A stretch of DNA of 64,000 nucleotides from Rhodobacter sp. SGA-6-6 (lineage in GTDB: Bacteria > Pseudomonadota > Alphaproteobacteria > Rhodobacterales > Rhodobacteraceae): assembly GCF_011043545.1 (NCBI RefSeq), contig NZ_JAAKGP010000002.1, positions 496,001 to 560,000 of the forward strand. Direction: 5' to 3'. The translations under genes were made by a program, and so were the position numbers. Position 1 is the stretch's first letter. The number at the start of each line of letters is the position of its first letter. The notes under the pieces are model-generated. The model ran no database searches. It was given only the letters and a program-made list of their open reading frames with translations, and was not told the DNA's origin. This document shows positions 1-64,000 of this stretch, piece by piece.

Positions 1-331
1 ACCTGGTGCCGACCTCGTAGCGCGCCGTCACCATCGCCGCATCGTCGCGGGTGTTGCTGTAGACGTGCTCCACCCCGTTGATGCCCTTGACGATGATCTC
101 CAGCGGCTCGGTCACCAGCTTGACCGCATCCTCGGCCCGCAGGCCCTGCGCCTGCACATGGATGTCGACCATCGGGACGGAAATCTGCGGCTCCTCCTCG
201 CGCGGCAGGCTGACCAGCGAGACGAGGCCGGCGGCCAGCGCGGCAAGGATGAAGAGCGGCGTCAGCGCCGAGGCGATGAAGGCCCGGGTCAGGCCGCCGG
301 CGATGCCGAGGGGGTGGGAAGAATCAGTCAT
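1..331 (-). CDS. RND efflux permease, N-terminal part (cut by window edge)
   Basis: This is the start of an AcrB/HAE1-type resistance-nodulation-division permease running off the left edge; about 110 codons are visible. The reading begins at an ATG whose complement lies at 329-331. It shows a first membrane helix (about residues 15-38) followed by SLPREEEPQISVPMVDIHV, which is the typical start of the periplasmic porter domain in this family. The start overlaps the end of the adaptor gene by 8 bases, so the two are translationally coupled. Such pumps use proton motive force to expel drugs or metals through an adaptor and an outer-membrane channel. The substrate cannot be told from this fragment. 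Confidence 0.85.
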   Translation of the reverse strand, partial: MTDSSHPLGIAGGLTRAFIASALTPLFILAALAAGLVSLVSLPREEEPQISVPMVDIHVQAQGLRAEDAVKLVTEPLEIIVKGINGVEHVYSNTRDDAAMVTARYEVGTR

Positions 332-1325
332 GCCCCGCCCCATCGGTCTCCACCCGGTCGCCGGGGATCAGGCCGGAGAGGATTTCCACCACCGCCACGC
401 CGTCGATCACCTCGCGGCTGCCCGGCACCACGGCGCGCAGCGTCAGGGCATCGCCCTCGGCCACGGCAACGAAATCGAGGCCCGAGCGGCGGATCAGCGC
501 GGTTTCCGGCACCACAAGCGCGCTGCGGCTGGCGATGGGAAGGCGGACCAGCACCCGGGCATCGACGAAATCCTCGGGCAGGCCGGGGACGGCGACATCG
601 GCGACGACGCGGCCGTTCTCGATCATCGGATAGATGCGCTCCAGCCGCCCCTCCTGCGGGCCGGCGGGGCCTTCGATGCGGATGGCGTCGCCCTCGGCCA
701 GGGTGGCGGCATGGCGTTCGGGCACCGCGAGGCGCAGGAAGATGCCGCCGCCGCCCAAGGTGACGACCACCTCGCCCGGCATCACCACCGCGCCCGCGGC
801 CACCGGCACCTCCAGCACCCGGCCCGCCGCCGGGGCCAGCACCGCGCCTTCGGCCGCCTGCTGCTCCACCACCCGCCGCTCGGCCTCCACCGCGGCGATC
901 TGGCCCTTGATCACATCGACCTGCGTCCGCAGCGCGTCCATCCGCTGCACGGTGGTGACGCCGCGGGCCAGCAGGTCCTCGCCCCGCTTCAGCTCGGCCT
1001 CGGCATTGGCCAGTTGCGCGGCCAGCGAGTCCTTCTGCGCGTCGATGGCGGACAGCTGGAACTCCAGCTTCTGGTCGGTGATCCGGGCCAGCACCGCGCC
1101 GGCCTCGACCAGGTCGCCCTCCTTCACCGCCAGTTCGGTCAGGGTGCCCCCCAGCCGCGCCCGCGCCGGCAGGCGGTCGCGCGCCTCGACCCGGCCGAAG
1201 ACCGCCTTCCAGTCGGTCAACTGCACCGGCCGGACCTCCAGCAGCTCGGCCCGCGCCATGTGCGGCGCAGCCAGCACCAGCGCCAGCGCCAGCAGAATCA
1301 CCCGGCCCATCGTCGCGCGCGCCAT
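324..1325 (-). CDS. RND efflux periplasmic adaptor (HlyD/MFP family)
   Basis: Membrane-fusion protein of 333 residues that links an inner-membrane RND pump to an outer-membrane channel. An N-terminal signal segment (MGRVILLALALVLAAPHMARA) is followed by a lipoyl-like half motif, a long alpha-helical hairpin (about residues 85-150, rich in Q, E, L and A), the second lipoyl half and beta-barrel domains, as is usual for the family. The start at 1325 is preferred over upstream in-frame Met codons because it directly precedes the signal peptide and follows a GGGGGACAAGGG stretch. The permease gene follows with overlap. No regulator gene is adjacent in the visible part, so the inducer is unknown. 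Confidence 0.88.
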   Translation of the reverse strand: MARATMGRVILLALALVLAAPHMARAELLEVRPVQLTDWKAVFGRVEARDRLPARARLGGTLTELAVKEGDLVEAGAVLARITDQKLEFQLSAIDAQKDSLAAQLANAEAELKRGEDLLARGVTTVQRMDALRTQVDVIKGQIAAVEAERRVVEQQAAEGAVLAPAAGRVLEVPVAAGAVVMPGEVVVTLGGGGIFLRLAVPERHAATLAEGDAIRIEGPAGPQEGRLERIYPMIENGRVVADVAVPGLPEDFVDARVLVRLPIASRSALVVPETALIRRSGLDFVAVAEGDALTLRAVVPGSREVIDGVAVVEILSGLIPGDRVETDGAGHD

Positions 1326-1359
1326 ATCCCTTGTCCCCCGGCGATCATTGGTCCACCTG

Positions 1360-1387
1360 CATATATTCACATTATTGCATTTGTAAA
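1360..1387 (-). promoter_or_regulatory. candidate sigma-70 promoter of the efflux operon
   Basis: On the minus strand TTTACA (complement at 1382-1387) is followed after 16 bases by TATATG (1360-1365), about 35 bases before the adaptor start. The segment is clearly AT-rich against its GC-rich surroundings and carries TGCA on both sides of a 14-15 base AT core, which might be a repressor site. Seen by eye only. Confidence 0.4.
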
Positions 1388-1511
1388 GGATGGATCGGCG
1401 CTTTCCCGGCCATATGCCGCAGGGGCGCCCCGAATTTCGCCCGGGTTCGGACCGAAAATTTGCCATAATCTGACCGCATCCCCACGAAGGGCAGCGCCCC
1501 CGAGACGTTCA

Positions 1512-2849
1512 ATGAGTGACCCGATGCACCACCAGCCCCTCGCCCCCGAACGCCCCCTCGACCGGGACGAGGTGGAGAACGCCTCGCTCGACGCGCTGCG
1601 CGCCCTGCAACTGGACCGGCTGCGCCGCAGCCTGCGCCATGCCTGGGACAACAACCCCATTCAGCAGGCGCGGTTCAGGGCGGCGGGCGCGCATCCCGAC
1701 GACCTGAAGGACCTGTCCGACCTGGCGCGCTTCCCCTTCACCACCAAGGCGGACCTGCGCGAGGGCTATCCCTTCGGCCTCTTCGCCGTCCCGCGCGAGC
1801 GCATCCTGCGGCTGCACGCCTCCTCGGGCACCACCGGCCGGCCGACGGTGGTGGGCTACACCGCCCGCGACCTGGAGATCTGGGCCGATGTCATGGCCCG
1901 CTCGATCCGCGCCGCGGGCGGGCGGCCCGGCGACATGGTGCACAATTCCTTCGGCTACGGGCTTTTCACCGGCGGCCTCGGCTATCATTCCGGCGCCGAG
2001 AAGCTGGGCTGCACCGTGGTGCCGGTCTCCGGCGGCATGACCGAGCGGCAGGTCACCCTGATCGACGACTTCCGCCCGCGGCTGATCTTCGGCACGCCCA
2101 GCTACATGCTGTCGGTGATCGACGAATTCCGCCGCCGGGGGCTGGACCCGGCCCGATCCTCGCTGGAGATCGGCATGTTCGGGGCGGAACCCTGGACCCC
2201 CTCGATGCGCGACGAGATCGAGGGCGCCTTCGGCATCCGCGCCTACGACCTTTACGGCTTGTCCGAGATCATCGGCCCCGGCGTCTCGGTCGAATGCGCC
2301 GACGACCCGCGCGACGGCGGCATGACGATCTGGGAAGACCATTTCTACCCCGAGATCATCGACCCGGAGACCGGCGCCGTGCTGCCCGATGGCGACTGGG
2401 GAGAGCTGGTGCTGACCACGCTGACCAAGGAAGGCCTGCCGATGGTGCGCTACCGCACCCGCGACCTGACCCGGCTGCTGCCCGGGGACAGCCGGCCGAT
2501 GCGGCGGATGGCGCGGGTGACCGGCCGCACCGACGACATGATCATCCTGCGCGGGGTGAACGTCTTCCCGACCCAGATCGAGGAGCTGCTGCTGTCCTGC
2601 CCCGGCCTCGCCCCGCATTTCCGGATCGAGCTGACCCGCCCCGGCCGGATGGACCGGATGGCCGTTCTGGCCGAGGCCAAGCCCGCCTTCGCGTCCGAGG
2701 AGGCCCGCGCAGCCTCGGCCCGCGACCTGGCGCATCGGGTGAAAAGCGTGATCGGCCTGACCGCCGAGGTGCGGGTGCTGGAGCCGGGCGCGGTGCCGCG
2801 GTCCGAGGGCAAGGCGAAGCGCATCCTGGACCTGCGGCCGAAGGACTAG
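1512..2849 (+). CDS. paaK: phenylacetate-CoA ligase
   Basis: AMP-forming ligase of 445 residues that activates phenylacetate (or a close aryl acid) to its CoA thioester in the cytoplasm, the first step of aerobic hybrid phenylacetate breakdown. Diagnostic segments are the phosphate loop HASSGTTGRPTVVGY (about residue 97), YGLSEIIGPGVSVEC, the hinge region TKEGLPMVRYRTRDL and RTDDMIILRGVNVFPTQIEE. Length fits PaaK (about 430-440). The start at 1512 gives the usual N-terminus; no strong Shine-Dalgarno is visible and Met at 1524 is an alternative. It stands alone: no paaABCDE ring epoxidase genes are nearby. Another aryl-CoA ligase specificity is possible. Confidence 0.85.
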   Translation: MSDPMHHQPLAPERPLDRDEVENASLDALRALQLDRLRRSLRHAWDNNPIQQARFRAAGAHPDDLKDLSDLARFPFTTKADLREGYPFGLFAVPRERILRLHASSGTTGRPTVVGYTARDLEIWADVMARSIRAAGGRPGDMVHNSFGYGLFTGGLGYHSGAEKLGCTVVPVSGGMTERQVTLIDDFRPRLIFGTPSYMLSVIDEFRRRGLDPARSSLEIGMFGAEPWTPSMRDEIEGAFGIRAYDLYGLSEIIGPGVSVECADDPRDGGMTIWEDHFYPEIIDPETGAVLPDGDWGELVLTTLTKEGLPMVRYRTRDLTRLLPGDSRPMRRMARVTGRTDDMIILRGVNVFPTQIEELLLSCPGLAPHFRIELTRPGRMDRMAVLAEAKPAFASEEARAASARDLAHRVKSVIGLTAEVRVLEPGAVPRSEGKAKRILDLRPKD

Positions 2850-2868
2850 CCAAGGGCCAGCACCGGCC

Positions 2869-3498
2869 TCAAAGGGCCAAGGTCCCCTCTCCGATCGCAT
2901 TCCGCAGGGCATCGACCGCCGCCGCGAGCCTCTCGTCGATGACATGCAGGTATTGCGTCCAGTCGGTCAGCTGCCGCAGCTCTTCGACCCCGTCCGAGAT
3001 GCCGCGCAGGCCGATCAGCGGAATGCCGAACCGCTGCGCCGCCCGCAGATGGGCGAAGGTCTCCATATCCACCATCTCCTCGGCGATCCGGTCGTAGGCC
3101 GGGCCGCTGACGATGTTCGCCCCGGTGGACAGGCTGGCGGCGGGCAGGCCGGGAATGCGATGCGGCAGGTCGATCCGGGCCGGCAGGTCCAAGAAGGGCG
3201 TGCACCCCGGCCGGAACCCCAGGGCCGAGGCATCCATGTCGCGATAGGCCACGCCGGAGACCTGATAGACCTGCGCCTGCACCAGCCGGCGCGACCCCGC
3301 CGACCCCAGCGAGACGATCAGCCGCGGCCGCTGCGGCATCTCCGCCAGCGCCGCGGCCAGCGTCACCGCCCCCTCCACCGGCCCGACCCCGGTCATCAGC
3401 GGCGCGATGCGCGCCCGCAGCGCGGGCCCGTATTCCGCCTCGGCCGCCATCGCGAAGAGGACCGGGATACCGGCGATCAGGTCTGCTGTTGGGATCAT
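2869..3498 (-). CDS. mtnN: 5'-methylthioadenosine/S-adenosylhomocysteine nucleosidase family protein
   Basis: Purine nucleosidase-fold protein of 209 residues. MTA/SAH nucleosidases cleave methylthioadenosine and S-adenosylhomocysteine to adenine plus the thioribose product, which recycles SAM by-products, including the MTA left by acyl-homoserine-lactone synthesis. The family's catalytic residues can be placed: Glu20 in AMAAEAEY (E. coli Glu12), Met145-Glu146 in MVDMETFA (Met173-Glu174) and Asp169 in GISDGVEE (Asp197). The start at 3498 follows AGGATGAGG. Slightly shorter than E. coli Pfs (232). A related nucleoside phosphorylase specificity cannot be excluded. It is transcribed toward paaK (convergent, 19-base gap). 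Confidence 0.78.
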   Translation of the reverse strand: MIPTADLIAGIPVLFAMAAEAEYGPALRARIAPLMTGVGPVEGAVTLAAALAEMPQRPRLIVSLGSAGSRRLVQAQVYQVSGVAYRDMDASALGFRPGCTPFLDLPARIDLPHRIPGLPAASLSTGANIVSGPAYDRIAEEMVDMETFAHLRAAQRFGIPLIGLRGISDGVEELRQLTDWTQYLHVIDERLAAAVDALRNAIGEGTLAL

Positions 3499-3593
3499 GG
3501 GACCTCATCCTTGCCGCGGGCGCCCCTGCGCCGGTCGGCCGGCCGGGCGCCGAACGGCTCCGTTTTCACATGCCGGCGGGCGGAAAGGAAGAA

Positions 3594-3617
3594 GGGGCTG
3601 GCCTTTTGGCCAACCCC
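3594..3617 (-). terminator. terminator-like hairpin below the dmf operon
   Basis: Minus-strand stem GGGGTTGGCC, loop AAAA, GGCCAGCCCC (10 bp with one G-T pair) followed by a pyrimidine-rich run TTCTTCCTTTCC. It probably ends transcripts coming from dmfA2 before mtnN. Confidence 0.6.
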
Positions 3618-3682
3618 TGAATTCCATGGCGGACCCGAACGCGCCCCCCGGTTTCCCAGTCTGGGTCAAACCCAGCTGCCTG

Positions 3683-3805
3683 CTATCCACTCTTCCAAAG
3701 GGGCCGTCCCGCAGCAACCGGCGCGATGCCCTTCGCGCGTAGTCCGGGGTCGATCCGGCTGAAGACATCGTTGCGGCAGTCCATCTCGCGGTCATGCTGG
3801 GGCAT
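3683..3805 (-). CDS. possible small ORF (40 aa), unrecognised
   Basis: An ATG at 3805 preceded by AAGG at about 10 bases opens a 40-codon frame starting MPQHDREMDCRNDVFSRI, ending at a TAG at 3683-3685. It lies in the trailer of the dmf operon. I do not recognise the peptide; it has no signal sequence or membrane segment. It may be a relic or chance frame. Confidence 0.2.
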   Translation of the reverse strand: MPQHDREMDCRNDVFSRIDPGLRAKGIAPVAAGRPLWKSG

Positions 3806-3911
3806 CCGGCCGCAGCCTTGGTGTCAGGCTCCGTCGGCTCCGCTTGACACTGCTCGGCGGCGGTTTGTGGCCACCGCCGACTTCTCCTGAAGCGGAATCG
3901 GACAACTGGCG

Positions 3912-6233
3912 TCAGCGCCACTGCTTCTCTTCCAGCGTCCATCTGGTGCCGGGCAGCGGGCCGTCCTTGACGAAGGCCTCGACCACATTGGCCAGCACTT
4001 TCGCTGCGCTGTTGTCGAAGCCGTTGGCGGGCAGCGCCTGGCCGTAACCGATGGAGCCGGTGCAGAACACCGCCCCGTCGTTCGGCGCGGTGAAATAGGT
4101 CATGTCGCCCCGGATCCGGTAATCGAGCGAACCGACCAGCCCGGCATAGGCGTAGAGCAATTCCTCGGTCACCAGAACGTAATTGTCGGAATGGCCCCCG
4201 GTCGCCGCGATGATCTTCGTATGCGGCGGCGTGCCGAGGCTCAGATCGTAGCGGTCCAGCTCGATCCCCCCGGCGGCGCCATAGGCGAGGCCCTGATCGC
4301 CGATGATCTCGCCCTCGATCCCTTCGGTGATCCAGGACGCGGTGCGGTGCCAGGCGTCGGGCATCTTGCGATAGGGCGAGGCGGTCTCGAACCCTTCGCC
4401 GATGAAGCCCACCCCGGTCAGCTTCTGCGGCGCGCGGCCGCGGTTGCGCCAGAGGCCGCTCTTCTCGCCGGTGGTTTGCAGGTAATGCTCGCCCGGCTTC
4501 GCGGCCCAGGCCCGCATCCCCGAGTCGAGTTTCCGCACCTCCATGCAGGCGGGGTTGTCGCGGGCGAAGCCGACGACCCAGTAATAGCCGTTGCCGCCCA
4601 TGTAGATCAGCCGTCCGCCGCCGGCGACGAAATCCTCCTGCGCGTCCAGCATCCGTTCCGAGACATATTCCGGGTGGGTGCCGGTGATCACGCAGTTGTA
4701 GGGCCTGATCGCGTCCAGCCCCTCGCGGTCCAGATCCTCGTCGGTGATGAAATCGCAGTCGTAGCCCTGATGCCGGATCCAGGCCGAGATCGACAGATCC
4801 GCCGGGAACTGCCAGGTGATGTTCATGCTCGACATCCGGTATTTCGGCCGCATGTTGATCACCGGCCGCAGGTAGGAGCTGAAGCAAACCCCGGCGCCGT
4901 CCTCGAAATGGTCGTAGGTGGACAGCCCGTATTCGCGGTGCTCGTAGGTCTCGATGTCGAGCTCGGTCACCACTGGCGGCTGGCCGGTCATCGGCTGGAT
5001 GATATGGGCGTCGAAGCTGAGGCTCTCGTTGCCATAGGCCAGGTAACTGGCGGTGGGGATCAGATAGCAGAGCTTAGCCGAGGGCTTCGCCGGGCGCACG
5101 ATGAAGACGATATATTCCTCGGTGATGCCGGTGCCCGGGCCGATGCGCAGCCGCATCGCGTAGATGCCGCTTTGCAGGTCGGACGGGATGGTGATGCGGG
5201 CAGTCTCGTCCCAGCGGCAGTCGGTCACCGCATCGGGGTGGAATTCGATGCCACCGTATTGGTCGGGCGCAAGGCGGAAGCAATCATCGCGCCCGTTCCA
5301 GTTGAAGCCGGTCATCGCGCGCACCGGATGGTTCACCCCCTCGGCGTGCAACCCATGCGGCCCGGCGTCGAACACGGTCTGGCCAACGCCGCGGTCGCTG
5401 TAGCCCGCAGTCGTGTCCCAATAGGCCAGGATCGCCGCCGCCTTCGGCTTCGCCCCGGTCTTGCAGGCGTCGAGCTCGGTGCGGTCGAGCACCCGGTCGC
5501 AGATCGCCGGGCGGTCGATCTTGCCGGCGTAAAGGTCGTTGACGAAATCTCCGCGCAGAAGATGGTGATCGCGCGCGCCGGCGATCAGGAACGGCACCGA
5601 AGCCACGTTCTTGTGGCGGAAGCGGAAGGTCTGGCGGACGTGGCTGGCATAGTCATGCGGCACCACCTTGCCCAGAAGCGAGTTGTAGCGGTTCGCCACC
5701 CCCTCCTGATAAAGCGTCGCCTTTCCGGTGGCCGGATCGAAGGAGGCGCCGACGAAATACCACATCCGGGCCACCAGCGGCAGCTCGGCGGTGACGTAAT
5801 CCACCTCCTTGCCATCGCCGACCCAGAATTCCAGATATCCCTCGGGATTGATCCCCAGAGCGAAGCCGGTGTTGTTCCTGGTGTCCCACCGCCCCAGCAG
5901 GGTCTGGCGCGCGCCCTTCTTCGGGATGGTGGGCCAGATGTGGCAGAACAGCGTGAACGGCCCCTCGACCGCCAGCCGGTTGTCGGAATCCTCGACCTGA
6001 AGGAAGCTGCCCAGCTGGGTGAACTGCTTCTTCACCTGCCAGGCGCCGTTCAACGGATGGGCGACCTCCTCCTCCTGAAAGCCGGGGCCGGCCTCATGCG
6101 CATCGCCATGGATCAGCCGGACCAGCTGCGCCTGCGCCTCGGATGCGCCGTCGCAGTTGACGTGGAAGGTGATCTCCTCGCCCTGTTTCACCGAAATCCG
6201 GTTGGCGTAACCGAAGATTTTCTGCTGAGCCAT
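3912..6233 (-). CDS. dmfA2: N,N-dimethylformamidase large (beta) subunit
   Basis: Large subunit (773 residues; family about 760) of N,N-dimethylformamidase, which hydrolyses dimethylformamide to dimethylamine and formate in the cytoplasm. The N-terminal third holds a LamG/lectin-like beta domain (about residues 90-255, from GPFTLFCHIWP); the C-terminal half is the DMFA2 catalytic domain. The characterised Paracoccus enzyme has a mononuclear iron held by two Tyr and one carboxylate. Plausible equivalents here are Tyr400 (or Tyr397) in SYLAYGNES, Tyr440 in GLSTYDHFED and Glu522 in GTHPEYVS; this assignment is my inference. The start at 6233 is one base after the dmfA1 stop, with AGGGAAG as ribosome site. 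Last gene of the transporter-enzyme operon. A different small amide as true substrate is possible. Confidence 0.9.
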   Translation of the reverse strand: MAQQKIFGYANRISVKQGEEITFHVNCDGASEAQAQLVRLIHGDAHEAGPGFQEEEVAHPLNGAWQVKKQFTQLGSFLQVEDSDNRLAVEGPFTLFCHIWPTIPKKGARQTLLGRWDTRNNTGFALGINPEGYLEFWVGDGKEVDYVTAELPLVARMWYFVGASFDPATGKATLYQEGVANRYNSLLGKVVPHDYASHVRQTFRFRHKNVASVPFLIAGARDHHLLRGDFVNDLYAGKIDRPAICDRVLDRTELDACKTGAKPKAAAILAYWDTTAGYSDRGVGQTVFDAGPHGLHAEGVNHPVRAMTGFNWNGRDDCFRLAPDQYGGIEFHPDAVTDCRWDETARITIPSDLQSGIYAMRLRIGPGTGITEEYIVFIVRPAKPSAKLCYLIPTASYLAYGNESLSFDAHIIQPMTGQPPVVTELDIETYEHREYGLSTYDHFEDGAGVCFSSYLRPVINMRPKYRMSSMNITWQFPADLSISAWIRHQGYDCDFITDEDLDREGLDAIRPYNCVITGTHPEYVSERMLDAQEDFVAGGGRLIYMGGNGYYWVVGFARDNPACMEVRKLDSGMRAWAAKPGEHYLQTTGEKSGLWRNRGRAPQKLTGVGFIGEGFETASPYRKMPDAWHRTASWITEGIEGEIIGDQGLAYGAAGGIELDRYDLSLGTPPHTKIIAATGGHSDNYVLVTEELLYAYAGLVGSLDYRIRGDMTYFTAPNDGAVFCTGSIGYGQALPANGFDNSAAKVLANVVEAFVKDGPLPGTRWTLEEKQWR

Positions 6234-6234
6234 C

Positions 6235-6597
6235 TTACTTCCCTGTCAAGTCTTTGATGTGGTTCAGAAACACCGCATGGCGCGCCTCGCGCAGGCTGGC
6301 GTAGCTTTCGCTGCCCACCCGGGCGGGCGGCACCCTCGGCTTGCCCGACAGCCGCACCACGCGGTAGCACCCGCCCGCCTCTTGCAGCACGGCATACTGC
6401 TCGTGCAGCGGGCGGGTCTGGCACCAGTTCAACAGGCGCGTCAGCGGCTCGCTGTGATGGCCCTCGGGCTTTCTGCGGTGTTCCTCGATCAGCGCGTCGC
6501 TCAGCACCGACAGCAGGTAGCTGCGGGTGATCTTGTCGAAATTCGCCCGCACATGCAGGTCGGCATCGGCGACGGAGGTGGTGTCTGCTTCGCTCAT
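6235..6597 (-). CDS. dmfA1: N,N-dimethylformamidase small (alpha) subunit
   Basis: Small subunit of 120 residues that pairs with DmfA2 in the dimethylformamidase heteromer; it is helical and carries no catalytic metal in the known enzyme. Recognised from its position directly before dmfA2 and from the pattern FDKITRSYL ... IEEHRRKPEGHHSE ... YASLREARHAVF. The family is usually about 130 residues. Gaps to the genes on both sides are one base, so translation is coupled. A second, clearly homologous copy of this sequence forms the C-terminus of the permease encoded just upstream. Confidence 0.88.
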   Translation of the reverse strand: MSEADTTSVADADLHVRANFDKITRSYLLSVLSDALIEEHRRKPEGHHSEPLTRLLNWCQTRPLHEQYAVLQEAGGCYRVVRLSGKPRVPPARVGSESYASLREARHAVFLNHIKDLTGK

Positions 6598-6598
6598 C

Positions 6599-8251
6599 TC
6601 AGGATTCCATCAGGTCATGGACGCGGCGCATGAAGACGGCGTGATAGCCCTCGTCCACCGTTGCGTATTCGCGGTCATCCACCAGGCGGGGCGAGACGCC
6701 GCGCTGTCCCGAAAAGGCGATAATCTTGTAAGGGCCTTCGGGTCCGGCGCGGTGGAGCGCATATTTGTCCTCCATCTTGGTGCGGCGGAAGTAGAGCAGC
6801 ACCCGTTCCAGCGCCTCGCTGTGCTGGCCGAGCGGCTGGCGACGGTGTTCCTCGATGATCTCGGGGGTGATCAGCGTCTTGAGGTAATCGCGCTGGATCT
6901 TGTCGAAGCGGCGGAAGTAGAGCTGATCCTTGTCGTCGATCTCGGTCGCTTCCTCGGGCAGGGCTTCGCCGCCCTTCTCGGTCCGGGCCGAGCGCCATTC
7001 GCCGCGCTTCTTCTCGCGCCAGGCGTTGAACTGGCGTTTGATCCCGAAATAGCCGTTGTTGAGGAACAGGACGGCGGCCAGCATCAGCGCGCCGATCATG
7101 AAGTGCCGCATCGGCCCCCAGTCGAGCAGCACCTTGTCGAGGAACACCACCACCAGTGTGCCCAACACCGCGCCCTCGGCCTTGCCGATGCCGCCGATGG
7201 CCAGCATGGCGAGGCCCAGAAGCACCGTGTCGAAGCTGAAGATCGAGAAGGCCACGCCGCGGTATTGCGCGGCATAGAAGCCGCCGATGAAGCCGAGCGC
7301 GACCGAGGTGATCAGGAAGATCACGATCCGCGCGCGTTTGTAGTCCACCCCGCAGGCGGCGGCGAAGGCCTCGCGCTTTTCCGGGGCCATGCGCAAGATG
7401 CGGCCCAGCCTCTTGCCGTTGATCAGCCGGAACAGGGACAGCGCGGCCAGCAGCAAGAGAAGCGAGGTGTAATAGCCGACATGCGATTGCACCATCGGAT
7501 CCCAGGCTTCGCTGATGAAACTGTCGGCGCCGTAAAGTCCGCCCGAGGCCGAGCCGAACTCGCGCGAGGTAGTGAAGAACACCCGGCACAGCTCGTTCAG
7601 CCCGAGCGTCAGCAGCGCATAATAGAAGCCGTCCAGCCGCAGCGCCGGAAGCGCGATGGCAAGGCCGAATACCAGCCCGACAACCGATCCGATCACCGGC
7701 AGCACATACCAGGGCACGCCGTAAGTGATCGACAGCCACGAGGTCAGGAAACCGGCCGTCCCCACCACCGCGTAACTCGCCAGCGAGAAGATGCTGGCGG
7801 TGCCGATGATCAGCGTCCAGCAGACGTTGATCGCGGCGAAGATGCCGAAGATCGTGCCCGCGGTCAGCAGCGTGTTCTGCATGTTCGACGGGAACAGCAG
7901 CGGCGCGATGGCGAGGAAGGCCATGCAGAGCAGCCAGTAGACCGGCCGGCGGTCGAGGATCTTCTTCTCGGCGATGGCGGTCTTGCGGTTGTAGATCCCG
8001 GTGACGTGCAGCATGTTGCGCCGGGTGGGCCACCAGCGCCAGCGGGTCCACAGCTTTTCGCCGTGGTTGGGCCAGATGATATAGTGCTTCAGCCGGCCGA
8101 CCTTGTAGGTCGGCACCTTGTAGCCGGTGGCCTTGTCCCAGTTCTCGCGGATGTCGGGAACCTCGACCGAAGGCGCGCTCTGGTTGCCGGTCGCGGTGCC
8201 CCAGGCGGCCAGCGGGTTGATCCAGGTGTAGTCGGATTTCTGCGTGGTCAT
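6599..8251 (-). CDS. LivM-type ABC permease fused to a DmfA1-like C-terminal domain
   Basis: Protein of 550 residues. Residues 1-100 are a cytosolic extension with many Trp and Arg. Residues about 104-405 are a branched-chain amino acid/amide (LivM) permease with 8-10 membrane segments and the ATPase-coupling loop near 281-310. A charged linker (about 410-445) leads to residues 446-550, which repeat the dimethylformamidase small subunit: FDKIQRDYL, IEEHRRQPLGQHSE, REYATVDEGYHAVF. In a hand alignment about 39 of 101 positions equal DmfA1. The start ATG overlaps the LivH stop (ATGA). Ordinary LivM proteins are 320-430 residues and lack this tail. Inference: the channel docks the DmfA2 enzyme at the inner membrane face; it could instead compete with DmfA1 or be a remnant duplication. 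Confidence 0.88.
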   Translation of the reverse strand: MTTQKSDYTWINPLAAWGTATGNQSAPSVEVPDIRENWDKATGYKVPTYKVGRLKHYIIWPNHGEKLWTRWRWWPTRRNMLHVTGIYNRKTAIAEKKILDRRPVYWLLCMAFLAIAPLLFPSNMQNTLLTAGTIFGIFAAINVCWTLIIGTASIFSLASYAVVGTAGFLTSWLSITYGVPWYVLPVIGSVVGLVFGLAIALPALRLDGFYYALLTLGLNELCRVFFTTSREFGSASGGLYGADSFISEAWDPMVQSHVGYYTSLLLLLAALSLFRLINGKRLGRILRMAPEKREAFAAACGVDYKRARIVIFLITSVALGFIGGFYAAQYRGVAFSIFSFDTVLLGLAMLAIGGIGKAEGAVLGTLVVVFLDKVLLDWGPMRHFMIGALMLAAVLFLNNGYFGIKRQFNAWREKKRGEWRSARTEKGGEALPEEATEIDDKDQLYFRRFDKIQRDYLKTLITPEIIEEHRRQPLGQHSEALERVLLYFRRTKMEDKYALHRAGPEGPYKIIAFSGQRGVSPRLVDDREYATVDEGYHAVFMRRVHDLMES

Positions 8252-9129
8252 TGTTCGCGCGCCTTGTCGAGAAGCCCCGAGATCCCGCGCGGCCGGACGA
8301 CCAGCACGGCGATGATGAAAAGGAACTGCGTCATCAGCACGTATTGCCCGCCGAGGAATTCGTTGGTCAGCGCCTCGACCAGACCCAGCAGGATCGCGGC
8401 GATCACCGCGCCCTGGACCGACCCCAGCCCGCCGCAAAGCGCGATGGAGACGCCCTTGATCAAGGGCGTCAGCCCGTTGAACGGCGCGATGTAATAGGTC
8501 TGCGACAGAAGCACCGAGGCGAGGCCGCCCATGGCCCCCGTCACCGCCATGACGTAGATCCCGGTGCTGCGGATGCCGATGCCGACGATAGATGCCGCGT
8601 GCGGGTTCATCATCATCGCCCGGATCTCCAGTCCCCGGCGGCTGCCGCGCATCCAGCGCACCACCAGAAACAGCATCAGGGCCGAACAGACCACGATGCC
8701 GATCTTGTCCGAGGTGAGCCGCACGCCGAACAGGTCCAGCGTCCAGAAACCGAAGAGTTCCGGCAGCGACTTCGGCCGCGGGCCGAAGAACATCAGGAAC
8801 GACTGGCTGCCGATCAGGCTGATCGCCAGCGTGGCGATCATGCCGCGGGTGGTGAAGTTCGGCTTGTCATGCAAGGGGATGAACACCACGAGGCAGACCA
8901 GAACCCCAGCCGCCGCCCCCATGGCTATCCCCGCAGCAGCGATCAGCGCGGGATGGTCGTTGATGTGCTGCGCCACCAGCCAGGCGCCGTAGCCCGCGAA
9001 GGTGAAGACGAAGCCATAGGCCAGGTTGATGAGCCCGAGGCTGGACCAGGTGATCGAGACCGCGATGGCGATGAGCCCGTAGATGCAGGCCACGGTGATC
9101 GCATTGGTCAGGACGAAAAAGATATCCAC
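8248..9129 (-). CDS. LivH-type ABC transporter permease
   Basis: Inner-membrane permease of 293 residues in the branched-chain amino acid/urea/amide uptake family. It shows about eight hydrophobic segments, the start MDIFFVLTNAITVACIYGL, the GLINLAYG motif after the first helices, the coupling segment around NPHAASIVGIGI and the closing GLGSVQGAVIAAILLGLVE typical of LivH. Its stop overlaps the start of the fused LivM-type permease by four bases, so the two channel halves are made together. Within a dimethylformamidase operon the likely cargo is a small amide, not an amino acid; this is inferred from context. Confidence 0.88.
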   Translation of the reverse strand: MDIFFVLTNAITVACIYGLIAIAVSITWSSLGLINLAYGFVFTFAGYGAWLVAQHINDHPALIAAAGIAMGAAAGVLVCLVVFIPLHDKPNFTTRGMIATLAISLIGSQSFLMFFGPRPKSLPELFGFWTLDLFGVRLTSDKIGIVVCSALMLFLVVRWMRGSRRGLEIRAMMMNPHAASIVGIGIRSTGIYVMAVTGAMGGLASVLLSQTYYIAPFNGLTPLIKGVSIALCGGLGSVQGAVIAAILLGLVEALTNEFLGGQYVLMTQFLFIIAVLVVRPRGISGLLDKAREQ

Positions 9130-9171
9130 CGCGGATCCCTCCCTTCTGTGTTGACGTGAAACGGCGCCATG

Positions 9172-9879
9172 TCAGCGCTCTCCAAGGCGCGAGGCCGCCG
9201 AAGCTTCGCCCTTCAGCTTGCCCGCATGCATCCCGATGATGCGGTCGACGCGCCCCTCCAGCAGGGCCACGTTCTGCTCGGCGATGAACATGGCGCTGCC
9301 CTTGAGGTCGATCTGCAAAAGCGCATCCATCACCGCGCTGCCGATCTTGGGCGCAAGGCCCAGGGAAGGCTCGTCGGCGAGGTAGAGCCGCGCGTCGGTC
9401 ATCAGCCCGCGCCCGATCGAGACCATCCGCCGCTCGCCGCCGGACAGGCGCCCGACCGGGGTCTTCATCAGCTTCCTGAGCGGCTGGAAGATGTCGAGAA
9501 CGCGTTCCTTGCGTTCCTTGCGGGTCCGCCAGGCCTCGGGGGTGAAGGCGCCGCTGTCGAGATGCTCCTCGACCGTCAGGCCGTTGAAGATCTCGTCGCC
9601 CTGCGGCATGATCGCCAGCCCTTGGCGCACGATCTGATGGGTGTAACGGCCCGGTCCCTGGCTGCGGGTGCGGCCGATCTGCTTTCCCGCCAGTTCGATG
9701 GACCCACGCTGCCAGCCGGTCAGCCCGGCGATGGCATAGAAGAGCGTGGTCTTGCCGTGCCCGTTCAGCCCGACGATCCCCACCCTTTCCCCGGCATTGA
9801 TCACCAGATCGAGGTCGTGAAGGACACGCAAAGGCCCGTAGCCGGCCGAAAGGCCCTCTACTTTCAGTATCTCTGACAT
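9172..9879 (-). CDS. LivF-type ABC transporter ATPase
   Basis: Cytosolic ATPase subunit of 235 residues. Walker A is GLNGHGKTT, the signature is LSGGERR and Walker B is LYLADEPSLGL, all intact, with the LivF-style N-terminus MSEILKVEGLSAGYGPLRVL. The start at 9879 follows AGGGGAAACC and gives the normal LivF length; longer in-frame readings run through the LivG gene. It should pair with the LivG-type ATPase to power the two permeases. Gap of 42 bases to the LivH gene. Confidence 0.88.
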   Translation of the reverse strand: MSEILKVEGLSAGYGPLRVLHDLDLVINAGERVGIVGLNGHGKTTLFYAIAGLTGWQRGSIELAGKQIGRTRSQGPGRYTHQIVRQGLAIMPQGDEIFNGLTVEEHLDSGAFTPEAWRTRKERKERVLDIFQPLRKLMKTPVGRLSGGERRMVSIGRGLMTDARLYLADEPSLGLAPKIGSAVMDALLQIDLKGSAMFIAEQNVALLEGRVDRIIGMHAGKLKGEASAASRLGER

Positions 9880-9914
9880 GGTTTCCCCTGGAATGGCTGC
9901 GCGAAGGCGGCCGG

Positions 9915-10643
9915 TCAGTGGTTTTCGAAATAGGCTTCGCGCACGGCAGGGCTGTCGATGATCTCGGCCAGCTCGCCCTGCGCGATCACCACGCCCGCAT
10001 CCATCACGATCACCCGGTCGGCGATGGATTCCAGCAGCTCGATCCGATGCTCGACGATCAGCACCGCCACGTTCATCTCTTTCGAGAGCATCCGCAGGAT
10101 CTGGTCGATCTCGTCGATCTCGGCATTGATCAGCCCCGCCGCCGGCTCGTCCATCAGCAGCACCTTCGGCTCGCGCATCAAGAGACACGAGAGCAGCAGC
10201 TTGCGCCGCTCGAAGGTCTTCAGCAGCGCGGTCGGCGTGCTGTGCGGCGTGGTGAAATTCACCAGTTGCGCGCCGTATTCGGCATCGAACCGCGTCAGAT
10301 AGGGACGATAGGCCTGCCGCGCCGCCTTGAAGCTCTCGCCCACCGTCAGTTGCTCGGGCACCAGCGGCGTCTGATAGGTCCGCCCGATCCCCAGCCGCGC
10401 CCGCTCGAACAGCGGAAGACGGGTGACATCCTTCCCCTGATAGCGGATCGAGCCGGTCTTGGGCATGTAGCGGCCCGAGAGCATCTCCAGCAGGCTGGTC
10501 TTGCCGGCGCCGTTCGGGCCGATGATGCCCAGAACCTCGCCGGGGCGCAGGTCGAAGCTGATGTCCGACAGGACCTCCCGCCCGCCCAGATCAAGCGAGA
10601 GGTTCCTGCAGGAGAACAGGATCTGTTCATCCCATGCTGTCAT
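9915..10643 (-). CDS. LivG-type ABC transporter ATPase with altered signature motif
   Basis: ATPase subunit of 242 residues. Walker A (GPNGAGKTS), Q-loop (GRTYQTPLVPEQ), Walker B with glutamate (VLLMDEPAAG) and switch histidine (VEHRIE) are all present. Where LivG proteins carry LSYGQ/LSGGQ followed by RRLEIARAL, this one reads LLKTFERRKLLLSCLL: the Ser and Gly of the signature are absent although the frame is continuous. One of the two ATP sites formed with LivF would therefore be degenerate. First ATPase gene after the binding protein, 15 bases behind its stop. Confidence 0.87.
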   Translation of the reverse strand: MTAWDEQILFSCRNLSLDLGGREVLSDISFDLRPGEVLGIIGPNGAGKTSLLEMLSGRYMPKTGSIRYQGKDVTRLPLFERARLGIGRTYQTPLVPEQLTVGESFKAARQAYRPYLTRFDAEYGAQLVNFTTPHSTPTALLKTFERRKLLLSCLLMREPKVLLMDEPAAGLINAEIDEIDQILRMLSKEMNVAVLIVEHRIELLESIADRVIVMDAGVVIAQGELAEIIDSPAVREAYFENH

Positions 10644-10658
10644 CTGACCGGACGCCCC

Positions 10659-11981
10659 TCAGCTCCACCACGGCGCGGGCCGCAGCGTGGATTCCGCGAT
10701 CTCGTTCGGCCAGACGATCTTGTGTTCGCCGTCCTGCACCTGGACGAAAAGCTGCGCCATGCCCTCTTCCAGCTTTGCCGCCTGGTTGTCGAAACCGTTG
10801 TCGGGGTAGTGCAGCCCTTCCTGGCGTTCGTTGTTCATGTTCATCATGCCGCAGACGCCGCGGTAGGGATTGGCGCGGATCCAGGCGCAGTTGGCGGCGA
10901 AATCCTCGGGATTGCCGGTTGCCTCCCAGACGAGGCGCAGATACTGCACGATGTCATAGCCGTTGCCGGTGTAGACGAGGCCCATGTTGCCCACGTATTC
11001 CGGGTAGCGTTCCAGGTATTTGTGCCGGAAGGCCTGCCCGGTCTCGTCGCCGTAGACGCCGAGGACGGTGCTCCAGCAGAAGCCCTCGGTCGCGCGGCCG
11101 CCCAACTCCAGGAACTCGGGCTGCGACGGACCGTATTGCAGATAGACCAGGGAATCCGGCACCGGATCGGCGGCGAACTGCTTGCAGAAGGCGGCATATT
11201 CCGCCGCGACCCAGTGGTCGATCATGATCGCCGCGGCATCCACCTCTTTCAGGCGGCGGATCACCGGGCTCCAGTCGTTGACCGGGAACTGGATGTCGGT
11301 CACTTCGGCCAGCTCGAAATCGTAGTTCGGGATCGCCTCACGCGCGGCCTTGAGGATGGTCTGGCAATAGGCGACCTGCTCGGCCACTATATGGATCTTG
11401 CGGTTCTTCGGCTTCCAGACCCCGGTTTCCTCCATCTTCTTCAGCCACAGCGGATAGGTCCAGCCGTAGTTCACCTCGGACGGGTCGGTCTGGAAGACGT
11501 GGGAATATTTCTCGGGGTTCTCGCGATAGGCGTCGGTGGCGGCGCGCTGCGTGTTGCCCTGGACATAGGGGCATTTGTATTTCGCGGATTCGTCCATCGC
11601 CGGGATCGGCGCGAAGATGAACGAGTTCGAGATCGCATGGACCTTGCGGTCGATACAGGCCGCGATCGACTGGCGCGCGCTTTCCGGCGACAGCTTGTCC
11701 ACGTCGGCGACGAAGATCTCGATCTCGCGACCGAGCACGCCGCCCGCGGCGTTGATCTCCTCGACCGCCAGCATGGTGCCGTTGATATGGTCGGTGTCGT
11801 CCGCCACGCCGTAGGGGGTGGAGAGCGAGGCCGGAACCCCGATCAGGATCTTGTCGCTGGTGCCCTGCGACAGGGCCGGGGTGGCGAGACCGGAGGCCGC
11901 AGCGCCCAGCGAGAGTTTCACGGCGGTGCGGCGGGTCATCCGCAGCCCGCCGGGGGCGGTGCGGAACAGGGGCGTCTTCAT
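10659..11981 (-). CDS. amide/branched-chain amino acid ABC transporter binding protein, Tat-exported
   Basis: Periplasmic binding protein of 440 residues (Peripla_BP_6 fold, related to LivJ, UrtA, FmdD and AmiC). The N-terminus carries a twin-arginine signal: MTRRTAVKLSLGAAASG with a likely cut after TPALS, so the protein is folded before export. The mature part opens with KILIGVPASLSTPYGV and has the GTMLAVEEINAAGGVLGREIE segment of the family. The start at 11981 follows a strong AAGGAG; Met15 (11939) is an alternative. It heads the operon for transporter and dimethylformamidase. The likely ligand is an amide such as dimethylformamide (context inference). A cytosolic relative is encoded at 14680. 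Confidence 0.87.
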   Translation of the reverse strand: MKTPLFRTAPGGLRMTRRTAVKLSLGAAASGLATPALSQGTSDKILIGVPASLSTPYGVADDTDHINGTMLAVEEINAAGGVLGREIEIFVADVDKLSPESARQSIAACIDRKVHAISNSFIFAPIPAMDESAKYKCPYVQGNTQRAATDAYRENPEKYSHVFQTDPSEVNYGWTYPLWLKKMEETGVWKPKNRKIHIVAEQVAYCQTILKAAREAIPNYDFELAEVTDIQFPVNDWSPVIRRLKEVDAAAIMIDHWVAAEYAAFCKQFAADPVPDSLVYLQYGPSQPEFLELGGRATEGFCWSTVLGVYGDETGQAFRHKYLERYPEYVGNMGLVYTGNGYDIVQYLRLVWEATGNPEDFAANCAWIRANPYRGVCGMMNMNNERQEGLHYPDNGFDNQAAKLEEGMAQLFVQVQDGEHKIVWPNEIAESTLRPAPWWS

Positions 11982-12373
11982 CTTTCACCTCTCCTTGCTG
12001 GTCGGGCACTAGACCCTTCGATTTGATGCTTTACACATCAATAATTATCATTTCATCTAGACGTATGATTAGGATGCAACCTATGTCAACGGAAAATTTC
12101 AGCATGTGCGCCGGCAAGAACGGCGATACAGGCACAATGGGGAGGCCGGATATGACCGAACTGCGCGAGAATACGGGCGAAAGCTATGCTTGGCGGGCAT
12201 TCCTTTCCCGAAAGCGTCTAGACATAATCTATGCAAAATCCTCTTGCGCGACCGGCGCACTGATCAGGGAATGCTCTATCCCTTCATCTGGTTGCCAGCG
12301 TTGCAAATCCTGCCAGAGACAACTAGATAGCCCTCAGGATGGCGCCCGGACGGAGGTGCCGGGCAGATGAAGG
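11982..12373. promoter_or_regulatory. divergent control region between the dmf operon and its regulators
   Basis: This 392-base AT-rich region separates the minus-strand dmf operon from the plus-strand regulator genes. On the minus strand TTGACA (complement 12084-12089) is a good -35 with a poor -10 17 bases on (ATACGT); GATAAT lies further down. A dyad TGATG-N7-CATCA sits near 12023-12039 and an AT palindrome (ATAATTAT) near 12041. CTAGAC occurs at 12009, 12057 and 12218 and CTAGAT at 12323, all in one orientation, striking because CTAG is rare in such genomes. These could be response-regulator sites. Open frames of 74-115 codons here look spurious. Confidence 0.5.
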
Positions 12374-13093
12374 ATGTCCTGCAAGATGAGCATGATGGAT
12401 CGCGCTCCTGACCTCCGCTCGCCGCTGACGATTCTGATCGCCGACGACCACTGGGTGGTGCGGGAATCGCTCAAGCAGGTGGCGCAGGGGCTGGACAGCA
12501 ATCTGCGGATCGAAGAGGCGGGCGGCTTCAACGAGGCGCTGGCGGTCCTGCAGGATAACCCGGACGTGGGGCTTCTGCTGATCGATCTGGTGATGCCGGG
12601 CTTCACCGAGATGGAAGGGCTGCGGCTGATCCGCAGCAACTACCCCTCGATCCCGATCGTCATCGTCTCGGTGCATGAGGATCCGAACTATGTCCTGCGC
12701 GCGATCCAGCACGGGGTGATCGGCTATATTCCGAAGTCCTCGGGGCCCGAGGAGATCCAGCACGCCCTGCAAAGGGTGCTGGCAGGCGAGGTCGCCTTCC
12801 CCCGCGACCTGATCGCCCGCAGCTGGAGCGAACAGCAGCCCGCTCCCGCGGCACCGTCCGCCACCGACGTCGCCCGCGCGGGCCTCAGTCGCCGCGAGAG
12901 CGAGATCCTCGTCCTCCTGGGCCGGGGATGTTCGATCCAGGACACCGCCGAACGGCTCGACATCAGCCGCCAGACGGTGCGGGTCCATCTTGGCAACGCG
13001 ATGCGGAAGCTGGACCTGCGCACCCGCGAGGCTGCGATCCGCTATGCCGTCGAGAACGGCGAGGCGCTTGCCCAGATGCGCGACCGGGCATGA
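12374..13093 (+). CDS. NarL/FixJ-family response regulator
   Basis: Two-domain transcription regulator of about 239 residues. The receiver domain has the acidic pair IADDH (24-25), phospho-acceptor Asp71 in LLIDLVMPG and Lys121 in GYIPKSSG. A linker leads to a LuxR-type helix-turn-helix (about 176-232: LSRRESEILVLLGRG, DISRQTVRVHLGNAMRKL). The start is uncertain: ATG at 12374, 12386, 12392 and 12395 are all in frame, and 12386 has the better-spaced AAGGA. The kinase gene follows with an ATGA overlap. It lies divergent from the dmf operon, which it probably activates (inference). Confidence 0.88.
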   Translation: MSCKMSMMDRAPDLRSPLTILIADDHWVVRESLKQVAQGLDSNLRIEEAGGFNEALAVLQDNPDVGLLLIDLVMPGFTEMEGLRLIRSNYPSIPIVIVSVHEDPNYVLRAIQHGVIGYIPKSSGPEEIQHALQRVLAGEVAFPRDLIARSWSEQQPAPAAPSATDVARAGLSRRESEILVLLGRGCSIQDTAERLDISRQTVRVHLGNAMRKLDLRTREAAIRYAVENGEALAQMRDRA

Positions 13094-14610
13094 GCGCCCC
13101 CGCGTCCGCGCACCATGCCGCCGCGGCGCTGGAAAACCTTCGGCTTCCGGTCTCCTACTGGTCGCCAGATCTGCGGCTTCTGTCCTGGAACCCCGCCTTC
13201 GCCGAACGGTTCAACTGCTTTCCCGCCGGCCTTCCCTCCGGCATCACCCGGGGCCAGTTCATCGACGCGGTGGAACGCGCCGGATTGCTGGTGCAAATCG
13301 AAACCCAATCCGATGGAGAGAAGGAAGCGGCGGGGGCGCCCACGCTTTATTTCTCGGACGGCAGCATCTACCGGCTGGAAAGCTGGCAAGCGCCAGATGG
13401 CGCTTGGACCGCAATCTGTCTCGACATAACGACTGCGCAGCGCAACGAGCGGGCGCTGCGCAAGGCGCGCGATGCTGCCACCGCCGCCGACCAGAGCAAG
13501 TCGCGCTTCCTGCGGGCGGCAAACCACGACCTGCGCCAGCCGCTCGCGGCGTTGAAGATCCTGATCTACAGCTGCATCGGCGCCCAGGACGAGACCGAAC
13601 GCCAGCAGGCGCTGCACGCGATGGAAGTCTCGGTTGCGATCATGGAGGATTTGCTCGGCGCGCTGCTGAACATCGGGCAACTCGATGCGGGCCGCATCCG
13701 CCCCTCGATCCAGACCTTCCAGATCTCGGCCATCCTCGAACGCCTGCGCATCCAGTTCGATCACCAGGCCCGCGAGAAGGGGCTGGAGCTGCGCATCATC
13801 CCCTCGACCGCGGCGGTGATCAGCGATCGGGTGCTGCTGGAGCGCATCCTTTCCAATTTCGTCAGCAATGCCATCCGCTACACCGAGGTCGGCCGGGTGG
13901 TCATCGGCTGCAAGCAGGCTGGCGGGCAACTGCAGGTCCATGTCATCGACACCGGCCCCGGCATCGCGCCCGAGTTCCGCGAAGAAATCTTCGAGGAATT
14001 CTTCCGCATCTCGAAACACCAGGACAAGCGCCGCCATAGCCTGGGCTTGGGGCTCAACATCTCGCGCCGGCTGGCCGAGATTCTCGGACATCGTATCCTC
14101 TTGCGCAGCCATCCGGGCAGGGGCTCGGATTTCGCCATCGAGATGCCGGTGGGCAACATCTGGCACAGCACCATCGGCGAACCCGAGATCAGCGAACAGA
14201 TCGGCGGCGAGTTTTCCGGCCTCGCCTGCCTGTTGCTGGAGGACGACCCTCATGTCCGCGCAGCGCTGGCGGCGCTGTTGGAACGCTGGGGGATCGCGGT
14301 GCTGAACCTGGCCGACCTCGGCGACATTCCCGCCAGCCTCGCCGCGCTGGAACGCGCGCCCGACATCATCGTCACCGACTACCGGCTGAACCGTGAATAT
14401 CTCGGCACCGAGGTGGTGAACGAGGTCAACGACCTATTGGAAAAGCCCTGTCCGGCACTGGTGATCACTGCCGACACCGGGCCCGAGCTGATCGCCGGCA
14501 TCCGCGCCCAGGGCTATCCGGTGCTGATCAAGCCGGTCGGTCCGCCGGGGCTGCGGGTGATGATGCACAACCTTCTCTTCGAGCCGGAGGCCGTTCCCGA
14601 ACTGAACTGA
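13090..14610 (+). CDS. soluble hybrid sensor histidine kinase with receiver domain
   Basis: Kinase of 506 residues. Residues 15-115 resemble a PAS fold (VSYWSPDLRLLSWNPAF). The dimerisation helix carries the phospho-accepting His146 in RAANHDLRQP. The ATPase domain shows NFVSNAIRY, DTGPGIA and LGLGLNIS. A C-terminal receiver (about 376-495) has LLLEDDPHV, Asp430 in IIVTDYRL and Lys481. No signal peptide or membrane helix is visible, so sensing must be cytosolic. ATG overlaps the stop of the response regulator gene. Position suggests it works with that regulator and with the binding-protein-like sensor encoded next. Confidence 0.88.
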   Translation: MSAPASAHHAAAALENLRLPVSYWSPDLRLLSWNPAFAERFNCFPAGLPSGITRGQFIDAVERAGLLVQIETQSDGEKEAAGAPTLYFSDGSIYRLESWQAPDGAWTAICLDITTAQRNERALRKARDAATAADQSKSRFLRAANHDLRQPLAALKILIYSCIGAQDETERQQALHAMEVSVAIMEDLLGALLNIGQLDAGRIRPSIQTFQISAILERLRIQFDHQAREKGLELRIIPSTAAVISDRVLLERILSNFVSNAIRYTEVGRVVIGCKQAGGQLQVHVIDTGPGIAPEFREEIFEEFFRISKHQDKRRHSLGLGLNISRRLAEILGHRILLRSHPGRGSDFAIEMPVGNIWHSTIGEPEISEQIGGEFSGLACLLLEDDPHVRAALAALLERWGIAVLNLADLGDIPASLAALERAPDIIVTDYRLNREYLGTEVVNEVNDLLEKPCPALVITADTGPELIAGIRAQGYPVLIKPVGPPGLRVMMHNLLFEPEAVPELN

Positions 14611-14615
14611 CCAAA

Positions 14616-14639
14616 GCCGCCGGGCAACGACCCGGCGGC
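14616..14639 (+). terminator. hairpin after the kinase gene
   Basis: Perfect 9-bp stem GCCGCCGGG, loop CAACGA, CCCGGCGGC, starting 5 bases after the kinase stop and ending 40 bases before the next start. No T-run follows, so it may reduce or protect, not end, the transcript into the sensor gene. Confidence 0.4.
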
Positions 14640-14679
14640 CGCACATCGCAAAAATCATAAAAGCCGGGGAGGCAAGACG

Positions 14680-15897
14680 ATGCGCACTGATCCGATCCGC
14701 ATAGGCAGCATGGTTCCCCTGACCGGAACCTCGGCCAGCGACGGCCGCGAATTCCGCAACGGGCTGATCATGGCCGCGGACGAGATCAACGCCCGCGGCG
14801 GCATCATCGGCCGGCGGGTCGAGCCGGTCTTCGTCGATACCGGCAGCCAGACCGCCGAAGTGGTGGTGCGCGCAGCGCGCGGCCTGATCGCCACCCATGG
14901 CGTCAGCGCGATTATCAACGGCTACAACATCGGGCCGCAGAATTCGGAATACGAGCCGATCGCCGATGCCGGGATCATCTACATCCACCACAACACGCTG
15001 TTGCAGCATCACGACACGGTGGCCAGCGACCCCGAGCGCTATTTCGGCTGTTTCATGGGCGATCCGGCGGAATACTGGTATGGTCAGGGCTTCATCAAAT
15101 TCATTTCCTGGCTGCGCGACACCGGGCGCTGGAAGCCGAGGAACCGCCGCATCGCGGTGATCTCGGGACCGAAACCCTACAGCATCGTCATCGCCAATGC
15201 GATGGACGCCTGTGCGCAACAGTTCGGCTGGACCCCGGCCTTTCCGCCACGAATCATGCGCAGCCTCAAGACTGACTGGTGTGCACTTCTCGACGAAGTG
15301 CGTGTCCACGATCCGGCGGTGCTGGCCTTCACCCATTTCCACGCCGGGGATCTGGCAAAATTCCATCTGGAATTCATGCGCCGGCCGCTGCCGGTGCTGC
15401 TCTACCTGCAATACGGTGCGCTGCATAAGTCGTTTTCCGAGATCGTTGGCGCGCAGGGCCGCGGCACCATCGTAGGCACGATGATCGGCCTGTTGCGAGA
15501 CGAGCCCGGACGTCGCTTTACCGAGGCCTACAAGGCGCAGTTCGGCCCGCATTCCACCCCCGAGATCGGCTGCCAGCCCTATGTCGCGCTGCATCACTAC
15601 GCCATCGCCGCGGCGGTGGCAGGAGGCGTGGGCGATCCTGGCGATTTCGCGGCCAACCGCCGGATCGCGGCAGCTCTGCTTCAGCTCCCTTATCGCAGCG
15701 TGGCGGGGATGATCCGCTATCATCCGAAATGGCAGGCAGCCGTCCCCTATCCCGATGCCACCAGCGACCCCTCGATGGGCCTGCCGCATTTGTTCTATCA
15801 GTTGCACGACCCTGAGGATGCCCCCGCGCTGATCGCGCCCGAGCCCTTCGCCGATTCCACCTTCGAACTGCCGCCCTGGCTGGCGACGTCCTCCTGA
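14680..15897 (+). CDS. cytosolic amide-binding protein, AmiC/FmdD-like (no signal peptide)
   Basis: Protein of 405 residues with the Peripla_BP_6 fold: IRIGSMVPLTGTSASDGREF, GLIMAADEINARGGIIGRR and Tyr/Trp-rich ligand segments. It begins directly with the first beta strand after MRTDP; a strong GGGGAGG just upstream fixes the start, so there is no export signal. It matches the exported binding protein of the dmf operon at GRWKPRNRRI, LLYLQYG, GDFAANR and the C-terminal ADSTFELPPWL. Pseudomonas AmiC is a known precedent: a cytosolic member of this fold that senses amides for a regulator. Inference: it reports the internal amide level to the neighbouring kinase. No other transporter genes are adjacent. 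Confidence 0.82.
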   Translation: MRTDPIRIGSMVPLTGTSASDGREFRNGLIMAADEINARGGIIGRRVEPVFVDTGSQTAEVVVRAARGLIATHGVSAIINGYNIGPQNSEYEPIADAGIIYIHHNTLLQHHDTVASDPERYFGCFMGDPAEYWYGQGFIKFISWLRDTGRWKPRNRRIAVISGPKPYSIVIANAMDACAQQFGWTPAFPPRIMRSLKTDWCALLDEVRVHDPAVLAFTHFHAGDLAKFHLEFMRRPLPVLLYLQYGALHKSFSEIVGAQGRGTIVGTMIGLLRDEPGRRFTEAYKAQFGPHSTPEIGCQPYVALHHYAIAAAVAGGVGDPGDFAANRRIAAALLQLPYRSVAGMIRYHPKWQAAVPYPDATSDPSMGLPHLFYQLHDPEDAPALIAPEPFADSTFELPPWLATSS

Positions 15898-16087
15898 GAC
15901 GGAATCTTTCCGGGCCTGGCCCCAACGGAAGCTTCCCGGACTTGTCCTGGAGAGGCGGCGCGTTTTTGTCTGGAAGCGTCACCGCGCCACAGGGTCAGCG
16001 TGTTTCGGAGAAACAGCCTTGACCCAAACCCCGATCCAACTCGGTCTAACCGAGTCTTTGGGATAGCAGCCAAGATATTGAAAAGAT

Positions 16088-16164
16088 TGGCGGACCCGGA
16101 GCGATTCGAACGCCCGACCCCCAGATTCGTAGTCTGGTGCTCTATCCAGCTGAGCTACGGGTCC
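16088..16164 (-). tRNA. tRNA-Arg (anticodon ACG)
   Basis: Cloverleaf of 77 bases with encoded CCA. Acceptor strands GGACCCG and CGGGTCC pair fully, the D arm reads AGCTCAGCTGGATAGAGC, the anticodon stem CCAGA/TCTGG holds loop CTACGAA, and the T loop is GTTCGAATC. Anticodon ACG (read as ICG) decodes CGU, CGC and CGA, the main arginine codons of a GC-rich genome. Confidence 0.96.
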
Positions 16165-16176
16165 GTCGTGGGGGGC

Positions 16177-16205
16177 CATGTAGCCCTGCCCGGGCGGCTT
16201 GGCAA
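16177..16205 (-). promoter_or_regulatory. promoter of tRNA-Arg
   Basis: Minus-strand TTGCCA (complement 16200-16205), 17-base spacer, TACATG (16177-16182), ending 13 bases before the tRNA 5' end. The spacing and -35 agree with other promoters in this window. Confidence 0.6.
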
Positions 16206-16282
16206 GGGAGAAAACGCGAGGACGGGGCTTCCTTCTGCTCCGCCGCGGAATTTCCGGAAAATCCGCCGGGCGACGGACGGCC

Positions 16283-17797
16283 TTACCCCTCGCCCGGGCC
16301 TTCGGCCTTCGGCAGGCGGATCAGGAACTCGCTGCCCTCGGCGTCGCTGCGCAGCAGCTCCAGCCGGCCGCCGTGGCCGCGGACCAGCTCGTCGGCGATG
16401 GCGAGGCCGAGGCCGGTGCCGCCCTTGCGCGCCCCGCCCTGGAAGGCGGCGAACAGGTGTTCGCGCGCCTTGGGCGGCAGGCCGGGGCCGGTGTCGCCGA
16501 CGCGGATCCACCAGTCGGCCTCGTCCTCGCCGGCCGAGACCTCGATGGTGCCGGGCTGGCCGGTGGCCTCGATGGCCTGGCGGGCGTTGCGGATCAGGTT
16601 GGACAGCACCCGGTGCAGCTGCTCGGGGTCCGCCCGCAGCACCATGCCCGGTGGCACGTCGATCAGGCAGGTGACGGGGCCGGCGTCGGCCAGCCCCTCG
16701 CCCTCGGCCACCTCGCCCACCAGCGGGGCCAGCGCGAAACGGCGCAAGGAGGGCGGCGCCTCCTCGGCCTTGCCGAAGGCCAGGGTCGATTCGCACAAGG
16801 AAACCGCCCGGCTGATCGAGGCGATCAGCTTCGGCGCCGAACGCGCCACCGCCGGATCGGCGCTGCCCTCCAGCCGGTCGGCGAAGAGCTGCGCGGTGGT
16901 CAGGATGTTGCGCAGGTCGTGGCTGATCTTTGCCACCGCGCCGCCCAGCTGGGCCAGCCGTTCCTTCTGCTTCAAGGCGCCGGTCAGCTGGGTCTGCATC
17001 CGCGCCATCGCCTCCTCGGCCTCGCGCAGTTCCATCACCTCGGCGGAGGGGGCGATCACCCGGCGGGCGTCCTCGGGCGCCTCGGCCCAGACCTGCATGT
17101 GTCGCACCACCCGGCGGATCGGCAGCACCAGCAGCCGCTGCACGGCGATGAACAGCAGCACCGCCGTCACCGCCGAGAACAGCGCCGAGAGCGCGAGGAT
17201 GCGCAGGCCGTAGTCCATCAGCTGCGCGCGCAGGACCCGCGTGTCCATGGTGATCTCGATCAGCTGGCCGCCCTCCTGCACCGGGTTGCCGATGACGCGG
17301 ATCACCTGCACCTCGCGGTCGGCCAGCACCGCCAGCGCATCGCGGATCAGCTCCCAGCTGGTGGCGGTGCGCAGGTCGTAGCTGCCGGCGATGGGGCCGG
17401 GGACCGGCGAGGACAGCACCAGCTGCCGCACCTCGTCGCGGCGCAGGACGACGTTGAACACCCCGGCATTGGCCAGCAGTTCCGCCTCCAGCGCCGGGCT
17501 GACCATGTCGTCGGCGGCCAGCTGGGTCAGCGCGGCGATCTGCGCCATCTTCAGCCGCTCGGCCAAGAGGTCGTAGCGGTAGCGGGCGATCGAGGGCAGG
17601 AAGACCAGCACCTCGGCCAGGATGACGAAGGCGACGGTCAGCAGCAGGAAACGCCCGGAGAGCGTCCTGAAGAAGCGCCAGCGCCGGGCTTCCGTTCCTG
17701 CGTGCTGTTCTTCCCCTGTCACCCGCCCCACCATTCCGAAACCGGCCTGCCCCTGCCGGGCGCCGCGGCTGCGCGCAGGAATATCAAATGCCTGCAC
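16283..17797 (-). CDS. membrane sensor histidine kinase
   Basis: Kinase of up to 504 residues. Two membrane helices (about residues 50-70 and 198-220) enclose a periplasmic sensor region of about 125 residues; a HAMP-like linker and coiled coil follow. His in KISHDLRNILTT is the phospho-acceptor, and the ATPase domain shows NLIRNARQAIEA, DTGPGLP and GGTGLGLAIADELV. Start is uncertain: Met22 (17734) is equally possible and neither has a clear Shine-Dalgarno. No response regulator gene is adjacent. It ends 118 bases before tRNA-Arg on the same strand. The signal it senses is unknown. Confidence 0.82.
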   Translation of the reverse strand: MQAFDIPARSRGARQGQAGFGMVGRVTGEEQHAGTEARRWRFFRTLSGRFLLLTVAFVILAEVLVFLPSIARYRYDLLAERLKMAQIAALTQLAADDMVSPALEAELLANAGVFNVVLRRDEVRQLVLSSPVPGPIAGSYDLRTATSWELIRDALAVLADREVQVIRVIGNPVQEGGQLIEITMDTRVLRAQLMDYGLRILALSALFSAVTAVLLFIAVQRLLVLPIRRVVRHMQVWAEAPEDARRVIAPSAEVMELREAEEAMARMQTQLTGALKQKERLAQLGGAVAKISHDLRNILTTAQLFADRLEGSADPAVARSAPKLIASISRAVSLCESTLAFGKAEEAPPSLRRFALAPLVGEVAEGEGLADAGPVTCLIDVPPGMVLRADPEQLHRVLSNLIRNARQAIEATGQPGTIEVSAGEDEADWWIRVGDTGPGLPPKAREHLFAAFQGGARKGGTGLGLAIADELVRGHGGRLELLRSDAEGSEFLIRLPKAEGPGEG

Positions 17798-17901
17798 GCC
17801 GCAGAAGGACTAAAGACGTCCCCGCGGGGTGCGGGTTCCCCTTGCCGCCCGGCCCTTGCGCAAAGCCGGGCGACTGTTGCAGAAGGCCCACGCAAGCCGC
17901 G

Positions 17902-17930
17902 TTGACTTGGGCGCGAAACGCCCCTATCAG
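17902..17930 (+). promoter_or_regulatory. promoter of rpmH-rnpA
   Basis: TTGACT (17902-17907), 17-base spacer, TATCAG (17925-17930), 65 bases before rpmH. A GGGCG ... CGCCC dyad lies in the spacer. Good agreement with the sigma-70 consensus. Confidence 0.65.
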
Positions 17931-17995
17931 GCGGGCTTCAAGTTACCGCCCTCGAATCTGCATGGTTCGGGCACCCGATCTGATGGAGAGCCGCG

Positions 17996-18130
17996 ATGAA
18001 GCGCACCTACCAACCCTCGAAGCTGGTCCGCAGCCGCCGTCACGGCTTCCGCGCCCGCATGGCCACCAAGGGCGGCCGTCTGGTGCTGGCCGCGCGCCGC
18101 GCCAAGGGCCGCAAGGTCCTGTCGGCCTGA
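17996..18130 (+). CDS. rpmH: 50S ribosomal protein L34
   Basis: Complete 44-residue L34: begins [20 protein letters not shown] and ends GRKVLSA, as in essentially all bacteria. It is a small basic protein of the large subunit. GGAGA precedes the start by 7 bases. It opens the conserved rpmH-rnpA-yidD cluster; 31 bases separate it from rnpA. Confidence 0.97.
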
Positions 18131-18161
18131 TCCCGATCCCCTTCGGGGGCAAGGAGACAGC

Positions 18162-18569
18162 ATGACACCGCCGGAGGCACAGGACGCAAGGCAGGATGCC
18201 GAAGCGCCCGCCGCGCCCCCGGCGGTTTCGTTTTGCGTGATGAAGACGCGGCCCGAGTTCCTGAAGGCCGCCGCCGCCCGCCGCCAGGGCACCGCCTCCT
18301 TCCTGTTGCAGGCGCGCGACCGCCGCGACGGCGACCCGAAGGTGCAGGTGGGCTTCACCGCCTCGAAGAAGACCGGCAATTCCGTCACCCGCAACCGCGC
18401 CAAGCGCCGCCTGCGCGAAGCGGCGCGGGCGGTGATCGGCCCGCAGGGCCGCCCGGGCTGGGATTATGTGCTGGTCGCCCGCCCCGGGGCCACCGTCGCC
18501 CGCCCCTTCGCCGAGATGCTGCGCGATCTGGAAGCCGCGCTGCGCGCCGTGCACGAGCCGCCCAGATGA
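18162..18569 (+). CDS. rnpA: ribonuclease P protein component
   Basis: Protein subunit (135 residues) of RNase P, which trims the 5' leader of precursor tRNAs together with its catalytic RNA. The family signature [13 protein letters not shown] (about residues 77-89) and [14 protein letters not shown] are present. The N-terminal 25 residues are an Ala/Pro-rich extension seen in alphaproteobacteria; a start further in (Met27) would give the standard core. Stop overlaps the yidD start (ATGA). The RNase P RNA gene is not in this window. Confidence 0.93.
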
Positions 18570-18841
18570 CCCCGCTCGCCCATCTGCTGGCGCTGCCGGT
18601 GCAGGCCTACCGGCTGCTGCTTTCGCCTTGGGTCGGCCATGGCTGCCGCTTTCAGCCCACCTGCTCGGCCTATGCGTTGGAGGCGCTGGAGCGGCATGGC
18701 GGGGTGAAGGGCGGATACCTGACCGCGCATCGGATCTGCCGCTGCCACCCCTGGGGCGGCCACGGCTACGACCCGGTGCCGGGGGCGGACCCGGAGCATG
18801 ACGCCGGCCGCGCGTCGGGGCCTTCGGCGCCTCCTCGCTGA
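18566..18841 (+). CDS. yidD: membrane protein insertion efficiency factor YidD
   Basis: Small protein of 91 residues that helps YidC-dependent membrane insertion. It has the family core [31 protein letters not shown] and [13 protein letters not shown], with conserved cysteines. The start overlaps the rnpA stop. In many bacteria yidC comes next; here yidC is 14 kb away (33151-35049). The last 17 residues are low-complexity and unlike other YidD tails. Confidence 0.93.
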
Positions 18842-18929
18842 TCCCCAGCGACGAGCGCATGGAATGCGACGAGGAGCCGTCGCCCCGCAACCGTTGACTT
18901 TCCGCCCGCCCCGCCGCATAGGCCAGCCC

Positions 18930-19313
18930 ATGTTCAGCCTGTCCCATCTGCTCCAGGTCGCGCTCGGCGGCGCCATCGGCTCGGCGCTGCGCTATGGCGT
19001 CAACGTCTCGGCCGGGCGGGCCTTCGGCACCGGCTTTCCCTGGGCCACGCTGATCGTCAATGTCCTCGGCTCCTTCGTCATGGGCCTCCTGGTCGTGGTG
19101 CTGGCCGAGAAGGGGGGCACCCGGCTCGCCCCCTTCCTGATGACCGGCATCCTCGGCGGCTTCACCACCTTCTCGGCCTTCTCGCTGGACAGCATGACGC
19201 TGTGGGACCGCGGGGCGCATGGCCTCGCCCTGGCCTATGTCGCGGCTTCGGTCGTCCTTTCGCTGGCCGCCATCGCGCTGGCGCTGCACATCTTCCGGGG
19301 GGCCTTCGCATGA
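18930..19313 (+). CDS. crcB: fluoride channel CrcB/Fluc
   Basis: Membrane protein of 127 residues with four helices, which exports fluoride as a dual-topology dimer. Typical segments are GGAIGSALRYGV, NVLGSFVMGLL and TGILGGFTTFSAFSLD, the last holding the phenylalanines and Thr of the pore. The start at 18930 is chosen because it places MFSLSHLLQVALGG first. No fluoride riboswitch could be recognised in the short leader. The stop overlaps rluC (ATGA). Confidence 0.92.
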   Translation: MFSLSHLLQVALGGAIGSALRYGVNVSAGRAFGTGFPWATLIVNVLGSFVMGLLVVVLAEKGGTRLAPFLMTGILGGFTTFSAFSLDSMTLWDRGAHGLALAYVAASVVLSLAAIALALHIFRGAFA

Positions 19314-20356
19314 GCGGGGTGAAGCTGCTGACCGTCTCGGCGGACGAGGGCGAACAGCGGCTGGACCGCTGGATGAAGCGCCGCTTCCCGCAGGTGACGC
19401 AAGGAGCCGTGGAGAAGATGTGCCGCACCGGGCAAGTGCGGGTGGACGGCGGCCGGGTGAAGGCCTCGGACCGGGTCGCCCCCGGCATGGTGATCCGCGT
19501 GCCGCCGCTGCCGGAGACCGAGGCGCCGAGCCGGCCGAAGCCCGACGGGATCGGCGCCGCGGATGCGAAGATGATCCAGGATGCGGTCCTGTGGAAGGAC
19601 GAGCATATCATCGTGCTGAACAAGCCCGCCGGCCTGCCCTCGCAGGGCGGCTCGGGCCAGGGCGACCGCCATGTCGACGGGCTGACCGAGGCGCTGAAAT
19701 TCGGCTACAAGGACCGGCCGAAGCTGGTGCACCGGCTGGACAAGGACACTTCGGGCATCCTGCTGCTGGCCCGCACCGACCGCATCGCCCGGGCGCTGTC
19801 GGAAACGCTGCGCCACCGTGCGGCGCGCAAGATCTACTGGGCGGTGGTGGCGGGCGTGCCCAACCCGAAGAAGGGCTCGATCAAGTTCTACCTGGAAAAG
19901 GCGCCCGGCCGCGGCCGGGGCGGCGAGGGCGAGAAGATGCTCTGCGTCCACCCCGCCAAGGCCAAGGAGCACCCCGAGGCCAAGCGGGCGCAGACCGATT
20001 TCTTCACGCTCTGGTTCCTCGGCTCCCGCCTGTCCTGGATGGCGCTGGAGCCGGTGACGGGGCGCACCCACCAGTTGCGCGCCCATATGGCCGAGATCGG
20101 CCACCCGATCATCGGCGACGGCAAATACGGCGGCTCGGACGCCTTCAACCCGGGCGACGGCTGGGGCGCCTCGGTCGGCGGCGACATCTCGAAGAAGCTG
20201 CACCTGCACGCCCGCTCGATCAGCTTCGAGCATCCGATCACCAGGGAGGTCGTCACCTTCACCGCCCCCCTGCCCGAGCATATGGCGCGAACCTGGGCGG
20301 CGCTGGACTGGAAGGAAGACGACGTGCCGGCCGACCCCTTCACGGTGTTCAAGTGA
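19310..20356 (+). CDS. rluC: RluC-type 23S rRNA pseudouridine synthase
   Basis: Enzyme of 348 residues that isomerises uridines to pseudouridine in 23S rRNA. An S4 RNA-binding domain (residues 1-70: QRLDRWMKRRFPQ) precedes the catalytic domain with HRLDKDTSGILLLAR, where Asp is the nucleophile, and GRTHQLRAHMAEIGHPIIGD. Start overlaps the crcB stop. RluC versus RluD cannot be fully settled by eye; the length and S4 domain favour RluC. Confidence 0.88.
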   Translation: MSGVKLLTVSADEGEQRLDRWMKRRFPQVTQGAVEKMCRTGQVRVDGGRVKASDRVAPGMVIRVPPLPETEAPSRPKPDGIGAADAKMIQDAVLWKDEHIIVLNKPAGLPSQGGSGQGDRHVDGLTEALKFGYKDRPKLVHRLDKDTSGILLLARTDRIARALSETLRHRAARKIYWAVVAGVPNPKKGSIKFYLEKAPGRGRGGEGEKMLCVHPAKAKEHPEAKRAQTDFFTLWFLGSRLSWMALEPVTGRTHQLRAHMAEIGHPIIGDGKYGGSDAFNPGDGWGASVGGDISKKLHLHARSISFEHPITREVVTFTAPLPEHMARTWAALDWKEDDVPADPFTVFK

Positions 20357-20363
20357 GCAACGG

Positions 20364-21071
20364 ATGAGCGGCTGGACGGCGAAGCGGTTCTGGAAAGAGG
20401 CCAAGGCCGAGGCGGTGGAGGGCGGCTTCACCGTCCGGCTGGACGGGCGCCCGGTGAAGACCCCGGCCAAGGCGGCGCTGCTGCTGCCGACGCGGGCGCT
20501 GGCCGAGGCCATGGCAGCCGAATGGAACGCGCAGGAAGGCGCGGTGCGGCCCGCCACCATGCCGCTGACCCGCGCCGCCAATTCCGCCATCGATAAGGTG
20601 GCCCCGCTGAGGGCCGAGGTGATCGCCGAACTCGCGGGCTATGGCGGCAGCGACCTGGTCTGCTACCGGGCCGAGGGACCGCAGCCGCTGATCGACCGGC
20701 AGGCCGCCGCCTGGGACCCGCTGGTCGACTGGGCCGCCACCCATCTGCACGCACCGCTGGTGCTGACCCATGGCGTGATGCCGGTGGCGCAGCCCGAGGC
20801 CAGCCTGGCCCGGCTGACCGGCCATGTCGCCGGCCTGTCGGACTTCGGCCTGGCCGGGCTGCACGACCTGGTCGCCATCTCCGGCTCGCTGGTCCTTGCG
20901 CTTGCCGTAACGGAAGGCCGGCTGACCGCGGAACAGGCCTTCGCCGCCTCGCGCGTCGACAGCCGCTGGCAGGCCGAGCAATGGGGCGAGGACGAAGAGG
21001 AGGCCGCCGCCGAGGCGATCCGCCGCGATGCCTTTCTCCAGGCGGACCGATTCTTCGGATTGTGTCGGTAA
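20364..21071 (+). CDS. ATP12-family chaperone for F1-ATPase assembly
   Basis: Protein of 235 residues matching the ATP12 family found in mitochondria and alphaproteobacteria, which shields F1 alpha subunits during ATP synthase assembly. Recognisable parts are KRFWKEA, the beta-rich segment FTVRLDGRPVKTPAK, EWNAQEG, MPLTRAANSAID and the C-terminal SRVDSRWQAEQWGEDEEAE-type acidic helix. It starts 7 bases after rluC and is probably co-transcribed. No ATP synthase genes lie in this window. Confidence 0.88.
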   Translation: MSGWTAKRFWKEAKAEAVEGGFTVRLDGRPVKTPAKAALLLPTRALAEAMAAEWNAQEGAVRPATMPLTRAANSAIDKVAPLRAEVIAELAGYGGSDLVCYRAEGPQPLIDRQAAAWDPLVDWAATHLHAPLVLTHGVMPVAQPEASLARLTGHVAGLSDFGLAGLHDLVAISGSLVLALAVTEGRLTAEQAFAASRVDSRWQAEQWGEDEEEAAAEAIRRDAFLQADRFFGLCR

Positions 21072-21303
21072 CATTCCACGGCTTTTCCCGCGCCCGGCGC
21101 CGGGACAAGTGATCCCTTGCCGAGCAACCCTGCGGAAACAGAAGATTTTCCCGAAGCCGCGGAAGTCCCTTGACCATCCAAAGCGCTTTCGCCGAAACTG
21201 CGCGGCACTGGGAGAGGCTCACCTCCAACAGCATCATGCCCCTGCCCTCGGGCCGGGTCCAAGAACCACCGCCCCGAAGGCGGCAACTCAGGAAGAGGTA
21301 ACA

Positions 21304-22320
21304 ATGAAGAAATCGGCATTTCTCGGCGCGCTGGCCGCATCGACCGTTCTGGCCGGCGCCGCCTTCGCCGCCACGCTGGACGATGTGAAGGCCCGCGGCG
21401 AGCTGATCTGCGGCGTCAACGTCGGCCTGACCGGCTTCGGCGCGCCCGATGCGAGCGGCGAGTGGAAGGGCTTCGACGTGGATCTGTGCCGGGCCGTCGC
21501 CGCGGCGGTCGTGGGCGATCCGCAGAAGGTGAAGTTCGTTCCCACCACCGGCGAGACCCGCTTCACCGCGCTGGCCTCGGGCGAGGTGGACGTGCTGATC
21601 CGCAACTCGACCATGACCTATTCGCGCGACGTGGACCTGAAGCTCGATTTCGTGGCGATCAACTACTATGACGGCCAGGGCTTCCTGGTGAAGAAGGACC
21701 TCGGCGTCTCCTCGGCCAAGGAACTGGACGGCGCCACCGTCTGCATCCAGACCGGCACCACGACCGAGCTGAACCTGGCGGACTTCTTCAAGTTCAACAA
21801 CATCAGCTACACCCCCGTTACCGTGCAGGACGATTCGGAAGCCCAGCGCCAGTATCTGGCCGGGGCCTGCGACACCTACACCACCGACGCCTCGGGCCTG
21901 GCCGCCGCCCGCGCCACCATGGCGGATGGCGAGAACCACATCATCCTGCCCGAGATCATCTCGAAGGAACCGCTCGGGCCGGCGGTGCGCCATGGCGACA
22001 ACCAGTGGGGCGACATCGTCCGCTGGACCTTCAACGCGCTCTTGATCGCCGAGGAGAAGGGCATCACCAAGGCCAATATCGAAGAGGTCGCCTCCTCGAC
22101 CACCGACCCGGAGATCCGCCGCCTCATGGGCCTGGAAGGCGACATGGGCCCGATGGCCGGGCTTGACGCCGATGCCTTCAAGCGCGCCATCGCCGCCGGC
22201 GGCAACTATGGCGAGATCTTCGAGGCCAACATCGGCTCCTCCACTCCGATCGGGCTGGCGCGCGGGCTGAACGCGCTCTGGACCCAGGGCGGCCTGCAAT
22301 ACGCGGCGCCGTTCCGCTGA
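21304..22320 (+). CDS. bztA: glutamate/glutamine/aspartate/asparagine-binding protein
   Basis: Periplasmic binding protein of 338 residues. A Sec signal peptide (MKKSAFLGALAASTVLAGAA) precedes TLDDVKARGELICGVN. The AapJ/BztA pattern continues with GFDVDLCRAVAAAVVGD, TTGETRFTALASGEVDVLIRN and GDNQWGDIVRW. It delivers acidic amino acids and their amides to BztBCD. AGGAAGAGG stands before the start. A 232-base leader precedes it. Downstream hairpins probably let this gene be expressed more strongly than the permeases. Confidence 0.92.
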   Translation: MKKSAFLGALAASTVLAGAAFAATLDDVKARGELICGVNVGLTGFGAPDASGEWKGFDVDLCRAVAAAVVGDPQKVKFVPTTGETRFTALASGEVDVLIRNSTMTYSRDVDLKLDFVAINYYDGQGFLVKKDLGVSSAKELDGATVCIQTGTTTELNLADFFKFNNISYTPVTVQDDSEAQRQYLAGACDTYTTDASGLAAARATMADGENHIILPEIISKEPLGPAVRHGDNQWGDIVRWTFNALLIAEEKGITKANIEEVASSTTDPEIRRLMGLEGDMGPMAGLDADAFKRAIAAGGNYGEIFEANIGSSTPIGLARGLNALWTQGGLQYAAPFR

Positions 22321-22327
22321 TCGACCG

Positions 22328-22385
22328 GGGGCGCGGCCAGCCATGGCCGCGCCCCTTCGCTTCCGGCCTGCCCGGCAGGCCTTTT
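22328..22385 (+). terminator. tandem hairpins between bztA and bztB (attenuator-like)
   Basis: A 12-bp stem (GGGGCGCGGCCA, loop GCCA, TGGCCGCGCCCC, 22328-22355) is followed by a second GGCCTG ... CAGGCC hairpin (22365-22381) and TTTT. The pair would partly stop or stabilise transcripts, giving more binding protein than permease. Confidence 0.6.
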
Positions 22386-22476
22386 CCGGTGAACAAGACC
22401 CGATCATCGCGCGGCGGATGCCCGCGGCATAACCGGCAAGGAAGCCGGACACATGACGGGACACAGGGGGTAACGC

Positions 22477-23814
22477 ATGACCTTGGCCACGAGCACGCCC
22501 TCGGGGGCGGCGAAGGAAGGCTTCCGCCTTTCCATGCTTGTCTACGACACGCGCTTCCGCGCGATCACCATCCAGGTGGTGGTGCTGATCCTGTTCCTGC
22601 TGCTGGTGGGCTGGCTGGTGGACAACACCATCCAGAACCTCGCCGCCAAGGACAAGGACATCAACTTCGGCTTCCTCTGGGTCCGCGCCGGCTATGACAT
22701 CGAGCAGCAGCTGATCCCCTACACCAACGACAGCACCCACGGCCGCGCCGTCATCGTCGGCCTGCTGAACACCCTGGTCATCGCCATCTTCGGCTGCGTG
22801 CTGGCCACCATCATCGGCGTCCTTGCCGGCGTGCTGCGGCTGTCGCGCAACTGGCTGGTCAGCCGGCTGATGACGATCTATGTCGAGGCCTTCCGCAACG
22901 TGCCGCTGCTTCTGTGGATCATCCTGGTCTTCGTGGTGACCTCGGAAACCCAGCCCGCCCCGAACGAGTTCAAGGTGACGCAGGCGATGGTGGACAGTTG
23001 GGCCACGGAGGACACCTCCGACGACATCTACCCCGCCGCCTCGAAGATTCTGTTCGGCACCGCCGCGGTGACCAACCGCGGCAGCTATGTCGCCACCCCG
23101 GTGCTGGACCGTCCGCTGGGCGGCACCACCATCGGCTCGGTCCCGGTCAACTTCTCGGTGCTGGCGACCATCGCCGTCATCGTCGCCTCGGTGCTGGCGA
23201 ACAAGCTGCTGCTGCGCCGCGCCAGGGCGGTGCAGGAGGAGACCGGCATCCGCCCGGTGACGTGGTGGAAATCGCTGCTGATCCTGTTCGGCCCCATCGT
23301 GCTTCTGCTGCTGGCCATGGGCTTCCACCTGCAGCTGCCCGCCTTCGCCGCCGACGAGAACGGCGTGTCCAAGGGCTTCAACTTCCAGGGCGGCATCCTG
23401 GTGCAGCACAGCTTCACCGCGCTGCTGATCGCACTGTCGCTCTATACCGGCGCCTTCATCGCCGAGATCGTCCGCGCCGGCATCCTCGCCATCTCGCGCG
23501 GGCAGACCGAGGCGGCCTTCGCCCTGGGCCTGCGCCCCGGCCGCACCATGAGCCTGATCATCCTGCCGCAGGCGCTGCGGGTGATCATCCCGCCGCTGAT
23601 CAGCCAATACCTGAACCTGACCAAGAACACCTCGCTGGGCATCGCGGTTTCCTACCTCGACCTGCGCGGCACGCTCGGGGGCATCACCCTGAACCAGACC
23701 GGGCGCGAACTGGAGTGCATGCTCTTGATGATGCTGACCTACCTGATCATCAGCCTGATCATCTCGGGCGCGATGAACCTCTACAACAACGCCGTGAAGC
23801 TGAAGGAGCGCTGA
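22477..23814 (+). CDS. bztB: amino acid ABC transporter permease BztB
   Basis: Inner-membrane permease of 445 residues for glutamate, glutamine, aspartate and asparagine. It has a first helix at about 28-47, a large periplasmic insert after GYDIEQQLIPY, and a C-terminal core with the coupling motif EAAFALGLRPGRTMSLIILPQALR and KNTSLGIAVSYLDLRGT. Length agrees with BztB/AapQ proteins. The start at 22477 follows AGGGGGTAACGC. One base separates its stop from bztC. Confidence 0.92.
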   Translation: MTLATSTPSGAAKEGFRLSMLVYDTRFRAITIQVVVLILFLLLVGWLVDNTIQNLAAKDKDINFGFLWVRAGYDIEQQLIPYTNDSTHGRAVIVGLLNTLVIAIFGCVLATIIGVLAGVLRLSRNWLVSRLMTIYVEAFRNVPLLLWIILVFVVTSETQPAPNEFKVTQAMVDSWATEDTSDDIYPAASKILFGTAAVTNRGSYVATPVLDRPLGGTTIGSVPVNFSVLATIAVIVASVLANKLLLRRARAVQEETGIRPVTWWKSLLILFGPIVLLLLAMGFHLQLPAFAADENGVSKGFNFQGGILVQHSFTALLIALSLYTGAFIAEIVRAGILAISRGQTEAAFALGLRPGRTMSLIILPQALRVIIPPLISQYLNLTKNTSLGIAVSYLDLRGTLGGITLNQTGRELECMLLMMLTYLIISLIISGAMNLYNNAVKLKER

Positions 23815-23815
23815 G

Positions 23816-25612
23816 ATGCACGACAGCTTCGTCCGGTCCGAGATGCTGCCCCCGCAAGACCCGCCGCTGCGGGAGATGGGGGCGGTGAAATGGCTGCGCG
23901 AGAACCTGTTCTCGGGGCCGCTGAACACGATCCTGACCTTCCTCGGCGCCATCGTGGTGGTCTGGCTGGTCTGGATGGCCTTCCCCTGGTGGTGGCACAG
24001 CGTCTGGAACGCCTCCAGCCTGGCCGAATGCCGGGCGAAGGTGGCCGAGATGGGGGCCGAGAGCGGCGCCTGCTGGGCGGTGATCAAGGCGCGCTGGCAC
24101 CAGTATATCTTCGGCTTCTACCCGATGGATCAATACTGGCGCCCGGTGCTGACCGCCGGGCTGCTGCTGGCGGCGCTGGCGCCGATCCTCTACTGGAACG
24201 ACCGCAAGGGCGCGATCCTGACCGGCATTGCCGGGGTGCTGGCGGTGGTCTCCATGCTGCTCCTGTCCTCGCCGATCCTGGCGGTGGCGGTGTCGGCGGC
24301 GATCATGGCCGGGCTGTTCCTGCTGGCCCGGACCCGGCCGAGGCACCTGATCTGGGTGACGCTGGCCTATCCCTTCGCCGCGCTGTTCCTGCTGTGGGGC
24401 GGTCAGGTCTGGACCTATCTCTCGGCCATCCTTGCCGTGGCGGCGGGGGTCGGCTTCGGCTTCCTCTACGGCAGGCTGCGCGACGGCGCCGGCAACCTGG
24501 CCTATGCCATCGTCGCCGCCATCGGCGCGGCCTTCGTCGCCGCGGCGCTGGTGCATTACCTGGATGCGGTCAGTTCCGACTTCCTGACCAAGCTCTCCGC
24601 GAGTTCCAGCTTCTACCCCGGCCTCGGCTCGGGCGGCGGCATCGTCGCCAAGACGCTGGGGGCCGTGGTCTCGGCGGTGATCTGGACCATCTCGGTCGCG
24701 GTCTGGGCCATGGTCGCCGTCATGCGCGCCGTCAGCGGAGTGCTGAACCTGAACCTCGGGATGCTGGCGGATTTCCCGCTGGCCTCCACCCTCGGCCTCG
24801 GCGCGGTCCTCGCCGCCCTCGGCACCTTCAGCGCCGCCCGCAGCCGCGCCGCCGGGATCGGCATCTTCGGCGGCCTGCTGGCGATCGGCGCCTATGCGCT
24901 GATCGTCCACCCCTGGCTGACCGGCCATCTGGGCTCGGCCGTGCCCCTGGGCCTGCCGCGGATCAACTCCGACCAGTTCGGCGGCTTCGTGCTGGCCATC
25001 GTGATCGGCGTCACCGCCATCGCCGCCTCGTTGCCCCTGGGCATCATCCTGGCGCTCGGCCGGCGGTCGGACATGTTCCTGGTGAAGACGCTCTCGGTCG
25101 GCTTCATCGAGTTCATCCGCGGCGTGCCGCTGATCACGCTGCTGTTCACCGCCTCGCTGCTCCTGGCCTATTTCCTGCCGCCGGGCACCAACTTCGACCT
25201 GATCCTGCGGGTGATCATCCTGGCCTCGCTGTTCTCGGCAGCCTATCTGGCCGAGGTCATCCGCGGCGGCCTCGCCGCCCTGCCCCGCGGCCAGTATGAG
25301 GCGGCCGATGCGCTCGGCCTCGACTACTGGCAGGCGCAGCGGCTGATCATCATGCCGCAGGCGCTGAAGATCTCGATCCCCGGCATCGTCGGCACCTTCA
25401 TCGGCCTGTTCAAGGATACCACCCTGGTCTCCTTCGTCGGCCTTCTCGACCCGCTGCGCGGGGTGACGCAGATCGTCCGCGCCGATATCAACTGGAAGGG
25501 CATCTACTGGGAGCCCTATATCTTCGTCGGCGTCATCTTCTTCCTCATCTGCTTCGGCATGTCCCGATACTCGATGTATCTGGAACGCAAGCTGAAGACC
25601 GACCACCGTTAA
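23816..25612 (+). CDS. bztC: amino acid ABC transporter permease BztC, extended form
   Basis: Second permease, 598 residues, against about 434 for Rhodobacter capsulatus BztC. The N-terminal 100 residues ([29 protein letters not shown]) and the C-terminal 210 ([56 protein letters not shown]) are normal. Between about 150 and 385 lies extra material with several hydrophobic helices and Ala/Gly-rich loops. The frame is open throughout with the codon style of its neighbours, so an assembly fault is unlikely. Whether the insert adds helices to the channel or forms a separate membrane domain is not known. Confidence 0.88.
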
Positions 25613-25623
25613 GGAGCCGCATC

Positions 25624-26394
25624 ATGGCCGAAGCGAAAGCGAAACTTCAGGTGTCCGACGAGGTTGCGATCGAAATCCGCAACATGAACAAGTGGTATGG
25701 CACCTTCCACGTGCTGCGCGACATCGACATGGTGGTGAACCGGGGCGAGCGGATCGTGATCTGCGGTCCCTCAGGCTCGGGCAAGTCCACCCTGATCCGC
25801 TGCATCAACCGGCTGGAAGAGCACCAGTCCGGCCAGATCATCGTCGACGGCACCGAGCTGACCTCGGACCTGAAGAACATCGACAAGGTGCGGTCCGAAG
25901 TGGGGATGGTGTTCCAGCACTTCAACCTCTTCCCGCACCTGACCATCCTGGAGAACTGCACCCTGGCGCCGATCTGGGTGCGCAAGATCCCCAAGCGCGA
26001 GGCGGAAGAGACCGCGATGCACTTCCTGCGCAAGGTGAAGATTCCCGAGCAGGCGCACAAATACCCCGGCCAGCTGTCCGGCGGCCAGCAGCAGCGGGTG
26101 GCCATCGCCCGGTCGCTGTGCATGAAGCCGCGGATCATGCTGTTCGACGAGCCGACCTCGGCCTTGGACCCCGAGATGATCAAGGAGGTGCTGGACACCA
26201 TGATCGAGCTGGCTCAGGAGGGTATGACCATGCTCTGCGTCACCCACGAAATGGGCTTCGCCCAGGCGGTGGCGAACCGGGTGATCTTCATGGACCAGGG
26301 CCAGATCGTCGAACAGAACGAGCCGAAGGAATTCTTCAACAACCCGCAGAGCGAGCGGACCAAGCTGTTCCTGTCGCAGATCCTCGGGCATTGA
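25624..26394 (+). CDS. bztD: amino acid ABC transporter ATPase BztD
   Basis: ATPase of 256 residues driving the BztBC permease. Walker [11 protein letters not shown]-loop [10 protein letters not shown], signature [15 protein letters not shown] and Walker [14 protein letters not shown] are complete, with switch His in VTHEMGFA. It begins 11 bases after bztC with AAGGAGCC as ribosome site, and a rho-independent terminator follows it, closing the operon. Confidence 0.94.
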
Positions 26395-26436
26395 AAACCG
26401 GAGATTGTGCTGCGGCCCCGGCCGTGGCAGCAAAAG

Positions 26437-26461
26437 GGGGCGCGGGTTGCGCCCCTTTTTT
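26437..26461 (+). terminator. rho-independent terminator of bztABCD
   Basis: Stem GGGGCGC, loop GGGTT, GCGCCCC followed by six T (26456-26461), 42 bases after the bztD stop. Confidence 0.85.
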
Positions 26462-26487
26462 CATGCCGCCTTTTCCCCGAGGTCCCG

Positions 26488-26823
26488 ATGAAAGCCCTTG
26501 CCGCCCTGACCTGCCTTCTCCTCGCCCCTCCCGCCCTTGCCGAGATCGGGGTGGCCCGCCCGGCGGATTGCCTGCTGGTCGTCGGCAATGAAAAGCTGAT
26601 CGGCGGCCGCTGTGCCTTCACCCCGCTGGATGCGGACGGATCGTTCCAGATCGCCAGCCCGGACGGCCGCTACTTCGCCCAGGTGCTGATGGACCGCCCC
26701 GGCCAAGGCACCGGCTGGTGGAACGAGACGCCCTTCGCCGGCCACGCCCACAGCCCCCTCGGCGCGCTGCGCCGCGACGATGCCTGCTGGGTGAACCAGC
26801 GCGTCTCGGTCTGCGCCTGGTAG
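26488..26823 (+). CDS. small secreted protein, unknown function
   Basis: Not recognised. The 111-residue product starts with a clear signal peptide (MKALAALTCLLLAPPALA, cut before EIGV). The mature part of about 92 residues has four cysteines, probably two disulfides, and a WWNETPFAGHAHSPLG segment. The ATG at 26488 follows GAGG; a longer reading frame reaches back into the terminator and is rejected. Its stop is 3 bases from the convergent SixA-like gene. Confidence 0.7.
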   Translation: MKALAALTCLLLAPPALAEIGVARPADCLLVVGNEKLIGGRCAFTPLDADGSFQIASPDGRYFAQVLMDRPGQGTGWWNETPFAGHAHSPLGALRRDDACWVNQRVSVCAW

Positions 26824-26826
26824 GGA

Positions 26827-27330
26827 TCAGGCCGCGATCTCGCGCGGGACGGTGAAGTCCACCGTCACCCCTTGGCCGAAGCCGACATCGGCCCAGCTGT
26901 CGATGGCGAAGTCCAGCACCAGCGTCGCGCCGGTCGGATACTTGCGGAACTCCGGGCTGATCGGCGTTTTCGACACCAGCCTGTGGGCGAATTCCGCGAT
27001 CCCCGGATTGTGGCCGATCATCATCACACACTCGCCCTTGCCGTGCTTCAGCACCGCCATCATCACATCCGGCCCGGCATGGTAGAGCGAGGGCTTCAGC
27101 TCCAGCACCGGGGTCCCGGGCAGCGCCGGCGCGATGCCGGAGAAGGTCTTGCGCGTCCGCAGCGCGTCCGAGCACAGCACCTCGTCCGGCACATAGCCGC
27201 GGCTGGCCAGCCATTGCCCCAGATCGGCGGCGGCGGCCTTGCCCCTTTCGTTCAGGTCCCTGTCGTGATCCGGCGTCAGGGGGTCGTCCCAGCTGGACTT
27301 GGCGTGGCGCGTCAGGATCAGGCGCTTCAT
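26827..27330 (-). CDS. sixA: SixA-type histidine phosphatase family protein
   Basis: Phosphatase of 167 residues in the histidine-phosphatase (RHG) superfamily. The catalytic RHA is in LILTRHAKSSW and the second His in MIGHNPGIAEF, with Arg in SDALRTRKTF. SixA of E. coli removes phosphate from phosphohistidine in the nitrogen phosphotransferase system; the target here is unknown. Start overlaps the stop of the Fe-S protein gene by four bases, so both form one operon. Confidence 0.82.
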   Translation of the reverse strand: MKRLILTRHAKSSWDDPLTPDHDRDLNERGKAAAADLGQWLASRGYVPDEVLCSDALRTRKTFSGIAPALPGTPVLELKPSLYHAGPDVMMAVLKHGKGECVMMIGHNPGIAEFAHRLVSKTPISPEFRKYPTGATLVLDFAIDSWADVGFGQGVTVDFTVPREIAA

Positions 27331-27980
27331 CGGTGGAACTGCCTCATGTGATAGGCCGATTGTTCCCGCATCCTTGCATGGCCGCGGGCAACCGGGCAAG
27401 CGCGGCGGACGAGGCAGCCGCCGGAAAGACAGTCCTGCCCCCCGCTGTCCAGCCAGTCGTGGCAGCGCGGCACATCGTAGCCCCCGGCGCCGAGCGCCCC
27501 CGCCGGGCAGGCGGTCAGGCAGGGCATCCCGGCGCAGCTGTCGCAGGGCTTCACCCCGGGGGCCAGGTCCAGCGCCTGTTTCAGCGCCAGCGCGCCGCGG
27601 AAGCTGACCCACAGCCCCTGGGTGTCGTGCACCAGAAGCCGCACCGGGCTTTCCCAGCAGCGGCCGCTGCGCAGGGCCCATTGGAAGAACGGGCTGTAGG
27701 GGGGCCCGCCGAAGGGGAACAGCGCCTTGCCCCGCAGATCGCAGGCGATCCGCCCGATCGCCCGCCGCGACCAGCGGTCCACCGGGTCCGGCTGGCCGTC
27801 CTGCCATTCCGGCTGCGCGGTCAGATGCGGCCAGAACCCCGGCTGGCGCGGGCCGAGCAGGACCAGCGTCCGGGTCCCCGGCGGCAACGTCTCTTCCGCC
27901 GCCTCCACCGCGAAGCCGCCCATCACCTCCAGGCAATGCGGCGCCAGCAGCGCGTCGATCCGGGCAAGCGTCAGCTCCAT
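27327..27980 (-). CDS. ferredoxin-like 4Fe-4S protein
   Basis: Protein of 217 residues. The C-terminal third holds two cysteine groups: CDSCAGMPCLTACPAGAL and a second with CHDWL, C, and GGCLVRRACP, as in double 4Fe-4S ferredoxin folds related to QueG-type epoxyqueuosine reductases. The N-terminal 130 residues (GPRQPGFWPHL, DRWSRRAIGRIA, FPFGGPPYSPF) are a conserved domain typical of Rhodobacteraceae ferredoxin-like proteins. It probably transfers electrons in a cytosolic redox reaction that is not yet defined. It shares an operon with the SixA-like gene. Confidence 0.72.
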   Translation of the reverse strand: MELTLARIDALLAPHCLEVMGGFAVEAAEETLPPGTRTLVLLGPRQPGFWPHLTAQPEWQDGQPDPVDRWSRRAIGRIACDLRGKALFPFGGPPYSPFFQWALRSGRCWESPVRLLVHDTQGLWVSFRGALALKQALDLAPGVKPCDSCAGMPCLTACPAGALGAGGYDVPRCHDWLDSGGQDCLSGGCLVRRACPVARGHARMREQSAYHMRQFHR

Positions 27981-28055
27981 GGCTTTTCTACCGTCAGGGC
28001 CGCCCCGACCCTAGCCTCGGCAAGGGCCGCGCCGCAGGCCGGAAACGACGCCTTT

Positions 28056-28955
28056 TCAGCCTTTCGCGCGCGGCTTCACCCGCGGCACGGTCGAGCGGAT
28101 CTGCGACCCTATGCCCTGATCGGTGAACAGGTCCAGCAGGCTGGCGTTCGGCACCTTGCCGTCGAGGATGGTCACCGCCCGGGTGCCCTGCTCGATGGCC
28201 ATCAGCGCCGTCTCGGTCTTCGGGATCATCCCGCCCGAGATCACGCCCTCGGCCGTCATCCGGCGGATTTCCTCGGGCGTGATCTGGGTCATCACCCGGC
28301 CCTCGGCATCCTTCACCCCCGGCACATCGGTCAAGAGAAGCAGCCGGTCGGCCTTCAGCGCCCCCGCAATCGCCCCGGCGGCGGTATCGCCGTTGACGTT
28401 GAAGGTCTCGTTGTCCTGCATCCCCGTGCCCACCGGCGCGATCACCGGGATGATCCCGGCCATGTAGAGATCGCGCAGCACCTGCACGTTCATCTCCACC
28501 GGGCGGCCGACATAGCCGAGTTCCGGGTCGTCGGCCTCGCAGACCATCAGGTCGTCGTCCTTGCCGGAAATCCCCACCGCCCGGCCGCCGGCATCCATGA
28601 TCGCCTGCACGATGCGCTTGTTGACCAGGCCCGAGAGGATCATCTCCACCACTTCCACCGTGGCCTTGTCGGTCACCCTCTTGCCGCGGACGAACTCCGA
28701 CTTGATGCCCAGCTTCGACAGCATCTCGTTGATCATCGGCCCGCCGCCGTGGACCACCACCGGATGCACGCCGACCTGTTTCATCAGCACGATGTCGCGG
28801 GCGAATTCCGCCATCGCCGCATCGTCGCCCATGGCGTTGCCGCCGAACTTCACCACCACCACGGCGCCGGTAAACCGTTGAAGATACGGCAGGGCCTCGG
28901 ACAACATCTTCGCGGTGTTCAGTGCATCCTGCATGGTCAGATTCTGCTGCTTCAT
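28056..28955 (-). CDS. argB: acetylglutamate kinase
   Basis: Enzyme of 299 residues that phosphorylates N-acetyl-L-glutamate, the second step of arginine synthesis. Amino-acid-kinase landmarks are [41 protein letters not shown] and [13 protein letters not shown]. Start at 28955 ([12 protein letters not shown]) is preferred because GGAGGG lies 5 bases upstream; two Met codons further out give an odd N-terminus. Divergent from the SDR gene across a 102-base gap. Confidence 0.94.
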
Positions 28956-29057
28956 GGGGCCCTCCGGCATTCCCCGCCGAATAGGACTTTTGCGCCCCCC
29001 TGCCAAGCCTTGCCTTCCCTGCGGGGAGGATTAGCTTGGCCGCGAAGGAGCCCGTCC

Positions 29058-29789
29058 ATGTCCGAACAGAAAGTCCTGGTCCTGACCGGCGCCTCGCGCG
29101 GGATCGGCCATGCCACCGTCAAGCGCTTCGGCGCCGAGGGGTGGCGGGTGCTGACCTGCTCGCGCCAGCCCTTCGACCCGCGCTGCCCCTGGCCGGGCGG
29201 CGAGGAGAACCATATCCAGCTGGACCTGGCCGACCCGAACAAGACCATCGCCGCCATCGAGACGATCAAGGCCAAGGTCGGCGGCCGGGTCCATGCGCTG
29301 GTCAACAACGCCGGGATCAGCCCGAAGGGGCCGGGCGGGGCGCGGCTGAACACGCTGGAGACCGACCTGCGCACTTGGGGCCATGTCTTCCACGTCAACT
29401 TCTTCGCCAGCGTGATCCTGGCCCGCGGGCTGAAGGACGAACTAGCCGCCACCAAAGGCAGCATCGTCAACGTCACCTCCATCGCCGGCTCGCGGGTGCA
29501 TCCCTTCGCCGGGGCGGCCTATTCGACCTCCAAGGCGGCGCTGGCGGCGCTGACGCGCGAGATGGCGCATGACTTCGGGCCGCTGGGGGTGCGGGTGAAC
29601 GCCATCGCCCCGGGCGAGGTGGAGACCTCGATCCTGTCGCCGGGCACCGAGAAGATCGTCGAGAAGCTGCCGATGCAGCGGCTCGGCCAGCCGAAGGAGG
29701 TGGCCGACGTGATCTGGTTCCTGTGCTCGGACCAGGCCAGCTACATCTCCGGCGCCGAGATCGAGGTGAACGGCGCGCAGCACGTCTGA
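29058..29789 (+). CDS. short-chain dehydrogenase/reductase
   Basis: Oxidoreductase of 243 residues of the classical SDR family. The NAD(P) motif TGASRGIGHA, LVNNAGIS, catalytic Ser in NVTSIAGSR, YSTSK and the C-terminal YISGAEIEVNGAQHV are all present. The substrate is not evident. AAGGAG is placed well for the ATG at 29058. Confidence 0.85.
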   Translation: MSEQKVLVLTGASRGIGHATVKRFGAEGWRVLTCSRQPFDPRCPWPGGEENHIQLDLADPNKTIAAIETIKAKVGGRVHALVNNAGISPKGPGGARLNTLETDLRTWGHVFHVNFFASVILARGLKDELAATKGSIVNVTSIAGSRVHPFAGAAYSTSKAALAALTREMAHDFGPLGVRVNAIAPGEVETSILSPGTEKIVEKLPMQRLGQPKEVADVIWFLCSDQASYISGAEIEVNGAQHV

Positions 29790-29823
29790 AGGCGAAGAGG
29801 CTTCGCACCCTGCCCGGTTTCCA

Positions 29824-30006
29824 TGGCGAAGGCCATCGCCTTCGCCACAGCATTACGCTTCCCCTTGTCCAGCCGGGACCACAAGTCCCGGCCAGCGCCC
29901 GCCCGCCCCTCGGCGGGCGCTGGCCTCTCCGGGTCTCGGGCTGACAGGTCTCCGGGGGCAACCGCCGCGCACGGGCGGGGGCGAGGCAGTGCCTCGCCCC
30001 CGCCCG
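29824..30006. repeat. structured intergenic repeat, copy A
   Basis: A 183-base non-coding element made of four successive hairpins: TGGCGAAGGC/GCCTTCGCCA with loop CATC; CCGGGAC/GTCCCGG; a 14-bp GGCCAGCGCCCGCC stem; and a 16-bp stem CGGGCGGGGGCGAGGC with loop AGT. A second copy in the same orientation lies at 54190-54401. It sits between the 3' ends of the SDR and MFS genes and could also end both transcripts. Confidence 0.75.
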
Positions 30007-30034
30007 GTCCGACCCGCGTCGTCAGTGATTGCGC

Positions 30035-31660
30035 CTAAGCCTCAGGCTCCAGCAGCGGCAGGTCGTCCTGCAGCGGCACGGTCTGGCGTTCGATCATCCG
30101 GTGGACGCGGGGGTTGCCGGGGCCGCGGTGCAGTTCCAGCAGCCGGTCCCAGTTGCCGGCGTCGCTGGCGGTGCGGCGGTGGTTGTGGCGCAGATAATCG
30201 ACCCAGGTCGCGGCGTGGTAGCTTTCGACCCAGATGTCGGGGTTCTCCAGGTCGCGCAGCAGCGCCCATTGCCGCGCCCCGTCGCGGCGGCGGAAGCGGC
30301 GGCGCTCGGCCATCAGGGCCAGGAAGGCCCCGGTCTTCTCCGGCGGGATGTCCCAGTCGATCATCACCATGATCGGCCCCGACCGCGCCTTCAGGTCCAG
30401 CCGCAGCGCCGGGACGTTGAAGCGGTTGGCCGGGTCCAGGTTCACGTCGTTCAGGTCCGGCATCGGCCAGACCCGCCCGAGCGCCGCCCCGGCCAGCAGC
30501 AGCACGGCGGCGGAGTAAAGCGCCGCGGGGATCGAGATTTCCTCGGCCACCCAACCCCAGATCCAGGCGCCGATGGCCATGCCGCCGAAGGCCATGGTCT
30601 GGTAGATCGCCAGCGCCCGGCCCACCACCCAGCGGGGAGTGGCCAGTTGGGTGGACACGTTGAAATGCGACAGCGCCAGCACCCAGCAGGCCCCGGCCAG
30701 CATCAGCCCCGGCACCGCCACCGCCAGCGTCTCGGCCATCGCCACCACCGCCGTGCCGGCGGCGAAGCCGAGGAAGCCGCCGGTCACGATGGCCTCGATG
30801 CTGGCGGTGCGGCGGATCAGCGGGCTGGACAGGGCGCCGCCGATGGCGCCGAGGCCGAAGACCCCCAGCATCACCCCGAAGGTGGTGGCGCCGCCGCCCA
30901 GCCGGTCGCGGGTGACCAGGGGCAGCAGCGCCATCAGCGCCACCGCGGCCAGGCCGAACAGGAAGGCGCGGCCCATCACCCGGGTCAGGTTGGGCGACAG
31001 GCTGACATAGCGCAGCCCCGCGCGGATGGCGCTGCCCAGTTTCTCGGCCGGCAGGTTGCGGTCCTCGACCGGGGCGCGCCAGCGGAAGAGGGCATAGATC
31101 ACCACCAGATAGCTGACCGCGTTCAGCCCGAAGGCCGCCGCCGCGCCGAGGCTGGCCACGATCACCCCACCGAGTGCCGGGCCGACCGAGCGCATCAGGT
31201 TGAAGCTCATCGAGTTCAGGGTGACGGCGGCGGCAAGGTCCTCGCGCGGCACCAGATCGCGCATCGACGCCTGCCAGGAGGGCAGGTGCAGCGCCGAGCC
31301 GAGGCCGAGGAGGAAGGTGAAGGCCAAGAGGCTCCATGGCCCCAGCAGGTCGAACCAGGCAGCAAGCGACAGCGCCACCGAGACCGCGAACATGAAGCAT
31401 TGCGCGGCCAGCATCACCCGGCGGCGGTCGAAATTGTCGGCGATGGCCCCCGCCGCCACCGCCAGCACCATGATCGGCAGGGTGGTGGAGGCCTGCACCA
31501 GCGCCACCATCCCCTCGGATGGCGTCAGTTCCGCCATCTTCCAGGCCGCCCCCACCCCCTGCACCAGCGACCCGAGGTTCGAGGCCAGCGTGGCGGTCCA
31601 GATCAGCCGGAAGCTGGGATGGCGCAGCGGGGAAAGCGGGGACTGGCTGTCGGCGGGCAT
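30035..31660 (-). CDS. MFS exporter, EntS-like (MFS_3)
   Basis: Major facilitator protein of 541 residues. About 12 membrane helices fill residues 15-405 (LSPLRHPSFRLIWTATLASN, ADNFDRRRVML between helices 2 and 3). A soluble C-terminal domain of about 120 residues follows (PIMVMIDWDIPPEKTGAFLA), common in this subfamily. Members export siderophores or other small molecules; the cargo here is unknown. The start at 31660 follows a strong AAGGAGGAG. Single gene, convergent with the SDR. Confidence 0.85.
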   Translation of the reverse strand: MPADSQSPLSPLRHPSFRLIWTATLASNLGSLVQGVGAAWKMAELTPSEGMVALVQASTTLPIMVLAVAAGAIADNFDRRRVMLAAQCFMFAVSVALSLAAWFDLLGPWSLLAFTFLLGLGSALHLPSWQASMRDLVPREDLAAAVTLNSMSFNLMRSVGPALGGVIVASLGAAAAFGLNAVSYLVVIYALFRWRAPVEDRNLPAEKLGSAIRAGLRYVSLSPNLTRVMGRAFLFGLAAVALMALLPLVTRDRLGGGATTFGVMLGVFGLGAIGGALSSPLIRRTASIEAIVTGGFLGFAAGTAVVAMAETLAVAVPGLMLAGACWVLALSHFNVSTQLATPRWVVGRALAIYQTMAFGGMAIGAWIWGWVAEEISIPAALYSAAVLLLAGAALGRVWPMPDLNDVNLDPANRFNVPALRLDLKARSGPIMVMIDWDIPPEKTGAFLALMAERRRFRRRDGARQWALLRDLENPDIWVESYHAATWVDYLRHNHRRTASDAGNWDRLLELHRGPGNPRVHRMIERQTVPLQDDLPLLEPEA

Positions 31661-31739
31661 GGCTCCTCCTTGCCCGCAGTATTGGCCGAAGCCGCGCAAA
31701 GCCGCCAGCCCCGGACGGCATCCGCCGCGGGAATCCGCC

Positions 31740-32390
31740 CTATTGCAAGGTGGCGATGATTGCCCGCAGGGTCTCCACCCCCTCGCCCTTTTCCGAGCTG
31801 GTGACGACGATCTGAGGGTATGCGGCGGGGTGCTTCTGCAGCGCCTGCATCACCTGTTCGACATTGGCCTCGCGGGTGGCGCGGTTCACCTTGTCGGCCT
31901 TGGTCATCACCACCTGGAAGGTGACGGCGGACTTGTCCAGCAGGGTCAGGATCTCCTCGTCCACCGCCTTCACCCCATGGCGCGTGTCGATCAGCACGAA
32001 GGCCCGGCGCAGGGTGACGCGGCCCTGCAGGTATTGCTTCAGCAGCGCCTGCCATTGCCGCACCACCGCCACCGGCGCCTCGGCGAAGCCGTAGCCGGGC
32101 AGGTCGACCATGTAGCGGCTGTCGCCGAGGGCGAAATAGTTGATCTCCTGCGTCCGCCCCGGCGTGTTCGAGGCCCGGGCGAGGTTCTTCCGCCCGGTCA
32201 GCGCGTTGATCAGGCTGGACTTGCCGACGTTGGAGCGGCCAGCGAAGCAGATTTCCACCCGGTCGGCCGGCGGCAGGGCGGACATCGCGGTGACGCCCTT
32301 GACGAAATCCACCGGCCCGGCGAACAAGAGCCGCCCGGCCTCGCGCGCCTCTTCCTCCGGCTCCGGCGCCAGCGTGAACGCCATGCTCAT
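31740..32390 (-). CDS. engB: ribosome-assembly GTPase EngB/YsxC
   Basis: GTPase of 216 residues needed for large-subunit assembly. G-motifs: GRSNVGKSS (G1), TPGRTQ (G2 area), DLPGYG (G3), TKADK (G4) and SSEKGEG (G5). Its ATG overlaps the MOSC gene stop (ATGA), making yidC-MOSC-engB one operon with all genes overlapping. A start six bases later (Met3) is also possible. Confidence 0.93.
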   Translation of the reverse strand: MSMAFTLAPEPEEEAREAGRLLFAGPVDFVKGVTAMSALPPADRVEICFAGRSNVGKSSLINALTGRKNLARASNTPGRTQEINYFALGDSRYMVDLPGYGFAEAPVAVVRQWQALLKQYLQGRVTLRRAFVLIDTRHGVKAVDEEILTLLDKSAVTFQVVMTKADKVNRATREANVEQVMQALQKHPAAYPQIVVTSSEKGEGVETLRAIIATLQ

Positions 32391-33154
32391 TGCAGCACCT
32401 CCACCCTGTCGCCGCAGGCGACCGGCCCGCCTTCCAGCACCACGGCGAAGACGCCGAAGTCCTGCTCCTCGACCACCTCGCGCAGGGCGCGCAGGGTGTC
32501 GGCATCGACAACGCCGGTCTCGGGGTCGGCCATGGTCGCCTTGCAGCGCCCGACCTTCTCGCGCACCTCCAGCACCGCGCCGCCGATCCGCAGCCGCTTG
32601 CCGATCCAGTCGAACTCGGCCCAGGGTTCCACCCCGTCCAGCCAGAGGTTGCCGCGCCAGCGGTGGATCGACAGGTCCATCCCCATGTGCCGGCCGAGCG
32701 CCGCATTCGAGGCGAGGTTCTTGATCGAGACCGAGGGATAGGGCGTGTCCGTCATCCCCCGCCCCGGCGCGCGCACCAGGGCGACCGGCCGGAACCATTC
32801 CTGCGGGCTGATCGGGGCCAGCCAGTCGATCAGCCGGGGGCCTTCCGTCTCGGGGAAGAAGCGCAACACCGGCAGGTCGGGATGGGCCAACTCCATCTCG
32901 CCCGTCGTCTCGTCGAAACGCGCGGTGATGGCCATCACCGATGCGGTGCGCGCCCCGCGCTGGAAATTGACGCAAGGCGCCCAGGCCGGCGCGGCGGGAT
33001 CGAACTTCGACCTGTCGTGCATCACCGCCCAGTGCCGGTCCCAGGGCAGCCCCTGCCCCGCCGAAAGCACAACGGACGCGAGGGGCTCGCGTCCGTGGGC
33101 CTTGATCGGGTGGCGGAAGATATGGGCCAGCGAGGGGGCTGGGGGGGCCGTCAT
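32387..33154 (-). CDS. MOSC domain protein
   Basis: Protein of 255 residues. An N-terminal MOSC-associated beta barrel (HIFRHPIKAHGREPL) leads to the MOSC domain with conserved Cys in VGRCKATMADPETG. MOSC proteins bind sulfur or molybdopterin-related groups, as in molybdenum cofactor sulfurases and the amidoxime-reducing component; the exact reaction here is not known. It overlaps yidC upstream and engB downstream by four bases each, an arrangement typical of this bacterial family. Confidence 0.83.
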   Translation of the reverse strand: MTAPPAPSLAHIFRHPIKAHGREPLASVVLSAGQGLPWDRHWAVMHDRSKFDPAAPAWAPCVNFQRGARTASVMAITARFDETTGEMELAHPDLPVLRFFPETEGPRLIDWLAPISPQEWFRPVALVRAPGRGMTDTPYPSVSIKNLASNAALGRHMGMDLSIHRWRGNLWLDGVEPWAEFDWIGKRLRIGGAVLEVREKVGRCKATMADPETGVVDADTLRALREVVEEQDFGVFAVVLEGGPVACGDRVEVLQ

Positions 33155-35049
33155 TTCTTGCCCTTCTTCGCCGGTGCCGTGGGCTTGGACGGGGAATTGG
33201 CGGCGACCTTCGCCTCGGCCTTGGCCACCCGCGCGGCGCGGATGTTGCCGAAGATGTCGGGGCGTTTCCCGTGGCTCCACATGATCAGGTATTGCTGGCT
33301 GAAGGTGATGATGTTGTTGGTGATCCAGTAGACCACCAGGCCGGAGGCGAAGCCGCCCAGCATGAACATGAACACCCAGGGCATCCAGGCGAAGACCTGC
33401 TGCTGCACCGGATCGGCGGGCGCCGGGTTCAGCTTCTGCTGCAGCCACATGGTGATGCCCAGCAGGATCGGCAGCACGCCGATGAAGATCAGGTGGGTCA
33501 GCGTGCCGGCGGCGGGTGCATCCCAAGGGAGCAGGCCGAAGAGGTTGTAGATCGACGAGGGATCGGGCGCCGACAGGTCCTTCAGCCAGCCGAAGAACGG
33601 CGCGTGGCGCAGCTCCAGCGTGACGAAGATCACCTTGTAGAGGCTGAAGAAGATCGGGATCTGGATCAGGATCGGCAGGCAGCCCGCCGCCGGATTGACC
33701 TTCTTCTCCTTGTAGAGCTGCATCATCTCCTTCTGCAGCTTCTGGCGGTCGTCGCCCGCGCGTTCCTTCAGCGCCTCCATCTCGGGCTGCAGTTCCTTCA
33801 TCCGCGCCATCGAGACATAGGACTTGTAGGCCAGCGGCAGCACGATGAGCTTCAGCACGAAGGTCAGCGCGATGATCGCCCAGCCCATGTTGCCGATCAG
33901 GCCGTGCAGCCAGTGCAGCACCGCGAAGATCGGCTTGGTCAGGAAGTAGAACCAGCCCCAGTCGATCGAATCGATGAAGCCGGGGATCGGCGCGGCCTCG
34001 GTCTTCTCGGCGCCGAACAGCCGGTCCAGCGCGCCGGGGTCGTTCTCGTAGGCGCGGATGGTGGCCCATTCCTTGGCCCCGGCGAAGAAGCGCGAGGTGC
34101 TGGCGCCGGTCTCGCCCGCGGCGACGGTCATCACCGGCTGGCGGATCTCGGTCTGATAGATGTCCTGCGCGGCGGCATGTTTCACCACCTGGGTGTGCGG
34201 CTTGCCCTGTTCGGGCACCTGCACCGCCATCCAGTAGTGGTCGGTGAAGCCCAGCCAGCCGTCCTGCGCCGCCTCGGTCACCTCGGCGGCGGCCTGTTCG
34301 CGCTCGATCACCGGCAGTTCGTTCACGTCGGTGTAGTCCACCTCGGTCAGCTGGCCGTCGGCGCGGCCGATCACGCCTTCGTGGACGACGAAGATCTTCT
34401 GCAGGTCCTTGGGGATGCCGTGGCGGCGGATCAGCCCGTAGGGCTGCAGGCTGACCGGCGCGCCGCTACCGTTCTGCACCGAGTCGGTGATGGTGAACAT
34501 GAACTTGTCGTCCACCGCCACCTCGCGGGTGAAGACCAGGCCCTTGCCGTTCTCCCAGCGCAGGGTGACGGGCTCGCCAGGGCGCAGGGTGGCACCGGCG
34601 GCGATCTTCCACTCGCTGTTGGGCCCCGGCACATCGTCATAGGTCAGCCCGGGGCCGGGCGCCCAGCCGTAGAGGGCATAGAAGGCATCCTCGCTGCCGA
34701 CGGCGGACAGCAGCGTGACCTCGGGCGAGGCCGGGTCCAGCGTCTCGCGGTAGCGCTTCAGCCGCAGGTCGTCGAAGCGGCCGCCGCGCATGTTGATCGA
34801 ACCCGCCAGCGCCGGCGTGTCGATCGCCAGCCGCTCGGCCTCGGGCAGCGCCTCGGCCGCGGTCGGGTCGGGGGCGGTGGTGCCTTCCGAGGGCACGGCG
34901 GGCGGCAGCGCGGCCTGGCCTTCGGCCGTGGTCGGGGCGTTGGGGTCCTGCGCGGGTTCGGGCGGCGGGAACAGGAACATCCAGACCGTGATGACCAGCA
35001 TGCTGAGCACCATGGCGAGAATGAGGTTCTTGTTGTTCTGACCGTCCAT
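33151..35049 (-). CDS. yidC: membrane protein insertase YidC
   Basis: Insertase of 632 residues that places proteins in the inner membrane alone or with SecYEG. First helix at 8-26 (LILAMVLSMLVITVWMFLF), a large periplasmic beta domain (about 45-365), then the five-helix core: WGWFYFLTKPIFAVLHWLHG, the cytosolic ARMKELQPEMEALKE hairpin, PAAGCLPILIQIPIFFSLYKV, and a basic tail. Start at 35049 (MDGQNNKNL) fits the family; a GTG nine bases upstream is less likely. Confidence 0.94.
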   Translation of the reverse strand: MDGQNNKNLILAMVLSMLVITVWMFLFPPPEPAQDPNAPTTAEGQAALPPAVPSEGTTAPDPTAAEALPEAERLAIDTPALAGSINMRGGRFDDLRLKRYRETLDPASPEVTLLSAVGSEDAFYALYGWAPGPGLTYDDVPGPNSEWKIAAGATLRPGEPVTLRWENGKGLVFTREVAVDDKFMFTITDSVQNGSGAPVSLQPYGLIRRHGIPKDLQKIFVVHEGVIGRADGQLTEVDYTDVNELPVIEREQAAAEVTEAAQDGWLGFTDHYWMAVQVPEQGKPHTQVVKHAAAQDIYQTEIRQPVMTVAAGETGASTSRFFAGAKEWATIRAYENDPGALDRLFGAEKTEAAPIPGFIDSIDWGWFYFLTKPIFAVLHWLHGLIGNMGWAIIALTFVLKLIVLPLAYKSYVSMARMKELQPEMEALKERAGDDRQKLQKEMMQLYKEKKVNPAAGCLPILIQIPIFFSLYKVIFVTLELRHAPFFGWLKDLSAPDPSSIYNLFGLLPWDAPAAGTLTHLIFIGVLPILLGITMWLQQKLNPAPADPVQQQVFAWMPWVFMFMLGGFASGLVVYWITNNIITFSQQYLIMWSHGKRPDIFGNIRAARVAKAEAKVAANSPSKPTAPAKKGKK

Positions 35050-35232
35050 CAGGACCACCGCCGTTCGTGAAAGGGATCAGCGGTGCTTGAACAGAAGGGG
35101 GCGGGAAAGGTCAAGCGCTTTCGCCCGGAATGGGGCCGGTCGCCTGGCCTGCCGGGGCTGCCGCACGGCCGGGCCGACCCCGCCGCGGCCGATGCTGCGC
35201 CCGCCCCTCCCGACGCCGGACCGCCTGCGCCC

Positions 35233-36756
35233 CTACCGCGTCGTCCGCGCGCCGATGCTGGGGATGCGGTCCCGCCTCGCCCGGTGGCGGGCGATCCAGT
35301 CCGTCGCCTCCTCCAGCGGCATCGGGCGGGCCAGGCCGTAGCCCTGGACATGGCCGCAGCCGAGTTGCGACAGCATCGCATGTTCCGCCGGGGTCTCCAC
35401 CCCTTCGGCCAGCGTCTCCAGCCCCAGCCTCTCGGCCAGGGAGACGATGGCCGAGACCATCTTCTGCTGCTCGCGGTCCTGGTCCACCCGGGTGACGAAG
35501 CTGCGGTCGATCTTCAGCCGCCGCACCGCGAAGCGCCGGATGGTGGTGATCGAGGCATGGCCGGTGCCGAAATCGTCCAGGTCGATGCCGCAGCCCATCG
35601 CCGCCAGCGCCGCGATGTTCGACACCACCATGTCGTTGCCGGAACTGGCGATCACGGTTTCCAGAATCTCCACCGTCAGCCGGTCGGGCGTCAGGTCGAA
35701 ACGGTCCAGCTCCCATTTCAGCCGGTCGGGCAGGCGGGGGTTGCGCAGTTCGGATGCCGCGAAATTGACCGAGACGGTGGGCACCCGCAGCCCCTTGCGG
35801 TCCCAGTCGGCCAGCGCGGTGAGGGCGTGGAACAGCATCACCTCGCCCAGCCGCTCGGTCAGGTCGCTGCCCTCGACCGCCGGCAGGAACTCGGACGGGG
35901 CGAGGCAGCCGCGGTCGGGATGGTGCCAGCGGGCCAGAGCCTCCATCCCCGAAATCTCGCCGGTGTCGGTGGAGATCTGCGGCTGGAAATGCGCGCGGAT
36001 CTGGCCGTCCTCCAGCGCCGCCTCGATCTGGTCGCGGATGGCGTCGCGCGCGGCCTGCTTGCGCGACATCTCGGCCGACCAGGCGCGGATGGCGCCGGGG
36101 CCGTGCCGCGCCGCCTCGTCCGCCGCCACCTGCGCCGCGTCCAGCAGCGCGGCCCCGGTCGGCTCGGCCGGGCGGCCGGCGATGCAGAAGCCGAGGGAGG
36201 CGGTGACATAGACCTGCGCCGCCCCCAGCGAGACCGGGGCGGTGATCGCCTCCTGCAGCCGGGCGCACATCTGCACCAGCGTCTCCAGATCCAGCCGCCG
36301 CACCGGCGCCAGCACCACCGTGAAGCTGCCGTCCTGCATCGGCGCCACCAGATCGCCCATCCGCAGCGCGCCGCGGATGCGATCCTCGCACCGCGCCAGC
36401 ACCTCGGCCTGCGCGGCGCGGCCGTGGCGGTCCAGCAGGTCGCCCGGATCGTCGAAGCGGATCACCAGGCAGGCGGTCGCGCGGCCGGAGGCGGCCAGCC
36501 CGGGCAGGATCGCATCCAGGGTGCCGATCACCCGGGCGAGGACCGGCCCCTCCCTGCCCTCTGCCGTAGCCGGCAGCGAGGGGCCGGAGAGGGAGAACAG
36601 CAGCGGCAGGCCGACCGCCAGCAGCAGCAGCACCCGTTCGCCGCCCATCCAGAACCCGGCCAGCGTGATCGCCGGCAGGAAGACCAGGAACTCCGGCCGC
36701 CGGACCCAGGCCAGAAGGCGCATCAGGCGCTGGACCGCAGAGGGAGACCGGGACAT
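35233..36756 (-). CDS. EAL-domain cyclic-di-GMP phosphodiesterase with degenerate GGDEF
   Basis: Protein of 507 residues. Two membrane helices (about 23-55) anchor a GGDEF-like domain whose active motif has decayed (MQDGSF where GGDEF is expected), so cyclase activity is unlikely. The EAL domain (about 245-490) keeps GMEALARWHHPD, the metal-binding NFAASELRNP and EILE, LDDFGTGHAS, KIDRSFV, EGVET and QGYGLARPM, so c-di-GMP hydrolysis is expected. It should promote a motile state. It is a stand-alone gene between ttcA and yidC. Confidence 0.87.
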   Translation of the reverse strand: MSRSPSAVQRLMRLLAWVRRPEFLVFLPAITLAGFWMGGERVLLLLAVGLPLLFSLSGPSLPATAEGREGPVLARVIGTLDAILPGLAASGRATACLVIRFDDPGDLLDRHGRAAQAEVLARCEDRIRGALRMGDLVAPMQDGSFTVVLAPVRRLDLETLVQMCARLQEAITAPVSLGAAQVYVTASLGFCIAGRPAEPTGAALLDAAQVAADEAARHGPGAIRAWSAEMSRKQAARDAIRDQIEAALEDGQIRAHFQPQISTDTGEISGMEALARWHHPDRGCLAPSEFLPAVEGSDLTERLGEVMLFHALTALADWDRKGLRVPTVSVNFAASELRNPRLPDRLKWELDRFDLTPDRLTVEILETVIASSGNDMVVSNIAALAAMGCGIDLDDFGTGHASITTIRRFAVRRLKIDRSFVTRVDQDREQQKMVSAIVSLAERLGLETLAEGVETPAEHAMLSQLGCGHVQGYGLARPMPLEEATDWIARHRARRDRIPSIGARTTR

Positions 36757-36833
36757 GGGCGCAATCCTTTCCGCTGCCGCAGGCGGGGCCTGCGCTCGGG
36801 GCCGAGTAAAGGCGGAAAGGGCTGATCGCTTCG

Positions 36834-37706
36834 TTAATCCGGCAGGCGAAGTTGCCTAGAGTTTTCTTCAATTTCGCCGGGGCGGCCCAGCATCAGCCCG
36901 GCGAAGTCGAACAGGCCGGGGTCGGCCAGATGCGAGGGCCGCACGTTCATCAGCGCCCGGAACATCACCTGCCGGCGGCCGGGGCTGCGCGTCTCCCATT
37001 CGTCCAGCAGCTTCTTGACCTGCGCCCGCTGCAACCCCTCCTGGCTGCCGCAAAGATCGCAGGGGATGATCGGGTAGTTCATCGCCCGGGCGAAGCGGGC
37101 GCAGTCCTGCTCGGCCACCAAGGCCAGCGGGCGGCAGAGGAAGAGGTCGCCCTCCTCGTTCACCAGCTTCGGCGGCATGGTCGCCAGCCGCCCGCCATGG
37201 AACAGGTTCATGAAGAAGGTTTCCAGGATGTCGTCGCGGTGATGGCCGAGGACGACGGTAGAGCAGCCTTCTTCCCGGGCGATGCGGTAGAGGTTGCCGC
37301 GGCGCAGGCGTGAACAGAGCGAACACATCGTCCCGCCCGGCGCGATCTTCGAGGTCACCACCGAATAGGTGTCCTGGTATTCGATCCGGTGCGGCACCCC
37401 CATCCGGGTCAGGAACTCGGGCAACACGGTGGCGGGAAAGCCGGGCTGGCCTTGGTCGAGGTTGCAGGCCAGCAGGTCCACCGGCAGCAGGCCGCGCCAT
37501 TTCAGCTCGGTCAGCACCGCCAGCAGGGTATAGCTGTCCTTGCCGCCGGACAGGCAGACCAGCCAGCGGTCGCCGGGGCGGACCATGCCGTAGGTCTCGA
37601 TCGCCTCGCGGACGTTCTGCACCAGCCGCTTGCGCAGCTTCCTGAACTCGGTCGAGGACGGCGCGCCGTGGAACAGCGGGTGGATGTCGTCGGGATCGTC
37701 CAGCAT
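36834..37706 (-). CDS. ttcA: tRNA 2-thiocytidine synthetase TtcA
   Basis: Enzyme of 290 residues that makes 2-thiocytidine at tRNA position 32, using ATP and a 4Fe-4S cluster. The PP-loop is [12 protein letters not shown]; cluster ligands lie in [11 protein letters not shown] and PCDLCGSQE. Start at 37706 ([12 protein letters not shown]) follows AAGGAGGCCCC; an upstream in-frame Met is rejected. It lies 84 bases downstream of rarA. Confidence 0.92.
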
Positions 37707-37761
37707 GGGGCCTCCTTGCCGGGCGGCGATGCCACGAAGCGCGGCAGGGGTCAAGGAATCC

Positions 37762-37780
37762 GATTTTTCGCCGAAAAATC
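37762..37780. repeat. GATTTTTCG-N-CGAAAAATC palindrome
   Basis: Nineteen-base palindrome between rarA and ttcA. A shorter version of the same design (GATTTTCG, one base, CGAAAATC) occurs at 57801-57817. It may end rarA transcripts; no T-run follows. Confidence 0.5.
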
Positions 37781-37790
37781 GTGTCCCGGC

Positions 37791-39104
37791 TCAGCCCTGC
37801 CGCTTCACCCGCAGCTTGGCGAAGTAGTCCACCCGCTTCTTCAGCTCGCGCTCGAAGCCGCGTTCGGGCGGCGCATACCAGACCGGGCGGCGCATCCCCT
37901 CGGGGAAATAGTCCTGGCCGGAGAAGCCGTCTTCGGCGTCGTGGTCATAGGCATAGCCGGCGCCGTAGCCCACGTCCTTCATCAGCCGGGTGGGCGCGTT
38001 CAGGATGTGCTTGGGCGGCATCAGGCTGCCGGTCTCCTTGGCCGCGGCACGGGCGGCCTTGTAGGCGACATAGACCGCGTTCGACTTCGGCGCCAGCGCC
38101 AGATAGACCACCGCCTCGGCCAGCGCCAGCTCGCCCTCGGGGCTGCCGAGGCGTTCGTAGGTCTGCCAGCCGGCCAGGCACACGTCCTGCGCCTGCGGGT
38201 CGGCCAGGCCGATGTCCTCCACCGCCATGCGGGTCAGCCGGCGGGCCAGGAAGCGCGGGTCCTCGCCGCCCTCCAGCATCCGGGCGAACCAGTAGAGCGC
38301 GGCGTCGGGGTCGCTGCCGCGCACCGATTTGTGCAGGGCGGAGATCAGGTTGTAATGCTCGTCGCCCGACTTGTCGTAGCGGGCTGCACGCCGCATCAGC
38401 CGCTTGGCCAGTTCGTCGCGGTCCAGCGCATGGTCGACCTTCCAGGCCGAGACCTGCTCGATCAGGTTCAAGAGCGCCCGGCCGTCGCCGTCGGCCATCT
38501 CCAGCATCGCCTCGCGCGCCTCGCCCTTCAGCGGCAGGGCGCGGCCGAGTTCCTTCTCGGCCCGCTGCGCCAGCCGCTCCAGATCGGCGAGGCTCAGCCG
38601 GTCCAGGATGATCACCTGCGCCCGCGACAGCAGCGCGGCGTTCAGCTCGAACGAAGGGTTCTCGGTGGTGGCCCCGACCAGCAGGATGGTGCCATCCTCC
38701 ATATGCGGCAGGAAGCCGTCCTGCTGGGCCTTGTTGAAGCGGTGGATCTCGTCGACGAAGAGCAGGGTTCCCTGGCCGTTCTGGCGGCGGATCCGCGCGG
38801 CCTCGAACACCTTCTTCAGGTCGGGCACGCCGGTGAAGATCGCGGAGATCTGAACGAAGGCGAGGTCGGTCTCAGCCGCCAGCAGCCGCGCGATGGTGGT
38901 CTTGCCCACGCCGGGCGGACCCCAGAGAATCAGCGAGGACAGCGAATGCGCGGCCAGCATCGCCCCGAGCGGGCCCTCGGGCGACAGCACCTGCTCCTGC
39001 CCGATCACCTCGGACAGGCTGCGCGGGCGCAGACGGTCGGCCAGCGGCCGCGGGGCGGCTGCACCGGCAGGGTCGCGCGGGACGGTATCGAACAGGTCGG
39101 CCAT
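37791..39104 (-). CDS. rarA: replication-associated AAA ATPase RarA
   Basis: AAA+ ATPase of 437 residues (RarA/MgsA), which acts at stalled replication forks. Walker A GPPGVGKTTIARLL, Walker B LLFVDEIHRF, sensor motif LVGATTENPSFELN and the C-terminal PPKHILNAPTRLMKD and PDHDAEDGFSGQ-like region are typical. It lies downstream of luxI on the same strand with a 147-base gap holding a GGGGTC ... GACCCC hairpin (about 39198-39225). Confidence 0.94.
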   Translation of the reverse strand: MADLFDTVPRDPAGAAAPRPLADRLRPRSLSEVIGQEQVLSPEGPLGAMLAAHSLSSLILWGPPGVGKTTIARLLAAETDLAFVQISAIFTGVPDLKKVFEAARIRRQNGQGTLLFVDEIHRFNKAQQDGFLPHMEDGTILLVGATTENPSFELNAALLSRAQVIILDRLSLADLERLAQRAEKELGRALPLKGEAREAMLEMADGDGRALLNLIEQVSAWKVDHALDRDELAKRLMRRAARYDKSGDEHYNLISALHKSVRGSDPDAALYWFARMLEGGEDPRFLARRLTRMAVEDIGLADPQAQDVCLAGWQTYERLGSPEGELALAEAVVYLALAPKSNAVYVAYKAARAAAKETGSLMPPKHILNAPTRLMKDVGYGAGYAYDHDAEDGFSGQDYFPEGMRRPVWYAPPERGFERELKKRVDYFAKLRVKRQG

Positions 39105-39251
39105 GCCGCCAGTCTATGGCGGCGGCGCGGAATGGGAAAGCGGGCTTGGCGGCTGGCGACGGCTGGCGCCCGCCCTTGGCCCCGGACGGGGCAGAGGTGG
39201 GGTCCTCCGTGATCGGAAGACCCCCTGTGATGAACCCCACCTGCACCACCC

Positions 39252-39839
39252 CTAGTGCAACTTGGTCGCCATCGAGATCGAGACGCAAACCGACCGCATC
39301 CCCCCGGTGTCCATCACCGGGCCCACCGGCACGCAATCCAGCCCCACCCGCCGCGCCAGCCGGGGGCTGTGCTCGGGGATGATGCCCAGGAGCATGGTCG
39401 CCCCCAGCGTGCGGGCCGAGACCACCATCTCGTGGATCAGCTGCATCTGCACCCGCAGCCGTTCCGCCGCCGGCACCGCATCCGAGACGAAGACCCGGCT
39501 GGATTCCCAGACATAGGGATCGACCGGCGCCTGGAAGTTCAGCAGGTTCATCGGGATGGTGTCCAGAAGGCCAAGCTGGGCGTCGCGGATCATGTAGCTG
39601 TAGATGCCGCATTTGTGCGTGGTCGGCGTCAGCCGCACGCCGGCCAGCACCTCGCCATGCTTGTGGACGGCCACCCAGCGGCTGGCCGGGGTGTCGTATT
39701 GGTCGAACTCCATCCCGTTGGCCTGAGGCAGGTCCCACTTGGCGTTCTGGATGAAGGTCCGGTGCCGGGCCCGGAACATGTTGGCGAACAACTGCCCATG
39801 ATGGTGCAGGTTGTCGAACGAGAGCGTAGTTACTTCCAT
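39252..39839 (-). CDS. luxI: acyl-homoserine-lactone synthase (LuxI family)
   Basis: Autoinducer synthase of 195 residues that makes an N-acyl-homoserine lactone from SAM and acyl-ACP. The invariant residues are found: Arg25, Phe29, Trp35, Glu44, Asp46, Asp49, Arg69, Glu112 and Arg115 (ARHRTFIQNAKW, MEFDQYD, WESSRVFV). The acyl chain length cannot be read. AAGGAG lies before the start. It follows luxR on the same strand after 60 bases; no clear lux box was seen there. Confidence 0.92.
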   Translation of the reverse strand: MEVTTLSFDNLHHHGQLFANMFRARHRTFIQNAKWDLPQANGMEFDQYDTPASRWVAVHKHGEVLAGVRLTPTTHKCGIYSYMIRDAQLGLLDTIPMNLLNFQAPVDPYVWESSRVFVSDAVPAAERLRVQMQLIHEMVVSARTLGATMLLGIIPEHSPRLARRVGLDCVPVGPVMDTGGMRSVCVSISMATKLH

Positions 39840-39899
39840 TTCCCTTTCTCCTTCTTGGGCCTCTGGCAGAACCTTTGAAGGGGAATGGCACAGATCAGG

Positions 39900-40511
39900 T
39901 CACAGCAACCGGTATTCACGCGCCTTTCGGACCGCTTCCGACGTCGTGCGTGCCTCTAGCCGAACACGCGCCGATGTCAGCCGCGCCTTGAAGGCGCTTT
40001 CCGTGATGCCCAGTCTTTCCGCTGCTGCCGAGTGCCGATCCCCATTAGCGACACATTGCAAAGCTTCGATCTGCGCCTTGGTCAGATCCGAGGGCGGTTT
40101 CGCCTCGATATGCAACCTGATCGTCAATTCCCGAAGGGTGCTCAGCTCGTCGTCGCTGAACTCCCTGTCGGAGCGCGAGATACCCACGATCGACCGCGAG
40201 GTGATCGGGCCGTAGGACGAAACCGCCCCGTAGTTCAGGCCATGCGCGGCGGCCTTCTTCATCACGCCGAACGGGTCCGGCAGCGGAATGGAACTCCACC
40301 GGGTCGTCCCCTCGACGCCGACACCCCAGAACACCAGGGGGTCACGAAGATAATAGGAATGCGAGTTGTAGTATTCCACCCATGGCTCGGGATACGAACT
40401 CTTGTAGACAAGCGGGGTCGCAAACCGGATGTGAAGCCCGACGTTGTAACCCATGGGGGCCAGGCTATCCAGTTGATCCAGCAACACTGATAAAACCTTC
40501 CGTTCAGACAT
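39900..40511 (-). CDS. luxR: LuxR-family autoinducer-binding regulator
   Basis: Quorum-sensing regulator of 203 residues, somewhat short for the family (about 235-250). The ligand domain keeps WVEYYNSHSYYLRDPLVF (the Trp, Tyr and Asp-Pro of the lactone pocket); the DNA-binding domain is LTKAQIEALQCVANGDRHSAAAERLGITES. Its partner luxI follows directly. The leader holds three copies of a 15-base repeat, each with a GAGG core, the last of which serves as ribosome-binding site. Confidence 0.9.
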   Translation of the reverse strand: MSERKVLSVLLDQLDSLAPMGYNVGLHIRFATPLVYKSSYPEPWVEYYNSHSYYLRDPLVFWGVGVEGTTRWSSIPLPDPFGVMKKAAAHGLNYGAVSSYGPITSRSIVGISRSDREFSDDELSTLRELTIRLHIEAKPPSDLTKAQIEALQCVANGDRHSAAAERLGITESAFKARLTSARVRLEARTTSEAVRKAREYRLL

Positions 40512-40513
40512 GT

Positions 40514-40558
40514 AACCTCGGATCGGGCAACCTCGGATCGGGCAACCTCGGATCGGGC
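40514..40558 (-). repeat. three tandem 15-base repeats in the luxR leader
   Basis: AACCTCGGATCGGGC (plus strand) occurs three times head to tail without a mismatch. On the coding strand each unit contains CCGAGGTT; the last places GAGG 5 bases before the luxR ATG. A TAG in frame lies upstream, so the repeat is untranslated for luxR. Confidence 0.9.
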
Positions 40559-40672
40559 GGGTCCGATTCTACTTGAGATTGATCTTGGGGTTCATACCAC
40601 CATCTGCAAGGAAAAACCGCAATACAGGCAAATGCTTGACCGCACGAAGACGCTTATGGGGCCGGAAAGGCG

Positions 40673-40696
40673 AAGGCCCGCCGACGGGCGGGCCTT
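40673..40696 (-). terminator. terminator of the alpha operon after rplQ
   Basis: Perfect stem AAGGCCCGCC, loop CGTC, GGCGGGCCTT on the minus strand, followed by CGCCTTTCC, 32 bases after the rplQ stop. It separates the ribosomal genes from luxR. Confidence 0.7.
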
Positions 40697-40727
40697 GCAA
40701 TCGGCGCGGGAAGGACGGCCCGAAGGC

Positions 40728-41138
40728 TCAATCCTCGGCGGCTTCCAGACGGGCCAGATCGGCGGCGCCCTTGGCCGAAGGATCGCGGTCCACGAACTCG
40801 ATGATCGCCATCGGGGCCATGTCGCCATAGCGGAAACCGGCTTTCAGGACACGGACATAGCCGCCCTGACGTTCCTTGTAGCGGGGGCCGAGGATGGCGA
40901 ACAGGCGCTCGACATGCTTGTCCTGCTTCAGCTGCGCGGCCGCCTGGCGGCGGGCGTGCAGGTCGCCGCGCTTTGCCAGCGTGATCAGTTTCTCGACGAT
41001 CGGGCGCAGTTCCTTGGCCTTGGGCAGGGTGGTCTTGATCTGCTCGTGCTCGATCAGCGAGCCGGCCATGTTGGCCCAGAGGGCCTTGCGGTGTTCGTGG
41101 GTGCGGTTCAGGCGGCGGTAGCCGGACGCGTGACGCAT
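40728..41138 (-). CDS. rplQ: 50S ribosomal protein L17
   Basis: L17 of 136 residues, located at the exit tunnel side of the large subunit. Starts [20 protein letters not shown] and includes [16 protein letters not shown] and [19 protein letters not shown]. Last gene of the alpha operon. The 157-base gap to rpoA is unusually long for this pair and contains several GC hairpins (for example CCCCGGG-N5-CCCGGGG at 41251-41269). Confidence 0.96.
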
Positions 41139-41295
41139 GATGGTCTCCTATGGTCTCGTTTTGCTTTGTGTTGCGGCCCGTGCGTTGCGGGCCGCGTCGT
41201 TGGGGCGTCGTGCCCGGGATGTTCCCCGCCTGCGCGGGCATTTGTCAGGGCCCCGGGTCAAGCCCGGGGTTTCGGATACGGCTGACGCCGGACCC

Positions 41296-42312
41296 TCAGA
41301 ACTGGTCCTCGAACCGTTTCGCCAGGTCCTCGATGTTCTCCGGCGGCCAGTCCTCGACATCCATGCCGAGGTGCAGGCCCATGCCCGACAGCACTTCCTT
41401 GATCTCGTTCAAGGACTTGCGGCCGAAGTTCGGGGTCCGCAGCATCTCGGCCTCGGTCTTCTGGATCAGGTCGCCGATGTAGACGATGTTGTCGTTCTTC
41501 AGGCAGTTGGCCGACCGGACCGAAAGCTCCAGCTCGTCCACCTTCTTCAGCAGCAGCGGGTTGAACTCCAGCCCGGCGTCCAGCTCCTGCTTGCCGGCCT
41601 GCTCGGGTTCCTCGAAGTTGACGAAGATCGCCAGCTGGTCCTGCAGGATGCGCGCGGCATAGGCCACGGCATCATCGGGGGTCAGCGAGCCGTCGGTCTC
41701 GATCTTCATGGTCAGCTTGTCGTAGTCCAGCACCTGGCCCTCGCGGGTGGGCTGCACCTCGTAGCTGACCTTCTTGACCGGCGAATAGATCGCGTCGATC
41801 GGGATCAGGCCGATCGGCGCATCCTCCGGCCGGTTCTTGTCGGCCGAGACATAGCCCTTGCCGGTCGAGACCGTCAGTTCCATGAACACGTCGGCGCCGT
41901 CGTCCAGGTGGCAGATGACGTGGTCCTTGTTCAGGACCTCGATGCCGTTGGTTTCCGAGATGTCGCCCGCGGTCACCACGCCCGGCCCCTTGGCCGAGAT
42001 CGACAGCCGCTTCGGCCCCTCGACCTCCATCTTCAGGGAGACGCCCTTCAGGTTCAGCACGATGTCGGTCACGTCCTCGCGGACGCCCGCCACCGAAGAG
42101 AACTCGTGCAGCACGTTGTCGATCTGGATCGAGGTGATGGCCGCGCCCTGCAGCGAGGACATCAGCACCCGGCGCAGCGCATTGCCCAGCGTCAGGCCGA
42201 AGCCGCGCTCCAGCGGTTCGGCGATCACGGTCGCCACGCGCGCGGCGTCCGCGCCGGGCTTCACGACCAGGCTCGCGGGCTTGATCAATTCCTGCCAGTT
42301 CTTGTGGATCAT
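41296..42312 (-). CDS. rpoA: RNA polymerase alpha subunit
   Basis: Alpha subunit of 338 residues that starts RNA polymerase assembly and contacts activators and UP elements. The N-terminal dimerisation domain contains [24 protein letters not shown]; the C-terminal domain contains [22 protein letters not shown] and [12 protein letters not shown]. Normal length for alphaproteobacteria. It lies between rpsK and rplQ, with a terminator-like hairpin upstream at 42389-42415. Confidence 0.97.
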
Positions 42313-42388
42313 GCTGTCGCCTCCATTCTTGCCGCCAGTCCCATGGTCCGAAGGACGGGGGCGCCCGAGGGTCTTTCAAACGCAAAAT

Positions 42389-42415
42389 CCGGGCCGCGCG
42401 AAAGGCGCAGCCCGG
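42389..42415 (-). terminator. terminator-like hairpin between rpsK and rpoA
   Basis: Minus-strand stem CCGGGCTGCGC, loop CTTTC, GCGCGGCCCGG (11 bp, one G-T pair) followed by ATTTTGCGTTTG. The same tail TTTTGCGTTTG follows the hairpin after rpmD. It could lower rpoA-rplQ readthrough. Confidence 0.65.
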
Positions 42416-42431
42416 CGATAGTTCCGCAGCC

Positions 42432-42830
42432 TCAGACGCGGCGGCGCTTCGGCGGACGGCAGCCGTTGTGGGCCAGCGGCGTCACGTCGCGGATCGAGGT
42501 GATGTTGAAGCCCACCGCGGCCAACGCGCGCAGCGCCGATTCGCGGCCCGAACCCGGGCCCTGGACTTCGACTTCCAGCGTCTTCACGCCATGTTCCTGC
42601 GCCTTGCGGCCGGCATCCTCGGCAGCCATCTGGGCGGCATAGGGCGTCGACTTGCGCGAGCCCTTGAAGCCCATGGTCCCGGCCGACGACCAGGAGATGG
42701 CGTTGCCCTGAACGTCCGAGATCAGGATCTTGGTGTTGTTGAAGGAAGAGTTCACATGAGCAACGCCGGCGGCGATGTTCTTGCGTTCCTTGCGCTTGCC
42801 GCCACGAGCGGCTTTCGGATCGCGTGCCAT
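42432..42830 (-). CDS. rpsK: 30S ribosomal protein S11
   Basis: S11 of 132 residues, part of the platform of the small subunit. Recognised from [38 protein letters not shown] and the tail [11 protein letters not shown]. Follows rpsM with a 15-base gap. Confidence 0.97.
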
Positions 42831-42845
42831 ATCCCGTGTCTCCCC

Positions 42846-43214
42846 TTACTTCTTCTTGCCGGCGATCGGCTTCGCCGGGCCCTTGCGGGTGCGGGCGTTC
42901 GTGTGGGTGCGCTGGCCGCGGACCGGCAGGCCCTTGCGGTGGCGCAGGCCGCGGTAGCAGCCCAGGTCCATCAGCCGCTTGATGTTCATCGAGACTTCAC
43001 GGCGCAGGTCGCCCTCGACGGTGAAGTTGGCGTCGATGTATTCGCGGATCGCCAGCACTTCGGCGTCGGTCAGCTGGTTGACGCGACGGGCGGTGTCGAT
43101 CTTCAGCGCCTCGCAGATCTGGCCGGCGGCCTGCGGGCCGATGCCGTGGATATACTGCAGCGAGATGGGAACCCGTTTCTGGGTCGGGATGTTGACGCCA
43201 GCAATACGTGCCAT
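42846..43214 (-). CDS. rpsM: 30S ribosomal protein S13
   Basis: S13 of 122 residues at the small-subunit head, contacting P-site tRNA. Starts [15 protein letters not shown] and contains [13 protein letters not shown] and [18 protein letters not shown] longer frame upstream is rejected because this is the invariant N-terminus. A promoter at 43354-43382 probably drives rpsM-rpsK-rpoA-rplQ. Confidence 0.97.
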
Positions 43215-43353
43215 GCGTGCCTTCCTTCCGGTTGCGGCTCCGTAGCGCCAGAGCCTTTTTTCACAACTGCCCACGGCGCGAAGGCCGCGGACGACGATCT
43301 TCCCAGATGCACGGGAAACCACGGACACGGGCGATTCCATGCCGGGACGCCGT

Positions 43354-43382
43354 GCCATAGGGGGATTTCCGCCGCCCGTCAA
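43354..43382 (-). promoter_or_regulatory. promoter upstream of rpsM
   Basis: Minus-strand TTGACG (complement 43377-43382), 17-base spacer, TATGGC (43354-43359), in the 185-base gap between adk and rpsM. It gives the alpha operon its own start. Confidence 0.6.
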
Positions 43383-43399
43383 GGGCAACGGCAAAGGTT

Positions 43400-44068
43400 T
43401 CAGTCCTTGTCAAGAACTTTCGCAATGGCGCCTGCAACGGCGTCCATTTCCGCCAGCCCGTCCACCGAGGCCAGCTTGCCCTTGGCCCAGTAGTAGCCGA
43501 TCAGCGGCGAGGTCTTCTTGTAATATTCCATCAGCCGCGTCTTCAGCGCCTCTTCGGTATCGTCGGCCCGCCGCCGCATGTCGGTCGATCCGCAGACATC
43601 GCAGGTGCCGGGCACCTTGGTGGGCCTGGTCACGTCATGGTAGACCGCGCCGCAATTGCCGCAGGTGTAGCGGCCGGTGATCCGCGCCACCAGTGCCGCG
43701 TCGTCCACCTGCATCTCGATCACCGAATGCAGCTTCTGGCCCTTGCGCTCCATCAGTGCGCCAAGCGCATCGGCCTGCGGCAGCGTCCGCGGGAAGCCGT
43801 CGAAGATGAAGCCGCCGAAGCCGTTGCCCTGGCCGCCGCCGTTCAGCTTTTCCTCGATCAGGCCGATGACGATCTCGTCCGTCACCAGCTGGCCCTTGTC
43901 CATGATCTCGGCCACGCGGCGGCCCATCTCGGTGCCCGAGCTTTTCGCATCGCGCAGCATGTCGCCGGTGGACAGCTGCACCATGCCGCGCGCCTCTTCC
44001 AGCCGCTTGGCCTGGGTGCCCTTGCCCGCGCCGGGAGGGCCCAGCAGGATGATATGCCTGACCGCCAT
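43400..44068 (-). CDS. adk: adenylate kinase
   Basis: Enzyme of 222 residues that interconverts ATP plus AMP and two ADP. P-loop [19 protein letters not shown]-site [15 protein letters not shown] and a long lid with four zinc-ligand cysteines ([10 protein letters not shown] and CDVCGSTD). It lies 3 bases behind secY, the usual place in spc operons. Confidence 0.96.
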
Positions 44069-44071
44069 GCC

Positions 44072-45445
44072 TCAGCGTCTCGCCGGGGCCTTGGCGGGGG
44101 TCTTGGCGCCGCTGCGCCGCTTGCCGCCGCGCAGCTGGCTCTTCTCGATCAGCGCCTCGTATTGGTGGGCCAGCATGTGCGACTGCACCTGGCTGATGGT
44201 GTCCATGGTCACCGACACCACGATCAGCACCGAGGTGCCGCCGAAGTAGAACGGCACGCCGACCTTCGAGATCAGGATTTCGGGCAGCAGGCAGACCGCC
44301 GCCAGATAGGCCGAGCCGAGGACGAGGATGCGGTCCACCACATAGGCCAGGTAATCCTCGGTCTTCTTGCCGGGGCGGATGCCGGGGATGAAGCCGTTCT
44401 GGTTCTTCAGGTTCTCGGCCACGTCGTCGACCTTGAAGGCCACGTTGGCGGTGTAGAAATAGCTGAAGAACACGATCATCGCCGCCAGCGCCAGCAGGTG
44501 CAGCGGCTGGCCGTAGCCCAGGTAGGCGGTGATCCAGGACAGCACCGGATTGGTGGCCCCGCCCGAGAAGGTGCCGATGGTGGTCGGCAGCAGCAGGATC
44601 GACGAGGCGAAGATCGCCGGGATCACGCCCGAGGGGTTGACCTTGATCGGCAGATGGCTCGACCCGCCGTCATAAACCTTCATGCCGACCTGGCGGCGGG
44701 GATACTGGATGTGGATCTTGCGCAGCGCGCGTTCCATGAACACCACGAAGGTGATCACCGCGACCACCATCAGCAGGATGCCAAGGATCAGCGGGGTGCT
44801 CAGCGCGCCCGACCGGCCCTGCGCGAAGAACTGCGCCAGCGCGGCCGGGATTTCGGCCACGATGCCGACGAAGATGATCAGCGAGATGCCGTTGCCGATG
44901 CCGCGGCTGGTGATCTGCTCGCCCAGCCACATCAGGAACATGGTGCCGCCGACCAGGGTGATCACGCAGGAGGCGATGAAGAAGAACCCCGGCTCATGCG
45001 CCAGGTCGCCGGCCTGGATCGACATGGCGATGCCGTAGGCCTGGAAGATCGCCAGCGCCACGGTGCCGTAGCGGGTATACTGGTTCAGTTTCTTGCGGCC
45101 CTGCTCGCCCTCTTTGCGCAGGCCCTGCCAGGGGCCATACATGGTGGCGACCAGCTGCACGATGATCGAGGCGCTGATATAGGGCATGATCCCCAGGGCG
45201 AAGATGCCCATCCGGCTGATCGCGCCGCCGGTGAACATGTTCAACATGCCACCGAGCCCCTGCCCCGCCTGCTGCATGAAGTTGCGCAGCGCCTCGCCGT
45301 CGATGCCGGGGACCGGAATATAGGTGCCCAGCCGGTAGACGATCAGAAGGCCGATGGTGAAGAAGATGCGTTGGCGAAGATCGGTCGCCTTGCCGAGCGC
45401 GCCCCAGGAAAGGTTCGCGGCCATCTGTTCTGCGGCGGATGCCAT
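44072..45445 (-). CDS. secY: preprotein translocase subunit SecY
   Basis: Central channel protein of the Sec system, 457 residues with ten membrane helices. Landmarks are TIGLLIVYRLGTYIPVPG, the plug region after AGQGLGGMLNMFTGGAISRM, GIGNGISLIIFVGI and PGIRPGKKTEDYL. Ends with a basic Lys/Arg/Ala tail. A strong inverted repeat (CGCCGCCGGA ... TCCGGCGGCG, about 45468-45499) lies in the 104-base gap after rplO. Confidence 0.97.
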   Translation of the reverse strand: MASAAEQMAANLSWGALGKATDLRQRIFFTIGLLIVYRLGTYIPVPGIDGEALRNFMQQAGQGLGGMLNMFTGGAISRMGIFALGIMPYISASIIVQLVATMYGPWQGLRKEGEQGRKKLNQYTRYGTVALAIFQAYGIAMSIQAGDLAHEPGFFFIASCVITLVGGTMFLMWLGEQITSRGIGNGISLIIFVGIVAEIPAALAQFFAQGRSGALSTPLILGILLMVVAVITFVVFMERALRKIHIQYPRRQVGMKVYDGGSSHLPIKVNPSGVIPAIFASSILLLPTTIGTFSGGATNPVLSWITAYLGYGQPLHLLALAAMIVFFSYFYTANVAFKVDDVAENLKNQNGFIPGIRPGKKTEDYLAYVVDRILVLGSAYLAAVCLLPEILISKVGVPFYFGGTSVLIVVSVTMDTISQVQSHMLAHQYEALIEKSQLRGGKRRSGAKTPAKAPARR

Positions 45446-45549
45446 GTTCTGCCCTTTTCATGGACAACGCCGCCGGAACCGTCTTCCGGTCCGGCGGCGC
45501 TGGAAAACCCGTTGCTGATGTAAGCGGTCTTCCGGCCGCTCACAACCGC

Positions 45550-46029
45550 TTATTCCGCGGCGGCCGCAGCCGAGCCCGAAACCGTGATCTGGCCGCCCGC
45601 CTTCTTCACCGCCTCGATCGCCGAGGCAGAGGCGCCGGTGACCACCAGGTTCACCTTCGACTTGATCTCGCCCTTGGCGAGGACGCGGATGCCGTCGCGC
45701 TTGTTCGAGGTCACGCCGGCCGCGACCAGCGCGTCCTCGGTGATCTCGGTTGCTGCGTCCAGCTTGCCGGCCGCGATGAATTTCTCGATCAGGCCCAGGT
45801 TGACCACCGCGAATTCCAGACGGTTCGGCTTCGAGAAGCCGCGCTTCGGCAGGCGGCGGTAGAGCGGCATCTGGCCGCCCTCGTAGCCGCCGATGGCCAC
45901 GCCCGAGCGGGACTTCTGGCCCTTGATGCCGCGGCCGGCGGTCTTGCCCTTGCCCGAACCCGGGCCGCGCGCCACGCGCTTCTGCTTCTTGGCGGCGCCG
46001 TCGTTGTCGCGCAGTTCGTGAAGTTTCAT
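45550..46029 (-). CDS. rplO: 50S ribosomal protein L15
   Basis: L15 of 159 residues, a large-subunit assembly protein. Starts [20 protein letters not shown] and has [20 protein letters not shown] and [15 protein letters not shown]. It is separated from its usual upstream neighbour rpmD by two unrelated genes and has its own promoter at 46127-46155. Confidence 0.96.
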
Positions 46030-46126
46030 GTCGCTCTCCTTGGCCGGAAAACCCCCGCCAGCGACGGATGGGGGCACACGGCATTTCTTGGTTGATGAGT
46101 CGCGGCCCCGGAAGGGCCACCGGGGG

Positions 46127-46155
46127 CCTCTACACGCTGGGCCCGCGAAGATCAA
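46127..46155 (-). promoter_or_regulatory. promoter restarting the spc operon at rplO
   Basis: Minus-strand TTGATC (complement 46150-46155), 17-base spacer, TAGAGG (46127-46132), about 100 bases before rplO and overlapping the end of the intruding gene's 3' side. Same -10 and spacing as the promoter before rpmC. Confidence 0.6.
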
Positions 46156-46159
46156 GCGA

Positions 46160-46819
46160 TCAGGGCGCCGCTGCACGGACCTGAGGCACGCCGCCCTCGA
46201 ACTGCATCAGCATCCCGAGGTTCTTGTTCGGCCCCCAGCGGGTCAGCCGCAGCTCTCCCTTCGCCAGGTAGAGGTCCGCCACCCGGTATTGCTTGCGCAC
46301 GCCGGCCTTGGCGTCCCAGATCTCGACCACCGCGGCCTTCTTGCGCGGCGGGCCGAGCTGGAGCTGGAAGAAGTCGCGGTCGGCGGTTTCGGCCACGGTG
46401 GCCAGCACCGCCAGCACCTCGTAATAATCGGTGATCCGCTCGGCCTTGAAGCGGCAGACGCCCTCGACCCCGGCGAAGCCGAGCGCGGCAGCCCCGGCCG
46501 CCATGCCGATGGCCGGGCTGGTCAGCACCGTGCTGCCGGCGCCGAGCGCCGCCTCCGCCCCGCCGAGCGCTCGTGCCGCCCGCGCCCCGGCCACCACCGC
46601 GCCGACGGCGGTGAAGCCGGTGCGGCTGTCGACCAGCGTCAGGAAGTCCGGGGCCGTCGGGTCGAACCGGCCCATCACCGCCGCATCGGCGGCGGCCGCC
46701 GCCAGCAGCGGCGCGCGGGCGGCGATCATCTCGGAAAGGCGGTAGTCGCAGACATCGGCCTGCGCGGCGCCGGTGCCAAGCGCCATGCAAAGCGCGGCTG
46801 CGGAAAGGGATCGGGACAT
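46160..46819 (-). CDS. secreted or membrane-associated hypothetical protein
   Basis: Not recognised. The 219-residue product starts with a signal peptide ([21 protein letters not shown]) followed by [17 protein letters not shown] stretch rich in Ala and Gly (about 85-135: [31 protein letters not shown]) could be a membrane hairpin. The C-terminal third is beta-like and basic ([22 protein letters not shown]). It sits between rpmD and rplO on the same strand as the ribosomal genes. Confidence 0.72.
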
Positions 46820-46925
46820 TTGCTGTCTCTCGGGGCTGCTCTGGCCCCTGAATAGCGCAAATGCGCCGGAAAGGCAAAACCGCGGCCCTGCCCTTCCGTT
46901 CACGATCCGGCCAGCGGACCGGGTC

Positions 46926-47366
46926 TCAGGCCCCCTGCGGCCAGGTGAACTCCGGGCGGAGACCGGAATAGACCGGGCGGCCGTCCTGCGGCGCCGGGTA
47001 GCCCTTCGATTCATCCCAGAAGGCGTGGTAGGTCGCCTTGGGGAAGGCCGCGTCGTCGTAGCCCATGACGTTCGGCACCGCGACGCGGATGCGCTTCTGC
47101 TTGTCATCCAGCATCAGCACCGCGCCGCAATCGGTGCAGAGGCAGATTTCCAGCGGCCCGTCGGGGTTCTGGGCGTTGAACGGCACCCGCTTCATCTTCT
47201 CGGGGTGGTCGGCCTGCAGGTCGCCGTGGTTGAAGAAGGCCACGTGGGTGGTGTGCTGCCCGGTCACCGACTTGCAGACGTTGCAGTGGCATTCGTGGTT
47301 GTCGATCGGCTCCGCCGCCGCCGTCACATGGACGTGCTGGCAGCCGCCTTGATACTTCGCGGCCAT
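46926..47366 (-). CDS. GFA-family protein (formaldehyde-activating enzyme fold)
   Basis: Protein of 146 residues in the glutathione-dependent formaldehyde-activating (Gfa) family. Zinc-type cysteines lie in GGCQHVHV, CHCNVCKSVTG and CLCTDCGAV. Gfa speeds the addition of formaldehyde to glutathione, but many members have unknown roles. GGAGGAGG precedes the start. It lies with the secreted hypothetical gene inside the spc operon. A link to methylamine or formaldehyde handling is possible but unproven. Confidence 0.82.
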   Translation of the reverse strand: MAAKYQGGCQHVHVTAAAEPIDNHECHCNVCKSVTGQHTTHVAFFNHGDLQADHPEKMKRVPFNAQNPDGPLEICLCTDCGAVLMLDDKQKRIRVAVPNVMGYDDAAFPKATYHAFWDESKGYPAPQDGRPVYSGLRPEFTWPQGA

Positions 47367-47449
47367 GGTTTTCCTCCTCCGTCGCCCCGGCCCCTCCCGG
47401 GCCAATGAGTCGCAAGCGGAGCCTAGCACCGGCGCCCCCAAACGCAAAA

Positions 47450-47473
47450 CGCCCCCGCGTCTCCGCAGGGGCG
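47450..47473 (-). terminator. rho-independent terminator after rpmD
   Basis: Minus-strand stem CGCCCCTGCG, loop GAGA, CGCGGGGGCG followed by TTTTGCGTTTG. It lies 31 bases after the rpmD stop and should end the upstream spc transcript before the GFA gene. Confidence 0.75.
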
Positions 47474-47476
47474 CCT

Positions 47477-47498
47477 GTAGGGCGGGGTTCACCCCGCC
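47477..47498. repeat. GTAGGGCGGGG/CCCCGCC palindromic repeat, copy 1
   Basis: GTAGGGCGGGG, loop TTCA, CCCCGCC, beginning 5 bases after the rpmD stop. Close copies lie after rplP (55046-55067) and fusA (61142-61163), always directly downstream of a minus-strand translation gene. Confidence 0.75.
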
Positions 47499-47503
47499 TG
47501 TAT

Positions 47504-47728
47504 TCACCCGCGCTCTTCGATGATCTCGACCAGGTGGCTGATCGAATTCACCATGCCGCGGACGGAAGGGGTATCCTCCAGCTCGCGGGTGCGGTTCATC
47601 TTGTTCAGGCCGAGGCCCTTCAGCGTGGCGGTCTGCACCGCCGGACGGCGCGCGGCCGACCGGATCTGCTTCACCACGATGGTCTTCTTTGCCGCATCCG
47701 CGGCGGGGGTCTTCTTGGTCGCCGCCAT
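47504..47728 (-). CDS. rpmD: 50S ribosomal protein L30
   Basis: L30 of 74 residues with a short Ala/Lys-rich N-terminal extension. Core [30 protein letters not shown] is characteristic. It follows rpsE by 2 bases. In most bacteria rplO comes next; here a terminator, a palindromic repeat and two other genes intervene. Confidence 0.95.
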
Positions 47729-47730
47729 GA

Positions 47731-48303
47731 TCAGGCCTCCACCGTTTCAGCTTCGGGCTTCTTCAGGATCTCGGCCACCTTCTTGGTGCGGCGGGCCGCA
47801 ACCTGACGGGGCGAGGTTTCCTTCTTCAGGCCGTCGATGGTGGCGCGGATCATGTTGTAGGGGTTCTGGGTGCCGATGGACTTGGCCACAACGTCCTGAA
47901 CGCCCAGCATCTCGAACACGGCGCGCATCGGGCCGCCGGCGATGATGCCGGTGCCGGCCACCGCGGTCCGCATCACCACTTTACCGGCGCCGTGACGGCC
48001 CTCGATGTCGTGGTGCAGGGTGCGGGCATCCTTCAGCGCCACGCGGATCATCTGCCGCTTGGCCTGCTCGGTGGCCTTGCGGATCGCCTCCGGCACTTCC
48101 TTGGCCTTGCCCTTGCCGAAGCCGACGCGACCGCGCTGGTCGCCGACCACCACGAGCGCGGCGAAGCCGAAGCGCTTGCCACCCTTCACGGTCTTCGAGA
48201 CGCGGTTGATCGCCACCAGGCGGTCGGCGAATTCCGGGGTCTCTTCCTGGCGGTTGTCGCGACGGTCGTCACGACGCCCCCCGCGGTTGTCACGTTCTGC
48301 CAT
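47731..48303 (-). CDS. rpsE: 30S ribosomal protein S5
   Basis: S5 of 190 residues, which helps decoding accuracy. It has a basic N-terminal extension ([19 protein letters not shown]), then [20 protein letters not shown] and [19 protein letters not shown]. The start at 48303 is chosen over a Met five codons upstream because AAGGATT is well spaced. Confidence 0.96.
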
Positions 48304-48416
48304 GAGGCAATCCTTCACATGGTGGCGCCGCCTTGGCGCCGTTGGGGCCGATCCTGGTGCCCCCGATCGGGTCGGGGGCCCGGATCATCGGGGCGGCGCT
48401 GACGCCGCCCGCAGGA

Positions 48417-48776
48417 TCAGAACTTCAGCCCGCCTTCGCGGGCCGCATCGGCCAGGGCCTTGATCTTGCCGTGGAAGAGGAAGCCGCCGCGGTCGAAGTA
48501 GCACTCCTCGACCCCGGCCTTCTTCGCCCGCTCGGCAATCGCCGCGCCGATCTTGGCCGCCGCTTCGACGTTGTTCTTGCCGACGACGCCGAGATCCTTC
48601 TCCAGCGACGAGGCAGCGGCAACGGTCACGCCCTTCACATCGTCGATCAGCTGGACCGAGATGTTCTTGGACGAGCGGTGGACCGACAGGCGCAGACGGC
48701 CATGGGCCGTGGCCTTGATCTTGTTCCGCACGCGCAGGCGGCGCTTGAGGAACAGCTCTCTTTTGGTGTTCGCCAT
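48417..48776 (-). CDS. rplR: 50S ribosomal protein L18
   Basis: L18 of 119 residues, which binds 5S rRNA. Starts [20 protein letters not shown] and has [20 protein letters not shown] and the tail [21 protein letters not shown] 113-base GC-rich gap separates it from rpsE. Confidence 0.96.
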
Positions 48777-48790
48777 TTCTTTCGCGCCCC

Positions 48791-49324
48791 TTACTTCTTC
48801 TTGCCTTCCTTGCGGAAGATATACTCATCCTTGTAGCGGATGCCCTTGCCCTTGTAGGGCTCCGGCTGCTTCCACTCGCGGATGTTCGCGGCGACCTGGC
48901 CGACCAGCTGCTGGTCGATGCCTTCCACCACGATCTCGGTCGGCTTCGGGGTCGCGACGGTCACGCCCTTCGGAACCTCGAAGTTCACTTCGTGGGAATA
49001 GCCGACCGACAGCTTCAGGACATTGCCCTGCATGGCCGCGCGGTAGCCGACGCCCTGGATTTCCATCTCTTTCTTGAAGCCGGTGGTGACGCCGGTCACA
49101 AGGTTCTGGATCATCGAGCGGGTCATCCCCCACTGGGCGCGGGCGCGCTTGGACAGGCCACGCGGGGCGACCTTCACGGCATCGCCCTCGATGGTCACGG
49201 TCACGTCGTCGCCAGCGGTGAAGGAACGGGTGCCTTTCGGACCCTTCACCTCGATGGTCTGGCCCGAGATCGAGGCGGAAGAGCCTTTCACCAGGGTCAC
49301 GGGTTTCTTGCCGATACGGGACAT
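48791..49324 (-). CDS. rplF: 50S ribosomal protein L6
   Basis: L6 of 177 residues near the factor-binding site. Starts [20 protein letters not shown]; contains [21 protein letters not shown] and the tail [21 protein letters not shown] longer frame upstream is rejected because it covers the rpsH tail. Ten bases separate it from rpsH. Confidence 0.97.
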
Positions 49325-49334
49325 GGAACCCTCC

Positions 49335-49733
49335 TCAGAACACGGTGCAAAGCACTTCGCCGCCGACATTGGCAGCGCGTGCATTCGCATCCGACATCAC
49401 GCCCTTCGGCGTGGAGATGATGGACACACCCAGGCCGTTGCGGACCGAGGGAATATCCTTGACGCCCATATACACCCGGCGGCCCGGCTTCGACACGCGC
49501 TTGACTTCGCGGATCACCGGCTCGCCTTCGTAGTATTTCAGGCTGATCTCGAATTCGCCCTGGCCGTTGGCCGTGGGCTTCTTCTCGTAGCCGCGGATGT
49601 AGCCTTCCGACAGCAGCACTTCCAGAACGCGGGCGCGCAGCGCCGAGGCGGGCGAGGCCACCACCGACTTGCCGCGCATCTGCGCGTTGCGGATGCGGGT
49701 CAGCATATCGCCGAGAGGATCGTTCACAGACAT
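49335..49733 (-). CDS. rpsH: 30S ribosomal protein S8
   Basis: S8 of 132 residues, a primary 16S rRNA binder and, in E. coli, the translational repressor of the spc operon. Starts [20 protein letters not shown] and ends [22 protein letters not shown], which is typical. Confidence 0.97.
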
Positions 49734-49746
49734 ATTCCGGTCCTCC

Positions 49747-50052
49747 TTACCAGCTCGACTTCACCATGCCGGGGATCTGGCCGAAGGAGGCCAGTTCGCG
49801 CAGCATGATCCGCGACAGTTTCAGCTTACGGTAGTAAGCGTGGGGACGGCCCGTCAGCTGGCAGCGGTTGTGCACGCGCACGGCCGACGAGTTGCGGGGC
49901 ATCTCGGCCAGTTTCAGAGTCGCGGCGAAGCGCTCTTCGATCGGCTTCGACTGGTCGTAGACAACCGCCTTGAGGGCGGCCCGCTTGGCGGCGTGCTGCT
50001 TCACCAGCTTGGCGCGCTTGACCTCGCGGTTCACCATGGATTTCTTTGCCAT
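49747..50052 (-). CDS. rpsN: 30S ribosomal protein S14
   Basis: S14 of 101 residues, long form without zinc cysteines. Contains [39 protein letters not shown] and the tail [11 protein letters not shown]. In the usual spc position between rplE and rpsH. Confidence 0.97.
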
Positions 50053-50070
50053 TTGTCAGGTTCCTCGGGA

Positions 50071-50627
<557 letters not shown>

Positions 50628-50628
<1 letters not shown>

Positions 50629-50933
50629 CAGAGGACCTCCCCGGTGGTCTTGGCGAAGCGCACCTTCTTGTCGCCTTCCATGCGGAAGCCGACGCGGGTG
50701 GCCTTGCCGTCCTTGTCCATCAGCGCCAGGTTCGACAGGTCGATGGGCATGGCCTTGGCCAGGCGCCCGCCCTGCGAGGCGGCGGATTGCTTGGTGTGGC
50801 GGATGGCGACGTTCACGCCTTCCACGACGGCCTTGTTGTCCTTGGGCATGACCTGGGTGATCTCACCCTTCTTGCCCTTGTCCTTGCCGGCCAGCACGAC
50901 GACGGTGTCGCCCTTCTTCAGCTTCGCAGCCAT
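50628..50933 (-). CDS. rplX: 50S ribosomal protein L24
   Basis: L24 of 101 residues, an early assembly protein with a KOW motif. Starts [20 protein letters not shown] and has [15 protein letters not shown]. It follows rplN by one base and overlaps rplE by one. Confidence 0.96.
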
Positions 50934-50934
50934 G

Positions 50935-51303
50935 TCACAGCACCTCCGGCGCCAGCGAGATGATCTTCATGAAGTTCTTCGCCCGCAGCTCGCGCACGAC
51001 CGGCCCGAAGATACGGGTGCCCACCGGCTCGCCCTGGTTGTTCAGGATGACGGCGGCGTTGCGGTCGAAGCGGATGGCGGTGCCGTCTTCACGGCGGACT
51101 TCCTTGGCGGTGCGCACGACGACGGCCTTGCGGACGTCACCCTTCTTCACGCGGCCCTTCGGAATCGCCTCCTTCACCGACACCACGATGATGTCGCCGA
51201 CCGAGGCATAGCGGCGGTGCGAGCCGCCCAGAACCTTGATGCACTGCACCCGGCGTGCGCCGGAGTTGTCAGCTACATCCAGATTCGTCTGCATCTGGAT
51301 CAT
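50935..51303 (-). CDS. rplN: 50S ribosomal protein L14
   Basis: L14 of 122 residues, part of the inter-subunit bridge. Starts [20 protein letters not shown] and contains [20 protein letters not shown] and [14 protein letters not shown] 75-base gap separates it from rpsQ. Confidence 0.97.
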
Positions 51304-51378
51304 TGGTTTACTCCCGACCTTTGGGGACCGTTCTCCTGGCCCCAGGGTTTCGATTGACGGAAGACGGCGGACCTTGGC

Positions 51379-51612
51379 TTACGCCTCGGTCACGACCGTC
51401 CAGCGTTTGGTTTTCGAGATCGGCGCGCATTCTTCGATACGCACGGTATCGCCGACCTTGAACTTGTTCTCCGCGTCATGGGCGCGGTATTTCTTCGACT
51501 TGCGGACGGTCTTCTGCAGCAGCGGGTGCTTGAAGCGGCGTTCCACGAGAACGGTGATCGTCTGCTCGTTCTTGTCCGAGGTGACGGTGCCCGTCAGGAT
51601 ACGTTTCGGCAT
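51379..51612 (-). CDS. rpsQ: 30S ribosomal protein S17
   Basis: S17 of 77 residues, a primary 16S rRNA binder. Starts [20 protein letters not shown] and includes [20 protein letters not shown] and [19 protein letters not shown]. Twelve bases after rpmC. Confidence 0.97.
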
Positions 51613-51624
51613 TGTCGGGTCCCC

Positions 51625-51825
51625 TTACTTCGCCGCTTCGGCGGCCTTCTGGGCCAGCACGGTCTTGATGCGGGCCACGTCGCGGCGCACGGCGCGCATC
51701 CGGGCGGTGTTCTCCAGCTGGTTGGTCGCCTTCTGGAAGCGCAGGTTGAACGCCTCCTTCTTCAGGGCGACCAGGCTGTCCTTCAGCTGGTCGGGGGTCT
51801 TGGTCTTCAGTTCCTTGGCGTCCAT
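51625..51825 (-). CDS. rpmC: 50S ribosomal protein L29
   Basis: L29 of 66 residues at the tunnel exit, contacting SRP and trigger factor. [20 protein letters not shown] and [20 protein letters not shown] are typical. In most genomes it follows rplP directly; here 3.2 kb of other genes separate them and it has its own promoter at 51940-51968. Confidence 0.96.
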
Positions 51826-51939
51826 TGCGCCTTCTTCCTTTCACAATCGCCAGACGGCCCCTGGAACAGGGTCACCGAGGACCTGGCGGATCAATGACGA
51901 GCCGACGAGTCCGAGTCGCCCCGGAATCGCGGATGCGTC

Positions 51940-51968
51940 CCTCTACAGGCGAAGCAGGGCGGGGGCAA
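51940..51968 (-). promoter_or_regulatory. promoter restarting the S10/spc genes at rpmC
   Basis: Minus-strand TTGCCC (complement 51963-51968), 17-base spacer, TAGAGG (51940-51945), about 115 bases before rpmC. Same -10 and spacing as the promoter before rplO. Confidence 0.6.
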
Positions 51969-52073
51969 GGGAAATCGCCGGGGCCGGGGCGGCGCCTTTC
52001 CGCCGAGGGGGGAAAGACCGGCGATCTGTCCCGTGCGCATTATTTCGGCCGCCCTGTAGGCTCTGGCATCGCC

Positions 52074-52098
52074 GGGCCGGCGCGTCAAGCGCCGGCCC
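52074..52098 (+). other. leader hairpin before the peptidoglycan-binding-fold gene
   Basis: Perfect 10-bp stem GGGCCGGCGC, loop GTCAA, GCGCCGGCCC, ending 12 bases before the AAGGAG ribosome site of the gene at 52123. No T-run, so it may protect the mRNA end or stop upstream transcripts. Confidence 0.5.
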
Positions 52099-52122
52099 CT
52101 GTATCATGGGAAGGAGTATGTC

Positions 52123-52824
52123 ATGTCCATTCTGAAGAAGGGCCTCAAGGGCGCGCCGGTCAAGCGGCTGCAGGAGAAGCTGGGCGTCGCCGCCGACGGC
52201 GATTTCGGCCCCGGCACCGAGAAGGCGCTGAAGGAGTTCCAGAAGTCCAAGGGCCTGGCCGTGGACGGCATCGCCGGGCCGGACACCTTCACCGCCATCG
52301 GCCTGCCCGAGCTGGTGCTGCTGCGCCGGGGCCTCAAGGGCGCGCAGGTCAGAAAGCTGCAGGAAGCGCTCGGCATTGCAGCCGACGGCGCCTTCGGCCC
52401 GGCGACCGAGAAGGCGGTGATCGAGTTCCAGATCCGCAACGGGCTCGAGGTCGACGGCCTCGCCGGACCCGAGACACTGGCGAAGGCCGGCGTCGCGGGC
52501 TTCACCGCCGCCACCGTCGCGGCCGCCGTCGTGAAGGCCGACGAGCAGCATTTCGAAAGCGAGGCCATGCCCGAGATGAAGGACAATGCCGTGGTGTCGG
52601 CATCTTCCTCTTCCGCGGGCAAGTCGGTCGACCAGATCGCGGCCGAGATGAAGGAGACGGTGCAGAAGCTGGCCGCCGCCAGCAAACCCGCCGCCGCGCC
52701 CGCGGCCAAGTCGGCCGAAGAGGTCGCGGCCGAGATGAAGGCGACCGTGGAGGCCCTGGCCAAGGCCAAGCCCGCTCCGGCGCCGAAGCAATCGGTCTGG
52801 GGCAAGGTCAAGGGCTGGTTCTGA
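52123..52824 (+). CDS. protein with two peptidoglycan-binding-like domains, no export signal
   Basis: Protein of 233 residues. Two PG_binding_1 repeats (about 1-60 and 65-122) share KGLKGAPVKRLQEKLGVAADG with KGAQVRKLQEALGIAADG, each followed by FGP-T-EKA and a DGIAGP/DGLAGP turn. The C-terminal half is a helical, Ala/Lys-rich region with its own tandem repeat (QIAAEMKETVQKLA, then EVAAEMKATVEALA) and the end WGKVKGWF, perhaps amphipathic. AAGGAG lies 6 bases before the ATG, and no signal peptide is present, which is odd for a wall-binding protein. Plus strand, opposite to the ribosomal genes it separates. Confidence 0.75.
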   Translation: MSILKKGLKGAPVKRLQEKLGVAADGDFGPGTEKALKEFQKSKGLAVDGIAGPDTFTAIGLPELVLLRRGLKGAQVRKLQEALGIAADGAFGPATEKAVIEFQIRNGLEVDGLAGPETLAKAGVAGFTAATVAAAVVKADEQHFESEAMPEMKDNAVVSASSSSAGKSVDQIAAEMKETVQKLAAASKPAAAPAAKSAEEVAAEMKATVEALAKAKPAPAPKQSVWGKVKGWF

Positions 52825-52883
52825 CCGGCCCAAGGCGGGGCTTCGCGCCCCGCCTGCTTTCCGGCTTTGCCTTTCCCCGCCGG

Positions 52884-52912
52884 TATGTCAGTATCTGCCA
52901 TGATCCGACATA
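52884..52912 (+). promoter_or_regulatory. inverted repeat before parD, likely autoregulatory operator
   Basis: TATGTC (52884-52889) and GACATA (52907-52912) form a spaced dyad ending 10 bases before the parD start. ParD antitoxins usually repress their own promoter at such sites. Confidence 0.5.
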
Positions 52913-52922
52913 TGGGGCCGCC

Positions 52923-53162
52923 ATGCCGAACGTTCACCTGACCCGCCAGATGCAGGAATATGCCGAGGCCCAGATCGAATCCGGCGCCTATGCAAACCTG
53001 TCCGAAGTGGTGCGCGCCGGGATGCGCCAGCTGATGGAGAAGGACCGCGCCCGCGCCTTCCTCGCGCTGAAGGCGGAGCTGGAGGAAGCTCTGGCCGAGG
53101 CCGAAGCAGGGGACTACGAAGAATTCGATCCAGTCGCCTATGAGCCTGACGCCTTTCGCTGA
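52923..53162 (+). CDS. parD: ParD-family antitoxin
   Basis: Antitoxin of 79 residues. The N-terminal ribbon-helix-helix (PNVHLTRQMQEYAEAQIESG, YANLSEVVRAGMRQLME) binds DNA, and the acidic C-terminal tail (EEALAEAEAGDYEEFDP) wraps the toxin. It shares one base with the parE start (TGATG), the standard coupling of a toxin-antitoxin pair. Confidence 0.9.
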   Translation: MPNVHLTRQMQEYAEAQIESGAYANLSEVVRAGMRQLMEKDRARAFLALKAELEEALAEAEAGDYEEFDPVAYEPDAFR

Positions 53163-53479
53163 TGCGCGCCAAGCTTACCCGCGCGGCGCGGCGCGACCTC
53201 GATGCCATTCGCAGGTTCACCGTCGAAACCTGGGGCCGGGATCAGTGGCTGCGCTATTTCGCCGGCCTGTCGGCCGCCTTCGAGCGTATTGCCAGGGATG
53301 GCCGATGCGGCCGCCCGCGGGATGCTCTGAACAAGGGCATGAGGTCCTTGGCCCATGACCAACACGTCATCTTCTTCAACCCGATCCGCCATGCGGGCGG
53401 CGCGGTTGTGATCCTGCGGATCGTTCACCAGCGCCGCAACCTCGACGCGCTTTCGTTCACCGAGGACCTGGAAGACTAA
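53162..53479 (+). CDS. parE: ParE-family toxin
   Basis: Toxin of 105 residues with the RelE/ParE fold; plasmid ParE poisons DNA gyrase. Conserved parts are LTRAARRDLDAIRRFTVETWG, RCGRPRDALNKGMRSLA and VVILRIVHQRRN. Full length and intact, so likely active. Its stop overlaps the convergent oxygenase gene by four bases. Confidence 0.88.
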   Translation: MRAKLTRAARRDLDAIRRFTVETWGRDQWLRYFAGLSAAFERIARDGRCGRPRDALNKGMRSLAHDQHVIFFNPIRHAGGAVVILRIVHQRRNLDALSFTEDLED

Positions 53480-54099
53480 GCCCAGCCGTAGTTGAAGCTG
53501 ACGCTGATCCGGTCCTCCTCGGCCATGTTCATCGGCACTTCGTGCCGCAGCCAGCTTTCCCACAGCAGCACCTCGCCCACCTCCGGCGTGACATAGACGA
53601 AGGGCCGCAGCTCTTGCGGCGCGTCCTTCCGGCGCAGGGGCGCGTGCATCATCATCGCATGGCGCGGGTCTTCCAGCTTCAGCGCCGAGGTGCCCTCGGG
53701 CATCGCCACATAGGTGGTGCCGGAGATCACCGAATGCGGGTGGATGTGGCTGGAATGGGTGCCGCCCTCGGGCAGGATGTTGATCCACAGCGCATTGCAT
53801 TTCAGCTTCCGCCCCTGCAGGTCGAAGGCCAGTTCCTCGCAGAAGGTGGCGACATGCTTGTCGATGGCCTTCTCCAGATCGGCGAAGACCGGCGACCGCC
53901 AAGTCAGGTCGGCCAGCGAGGAATAGGAGGTATAGCCGGGATAGCCATGCTCTTCGCACCAGGCCTGCCCGGCCTCGTCCTCCTCGGCGATCATCTCGCA
54001 GGAGGCACGGAGGTCTTCGTAATCCACCTTCTTCCGCGCCAGCCCGTTGAGTTTGGCGCGGTAAAGGCGGGTGACGAAAAGCGAGGCGATCTCGGCCAT
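53476..54099 (-). CDS. putative 2-oxoglutarate/Fe(II) oxygenase (TIGR02466-like)
   Basis: Protein of 207 residues resembling the TIGR02466 group of putative 2OG-Fe(II) oxygenases. The iron-site region HSSHIHPHSVISGTTYVAMP, the strand EVLLWESWLRHEVPMN with the second His, and a late Arg (DRISVSFNYGWA) fit the double-stranded beta-helix pattern. Its substrate is unknown. Minus strand, after the repeat at 54190-54401. Confidence 0.75.
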   Translation of the reverse strand: MAEIASLFVTRLYRAKLNGLARKKVDYEDLRASCEMIAEEDEAGQAWCEEHGYPGYTSYSSLADLTWRSPVFADLEKAIDKHVATFCEELAFDLQGRKLKCNALWINILPEGGTHSSHIHPHSVISGTTYVAMPEGTSALKLEDPRHAMMMHAPLRRKDAPQELRPFVYVTPEVGEVLLWESWLRHEVPMNMAEEDRISVSFNYGWA

Positions 54100-54440
54100 G
54101 GGAGCATCCTTCCGCTGGATGCCCTGCCCTAGCAGCGCCGGGCGCGGACGGGAAGGCCCTTGCGGCCGGGAATCTCCTGCTCGCTGTCCTGGCGAAGGCC
54201 ATCGCCTTCGCCAAGGCGCACCATTTCAACCAGACCGGCCGGGTGCCCAAAGCACCCGGCCAGCGCCCGCCCCGCCCTCGGCGGGCGCTTCTCGCCCGCC
54301 GGGTCGGGCGCTGGCCTCTCGCGGTTCAGGGCTGCCAGCGTTTCCGGGTGATCCGCCACGCACGGGCGGGGGCGAGGCAATGCCTCGCCTTCTCCCGCCC
54401 GGCCAAGCCTTGGGCTTTCCAGAACCGACTCCGCCCTCTC
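54100..54440. other. 341-base intergenic region holding repeat copy B
   Basis: Between the oxygenase and VOC genes, both minus strand. Most of it is the structured repeat (54190-54401). The remainder shows only a GC-rich leader before the oxygenase gene; no further gene was recognised. Confidence 0.6.
54190..54401. repeat. structured intergenic repeat, copy B
   Basis: A 212-base element matching 29824-30006 in order and orientation. It starts with the same TGGCGAAGGC/GCCTTCGCCA hairpin. The second stem is CCGGGTGC/GCACCCGG where copy A has CCGGGAC/GTCCCGG, so both sides changed together. The GGCCAGCGCCCG ... CGGGCGCTGGCC stem is kept around a longer insert, and the CGGGCGGGGGCGAGGC stem has a bulged right arm. 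Confidence 0.75.
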
Positions 54441-54920
54441 CTACCCCCTGCGGGCCGCGTCGATCTTCGCCACGTCGATCTTCTGCATCGTCATCATCGC
54501 GGCGAAGGCGCGGCGCGCCTCCTCGCCGCCGGCGGCCATCGCCTCGGTCAGGGTGCGCGGGGTGATCTGCCAGGACAGGCCCCAGCGGTCCTTGCACCAG
54601 CCGCAGTCGCTTTCCTTGCCGCCGTTGCCGACGATGGCGTTCCAGTAGCGGTCGGTCTCCTCCTGATCCTCGGTCATGATCTGGAACGAGAAGGCCTCGC
54701 TCTGCGGAAACACCGGCCCGCCGTTCAGCCCCATGCAGGGGATGCCGGCGACGATGAAATCCACCGTCAGCACGTCGCCCTTCTTGCCGGACGGGTAGTC
54801 GTCCGGGGCGACATGCACCCCGGTGACGCGGCTGTCGGGGAAGGTCTCGGCATAGAAGCGGGCGGCGGCCTCGGCCTCCCGGTCGAACCAGAGGCAGATG
54901 GTGTTCTTGGCGATGCTCAT
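54441..54920 (-). CDS. VOC/PhnB-like protein
   Basis: Protein of 159 residues in the PhnB/3-demethylubiquinone methyltransferase-like group of the vicinal-oxygen-chelate superfamily. Typical parts are TICLWFDREAEAAARFYAET, the metal-side segment GIPCMGLNGGPVFPQSEAFS and CGWCKDRWGLSWQITPR. The start at 54920 follows AAAGGAAAAG; an upstream frame with basic residues is rejected. Function in this group is seldom known. It lies downstream of rplP beyond a terminator. Confidence 0.8.
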   Translation of the reverse strand: MSIAKNTICLWFDREAEAAARFYAETFPDSRVTGVHVAPDDYPSGKKGDVLTVDFIVAGIPCMGLNGGPVFPQSEAFSFQIMTEDQEETDRYWNAIVGNGGKESDCGWCKDRWGLSWQITPRTLTEAMAAGGEEARRAFAAMMTMQKIDVAKIDAARRG

Positions 54921-55017
54921 GGCTTTTCCTTTCCGGTTTTCCCCTCGCGCCCTGCCGCGAGGGTAACATGACCCGGCCCTGCCGGTTCCCGGAAATCGGG
55001 GCGCCCGGAAAAGCAAA

Positions 55018-55043
55018 GGCCCCCGCCGTCTCCGGCGGGGGCC
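55018..55043 (-). terminator. rho-independent terminator after rplP
   Basis: Minus-strand stem GGCCCCCGCC, loop GGAGAC, GGCGGGGGCC followed by TTTGCTTTTCC. It ends the str-S10 transcript before the intruding genes. Confidence 0.8.
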
Positions 55044-55045
55044 TT

Positions 55046-55067
55046 GCAGGGCGGGGATTACCCCGCC
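55046..55067. repeat. GTAGGGCGGGG/CCCCGCC palindromic repeat, copy 2
   Basis: GCAGGGCGGGG, loop ATTA, CCCCGCC, 4 bases after the rplP stop and 2 bases before the terminator stem. Same placement as copies after rpmD and fusA. Confidence 0.7.
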
Positions 55068-55071
55068 GGAC

Positions 55072-55485
55072 TTACCAGTCTTCCTTCGCCACGATCCGGG
55101 TCGTGACCGGCAGCTTCATCGCGCCGAGACGCAGCGCCTCGCGCGCGATCTCCTCGCTGACGCCGTCGATCTCGAACATGATCCGGCCGGGCTGGACGCG
55201 GGCGGCCCAGAAATCGACCGAGCCCTTGCCCGAGCCCATCCGCACCTCGACCGGCTTGGTCGAGACCGGAACGTCCGGGAAGATGCGGATCCAGACCCGG
55301 CCCTGACGCTTCATGTGGCGGGTGATCGCGCGGCGGGCCGCCTCGATCTGCCGTGCGGTGACGCGCTCGGGCTCGGTCGCCTTCAGGGCGAAGGAGCCGA
55401 AGTTGAGAAGGAAACCGCCCTTGGCCTCGCCATGGATGCGGCCCTTGTGCATCTTGCGATACTTGGTGCGCTTCGGTTGCAGCAT
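55072..55485 (-). CDS. rplP: 50S ribosomal protein L16
   Basis: L16 of 137 residues, which contacts A-site tRNA. Starts [20 protein letters not shown] and includes [20 protein letters not shown] and [15 protein letters not shown]. Last S10 gene before the first interruption; rpmC resumes the order 3.2 kb downstream. Confidence 0.97.
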
Positions 55486-55498
55486 TGTCCTCTACTCC

Positions 55499-56215
55499 TT
55501 ACGCGCGCTCGCGGTCGCGGCGGGGGCCGCGTGGCGCGGGGCCGTCCGCAGCTTCCGCCAGACGACGGTCATGCGCCTGCGGATCATGCTCAAGGATCTC
55601 GCCCTTGAAGATCCAGACCTTCACGCCGATGATCCCATAGGGGGTTTCGGCTTCCGACAGCGCATAGTCGATGTCGGCCCGCAGGGTATGCAGCGGCACG
55701 CGGCCTTCGCGATACCATTCGGTCCGGGCGATTTCCGCGCCGCCGAGGCGGCCGCCGACGTTCACCCGGATACCCAGGGCACCCATCCGCATCGCGTTCT
55801 GCACGCCGCGCTTCATGGCGCGACGGAAGGAGACGCGGCGCTCCATCTGCTGGGCGATGGACTCGGCCACCAGTTGGGCGTCGATCTCGGGCTTGCGCAC
55901 CTCGACGATGTTGAGGTGCAGTTCCGACTTCGTGAACGCGGCAAGCTTCTTGCGCAGCGTCTCGATGTCGGCGCCCTTCTTGCCGATGATCACGCCCGGG
56001 CGGGCGGTGTGGATCGTCACCCGGCACTTCTTGTGCGGGCGCTCGATGATCACGCGGCTGACGCCGGCCTGCTTGGCTTCCTTGTGGATGAACTCGCGCA
56101 TCCGCAGGTCTTCCAGCAGGAGGTTGCCGTAGTCCTTCGATTCGGCGAACCAGCGGCTGTCCCAGGTGCGGTTGACCTGGAGACGCATACCGATCGGATT
56201 GACCTTCTGACCCAT
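55499..56215 (-). CDS. rpsC: 30S ribosomal protein S3
   Basis: S3 of 238 residues at the mRNA entry, with a KH domain. [40 protein letters not shown] and [16 protein letters not shown] are clear. Its ATG shares one base with the rplV stop. Confidence 0.97.
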
Positions 56216-56595
56216 TATGCCGACTCCCCGGTCTGACGAACCTTGATGGTGATCTCGCTGAACGGCTTCATGATCTTGCCGAACCGGCCGCGCGCCCGCG
56301 GACGGCCGCGCTTCATCACCAGGTTCTTGCCGACCCAGGCTTCCGCCACCACGAGGCTGTCCACGTCAAGACCGTGGTTGTTCTCGGCATTGGCGATGGC
56401 CGACTGCAGGCACTTCTTCACCTCGCCGGCGATGCGGCGCTTGGAGAAGGTCAGGTCGCTGAGGGCCTTTTCCACCTTCTTGCCGCGGATCAGGCCCGCG
56501 ACCAGGTTCAGCTTCTGCGGCGAGGTGCGCAGCATCCGCGCCACGGCCATCGCCTCGTTGTCCGCCACGCGGCGGGGGTTCTTTTCCGCACCCAT
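56215..56595 (-). CDS. rplV: 50S ribosomal protein L22
   Basis: L22 of 126 residues, lining the exit tunnel. Contains [39 protein letters not shown] and [20 protein letters not shown]. Three bases after rpsS. Confidence 0.97.
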
Positions 56596-56598
56596 GGC

Positions 56599-56877
56599 TT
56601 ACTTCCTCTTGGCTTTCTTGTCGGCGGCGTGACCGTAGTAGGTCCGCGTCGGCGAATATTCACCGAACTTCTGGCCGATCATCTCTTCGGTCACGGCGAC
56701 CGGGACGTGTTTCTTGCCGTTGTAGACCCCGAAGGTGAGGCCGACGAACTGCGGCAGGATGGTGGAACGGCGCGACCAGATCTTGATCACTTCGTTCTTG
56801 CCCGAAGCGCGCGCGGTCTCTGCCTTTTTCAGGACATAGCCGTCGACGAACGGGCCTTTCCATACGGAACGGGACAT
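56599..56877 (-). CDS. rpsS: 30S ribosomal protein S19
   Basis: S19 of 92 residues at the subunit head. Starts [20 protein letters not shown]; has [20 protein letters not shown] and the tail [18 protein letters not shown]. Three bases after rplB. Confidence 0.97.
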
Positions 56878-56880
56878 GGA

Positions 56881-57720
56881 TCAGCGCCCTTTCTTCTTGG
56901 CGTGACGCGACCGGACAATCATCTTGTCGGTGGTCTTGTTCGTGCGGGTGCGGTTCCCTTTGGTGCCCTTGCCCCACGGGGTAACCGGGTGACGGCCGCC
57001 CGAGGTGCGGCCTTCGCCGCCGCCGTGCGGGTGGTCGATCGGGTTCATGGCGACGCCGCGCACCGTCGGGCGGATGCCCTTGTAGCGCATCCGGCCCGCC
57101 TTGCCGAAGTTCTGGTTCGAGTTGTCGGGGTTCGACACCGCGCCGATGGTCGCCATGCATTCCTGACGGACCAGACGCAGCTCGCCCGAGGACAGCCGGA
57201 TCTGCGCGTAGGAGCCGTCACGGCCGACGAACTGGGCATAGGTGCCGGCGGCGCGCGCCAGCTGGCCGCCCTTGCCGGGCTTCAGCTCGACGTTGTGGAC
57301 GATGGTCCCGATCGGCATCCCCGAGAAGGGCATGGCGTTGCCGGGCTTCACGTCGACCTTGGCGCCGGCGACGACACTGTCGCCCACGGCCAGGCGCTGC
57401 GGCGCCAGGATATAGGCCAGCTCGCCGTCATTGTATTTCACGAGCGCGATGAACGCGGTGCGGTTCGGGTCGTATTCGATCCGTTCCACAGTCGCGGGCA
57501 GGTCCCACTTGCGGCGCTTGAAGTCCACCACGCGGTAGAGGCGCTTGGCCCCGCCGCCTTGGTGGCGCATGGTGATCCGTCCGGTGTTGTTGCGGCCGCC
57601 ATGGCTCTGCAAACCCTCGGTGAGGGCTTTGACAGGCCGGCCTTTCCACAGCTCCGAACGGTCGATCAGAACCAGCCCGCGCTGGCCAGGCGTCGTCGGC
57701 TTATACGACTTGAGTGCCAT
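56881..57720 (-). CDS. rplB: 50S ribosomal protein L2
   Basis: L2 of 279 residues, needed for subunit association and the peptidyl-transferase region. Contains [40 protein letters not shown] and [20 protein letters not shown] with the key His. A 160-base gap to rplW contains a palindrome at 57801-57817. Confidence 0.97.
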
Positions 57721-57800
57721 GATTACTGTCTTCCGTTTGCTTCAGGACCATGAGGTCCGGGGTATAGGGCGCCGAAGCTCCCCGGTGGAACCCGGGCCCG

Positions 57801-57817
57801 GATTTTCGTCGAAAATC
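57801..57817. repeat. GATTTTCG-N-CGAAAATC palindrome
   Basis: Seventeen-base palindrome flanked by CCCGG/CCGGGG in the rplW-rplB gap; a relative of the palindrome at 37762-37780. It could form a hairpin in the S10 transcript. Confidence 0.5.
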
Positions 57818-57880
57818 CGCATCCGGGGTAAAACCAGACGGCCCCGGAGTGCCGGGGCCGCCAGATTCGCGCGGCTTCTA

Positions 57881-58177
57881 TCAGAGGCCGGTCGAAACGT
57901 CGATGGTGTTTCCCTCTTCGAGGGTCACATAGGCCTTCTTCTTGTCGCTGCGCTCGCCCGCGCGGCCGCGGAAGCGCTTCGCCTTGCCCTTGGTGATGGT
58001 GGTGTTCACCGCCTTCACCTTGACGCCGAAGACGCCCTCCACCGCCGCCTTGATCTGCGGCTTGGTGGCGTCCATGGCGACCTCGAAGACCACGGCGCCG
58101 GCTTCCGAGGCCATGGTGGCCTTCTCGGTGATCACCGGCTTCTTGATCAGGTCGTAATGCTCGGGTTTCGCAGTCAT
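57881..58177 (-). CDS. rplW: 50S ribosomal protein L23
   Basis: L23 of 98 residues at the tunnel exit, docking site of SRP and trigger factor. Starts [20 protein letters not shown] and has [23 protein letters not shown] overlaps the rplD stop by four bases. Confidence 0.96.
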
Positions 58178-58794
58178 TTCAGTCGGGCCTCCAGGGCTTC
58201 GACACCCGCCTTGGTGATCACCAAGATGTCACGCTTCAGGATGTCATAGACGTTGGCGCCGATGGTCGGCAGCACGTCGATGCCTTCGACGTTGCGGGCG
58301 GCCAGCGCGAAGTTCGCGTCCACCGTCGCGCCGTCGATCACCAGCACGCGCTTCCAGCCCAGTTCCTTCGCGGTCCTGGCCAGCTGCGCGGTCTTGGCTT
58401 CCGCCAGCGCGATCGTGTCGACGATCACCAGCTCGCCGGCCTTGGCCTTGGCGCTCAGCGCGTGGCGCAGGCCGAGGGCGCGGAACTTCTTCGGCAGGTC
58501 ATGGGCGTGGCTGCGGGGCGTCGGCCCCTTGTAGACGCCGCCGTGACGGAAGATCGGCGCCTTCTTGGAGCCGTGGCGTGCGCCGCCGGTGCCCTTCTGG
58601 CGATAGATCTTCTTGGTCGAGTAGCTGACGTCCGACTTGCCCAGCACCGAATGGGTGCCGGCCTGGGCCTTGGCCCGCTGCCAGCGCACCACGCGGTGCA
58701 GGATGTCGGCGCGCGGCTCCAGGCCGAACAGCGCCTCGTCCAGATCGATGGAGCCGGCCTTCTTGCCGTCCAGCTTGATCACATCGAGTTTCAT
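58174..58794 (-). CDS. rplD: 50S ribosomal protein L4
   Basis: L4 of 206 residues, reaching into the exit tunnel; in E. coli it also represses the S10 operon. Contains [40 protein letters not shown] and [20 protein letters not shown]. Overlaps rplC by four bases. Confidence 0.97.
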
Positions 58795-59516
58795 GCTTCA
58801 CCCCCTTCGGCAGCCACTTCGGCGGCCGGAGCAGCAGCGGCGGCAGCGCGGATCGCGGCCGGACGCGGCGCGTCCTTGGCTTCCGGCTTCTTCACCGCAT
58901 CCTTGATCGTGACCCAGCCGCCGGCAGCACCGGGGACCGAGCCCTTGACCATGATCAGCCCGCGGTCGGAATCGGTGCGCACGACCTGCAGGTTCTGCGT
59001 GGTCACGCGGACCGAGCCCATGTGGCCGGCCATCTTCTTGCCCTTGAACACCTTGCCGGGGTCCTGGCACTGGCCGGTCGAGCCGTGCGAGCGGTGCGAG
59101 ACCGACACGCCGTGCGAGGCCCGCAGACCGCCGAAGTTGTGCCGCTTCATGCCGCCGGCGAAGCCTTTACCGATGGAGGTGCCGGCGATATCGACGAACT
59201 GGCCCGCCAGATAGTGGTCGGCGGTGATCTCGGCGCCCACGTCGATCAGGCAGTCCGGGGTGACCCGGAACTCGGCCAGCTTGCGCTTCGGCGCCACGTT
59301 CGCCTTGGCGAAGTGACCGCGCTGCGCCGCGGTGGTGCGTTTGGCCTTGGCCGCGCCCGCGCCCAGCTGGACGGCGGTGTAGCCATCCTTCTCGGCGGTG
59401 CGCTGCGCCACGACCTGCAGCCCGTCCAGTTGCAGGACGGTGACGGGAACCTGCTTCCCGTCTTCCATGAACAGCCGGGTCATGCCCAGCTTCCTTGCGA
59501 TGACTCCAGAGCGCAT
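58791..59516 (-). CDS. rplC: 50S ribosomal protein L3
   Basis: L3 of 241 residues, an early assembly protein near the peptidyl-transferase centre. [40 protein letters not shown] and [20 protein letters not shown] are typical. The C-terminal 40 residues are an Ala-rich extension common in alphaproteobacteria. Confidence 0.97.
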
Positions 59517-59528
59517 CTTTCCCGCTCC

Positions 59529-59837
59529 TTACACTTTGATTTCGACGTCGACGCCGGCGGCCAGGTCGAGCTTCATCAGCGCGTCCACGGTCTGCGGGGT
59601 CGGATCGACGATGTCGAGAAGACGCTTGTGCGTCCGGATTTCCCACTGGTCGCGCGACTTCTTGTCGATGTGCGGACCGCGGAGAACGGTGAACTTCTCG
59701 ATCTTGTTCGGCAGCGGGATCGGGCCGCGCACCTGCGCGCCGGTCCGCTTGGCGGTGTTGACGATTTCCTGCGTCGAGGCATCCAGGACGCGGTAATCGA
59801 AGGCTTTCAGCCTGATGCGGATGGTCTGGCCTTGCAT
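59529..59837 (-). CDS. rpsJ: 30S ribosomal protein S10
   Basis: S10 of 102 residues; besides its ribosomal role it is NusE in antitermination complexes. Contains [40 protein letters not shown] and [20 protein letters not shown]. First S10-cluster gene, 70 bases after tuf. Confidence 0.97.
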
Positions 59838-59907
59838 CGTGTTGGTTTCCTTCGGGGTTCTTCAAAAGGACAGGGCGCGCGGACCCGCGCACCCTGCCGG
59901 TTCAGTC

Positions 59908-61083
<1,176 letters not shown>

Positions 61084-61114
61084 GGGGGCAACTCCTCGTT
61101 CGGTTGTCGGTGAT

Positions 61115-61131
61115 GCCGGGGGACCCCCGGC
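61115..61131. other. GC palindrome between fusA and tuf
   Basis: GCCGGGGG and CCCCCGGC around a single base, next to repeat copy 3. No T-run; possibly an RNA processing or attenuation site. Confidence 0.4.
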
Positions 61132-61141
61132 CTACGGGGTG

Positions 61142-61163
61142 GTAGGGCGGGGTTCACCCCGCC
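61142..61163. repeat. GTAGGGCGGGG/CCCCGCC palindromic repeat, copy 3
   Basis: GTAGGGCGGGG, loop TTCA, CCCCGCC, identical over all 22 bases to copy 1 at 47477-47498, starting 6 bases after the fusA stop. Confidence 0.75.
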
Positions 61164-61169
61164 GCACCG

Positions 61170-63287
61170 TCATGCGTATTTCTTCTGGATCTCTTGCGAG
61201 ATGTTGTCCGGCACGGCGTCGTAATGGTCGAACTGCATCGTGAACACCGCCCTACCGCTCGTCATCGAACGCAGGGTGTTGATGTAGCCGAACATGTTGG
61301 CCAGCGGCACCATCGAGTTGATGACGTTGGCGTTGCCGCGGCTGTCCTGCCCGGTGACCATGCCCCGACGCGAGGTCAGGTCGCCGATCACGCCGCCGGT
61401 GTATTCCTCGGGCGTCACCACCTCGACCTTCATGATCGGTTCCAGCAGCTTCGCGCCGGCTTTCTTCAGGCCCTCGCGCATGGCTGCCCGGGTGGCGATC
61501 TCGAAGGCCAGGACCGAGGAGTCGACATCGTGGAAGGCCCCGTCGACCAGCGCCACCTTGAAGTCGATCACCGGGAAGCCCGCCAGCGGACCGGAGTCCA
61601 TGACCGACTTGATGCCCTTCTCGACGCCGGGGATGTATTCCTTCGGCACCGCGCCGCCGACGATCTTCGATTCGAAGGAATAGCCTTCGCCCGGTTCCGT
61701 CGGGGAGATCTGCAGCTTGACGCGGGCGAACTGGCCCGTGCCGCCGGTCTGCTTCTTGTGGGTGTAGTCGATCTCGTGCGGCTGGCTGATGGTTTCCCGA
61801 TAGGCCACCTGCGGGGCGCCGATGTTCGCCTCGACCTTGAACTCGCGCCGCATGCGGTCGACGAGGATGTCGAGGTGAAGTTCGCCCATGCCCTTCATGA
61901 TGGTCTGGCCGGATTCGAAGTTGGTCTCGACGCGGAAGGACGGGTCCTCGGCGGCCAGGCGAGCGAGGGCGATGCCCATCTTCTCCTGGTCGGCCTTCGA
62001 CTTCGGCTCCACCGCGATCTCGATCACCGGCTCGGGGAAGGTCATGGTTTCCAGCACCACCGGCTTGGACGGATCGCAGAGCGTATCCCCGGTGGTGGTT
62101 TCCTTCAGACCCGCCAGCGCGATGATGTCGCCCGCGAAGGCTTCTTCGATTTCCTCACGCTGGATGGCGTGCATCATCATCATCCGGCCGACGCGCTCGC
62201 GCTTGCCCTTGGTCGAGTTCATCATCTGGTCGCCCTTCTTCAGGACGCCCGAATAGATGCGGGTGAAGGTCAGCGAGCCGACGAAGGGGTCGTTCATGAT
62301 CTTGAACGCCAGCGCCGAGAAGGGCTCCGCGTCATCGGGCTTGCGCTCGATGTTGCGGGTCTCGGTCTCGTCGCCGGGGGCGAAGCCGACGTAGGGCGGG
62401 ATGTCCAGCGGCGAGGGCAGATAGTCCACCACCGCGTTGAGCAGCGCCTGCACGCCCTTGTTCTTGAAGGCGGAACCGCCCAGGACCGGAACGAAGGCCA
62501 TCGCCAGCGTGCCCTTGCGGATCAGCGCGCGCAGCTCGTCCTGGCTGGGCTCCTTGCCCTCCAGATAGGCTTCCATCGCGGCGTCGTCCTGCTCGACCGC
62601 CAGTTCCACCAGGGTGGAGCGGCGGGTGGCAGCCTCGTCCTTCAGGCCGTCGCGGATCGGACGGTGGACCCAGGTCGCGCCGACGTCATCGCCTTCCCAG
62701 ACCCATTCTTCCATGGTCACCAGGTCGACGATGCCTTCCAGCTTGTCCTCGGCGCCGATCGGGAAAGCGATCGGGGCCGTGGTGGCGCCGGTGCGATCCT
62801 TGATCATGTCCAGGCACTTCTGGAAGTCGGCGCCGATCTTGTCCATCTTGTTGACGAAGACGATGCGCGGCACCTTGTAGCGGTCGGCCTGACGCCAGAC
62901 GGTTTCCGTCTGCGGCTCCACGCCGGCATTGCCGTCCAGAAGGCAGACCGCGCCGTCGAGCACCGCCAGCGAGCGTTCGACCTCGATGGTGAAGTCGACG
63001 TGGCCGGGGGTGTCGATGATGTTGAAGCGGTGCTTCTTCGAGGTCGGTTCCTTGCCGTCGTAGGTCTTTTCCCAGAACGTCGTGGTCGCGGCCGAGGTGA
63101 TGGTGATGCCCCGCTCCTGCTCCTGCTCCATCCAGTCCATGGTCGAGGCGCCGTCATGCGTCTCGCCCATCTTGTGGTTCTTGCCGGTGTAGAACAGGAT
63201 CCGCTCGGTCGTGGTGGTCTTGCCCGCGTCGATGTGGGCCATGATCCCGAAGTTGCGGTAGAGGTTCAGCGGATATTCGCGTGCCAT
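61170..63287 (-). CDS. fusA: elongation factor G
   Basis: EF-G of 705 residues, which drives translocation and, with RRF, ribosome recycling. G-motifs [28 protein letters not shown] and [11 protein letters not shown]; domain [22 protein letters not shown] and domain [20 protein letters not shown] are clear. Nine bases behind rpsG. Full length. Confidence 0.98.
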
Positions 63288-63296
63288 GTTGTCCTC

Positions 63297-63773
<477 letters not shown>

Positions 63774-63778
63774 TTACC

Positions 63779-64000
63779 TCACTTCGGACGCTTGGCGCCG
63801 TATTTCGAGCGGCGCTGACGACGGTCTTTGACGCCCTGGGTATCCAGAACGCCGCGCAGGATGTGGTAACGCACACCCGGAAGGTCTTTCACCCGGCCGC
63901 CGCGGATCAGCACGACGCTGTGTTCCTGCAGGTTGTGCTTCTCGCCGGGGATGTAGCTGATCACCTCGAAGCCGTTGGTCAGCCGCACCTTGGCGACTTT
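63779..64000 (-). CDS. rpsL: 30S ribosomal protein S12, C-terminal part (cut by window edge)
   Basis: About 73 codons of S12 are visible, from [20 protein letters not shown] through [20 protein letters not shown] and [19 protein letters not shown] to the tail SKYGAKRPK. The N-terminal 50 residues, with the streptomycin-resistance Lys43, lie outside. The internal Met in frame at 63988 is not a start; it is a GTG valine codon. Confidence 0.95.

Follow-up and report, generated by a model that had tools for sequence, protein, structure and literature searches.

The closest described relative of the enzyme considered here is the dimethylformamidase (DMFase) of Paracoccus, DmfA1-DmfA2 (6lvb, plasmid pAMI2), a soluble enzyme with a free small subunit. 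According to the accessible part of its report, the large subunit alone is inactive, the entrance of the active site is formed by the large and small subunits together, and the enzyme works free in solution, where it is most active at 0.4 M DMF (PMC7686228). The 14 kb of pAMI2 examined carry 13 annotated features, none of which is an importer. A second Paracoccus dmfA1-dmfA2 locus is reported not to be linked to DMF use, in the available portion of that study (PMC4543880). A catabolic enzyme bound to a transporter is known from E. coli, where the accessible sections of one report describe allantoinase bound to a putative allantoin transporter as a transport metabolon, made of two separate proteins (PMC10163214).

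We analysed a stretch of 64,000 nucleotides from Rhodobacter sp. SGA-6-6 (contig NZ_JAAKGP010000002.1, positions 496,001 to 560,000), hereafter the window. It encodes a large subunit of the same family as that of the Paracoccus enzyme, with the same iron ligands, His and Asn, and small-subunit domains of the same family, the fused one with the same predicted fold. In contrast to pAMI2, these genes belong to an importer operon, and, unlike in the Paracoccus DMFase and the allantoinase metabolon, one small-subunit domain is the C-terminal part of the ABC permease chain itself. We found no description of such a permease-DmfA1 fusion in the literature searched, from which subscription papers were largely absent.

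Results

Organization of the Importer-Amidase Operon

The operon lies on the minus strand in the order LivK, LivG, LivF, LivH, LivM::tail, DmfA1, DmfA2. It opens with the LivK-type solute-binding protein of the importer (10659..11981), followed by the LivG-type ATPase (9915..10643), the LivF-type ATPase (9172..9888, its start chosen by hand inside a longer ORF) and the LivH-type second permease, identified by domain search and lacking a tail (8248..9129). The LivM-type permease with its C-terminal DMFase small-subunit domain (6599..8251, 550 aa) comes next; its frame is open from the ATG at 8251 to the stop at 6599-6601, as the initial annotation had stated. One base past this stop, at 6597, starts the free DmfA1-like small subunit (6235..6597, 120 aa), and the DmfA2-like large catalytic subunit (3912..6233, 773 aa) starts one base beyond the end of DmfA1.

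The importer is a complete five-gene LivKHMGF set, with a Peripla_BP_6 binding protein and BPD_transp_2 permeases, as in the importers of branched-chain amino acids, amides and urea. The membrane core of the fused permease carries Pfam BPD_transp_2 (PF02653) at residues 129-394 (E 2.6e-20) and, standing within a complete importer operon, can be assigned to the LivM type. It scores far below the NCBIfam cut-offs for LivM (51.2 bits, cut-off 366) and UrtC (44.5, cut-off 296.2), which implies a separate subgroup, whose substrate cannot be inferred from the family. Besides the tail, the permease differs from those importers by a conserved stretch of some 100 additional residues at its N-terminus (residues 1-95, window 8251-7967), which precedes the first membrane helix. 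In 39 permeases, 12 of the 95 positions of this extension are invariant; in the window it contains the motifs W.NPL and RWWPTRR, and the AlphaFold2 model has low confidence at residues 43-101.

On the plus strand, a divergent LuxR-type response regulator (12374..13093), which probably controls the operon, is followed by a hybrid histidine kinase (12928..14610, ORF as listed, start uncertain) and a second solute-binding-protein fold (14680..15897). The N-terminus of the latter has no export signal by eye, and the protein is possibly a cytoplasmic ligand sensor. We take the three genes together (12374-15897) to look like a cytoplasmic amide-sensing module resembling AmiC. Among the 58 fused loci examined, the cluster of the regulator and that of the kinase are each represented in 20. 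A neighbourhood search of the fused loci returned little besides importer genes and two-component regulators, and its output was swamped by antisense ORFs of the GC-rich DNA.

The Permease C-Terminus Is a Predicted DMFase Small-Subunit Domain

The tail (residues 441-550, window 6602..6931) matches the free DmfA1 with 45 identities and 67 positives over 115 positions (BLASTP, single comparison, E 6e-27), in line with the 39 identities in 101 positions counted earlier by hand. It also matches the small subunit of the solved DMFase, 6lvb_B (E 7.5e-9, residues 12-120 of a 123-residue query), which is the only solved protein that it hits at E 1 or better, while the free DmfA1 matches 6lvb_B slightly more weakly (E 6.4e-7). 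With E values of 6e-27 and 7.5e-9, a chance similarity between tail and DmfA1 was rejected. When fused and free domains, including the Paracoccus plasmid enzyme, were aligned in 47 rows, E41, L54 and F113 were invariant. No Pfam family exceeded its cut-off in a search with the tail, and no NCBIfam model matched it.

The same assignment is supported by structure prediction. The full permease was modelled with AlphaFold2 from an alignment of the window permease and 38 of 58 fused permeases (39 rows), with a mean pLDDT of 73.5 and a pTM of 0.59; the blocks of the tail reach a pLDDT of 72-88. In a Foldseek search of the PDB, the best match of the whole model was 6lvb_B (E 5.6e-5, TM-score 0.81 on the target, rmsd 2.2 over 118 columns), followed by its sister entries and then by ABC-importer permeases. 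The predicted tail thus shares the fold of the small subunit, helices with a short sheet. A lack of shared fold had been named in the initial annotation as evidence against its reading, and the model points to the opposite.

The Junction Is Conserved and the Tail Is Probably Cytoplasmic

The tail is joined to the membrane core by residues 401-440 (window 6932..7051), which contain the near-invariant stretch EKGGE(A/M)LPEEATE. Among 39 permeases, this junction was the most conserved of the four permease regions compared, with a mean pairwise identity of 0.787, 19 of 40 positions invariant and no gap cells, a pattern that would be expected if the spacing of channel and enzyme were important. In the model, residues 401-425 form a helix that continues the last membrane helix, at low confidence (pLDDT 41-54 in the junction blocks). 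The model has six helices before and four after the loop at residues 281-303, which is taken as the loop that contacts the ATPase in the cytoplasm. This would place both ends of the permease, and hence the tail, in the cytoplasm, according to a model of medium confidence in which loop and junction have a pLDDT of 41-57.

The Fusion Is Widespread and Accompanied by DmfA2

A one-genome-per-species collection was scanned with six peptide patterns, one of which lies within the tail and slightly biases the scan toward tailed loci. The permease::tail fusion was present in 55 of 57 related loci, in one of which (L062) a contig end cuts inside the tail. The other two comprise a permease cut before the tail, at residue 365, by a contig end (L091) and a chimeric fragment. 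The latter, L096 (Rhodopseudomonas sp. B29, 1-660), was considered as a tailless permease and rejected, because it runs into an antisense gene near the contig end; it is probably a chimeric or broken draft fragment produced by a misjoin. The genomes with fused loci include Methylocella, Methylopila, Hansschlegelia, Methylobacterium, Hyphomicrobium, Methylobacillus, Bradyrhizobium, Roseovarius and Burkholderiales.

Three architectures were distinguished. The commonest, type B (28/57), is permease::tail-DmfA2, where no free DmfA1 was found in the locus; one such locus, L081, has a gap of 1.2 kb before DmfA2. The window layout, type A (permease::tail-DmfA1-DmfA2), occurs in 13 loci, and type C (permease::tail-DmfA2-DmfA1-DmfA2) in 10. 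A free small subunit is thus encoded in 23 of the 57 loci, in 10 of them in a position other than that of the window layout. DmfA2 lies downstream in 51 of 57, that is, in every fetched locus whose contig reaches far enough, the other six being cut or chimeric; contig ends cut four before any DmfA2. Type A was otherwise seen in Pseudomonadota, and one type-A locus, L044, is in a record titled Oceanobacillus sp. HTM 045 (Bacillota), which we suspect to be mislabelled or a mixed assembly.

The fusion was also found in 26 plasmid records (E 1e-30), and every match reaches residue 550. Agrobacterium plasmids account for 21 of these, many being near-copies of one another; the gene is annotated as a branched-chain amino acid permease in 24 records, and no gene is listed in two. 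The 26 records are the same set as the 26 best plasmid matches to DmfA2 (at least 61% identity), and the next plasmid DmfA2 (52.6% identity) has no such permease within 9 kb. A second, diverged fused system of type B is encoded elsewhere in the Rhodobacter genome itself.

In genome surveys (E limits 1e-10 and 1e-8, at most 11 candidates scored per genome, so that weak matches may be missed), the fused system proved rare overall, any small-subunit domain occurring in at least 5 of 390 genomes of the order and at least 7 of 398 of the phylum, the own genome being in both sets. A search with the permease core (residues 93-430, E 1e-30) of 150 phylum genomes, including the own genome, matched nothing but the own genome's pair of fused permeases, and no close tailless permease was seen in this sample.

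DmfA2 Retains the Catalytic Residues, but Type-C Loci Keep an Altered Copy

Residues 5-764 of the window DmfA2 align to residues 5-763 of 6lvb_A (E 4.8e-170). The iron ligands, two Tyr and one Glu, are conserved (Y400, Y440 and E522, aligned to Y399, Y440 and E521 of the known enzyme), as are the catalytic H520 and N548 (H519 and N547).

These five residues were compared in DmfA2 frames longer than 690 aa, 65 from fused-system loci and 20 others, the latter including five fused loci in which the permease runs off the edge of the locus. Each of the 10 type-C loci (L069, L070, L072, L075, L076, L077, L079, L082, L092, L095) has one DmfA2 altered among these residues and another intact at all five. 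In eight of the altered copies, the first Tyr is replaced by Phe or Leu and the His by Arg; in the other two, Tyr440 is replaced by Cys. The altered copies group in a single clade (SH-aLRT 96, quick tree) in spite of their varying position in the operon, which suggests that an inactive large subunit has persisted through evolution. Such retention is consistent with a mixed dimer, or with a function in docking or regulation. The window, like the single-DmfA2 fused loci examined, showed no altered catalytic site. On Aminobacter sp. MDW-2 plasmid pMDW2 (L098), two adjacent DmfA2 genes accompany one fused tail, and the second has its Glu ligand replaced by Ala.

The Free DmfA1 Probably Derives from the Tail

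We then compared the two small-subunit copies. Between the window and each of two other loci (L040 and L041, respectively; two pairs, 111 tail codons), dN/dS was 0.051 and 0.065 for the tail, 0.318 and 0.240 for the free DmfA1, 0.085 and 0.084 for DmfA2, 0.107 and 0.099 for the permease core and 0.089 and 0.069 for LivH. Identity to the window across 14 type-A loci followed the same pattern, being 64-95% for the tail, 67-93% for the permease core and 68-94% for DmfA2, but 32-79% for the free DmfA1.

In a DmfA2 tree (quick search, SH-aLRT only), the 13 rows of type A are monophyletic (SH-aLRT 100) and fall inside the type-B diversity when the unfused relatives are placed outside. As the type-A loci fall within this tail-only diversity, the free gene looks like an addition. 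The tree of the small domains, from which repeat views of loci (L001-L003, L005-L008, L010) and the cut L062 were omitted, agrees with this in outline, but weakly, being based on 123 columns and midpoint rooting with long free branches. In it, all 15 type-A free copies group at 78/33 and 14 of them at 94/80, the type-C free copies group at 87/72, and the Paracoccus enzymes lie in an unresolved fork among the tails. The junction of the diverged copy in the own genome reads EKGGEVMPEEA, against EKGGEALPEEA in the first, and a single fusion event is the simplest account of this likeness. Hence, the free DmfA1 is probably a later added, faster-evolving duplicate of the tail, as judged from sequence comparison. 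The opposite order, in which the tail was copied from the free DmfA1, was rejected, being at odds with both the rates and the DmfA2 tree. The view that both copies are kept, in the layout of the window, applies to 13 of 57 loci; another 10 carry a free copy placed differently, and in 28 no free DmfA1 was found.

We also examined whole genomes with a domain profile (E 0.01), which could miss very diverged small subunits. The 32 genomes comprised those of 26 of the 28 tail-only loci (L057 and L084 left out), the own genome and five others. In 13, the tail was the sole small-subunit domain found; five of these are stated to be 99-100% complete, and the 13 include three isolates and five metagenome-assembled genomes. 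The other 19 contain one or more additional small-subunit-like domains, namely a second fusion, a closely related free copy, as in the own genome, or distant free copies. A distant partial match (profile 52-123) was seen in four genomes (G405, G414, G418, G422), in ORFs of 159-183 aa located 8-35 kb from the fused locus.

One long-branch DmfA2 inside the fused-system clade, L101 (Caballeronia insecticola p2), is paired with a free DmfA1 and has no LivHM importer in its vicinity; here, the small subunit may have been released from the permease.

Discussion

Considering the family and predicted fold of the tail, its strong purifying selection and the presence of DmfA2 in 51 of 57 loci, we think it quite likely that the fused protein is a bifunctional permease, being both one half of the importer channel and a DMFase small subunit that completes DmfA2 and holds it at the cytoplasmic mouth of the channel. 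The membrane part would form one half of the ABC importer channel, and the tail would serve as the cytoplasmic small subunit of a DMFase-type iron amidohydrolase, so that DmfA2, on binding the tail, would be completed and retained at the importer. Docking of DmfA2 by the tail, deduced from homology to the solved complex, appears well supported; activation would follow by analogy with the known enzyme. Since no separate DmfA1 was found in the commonest architecture, it is probably the tail that serves there as small subunit of the enzyme. Furthermore, if the same rules hold as for the known large subunit, which is inactive alone, then in a genome with no other small subunit DmfA2 could be completed only on the permease. 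The initial annotation had described the tail as a docking module for DmfA2; this stands as far as it goes, but the tail seems to be more than a bolted-on docking copy, and calling the permease the small subunit of the enzyme is the stronger and better-supported statement.

One LivH-LivM pair carries one tail, which would leave a second small-subunit site of an α2β2 enzyme for a free copy. In the window, this site is probably filled by the free duplicate of the tail, giving an inferred make-up of α2ββ′, and in type-C loci a second large-small pair would fill the other half. Several observations count against the proposal. The α2β2 symmetry of the known enzyme is awkward with one tail per transporter; the further small-subunit-like domains in 19 of 32 genomes mean that the tail need not be the sole possible partner there, and a free small subunit is encoded in 23 of 57 loci. 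The L101 DmfA2 occurs with a free DmfA1 and no importer, strain MDW-2 has two DmfA2 genes beside one tail, and the junction and the cytoplasmic loop are modelled at low confidence. A linked tail-DmfA2 model (pTM 0.77) matches the large subunit 6lvb_A (TM-score 0.90 on the target).

How far the coupling goes can be read in different ways. Direct hand-over of the imported amide, which the initial annotation had proposed, is plausible by analogy, as the active-site entrance of the published enzyme sits between the large and small subunits. Going further, importer and amidase may form an obligate membrane complex in which the permease contributes a part of the active-site entrance and import and hydrolysis are one vectorial step. 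An asymmetric enzyme, with one membrane-borne and one free small subunit or with one active and one inactive large subunit, would fit the single tail, and we put this forward as a tentative and somewhat doubtful extension. Tethering could also act without channelling, the fusion fixing stoichiometry and location while the substrate equilibrates with the cytoplasm. This has close to an even chance of being right and is compatible with the docking half of the proposed bifunctional permease: gene order and fusion require co-assembly and nothing more, and the known enzyme functions in solution, with its highest activity at 0.4 M DMF (PMC7686228, accessible part). The conserved junction of fixed length suggests, on the other hand, that geometry matters, though hand-over is not proved by it.

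C-terminal regulatory domains are known on ABC importers, and DmfA2 or its inactive paralog could bind the tail, sense turnover and gate the importer, instead of being fed by it. Such regulatory coupling finds its strongest support in the single clade of altered DmfA2 copies, to which each of the 10 type-C loci contributes. We nevertheless regard it as unlikely, because in the 28 loci with a single DmfA2 and no other small subunit beside it the tail is more simply a catalytic partner, and because the window and the single-DmfA2 fused loci examined have intact sites. As both copies are present in the window, and likewise in the 13 of 57 loci that share its layout, the free DmfA1 might instead do the work, the tail being a relic or decoy without present function in the window. 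The slower evolution of the tail (64-95% against 32-79% identity) and its dN/dS of 0.05-0.07 make this very improbable. As for an assembly or frameshift artefact that joined two genes, no point in its favour was found, and it can be practically discounted, since the same open fusion recurs in 55 of 57 loci, is carried by 26 plasmid records and is present in two copies in the own genome. The same survey takes up the earlier proposal to look for DmfA1-like tails across genomes, and speaks against a stop or frameshift between permease and tail.

The substrate is not fixed by family membership. The window DmfA2 also matches N-acetyl-(R)-β-phenylalanine acylase (8huy, E 8.7e-109), which belongs to the same large-subunit family and by name acts on another amide. 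PF11927 (HODM_asu-like), which we take to be linked to dimethylamine use, was found in 22 of 38 fused-system genomes, the own genome among them, compared with 32 of 200 phylum genomes (own genome in both), and was not found in the four Bradyrhizobium genomes searched. This enrichment is at most suggestive of dimethylformamide, and is confounded by a methylotrophic lifestyle.

Channelling between transporters and enzymes is usually argued from weak, transient contacts. If our reading is correct, nature would have coupled an ABC importer, in genetically fixed form, to the enzyme that starts a pathway, the transporter itself being an enzyme subunit, and channelling would be tied to one 110-residue domain and hence be testable. 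These amidases would also gain a cellular location and an unexpected subunit, which would otherwise be missed in expression studies of DmfA2 homologs.
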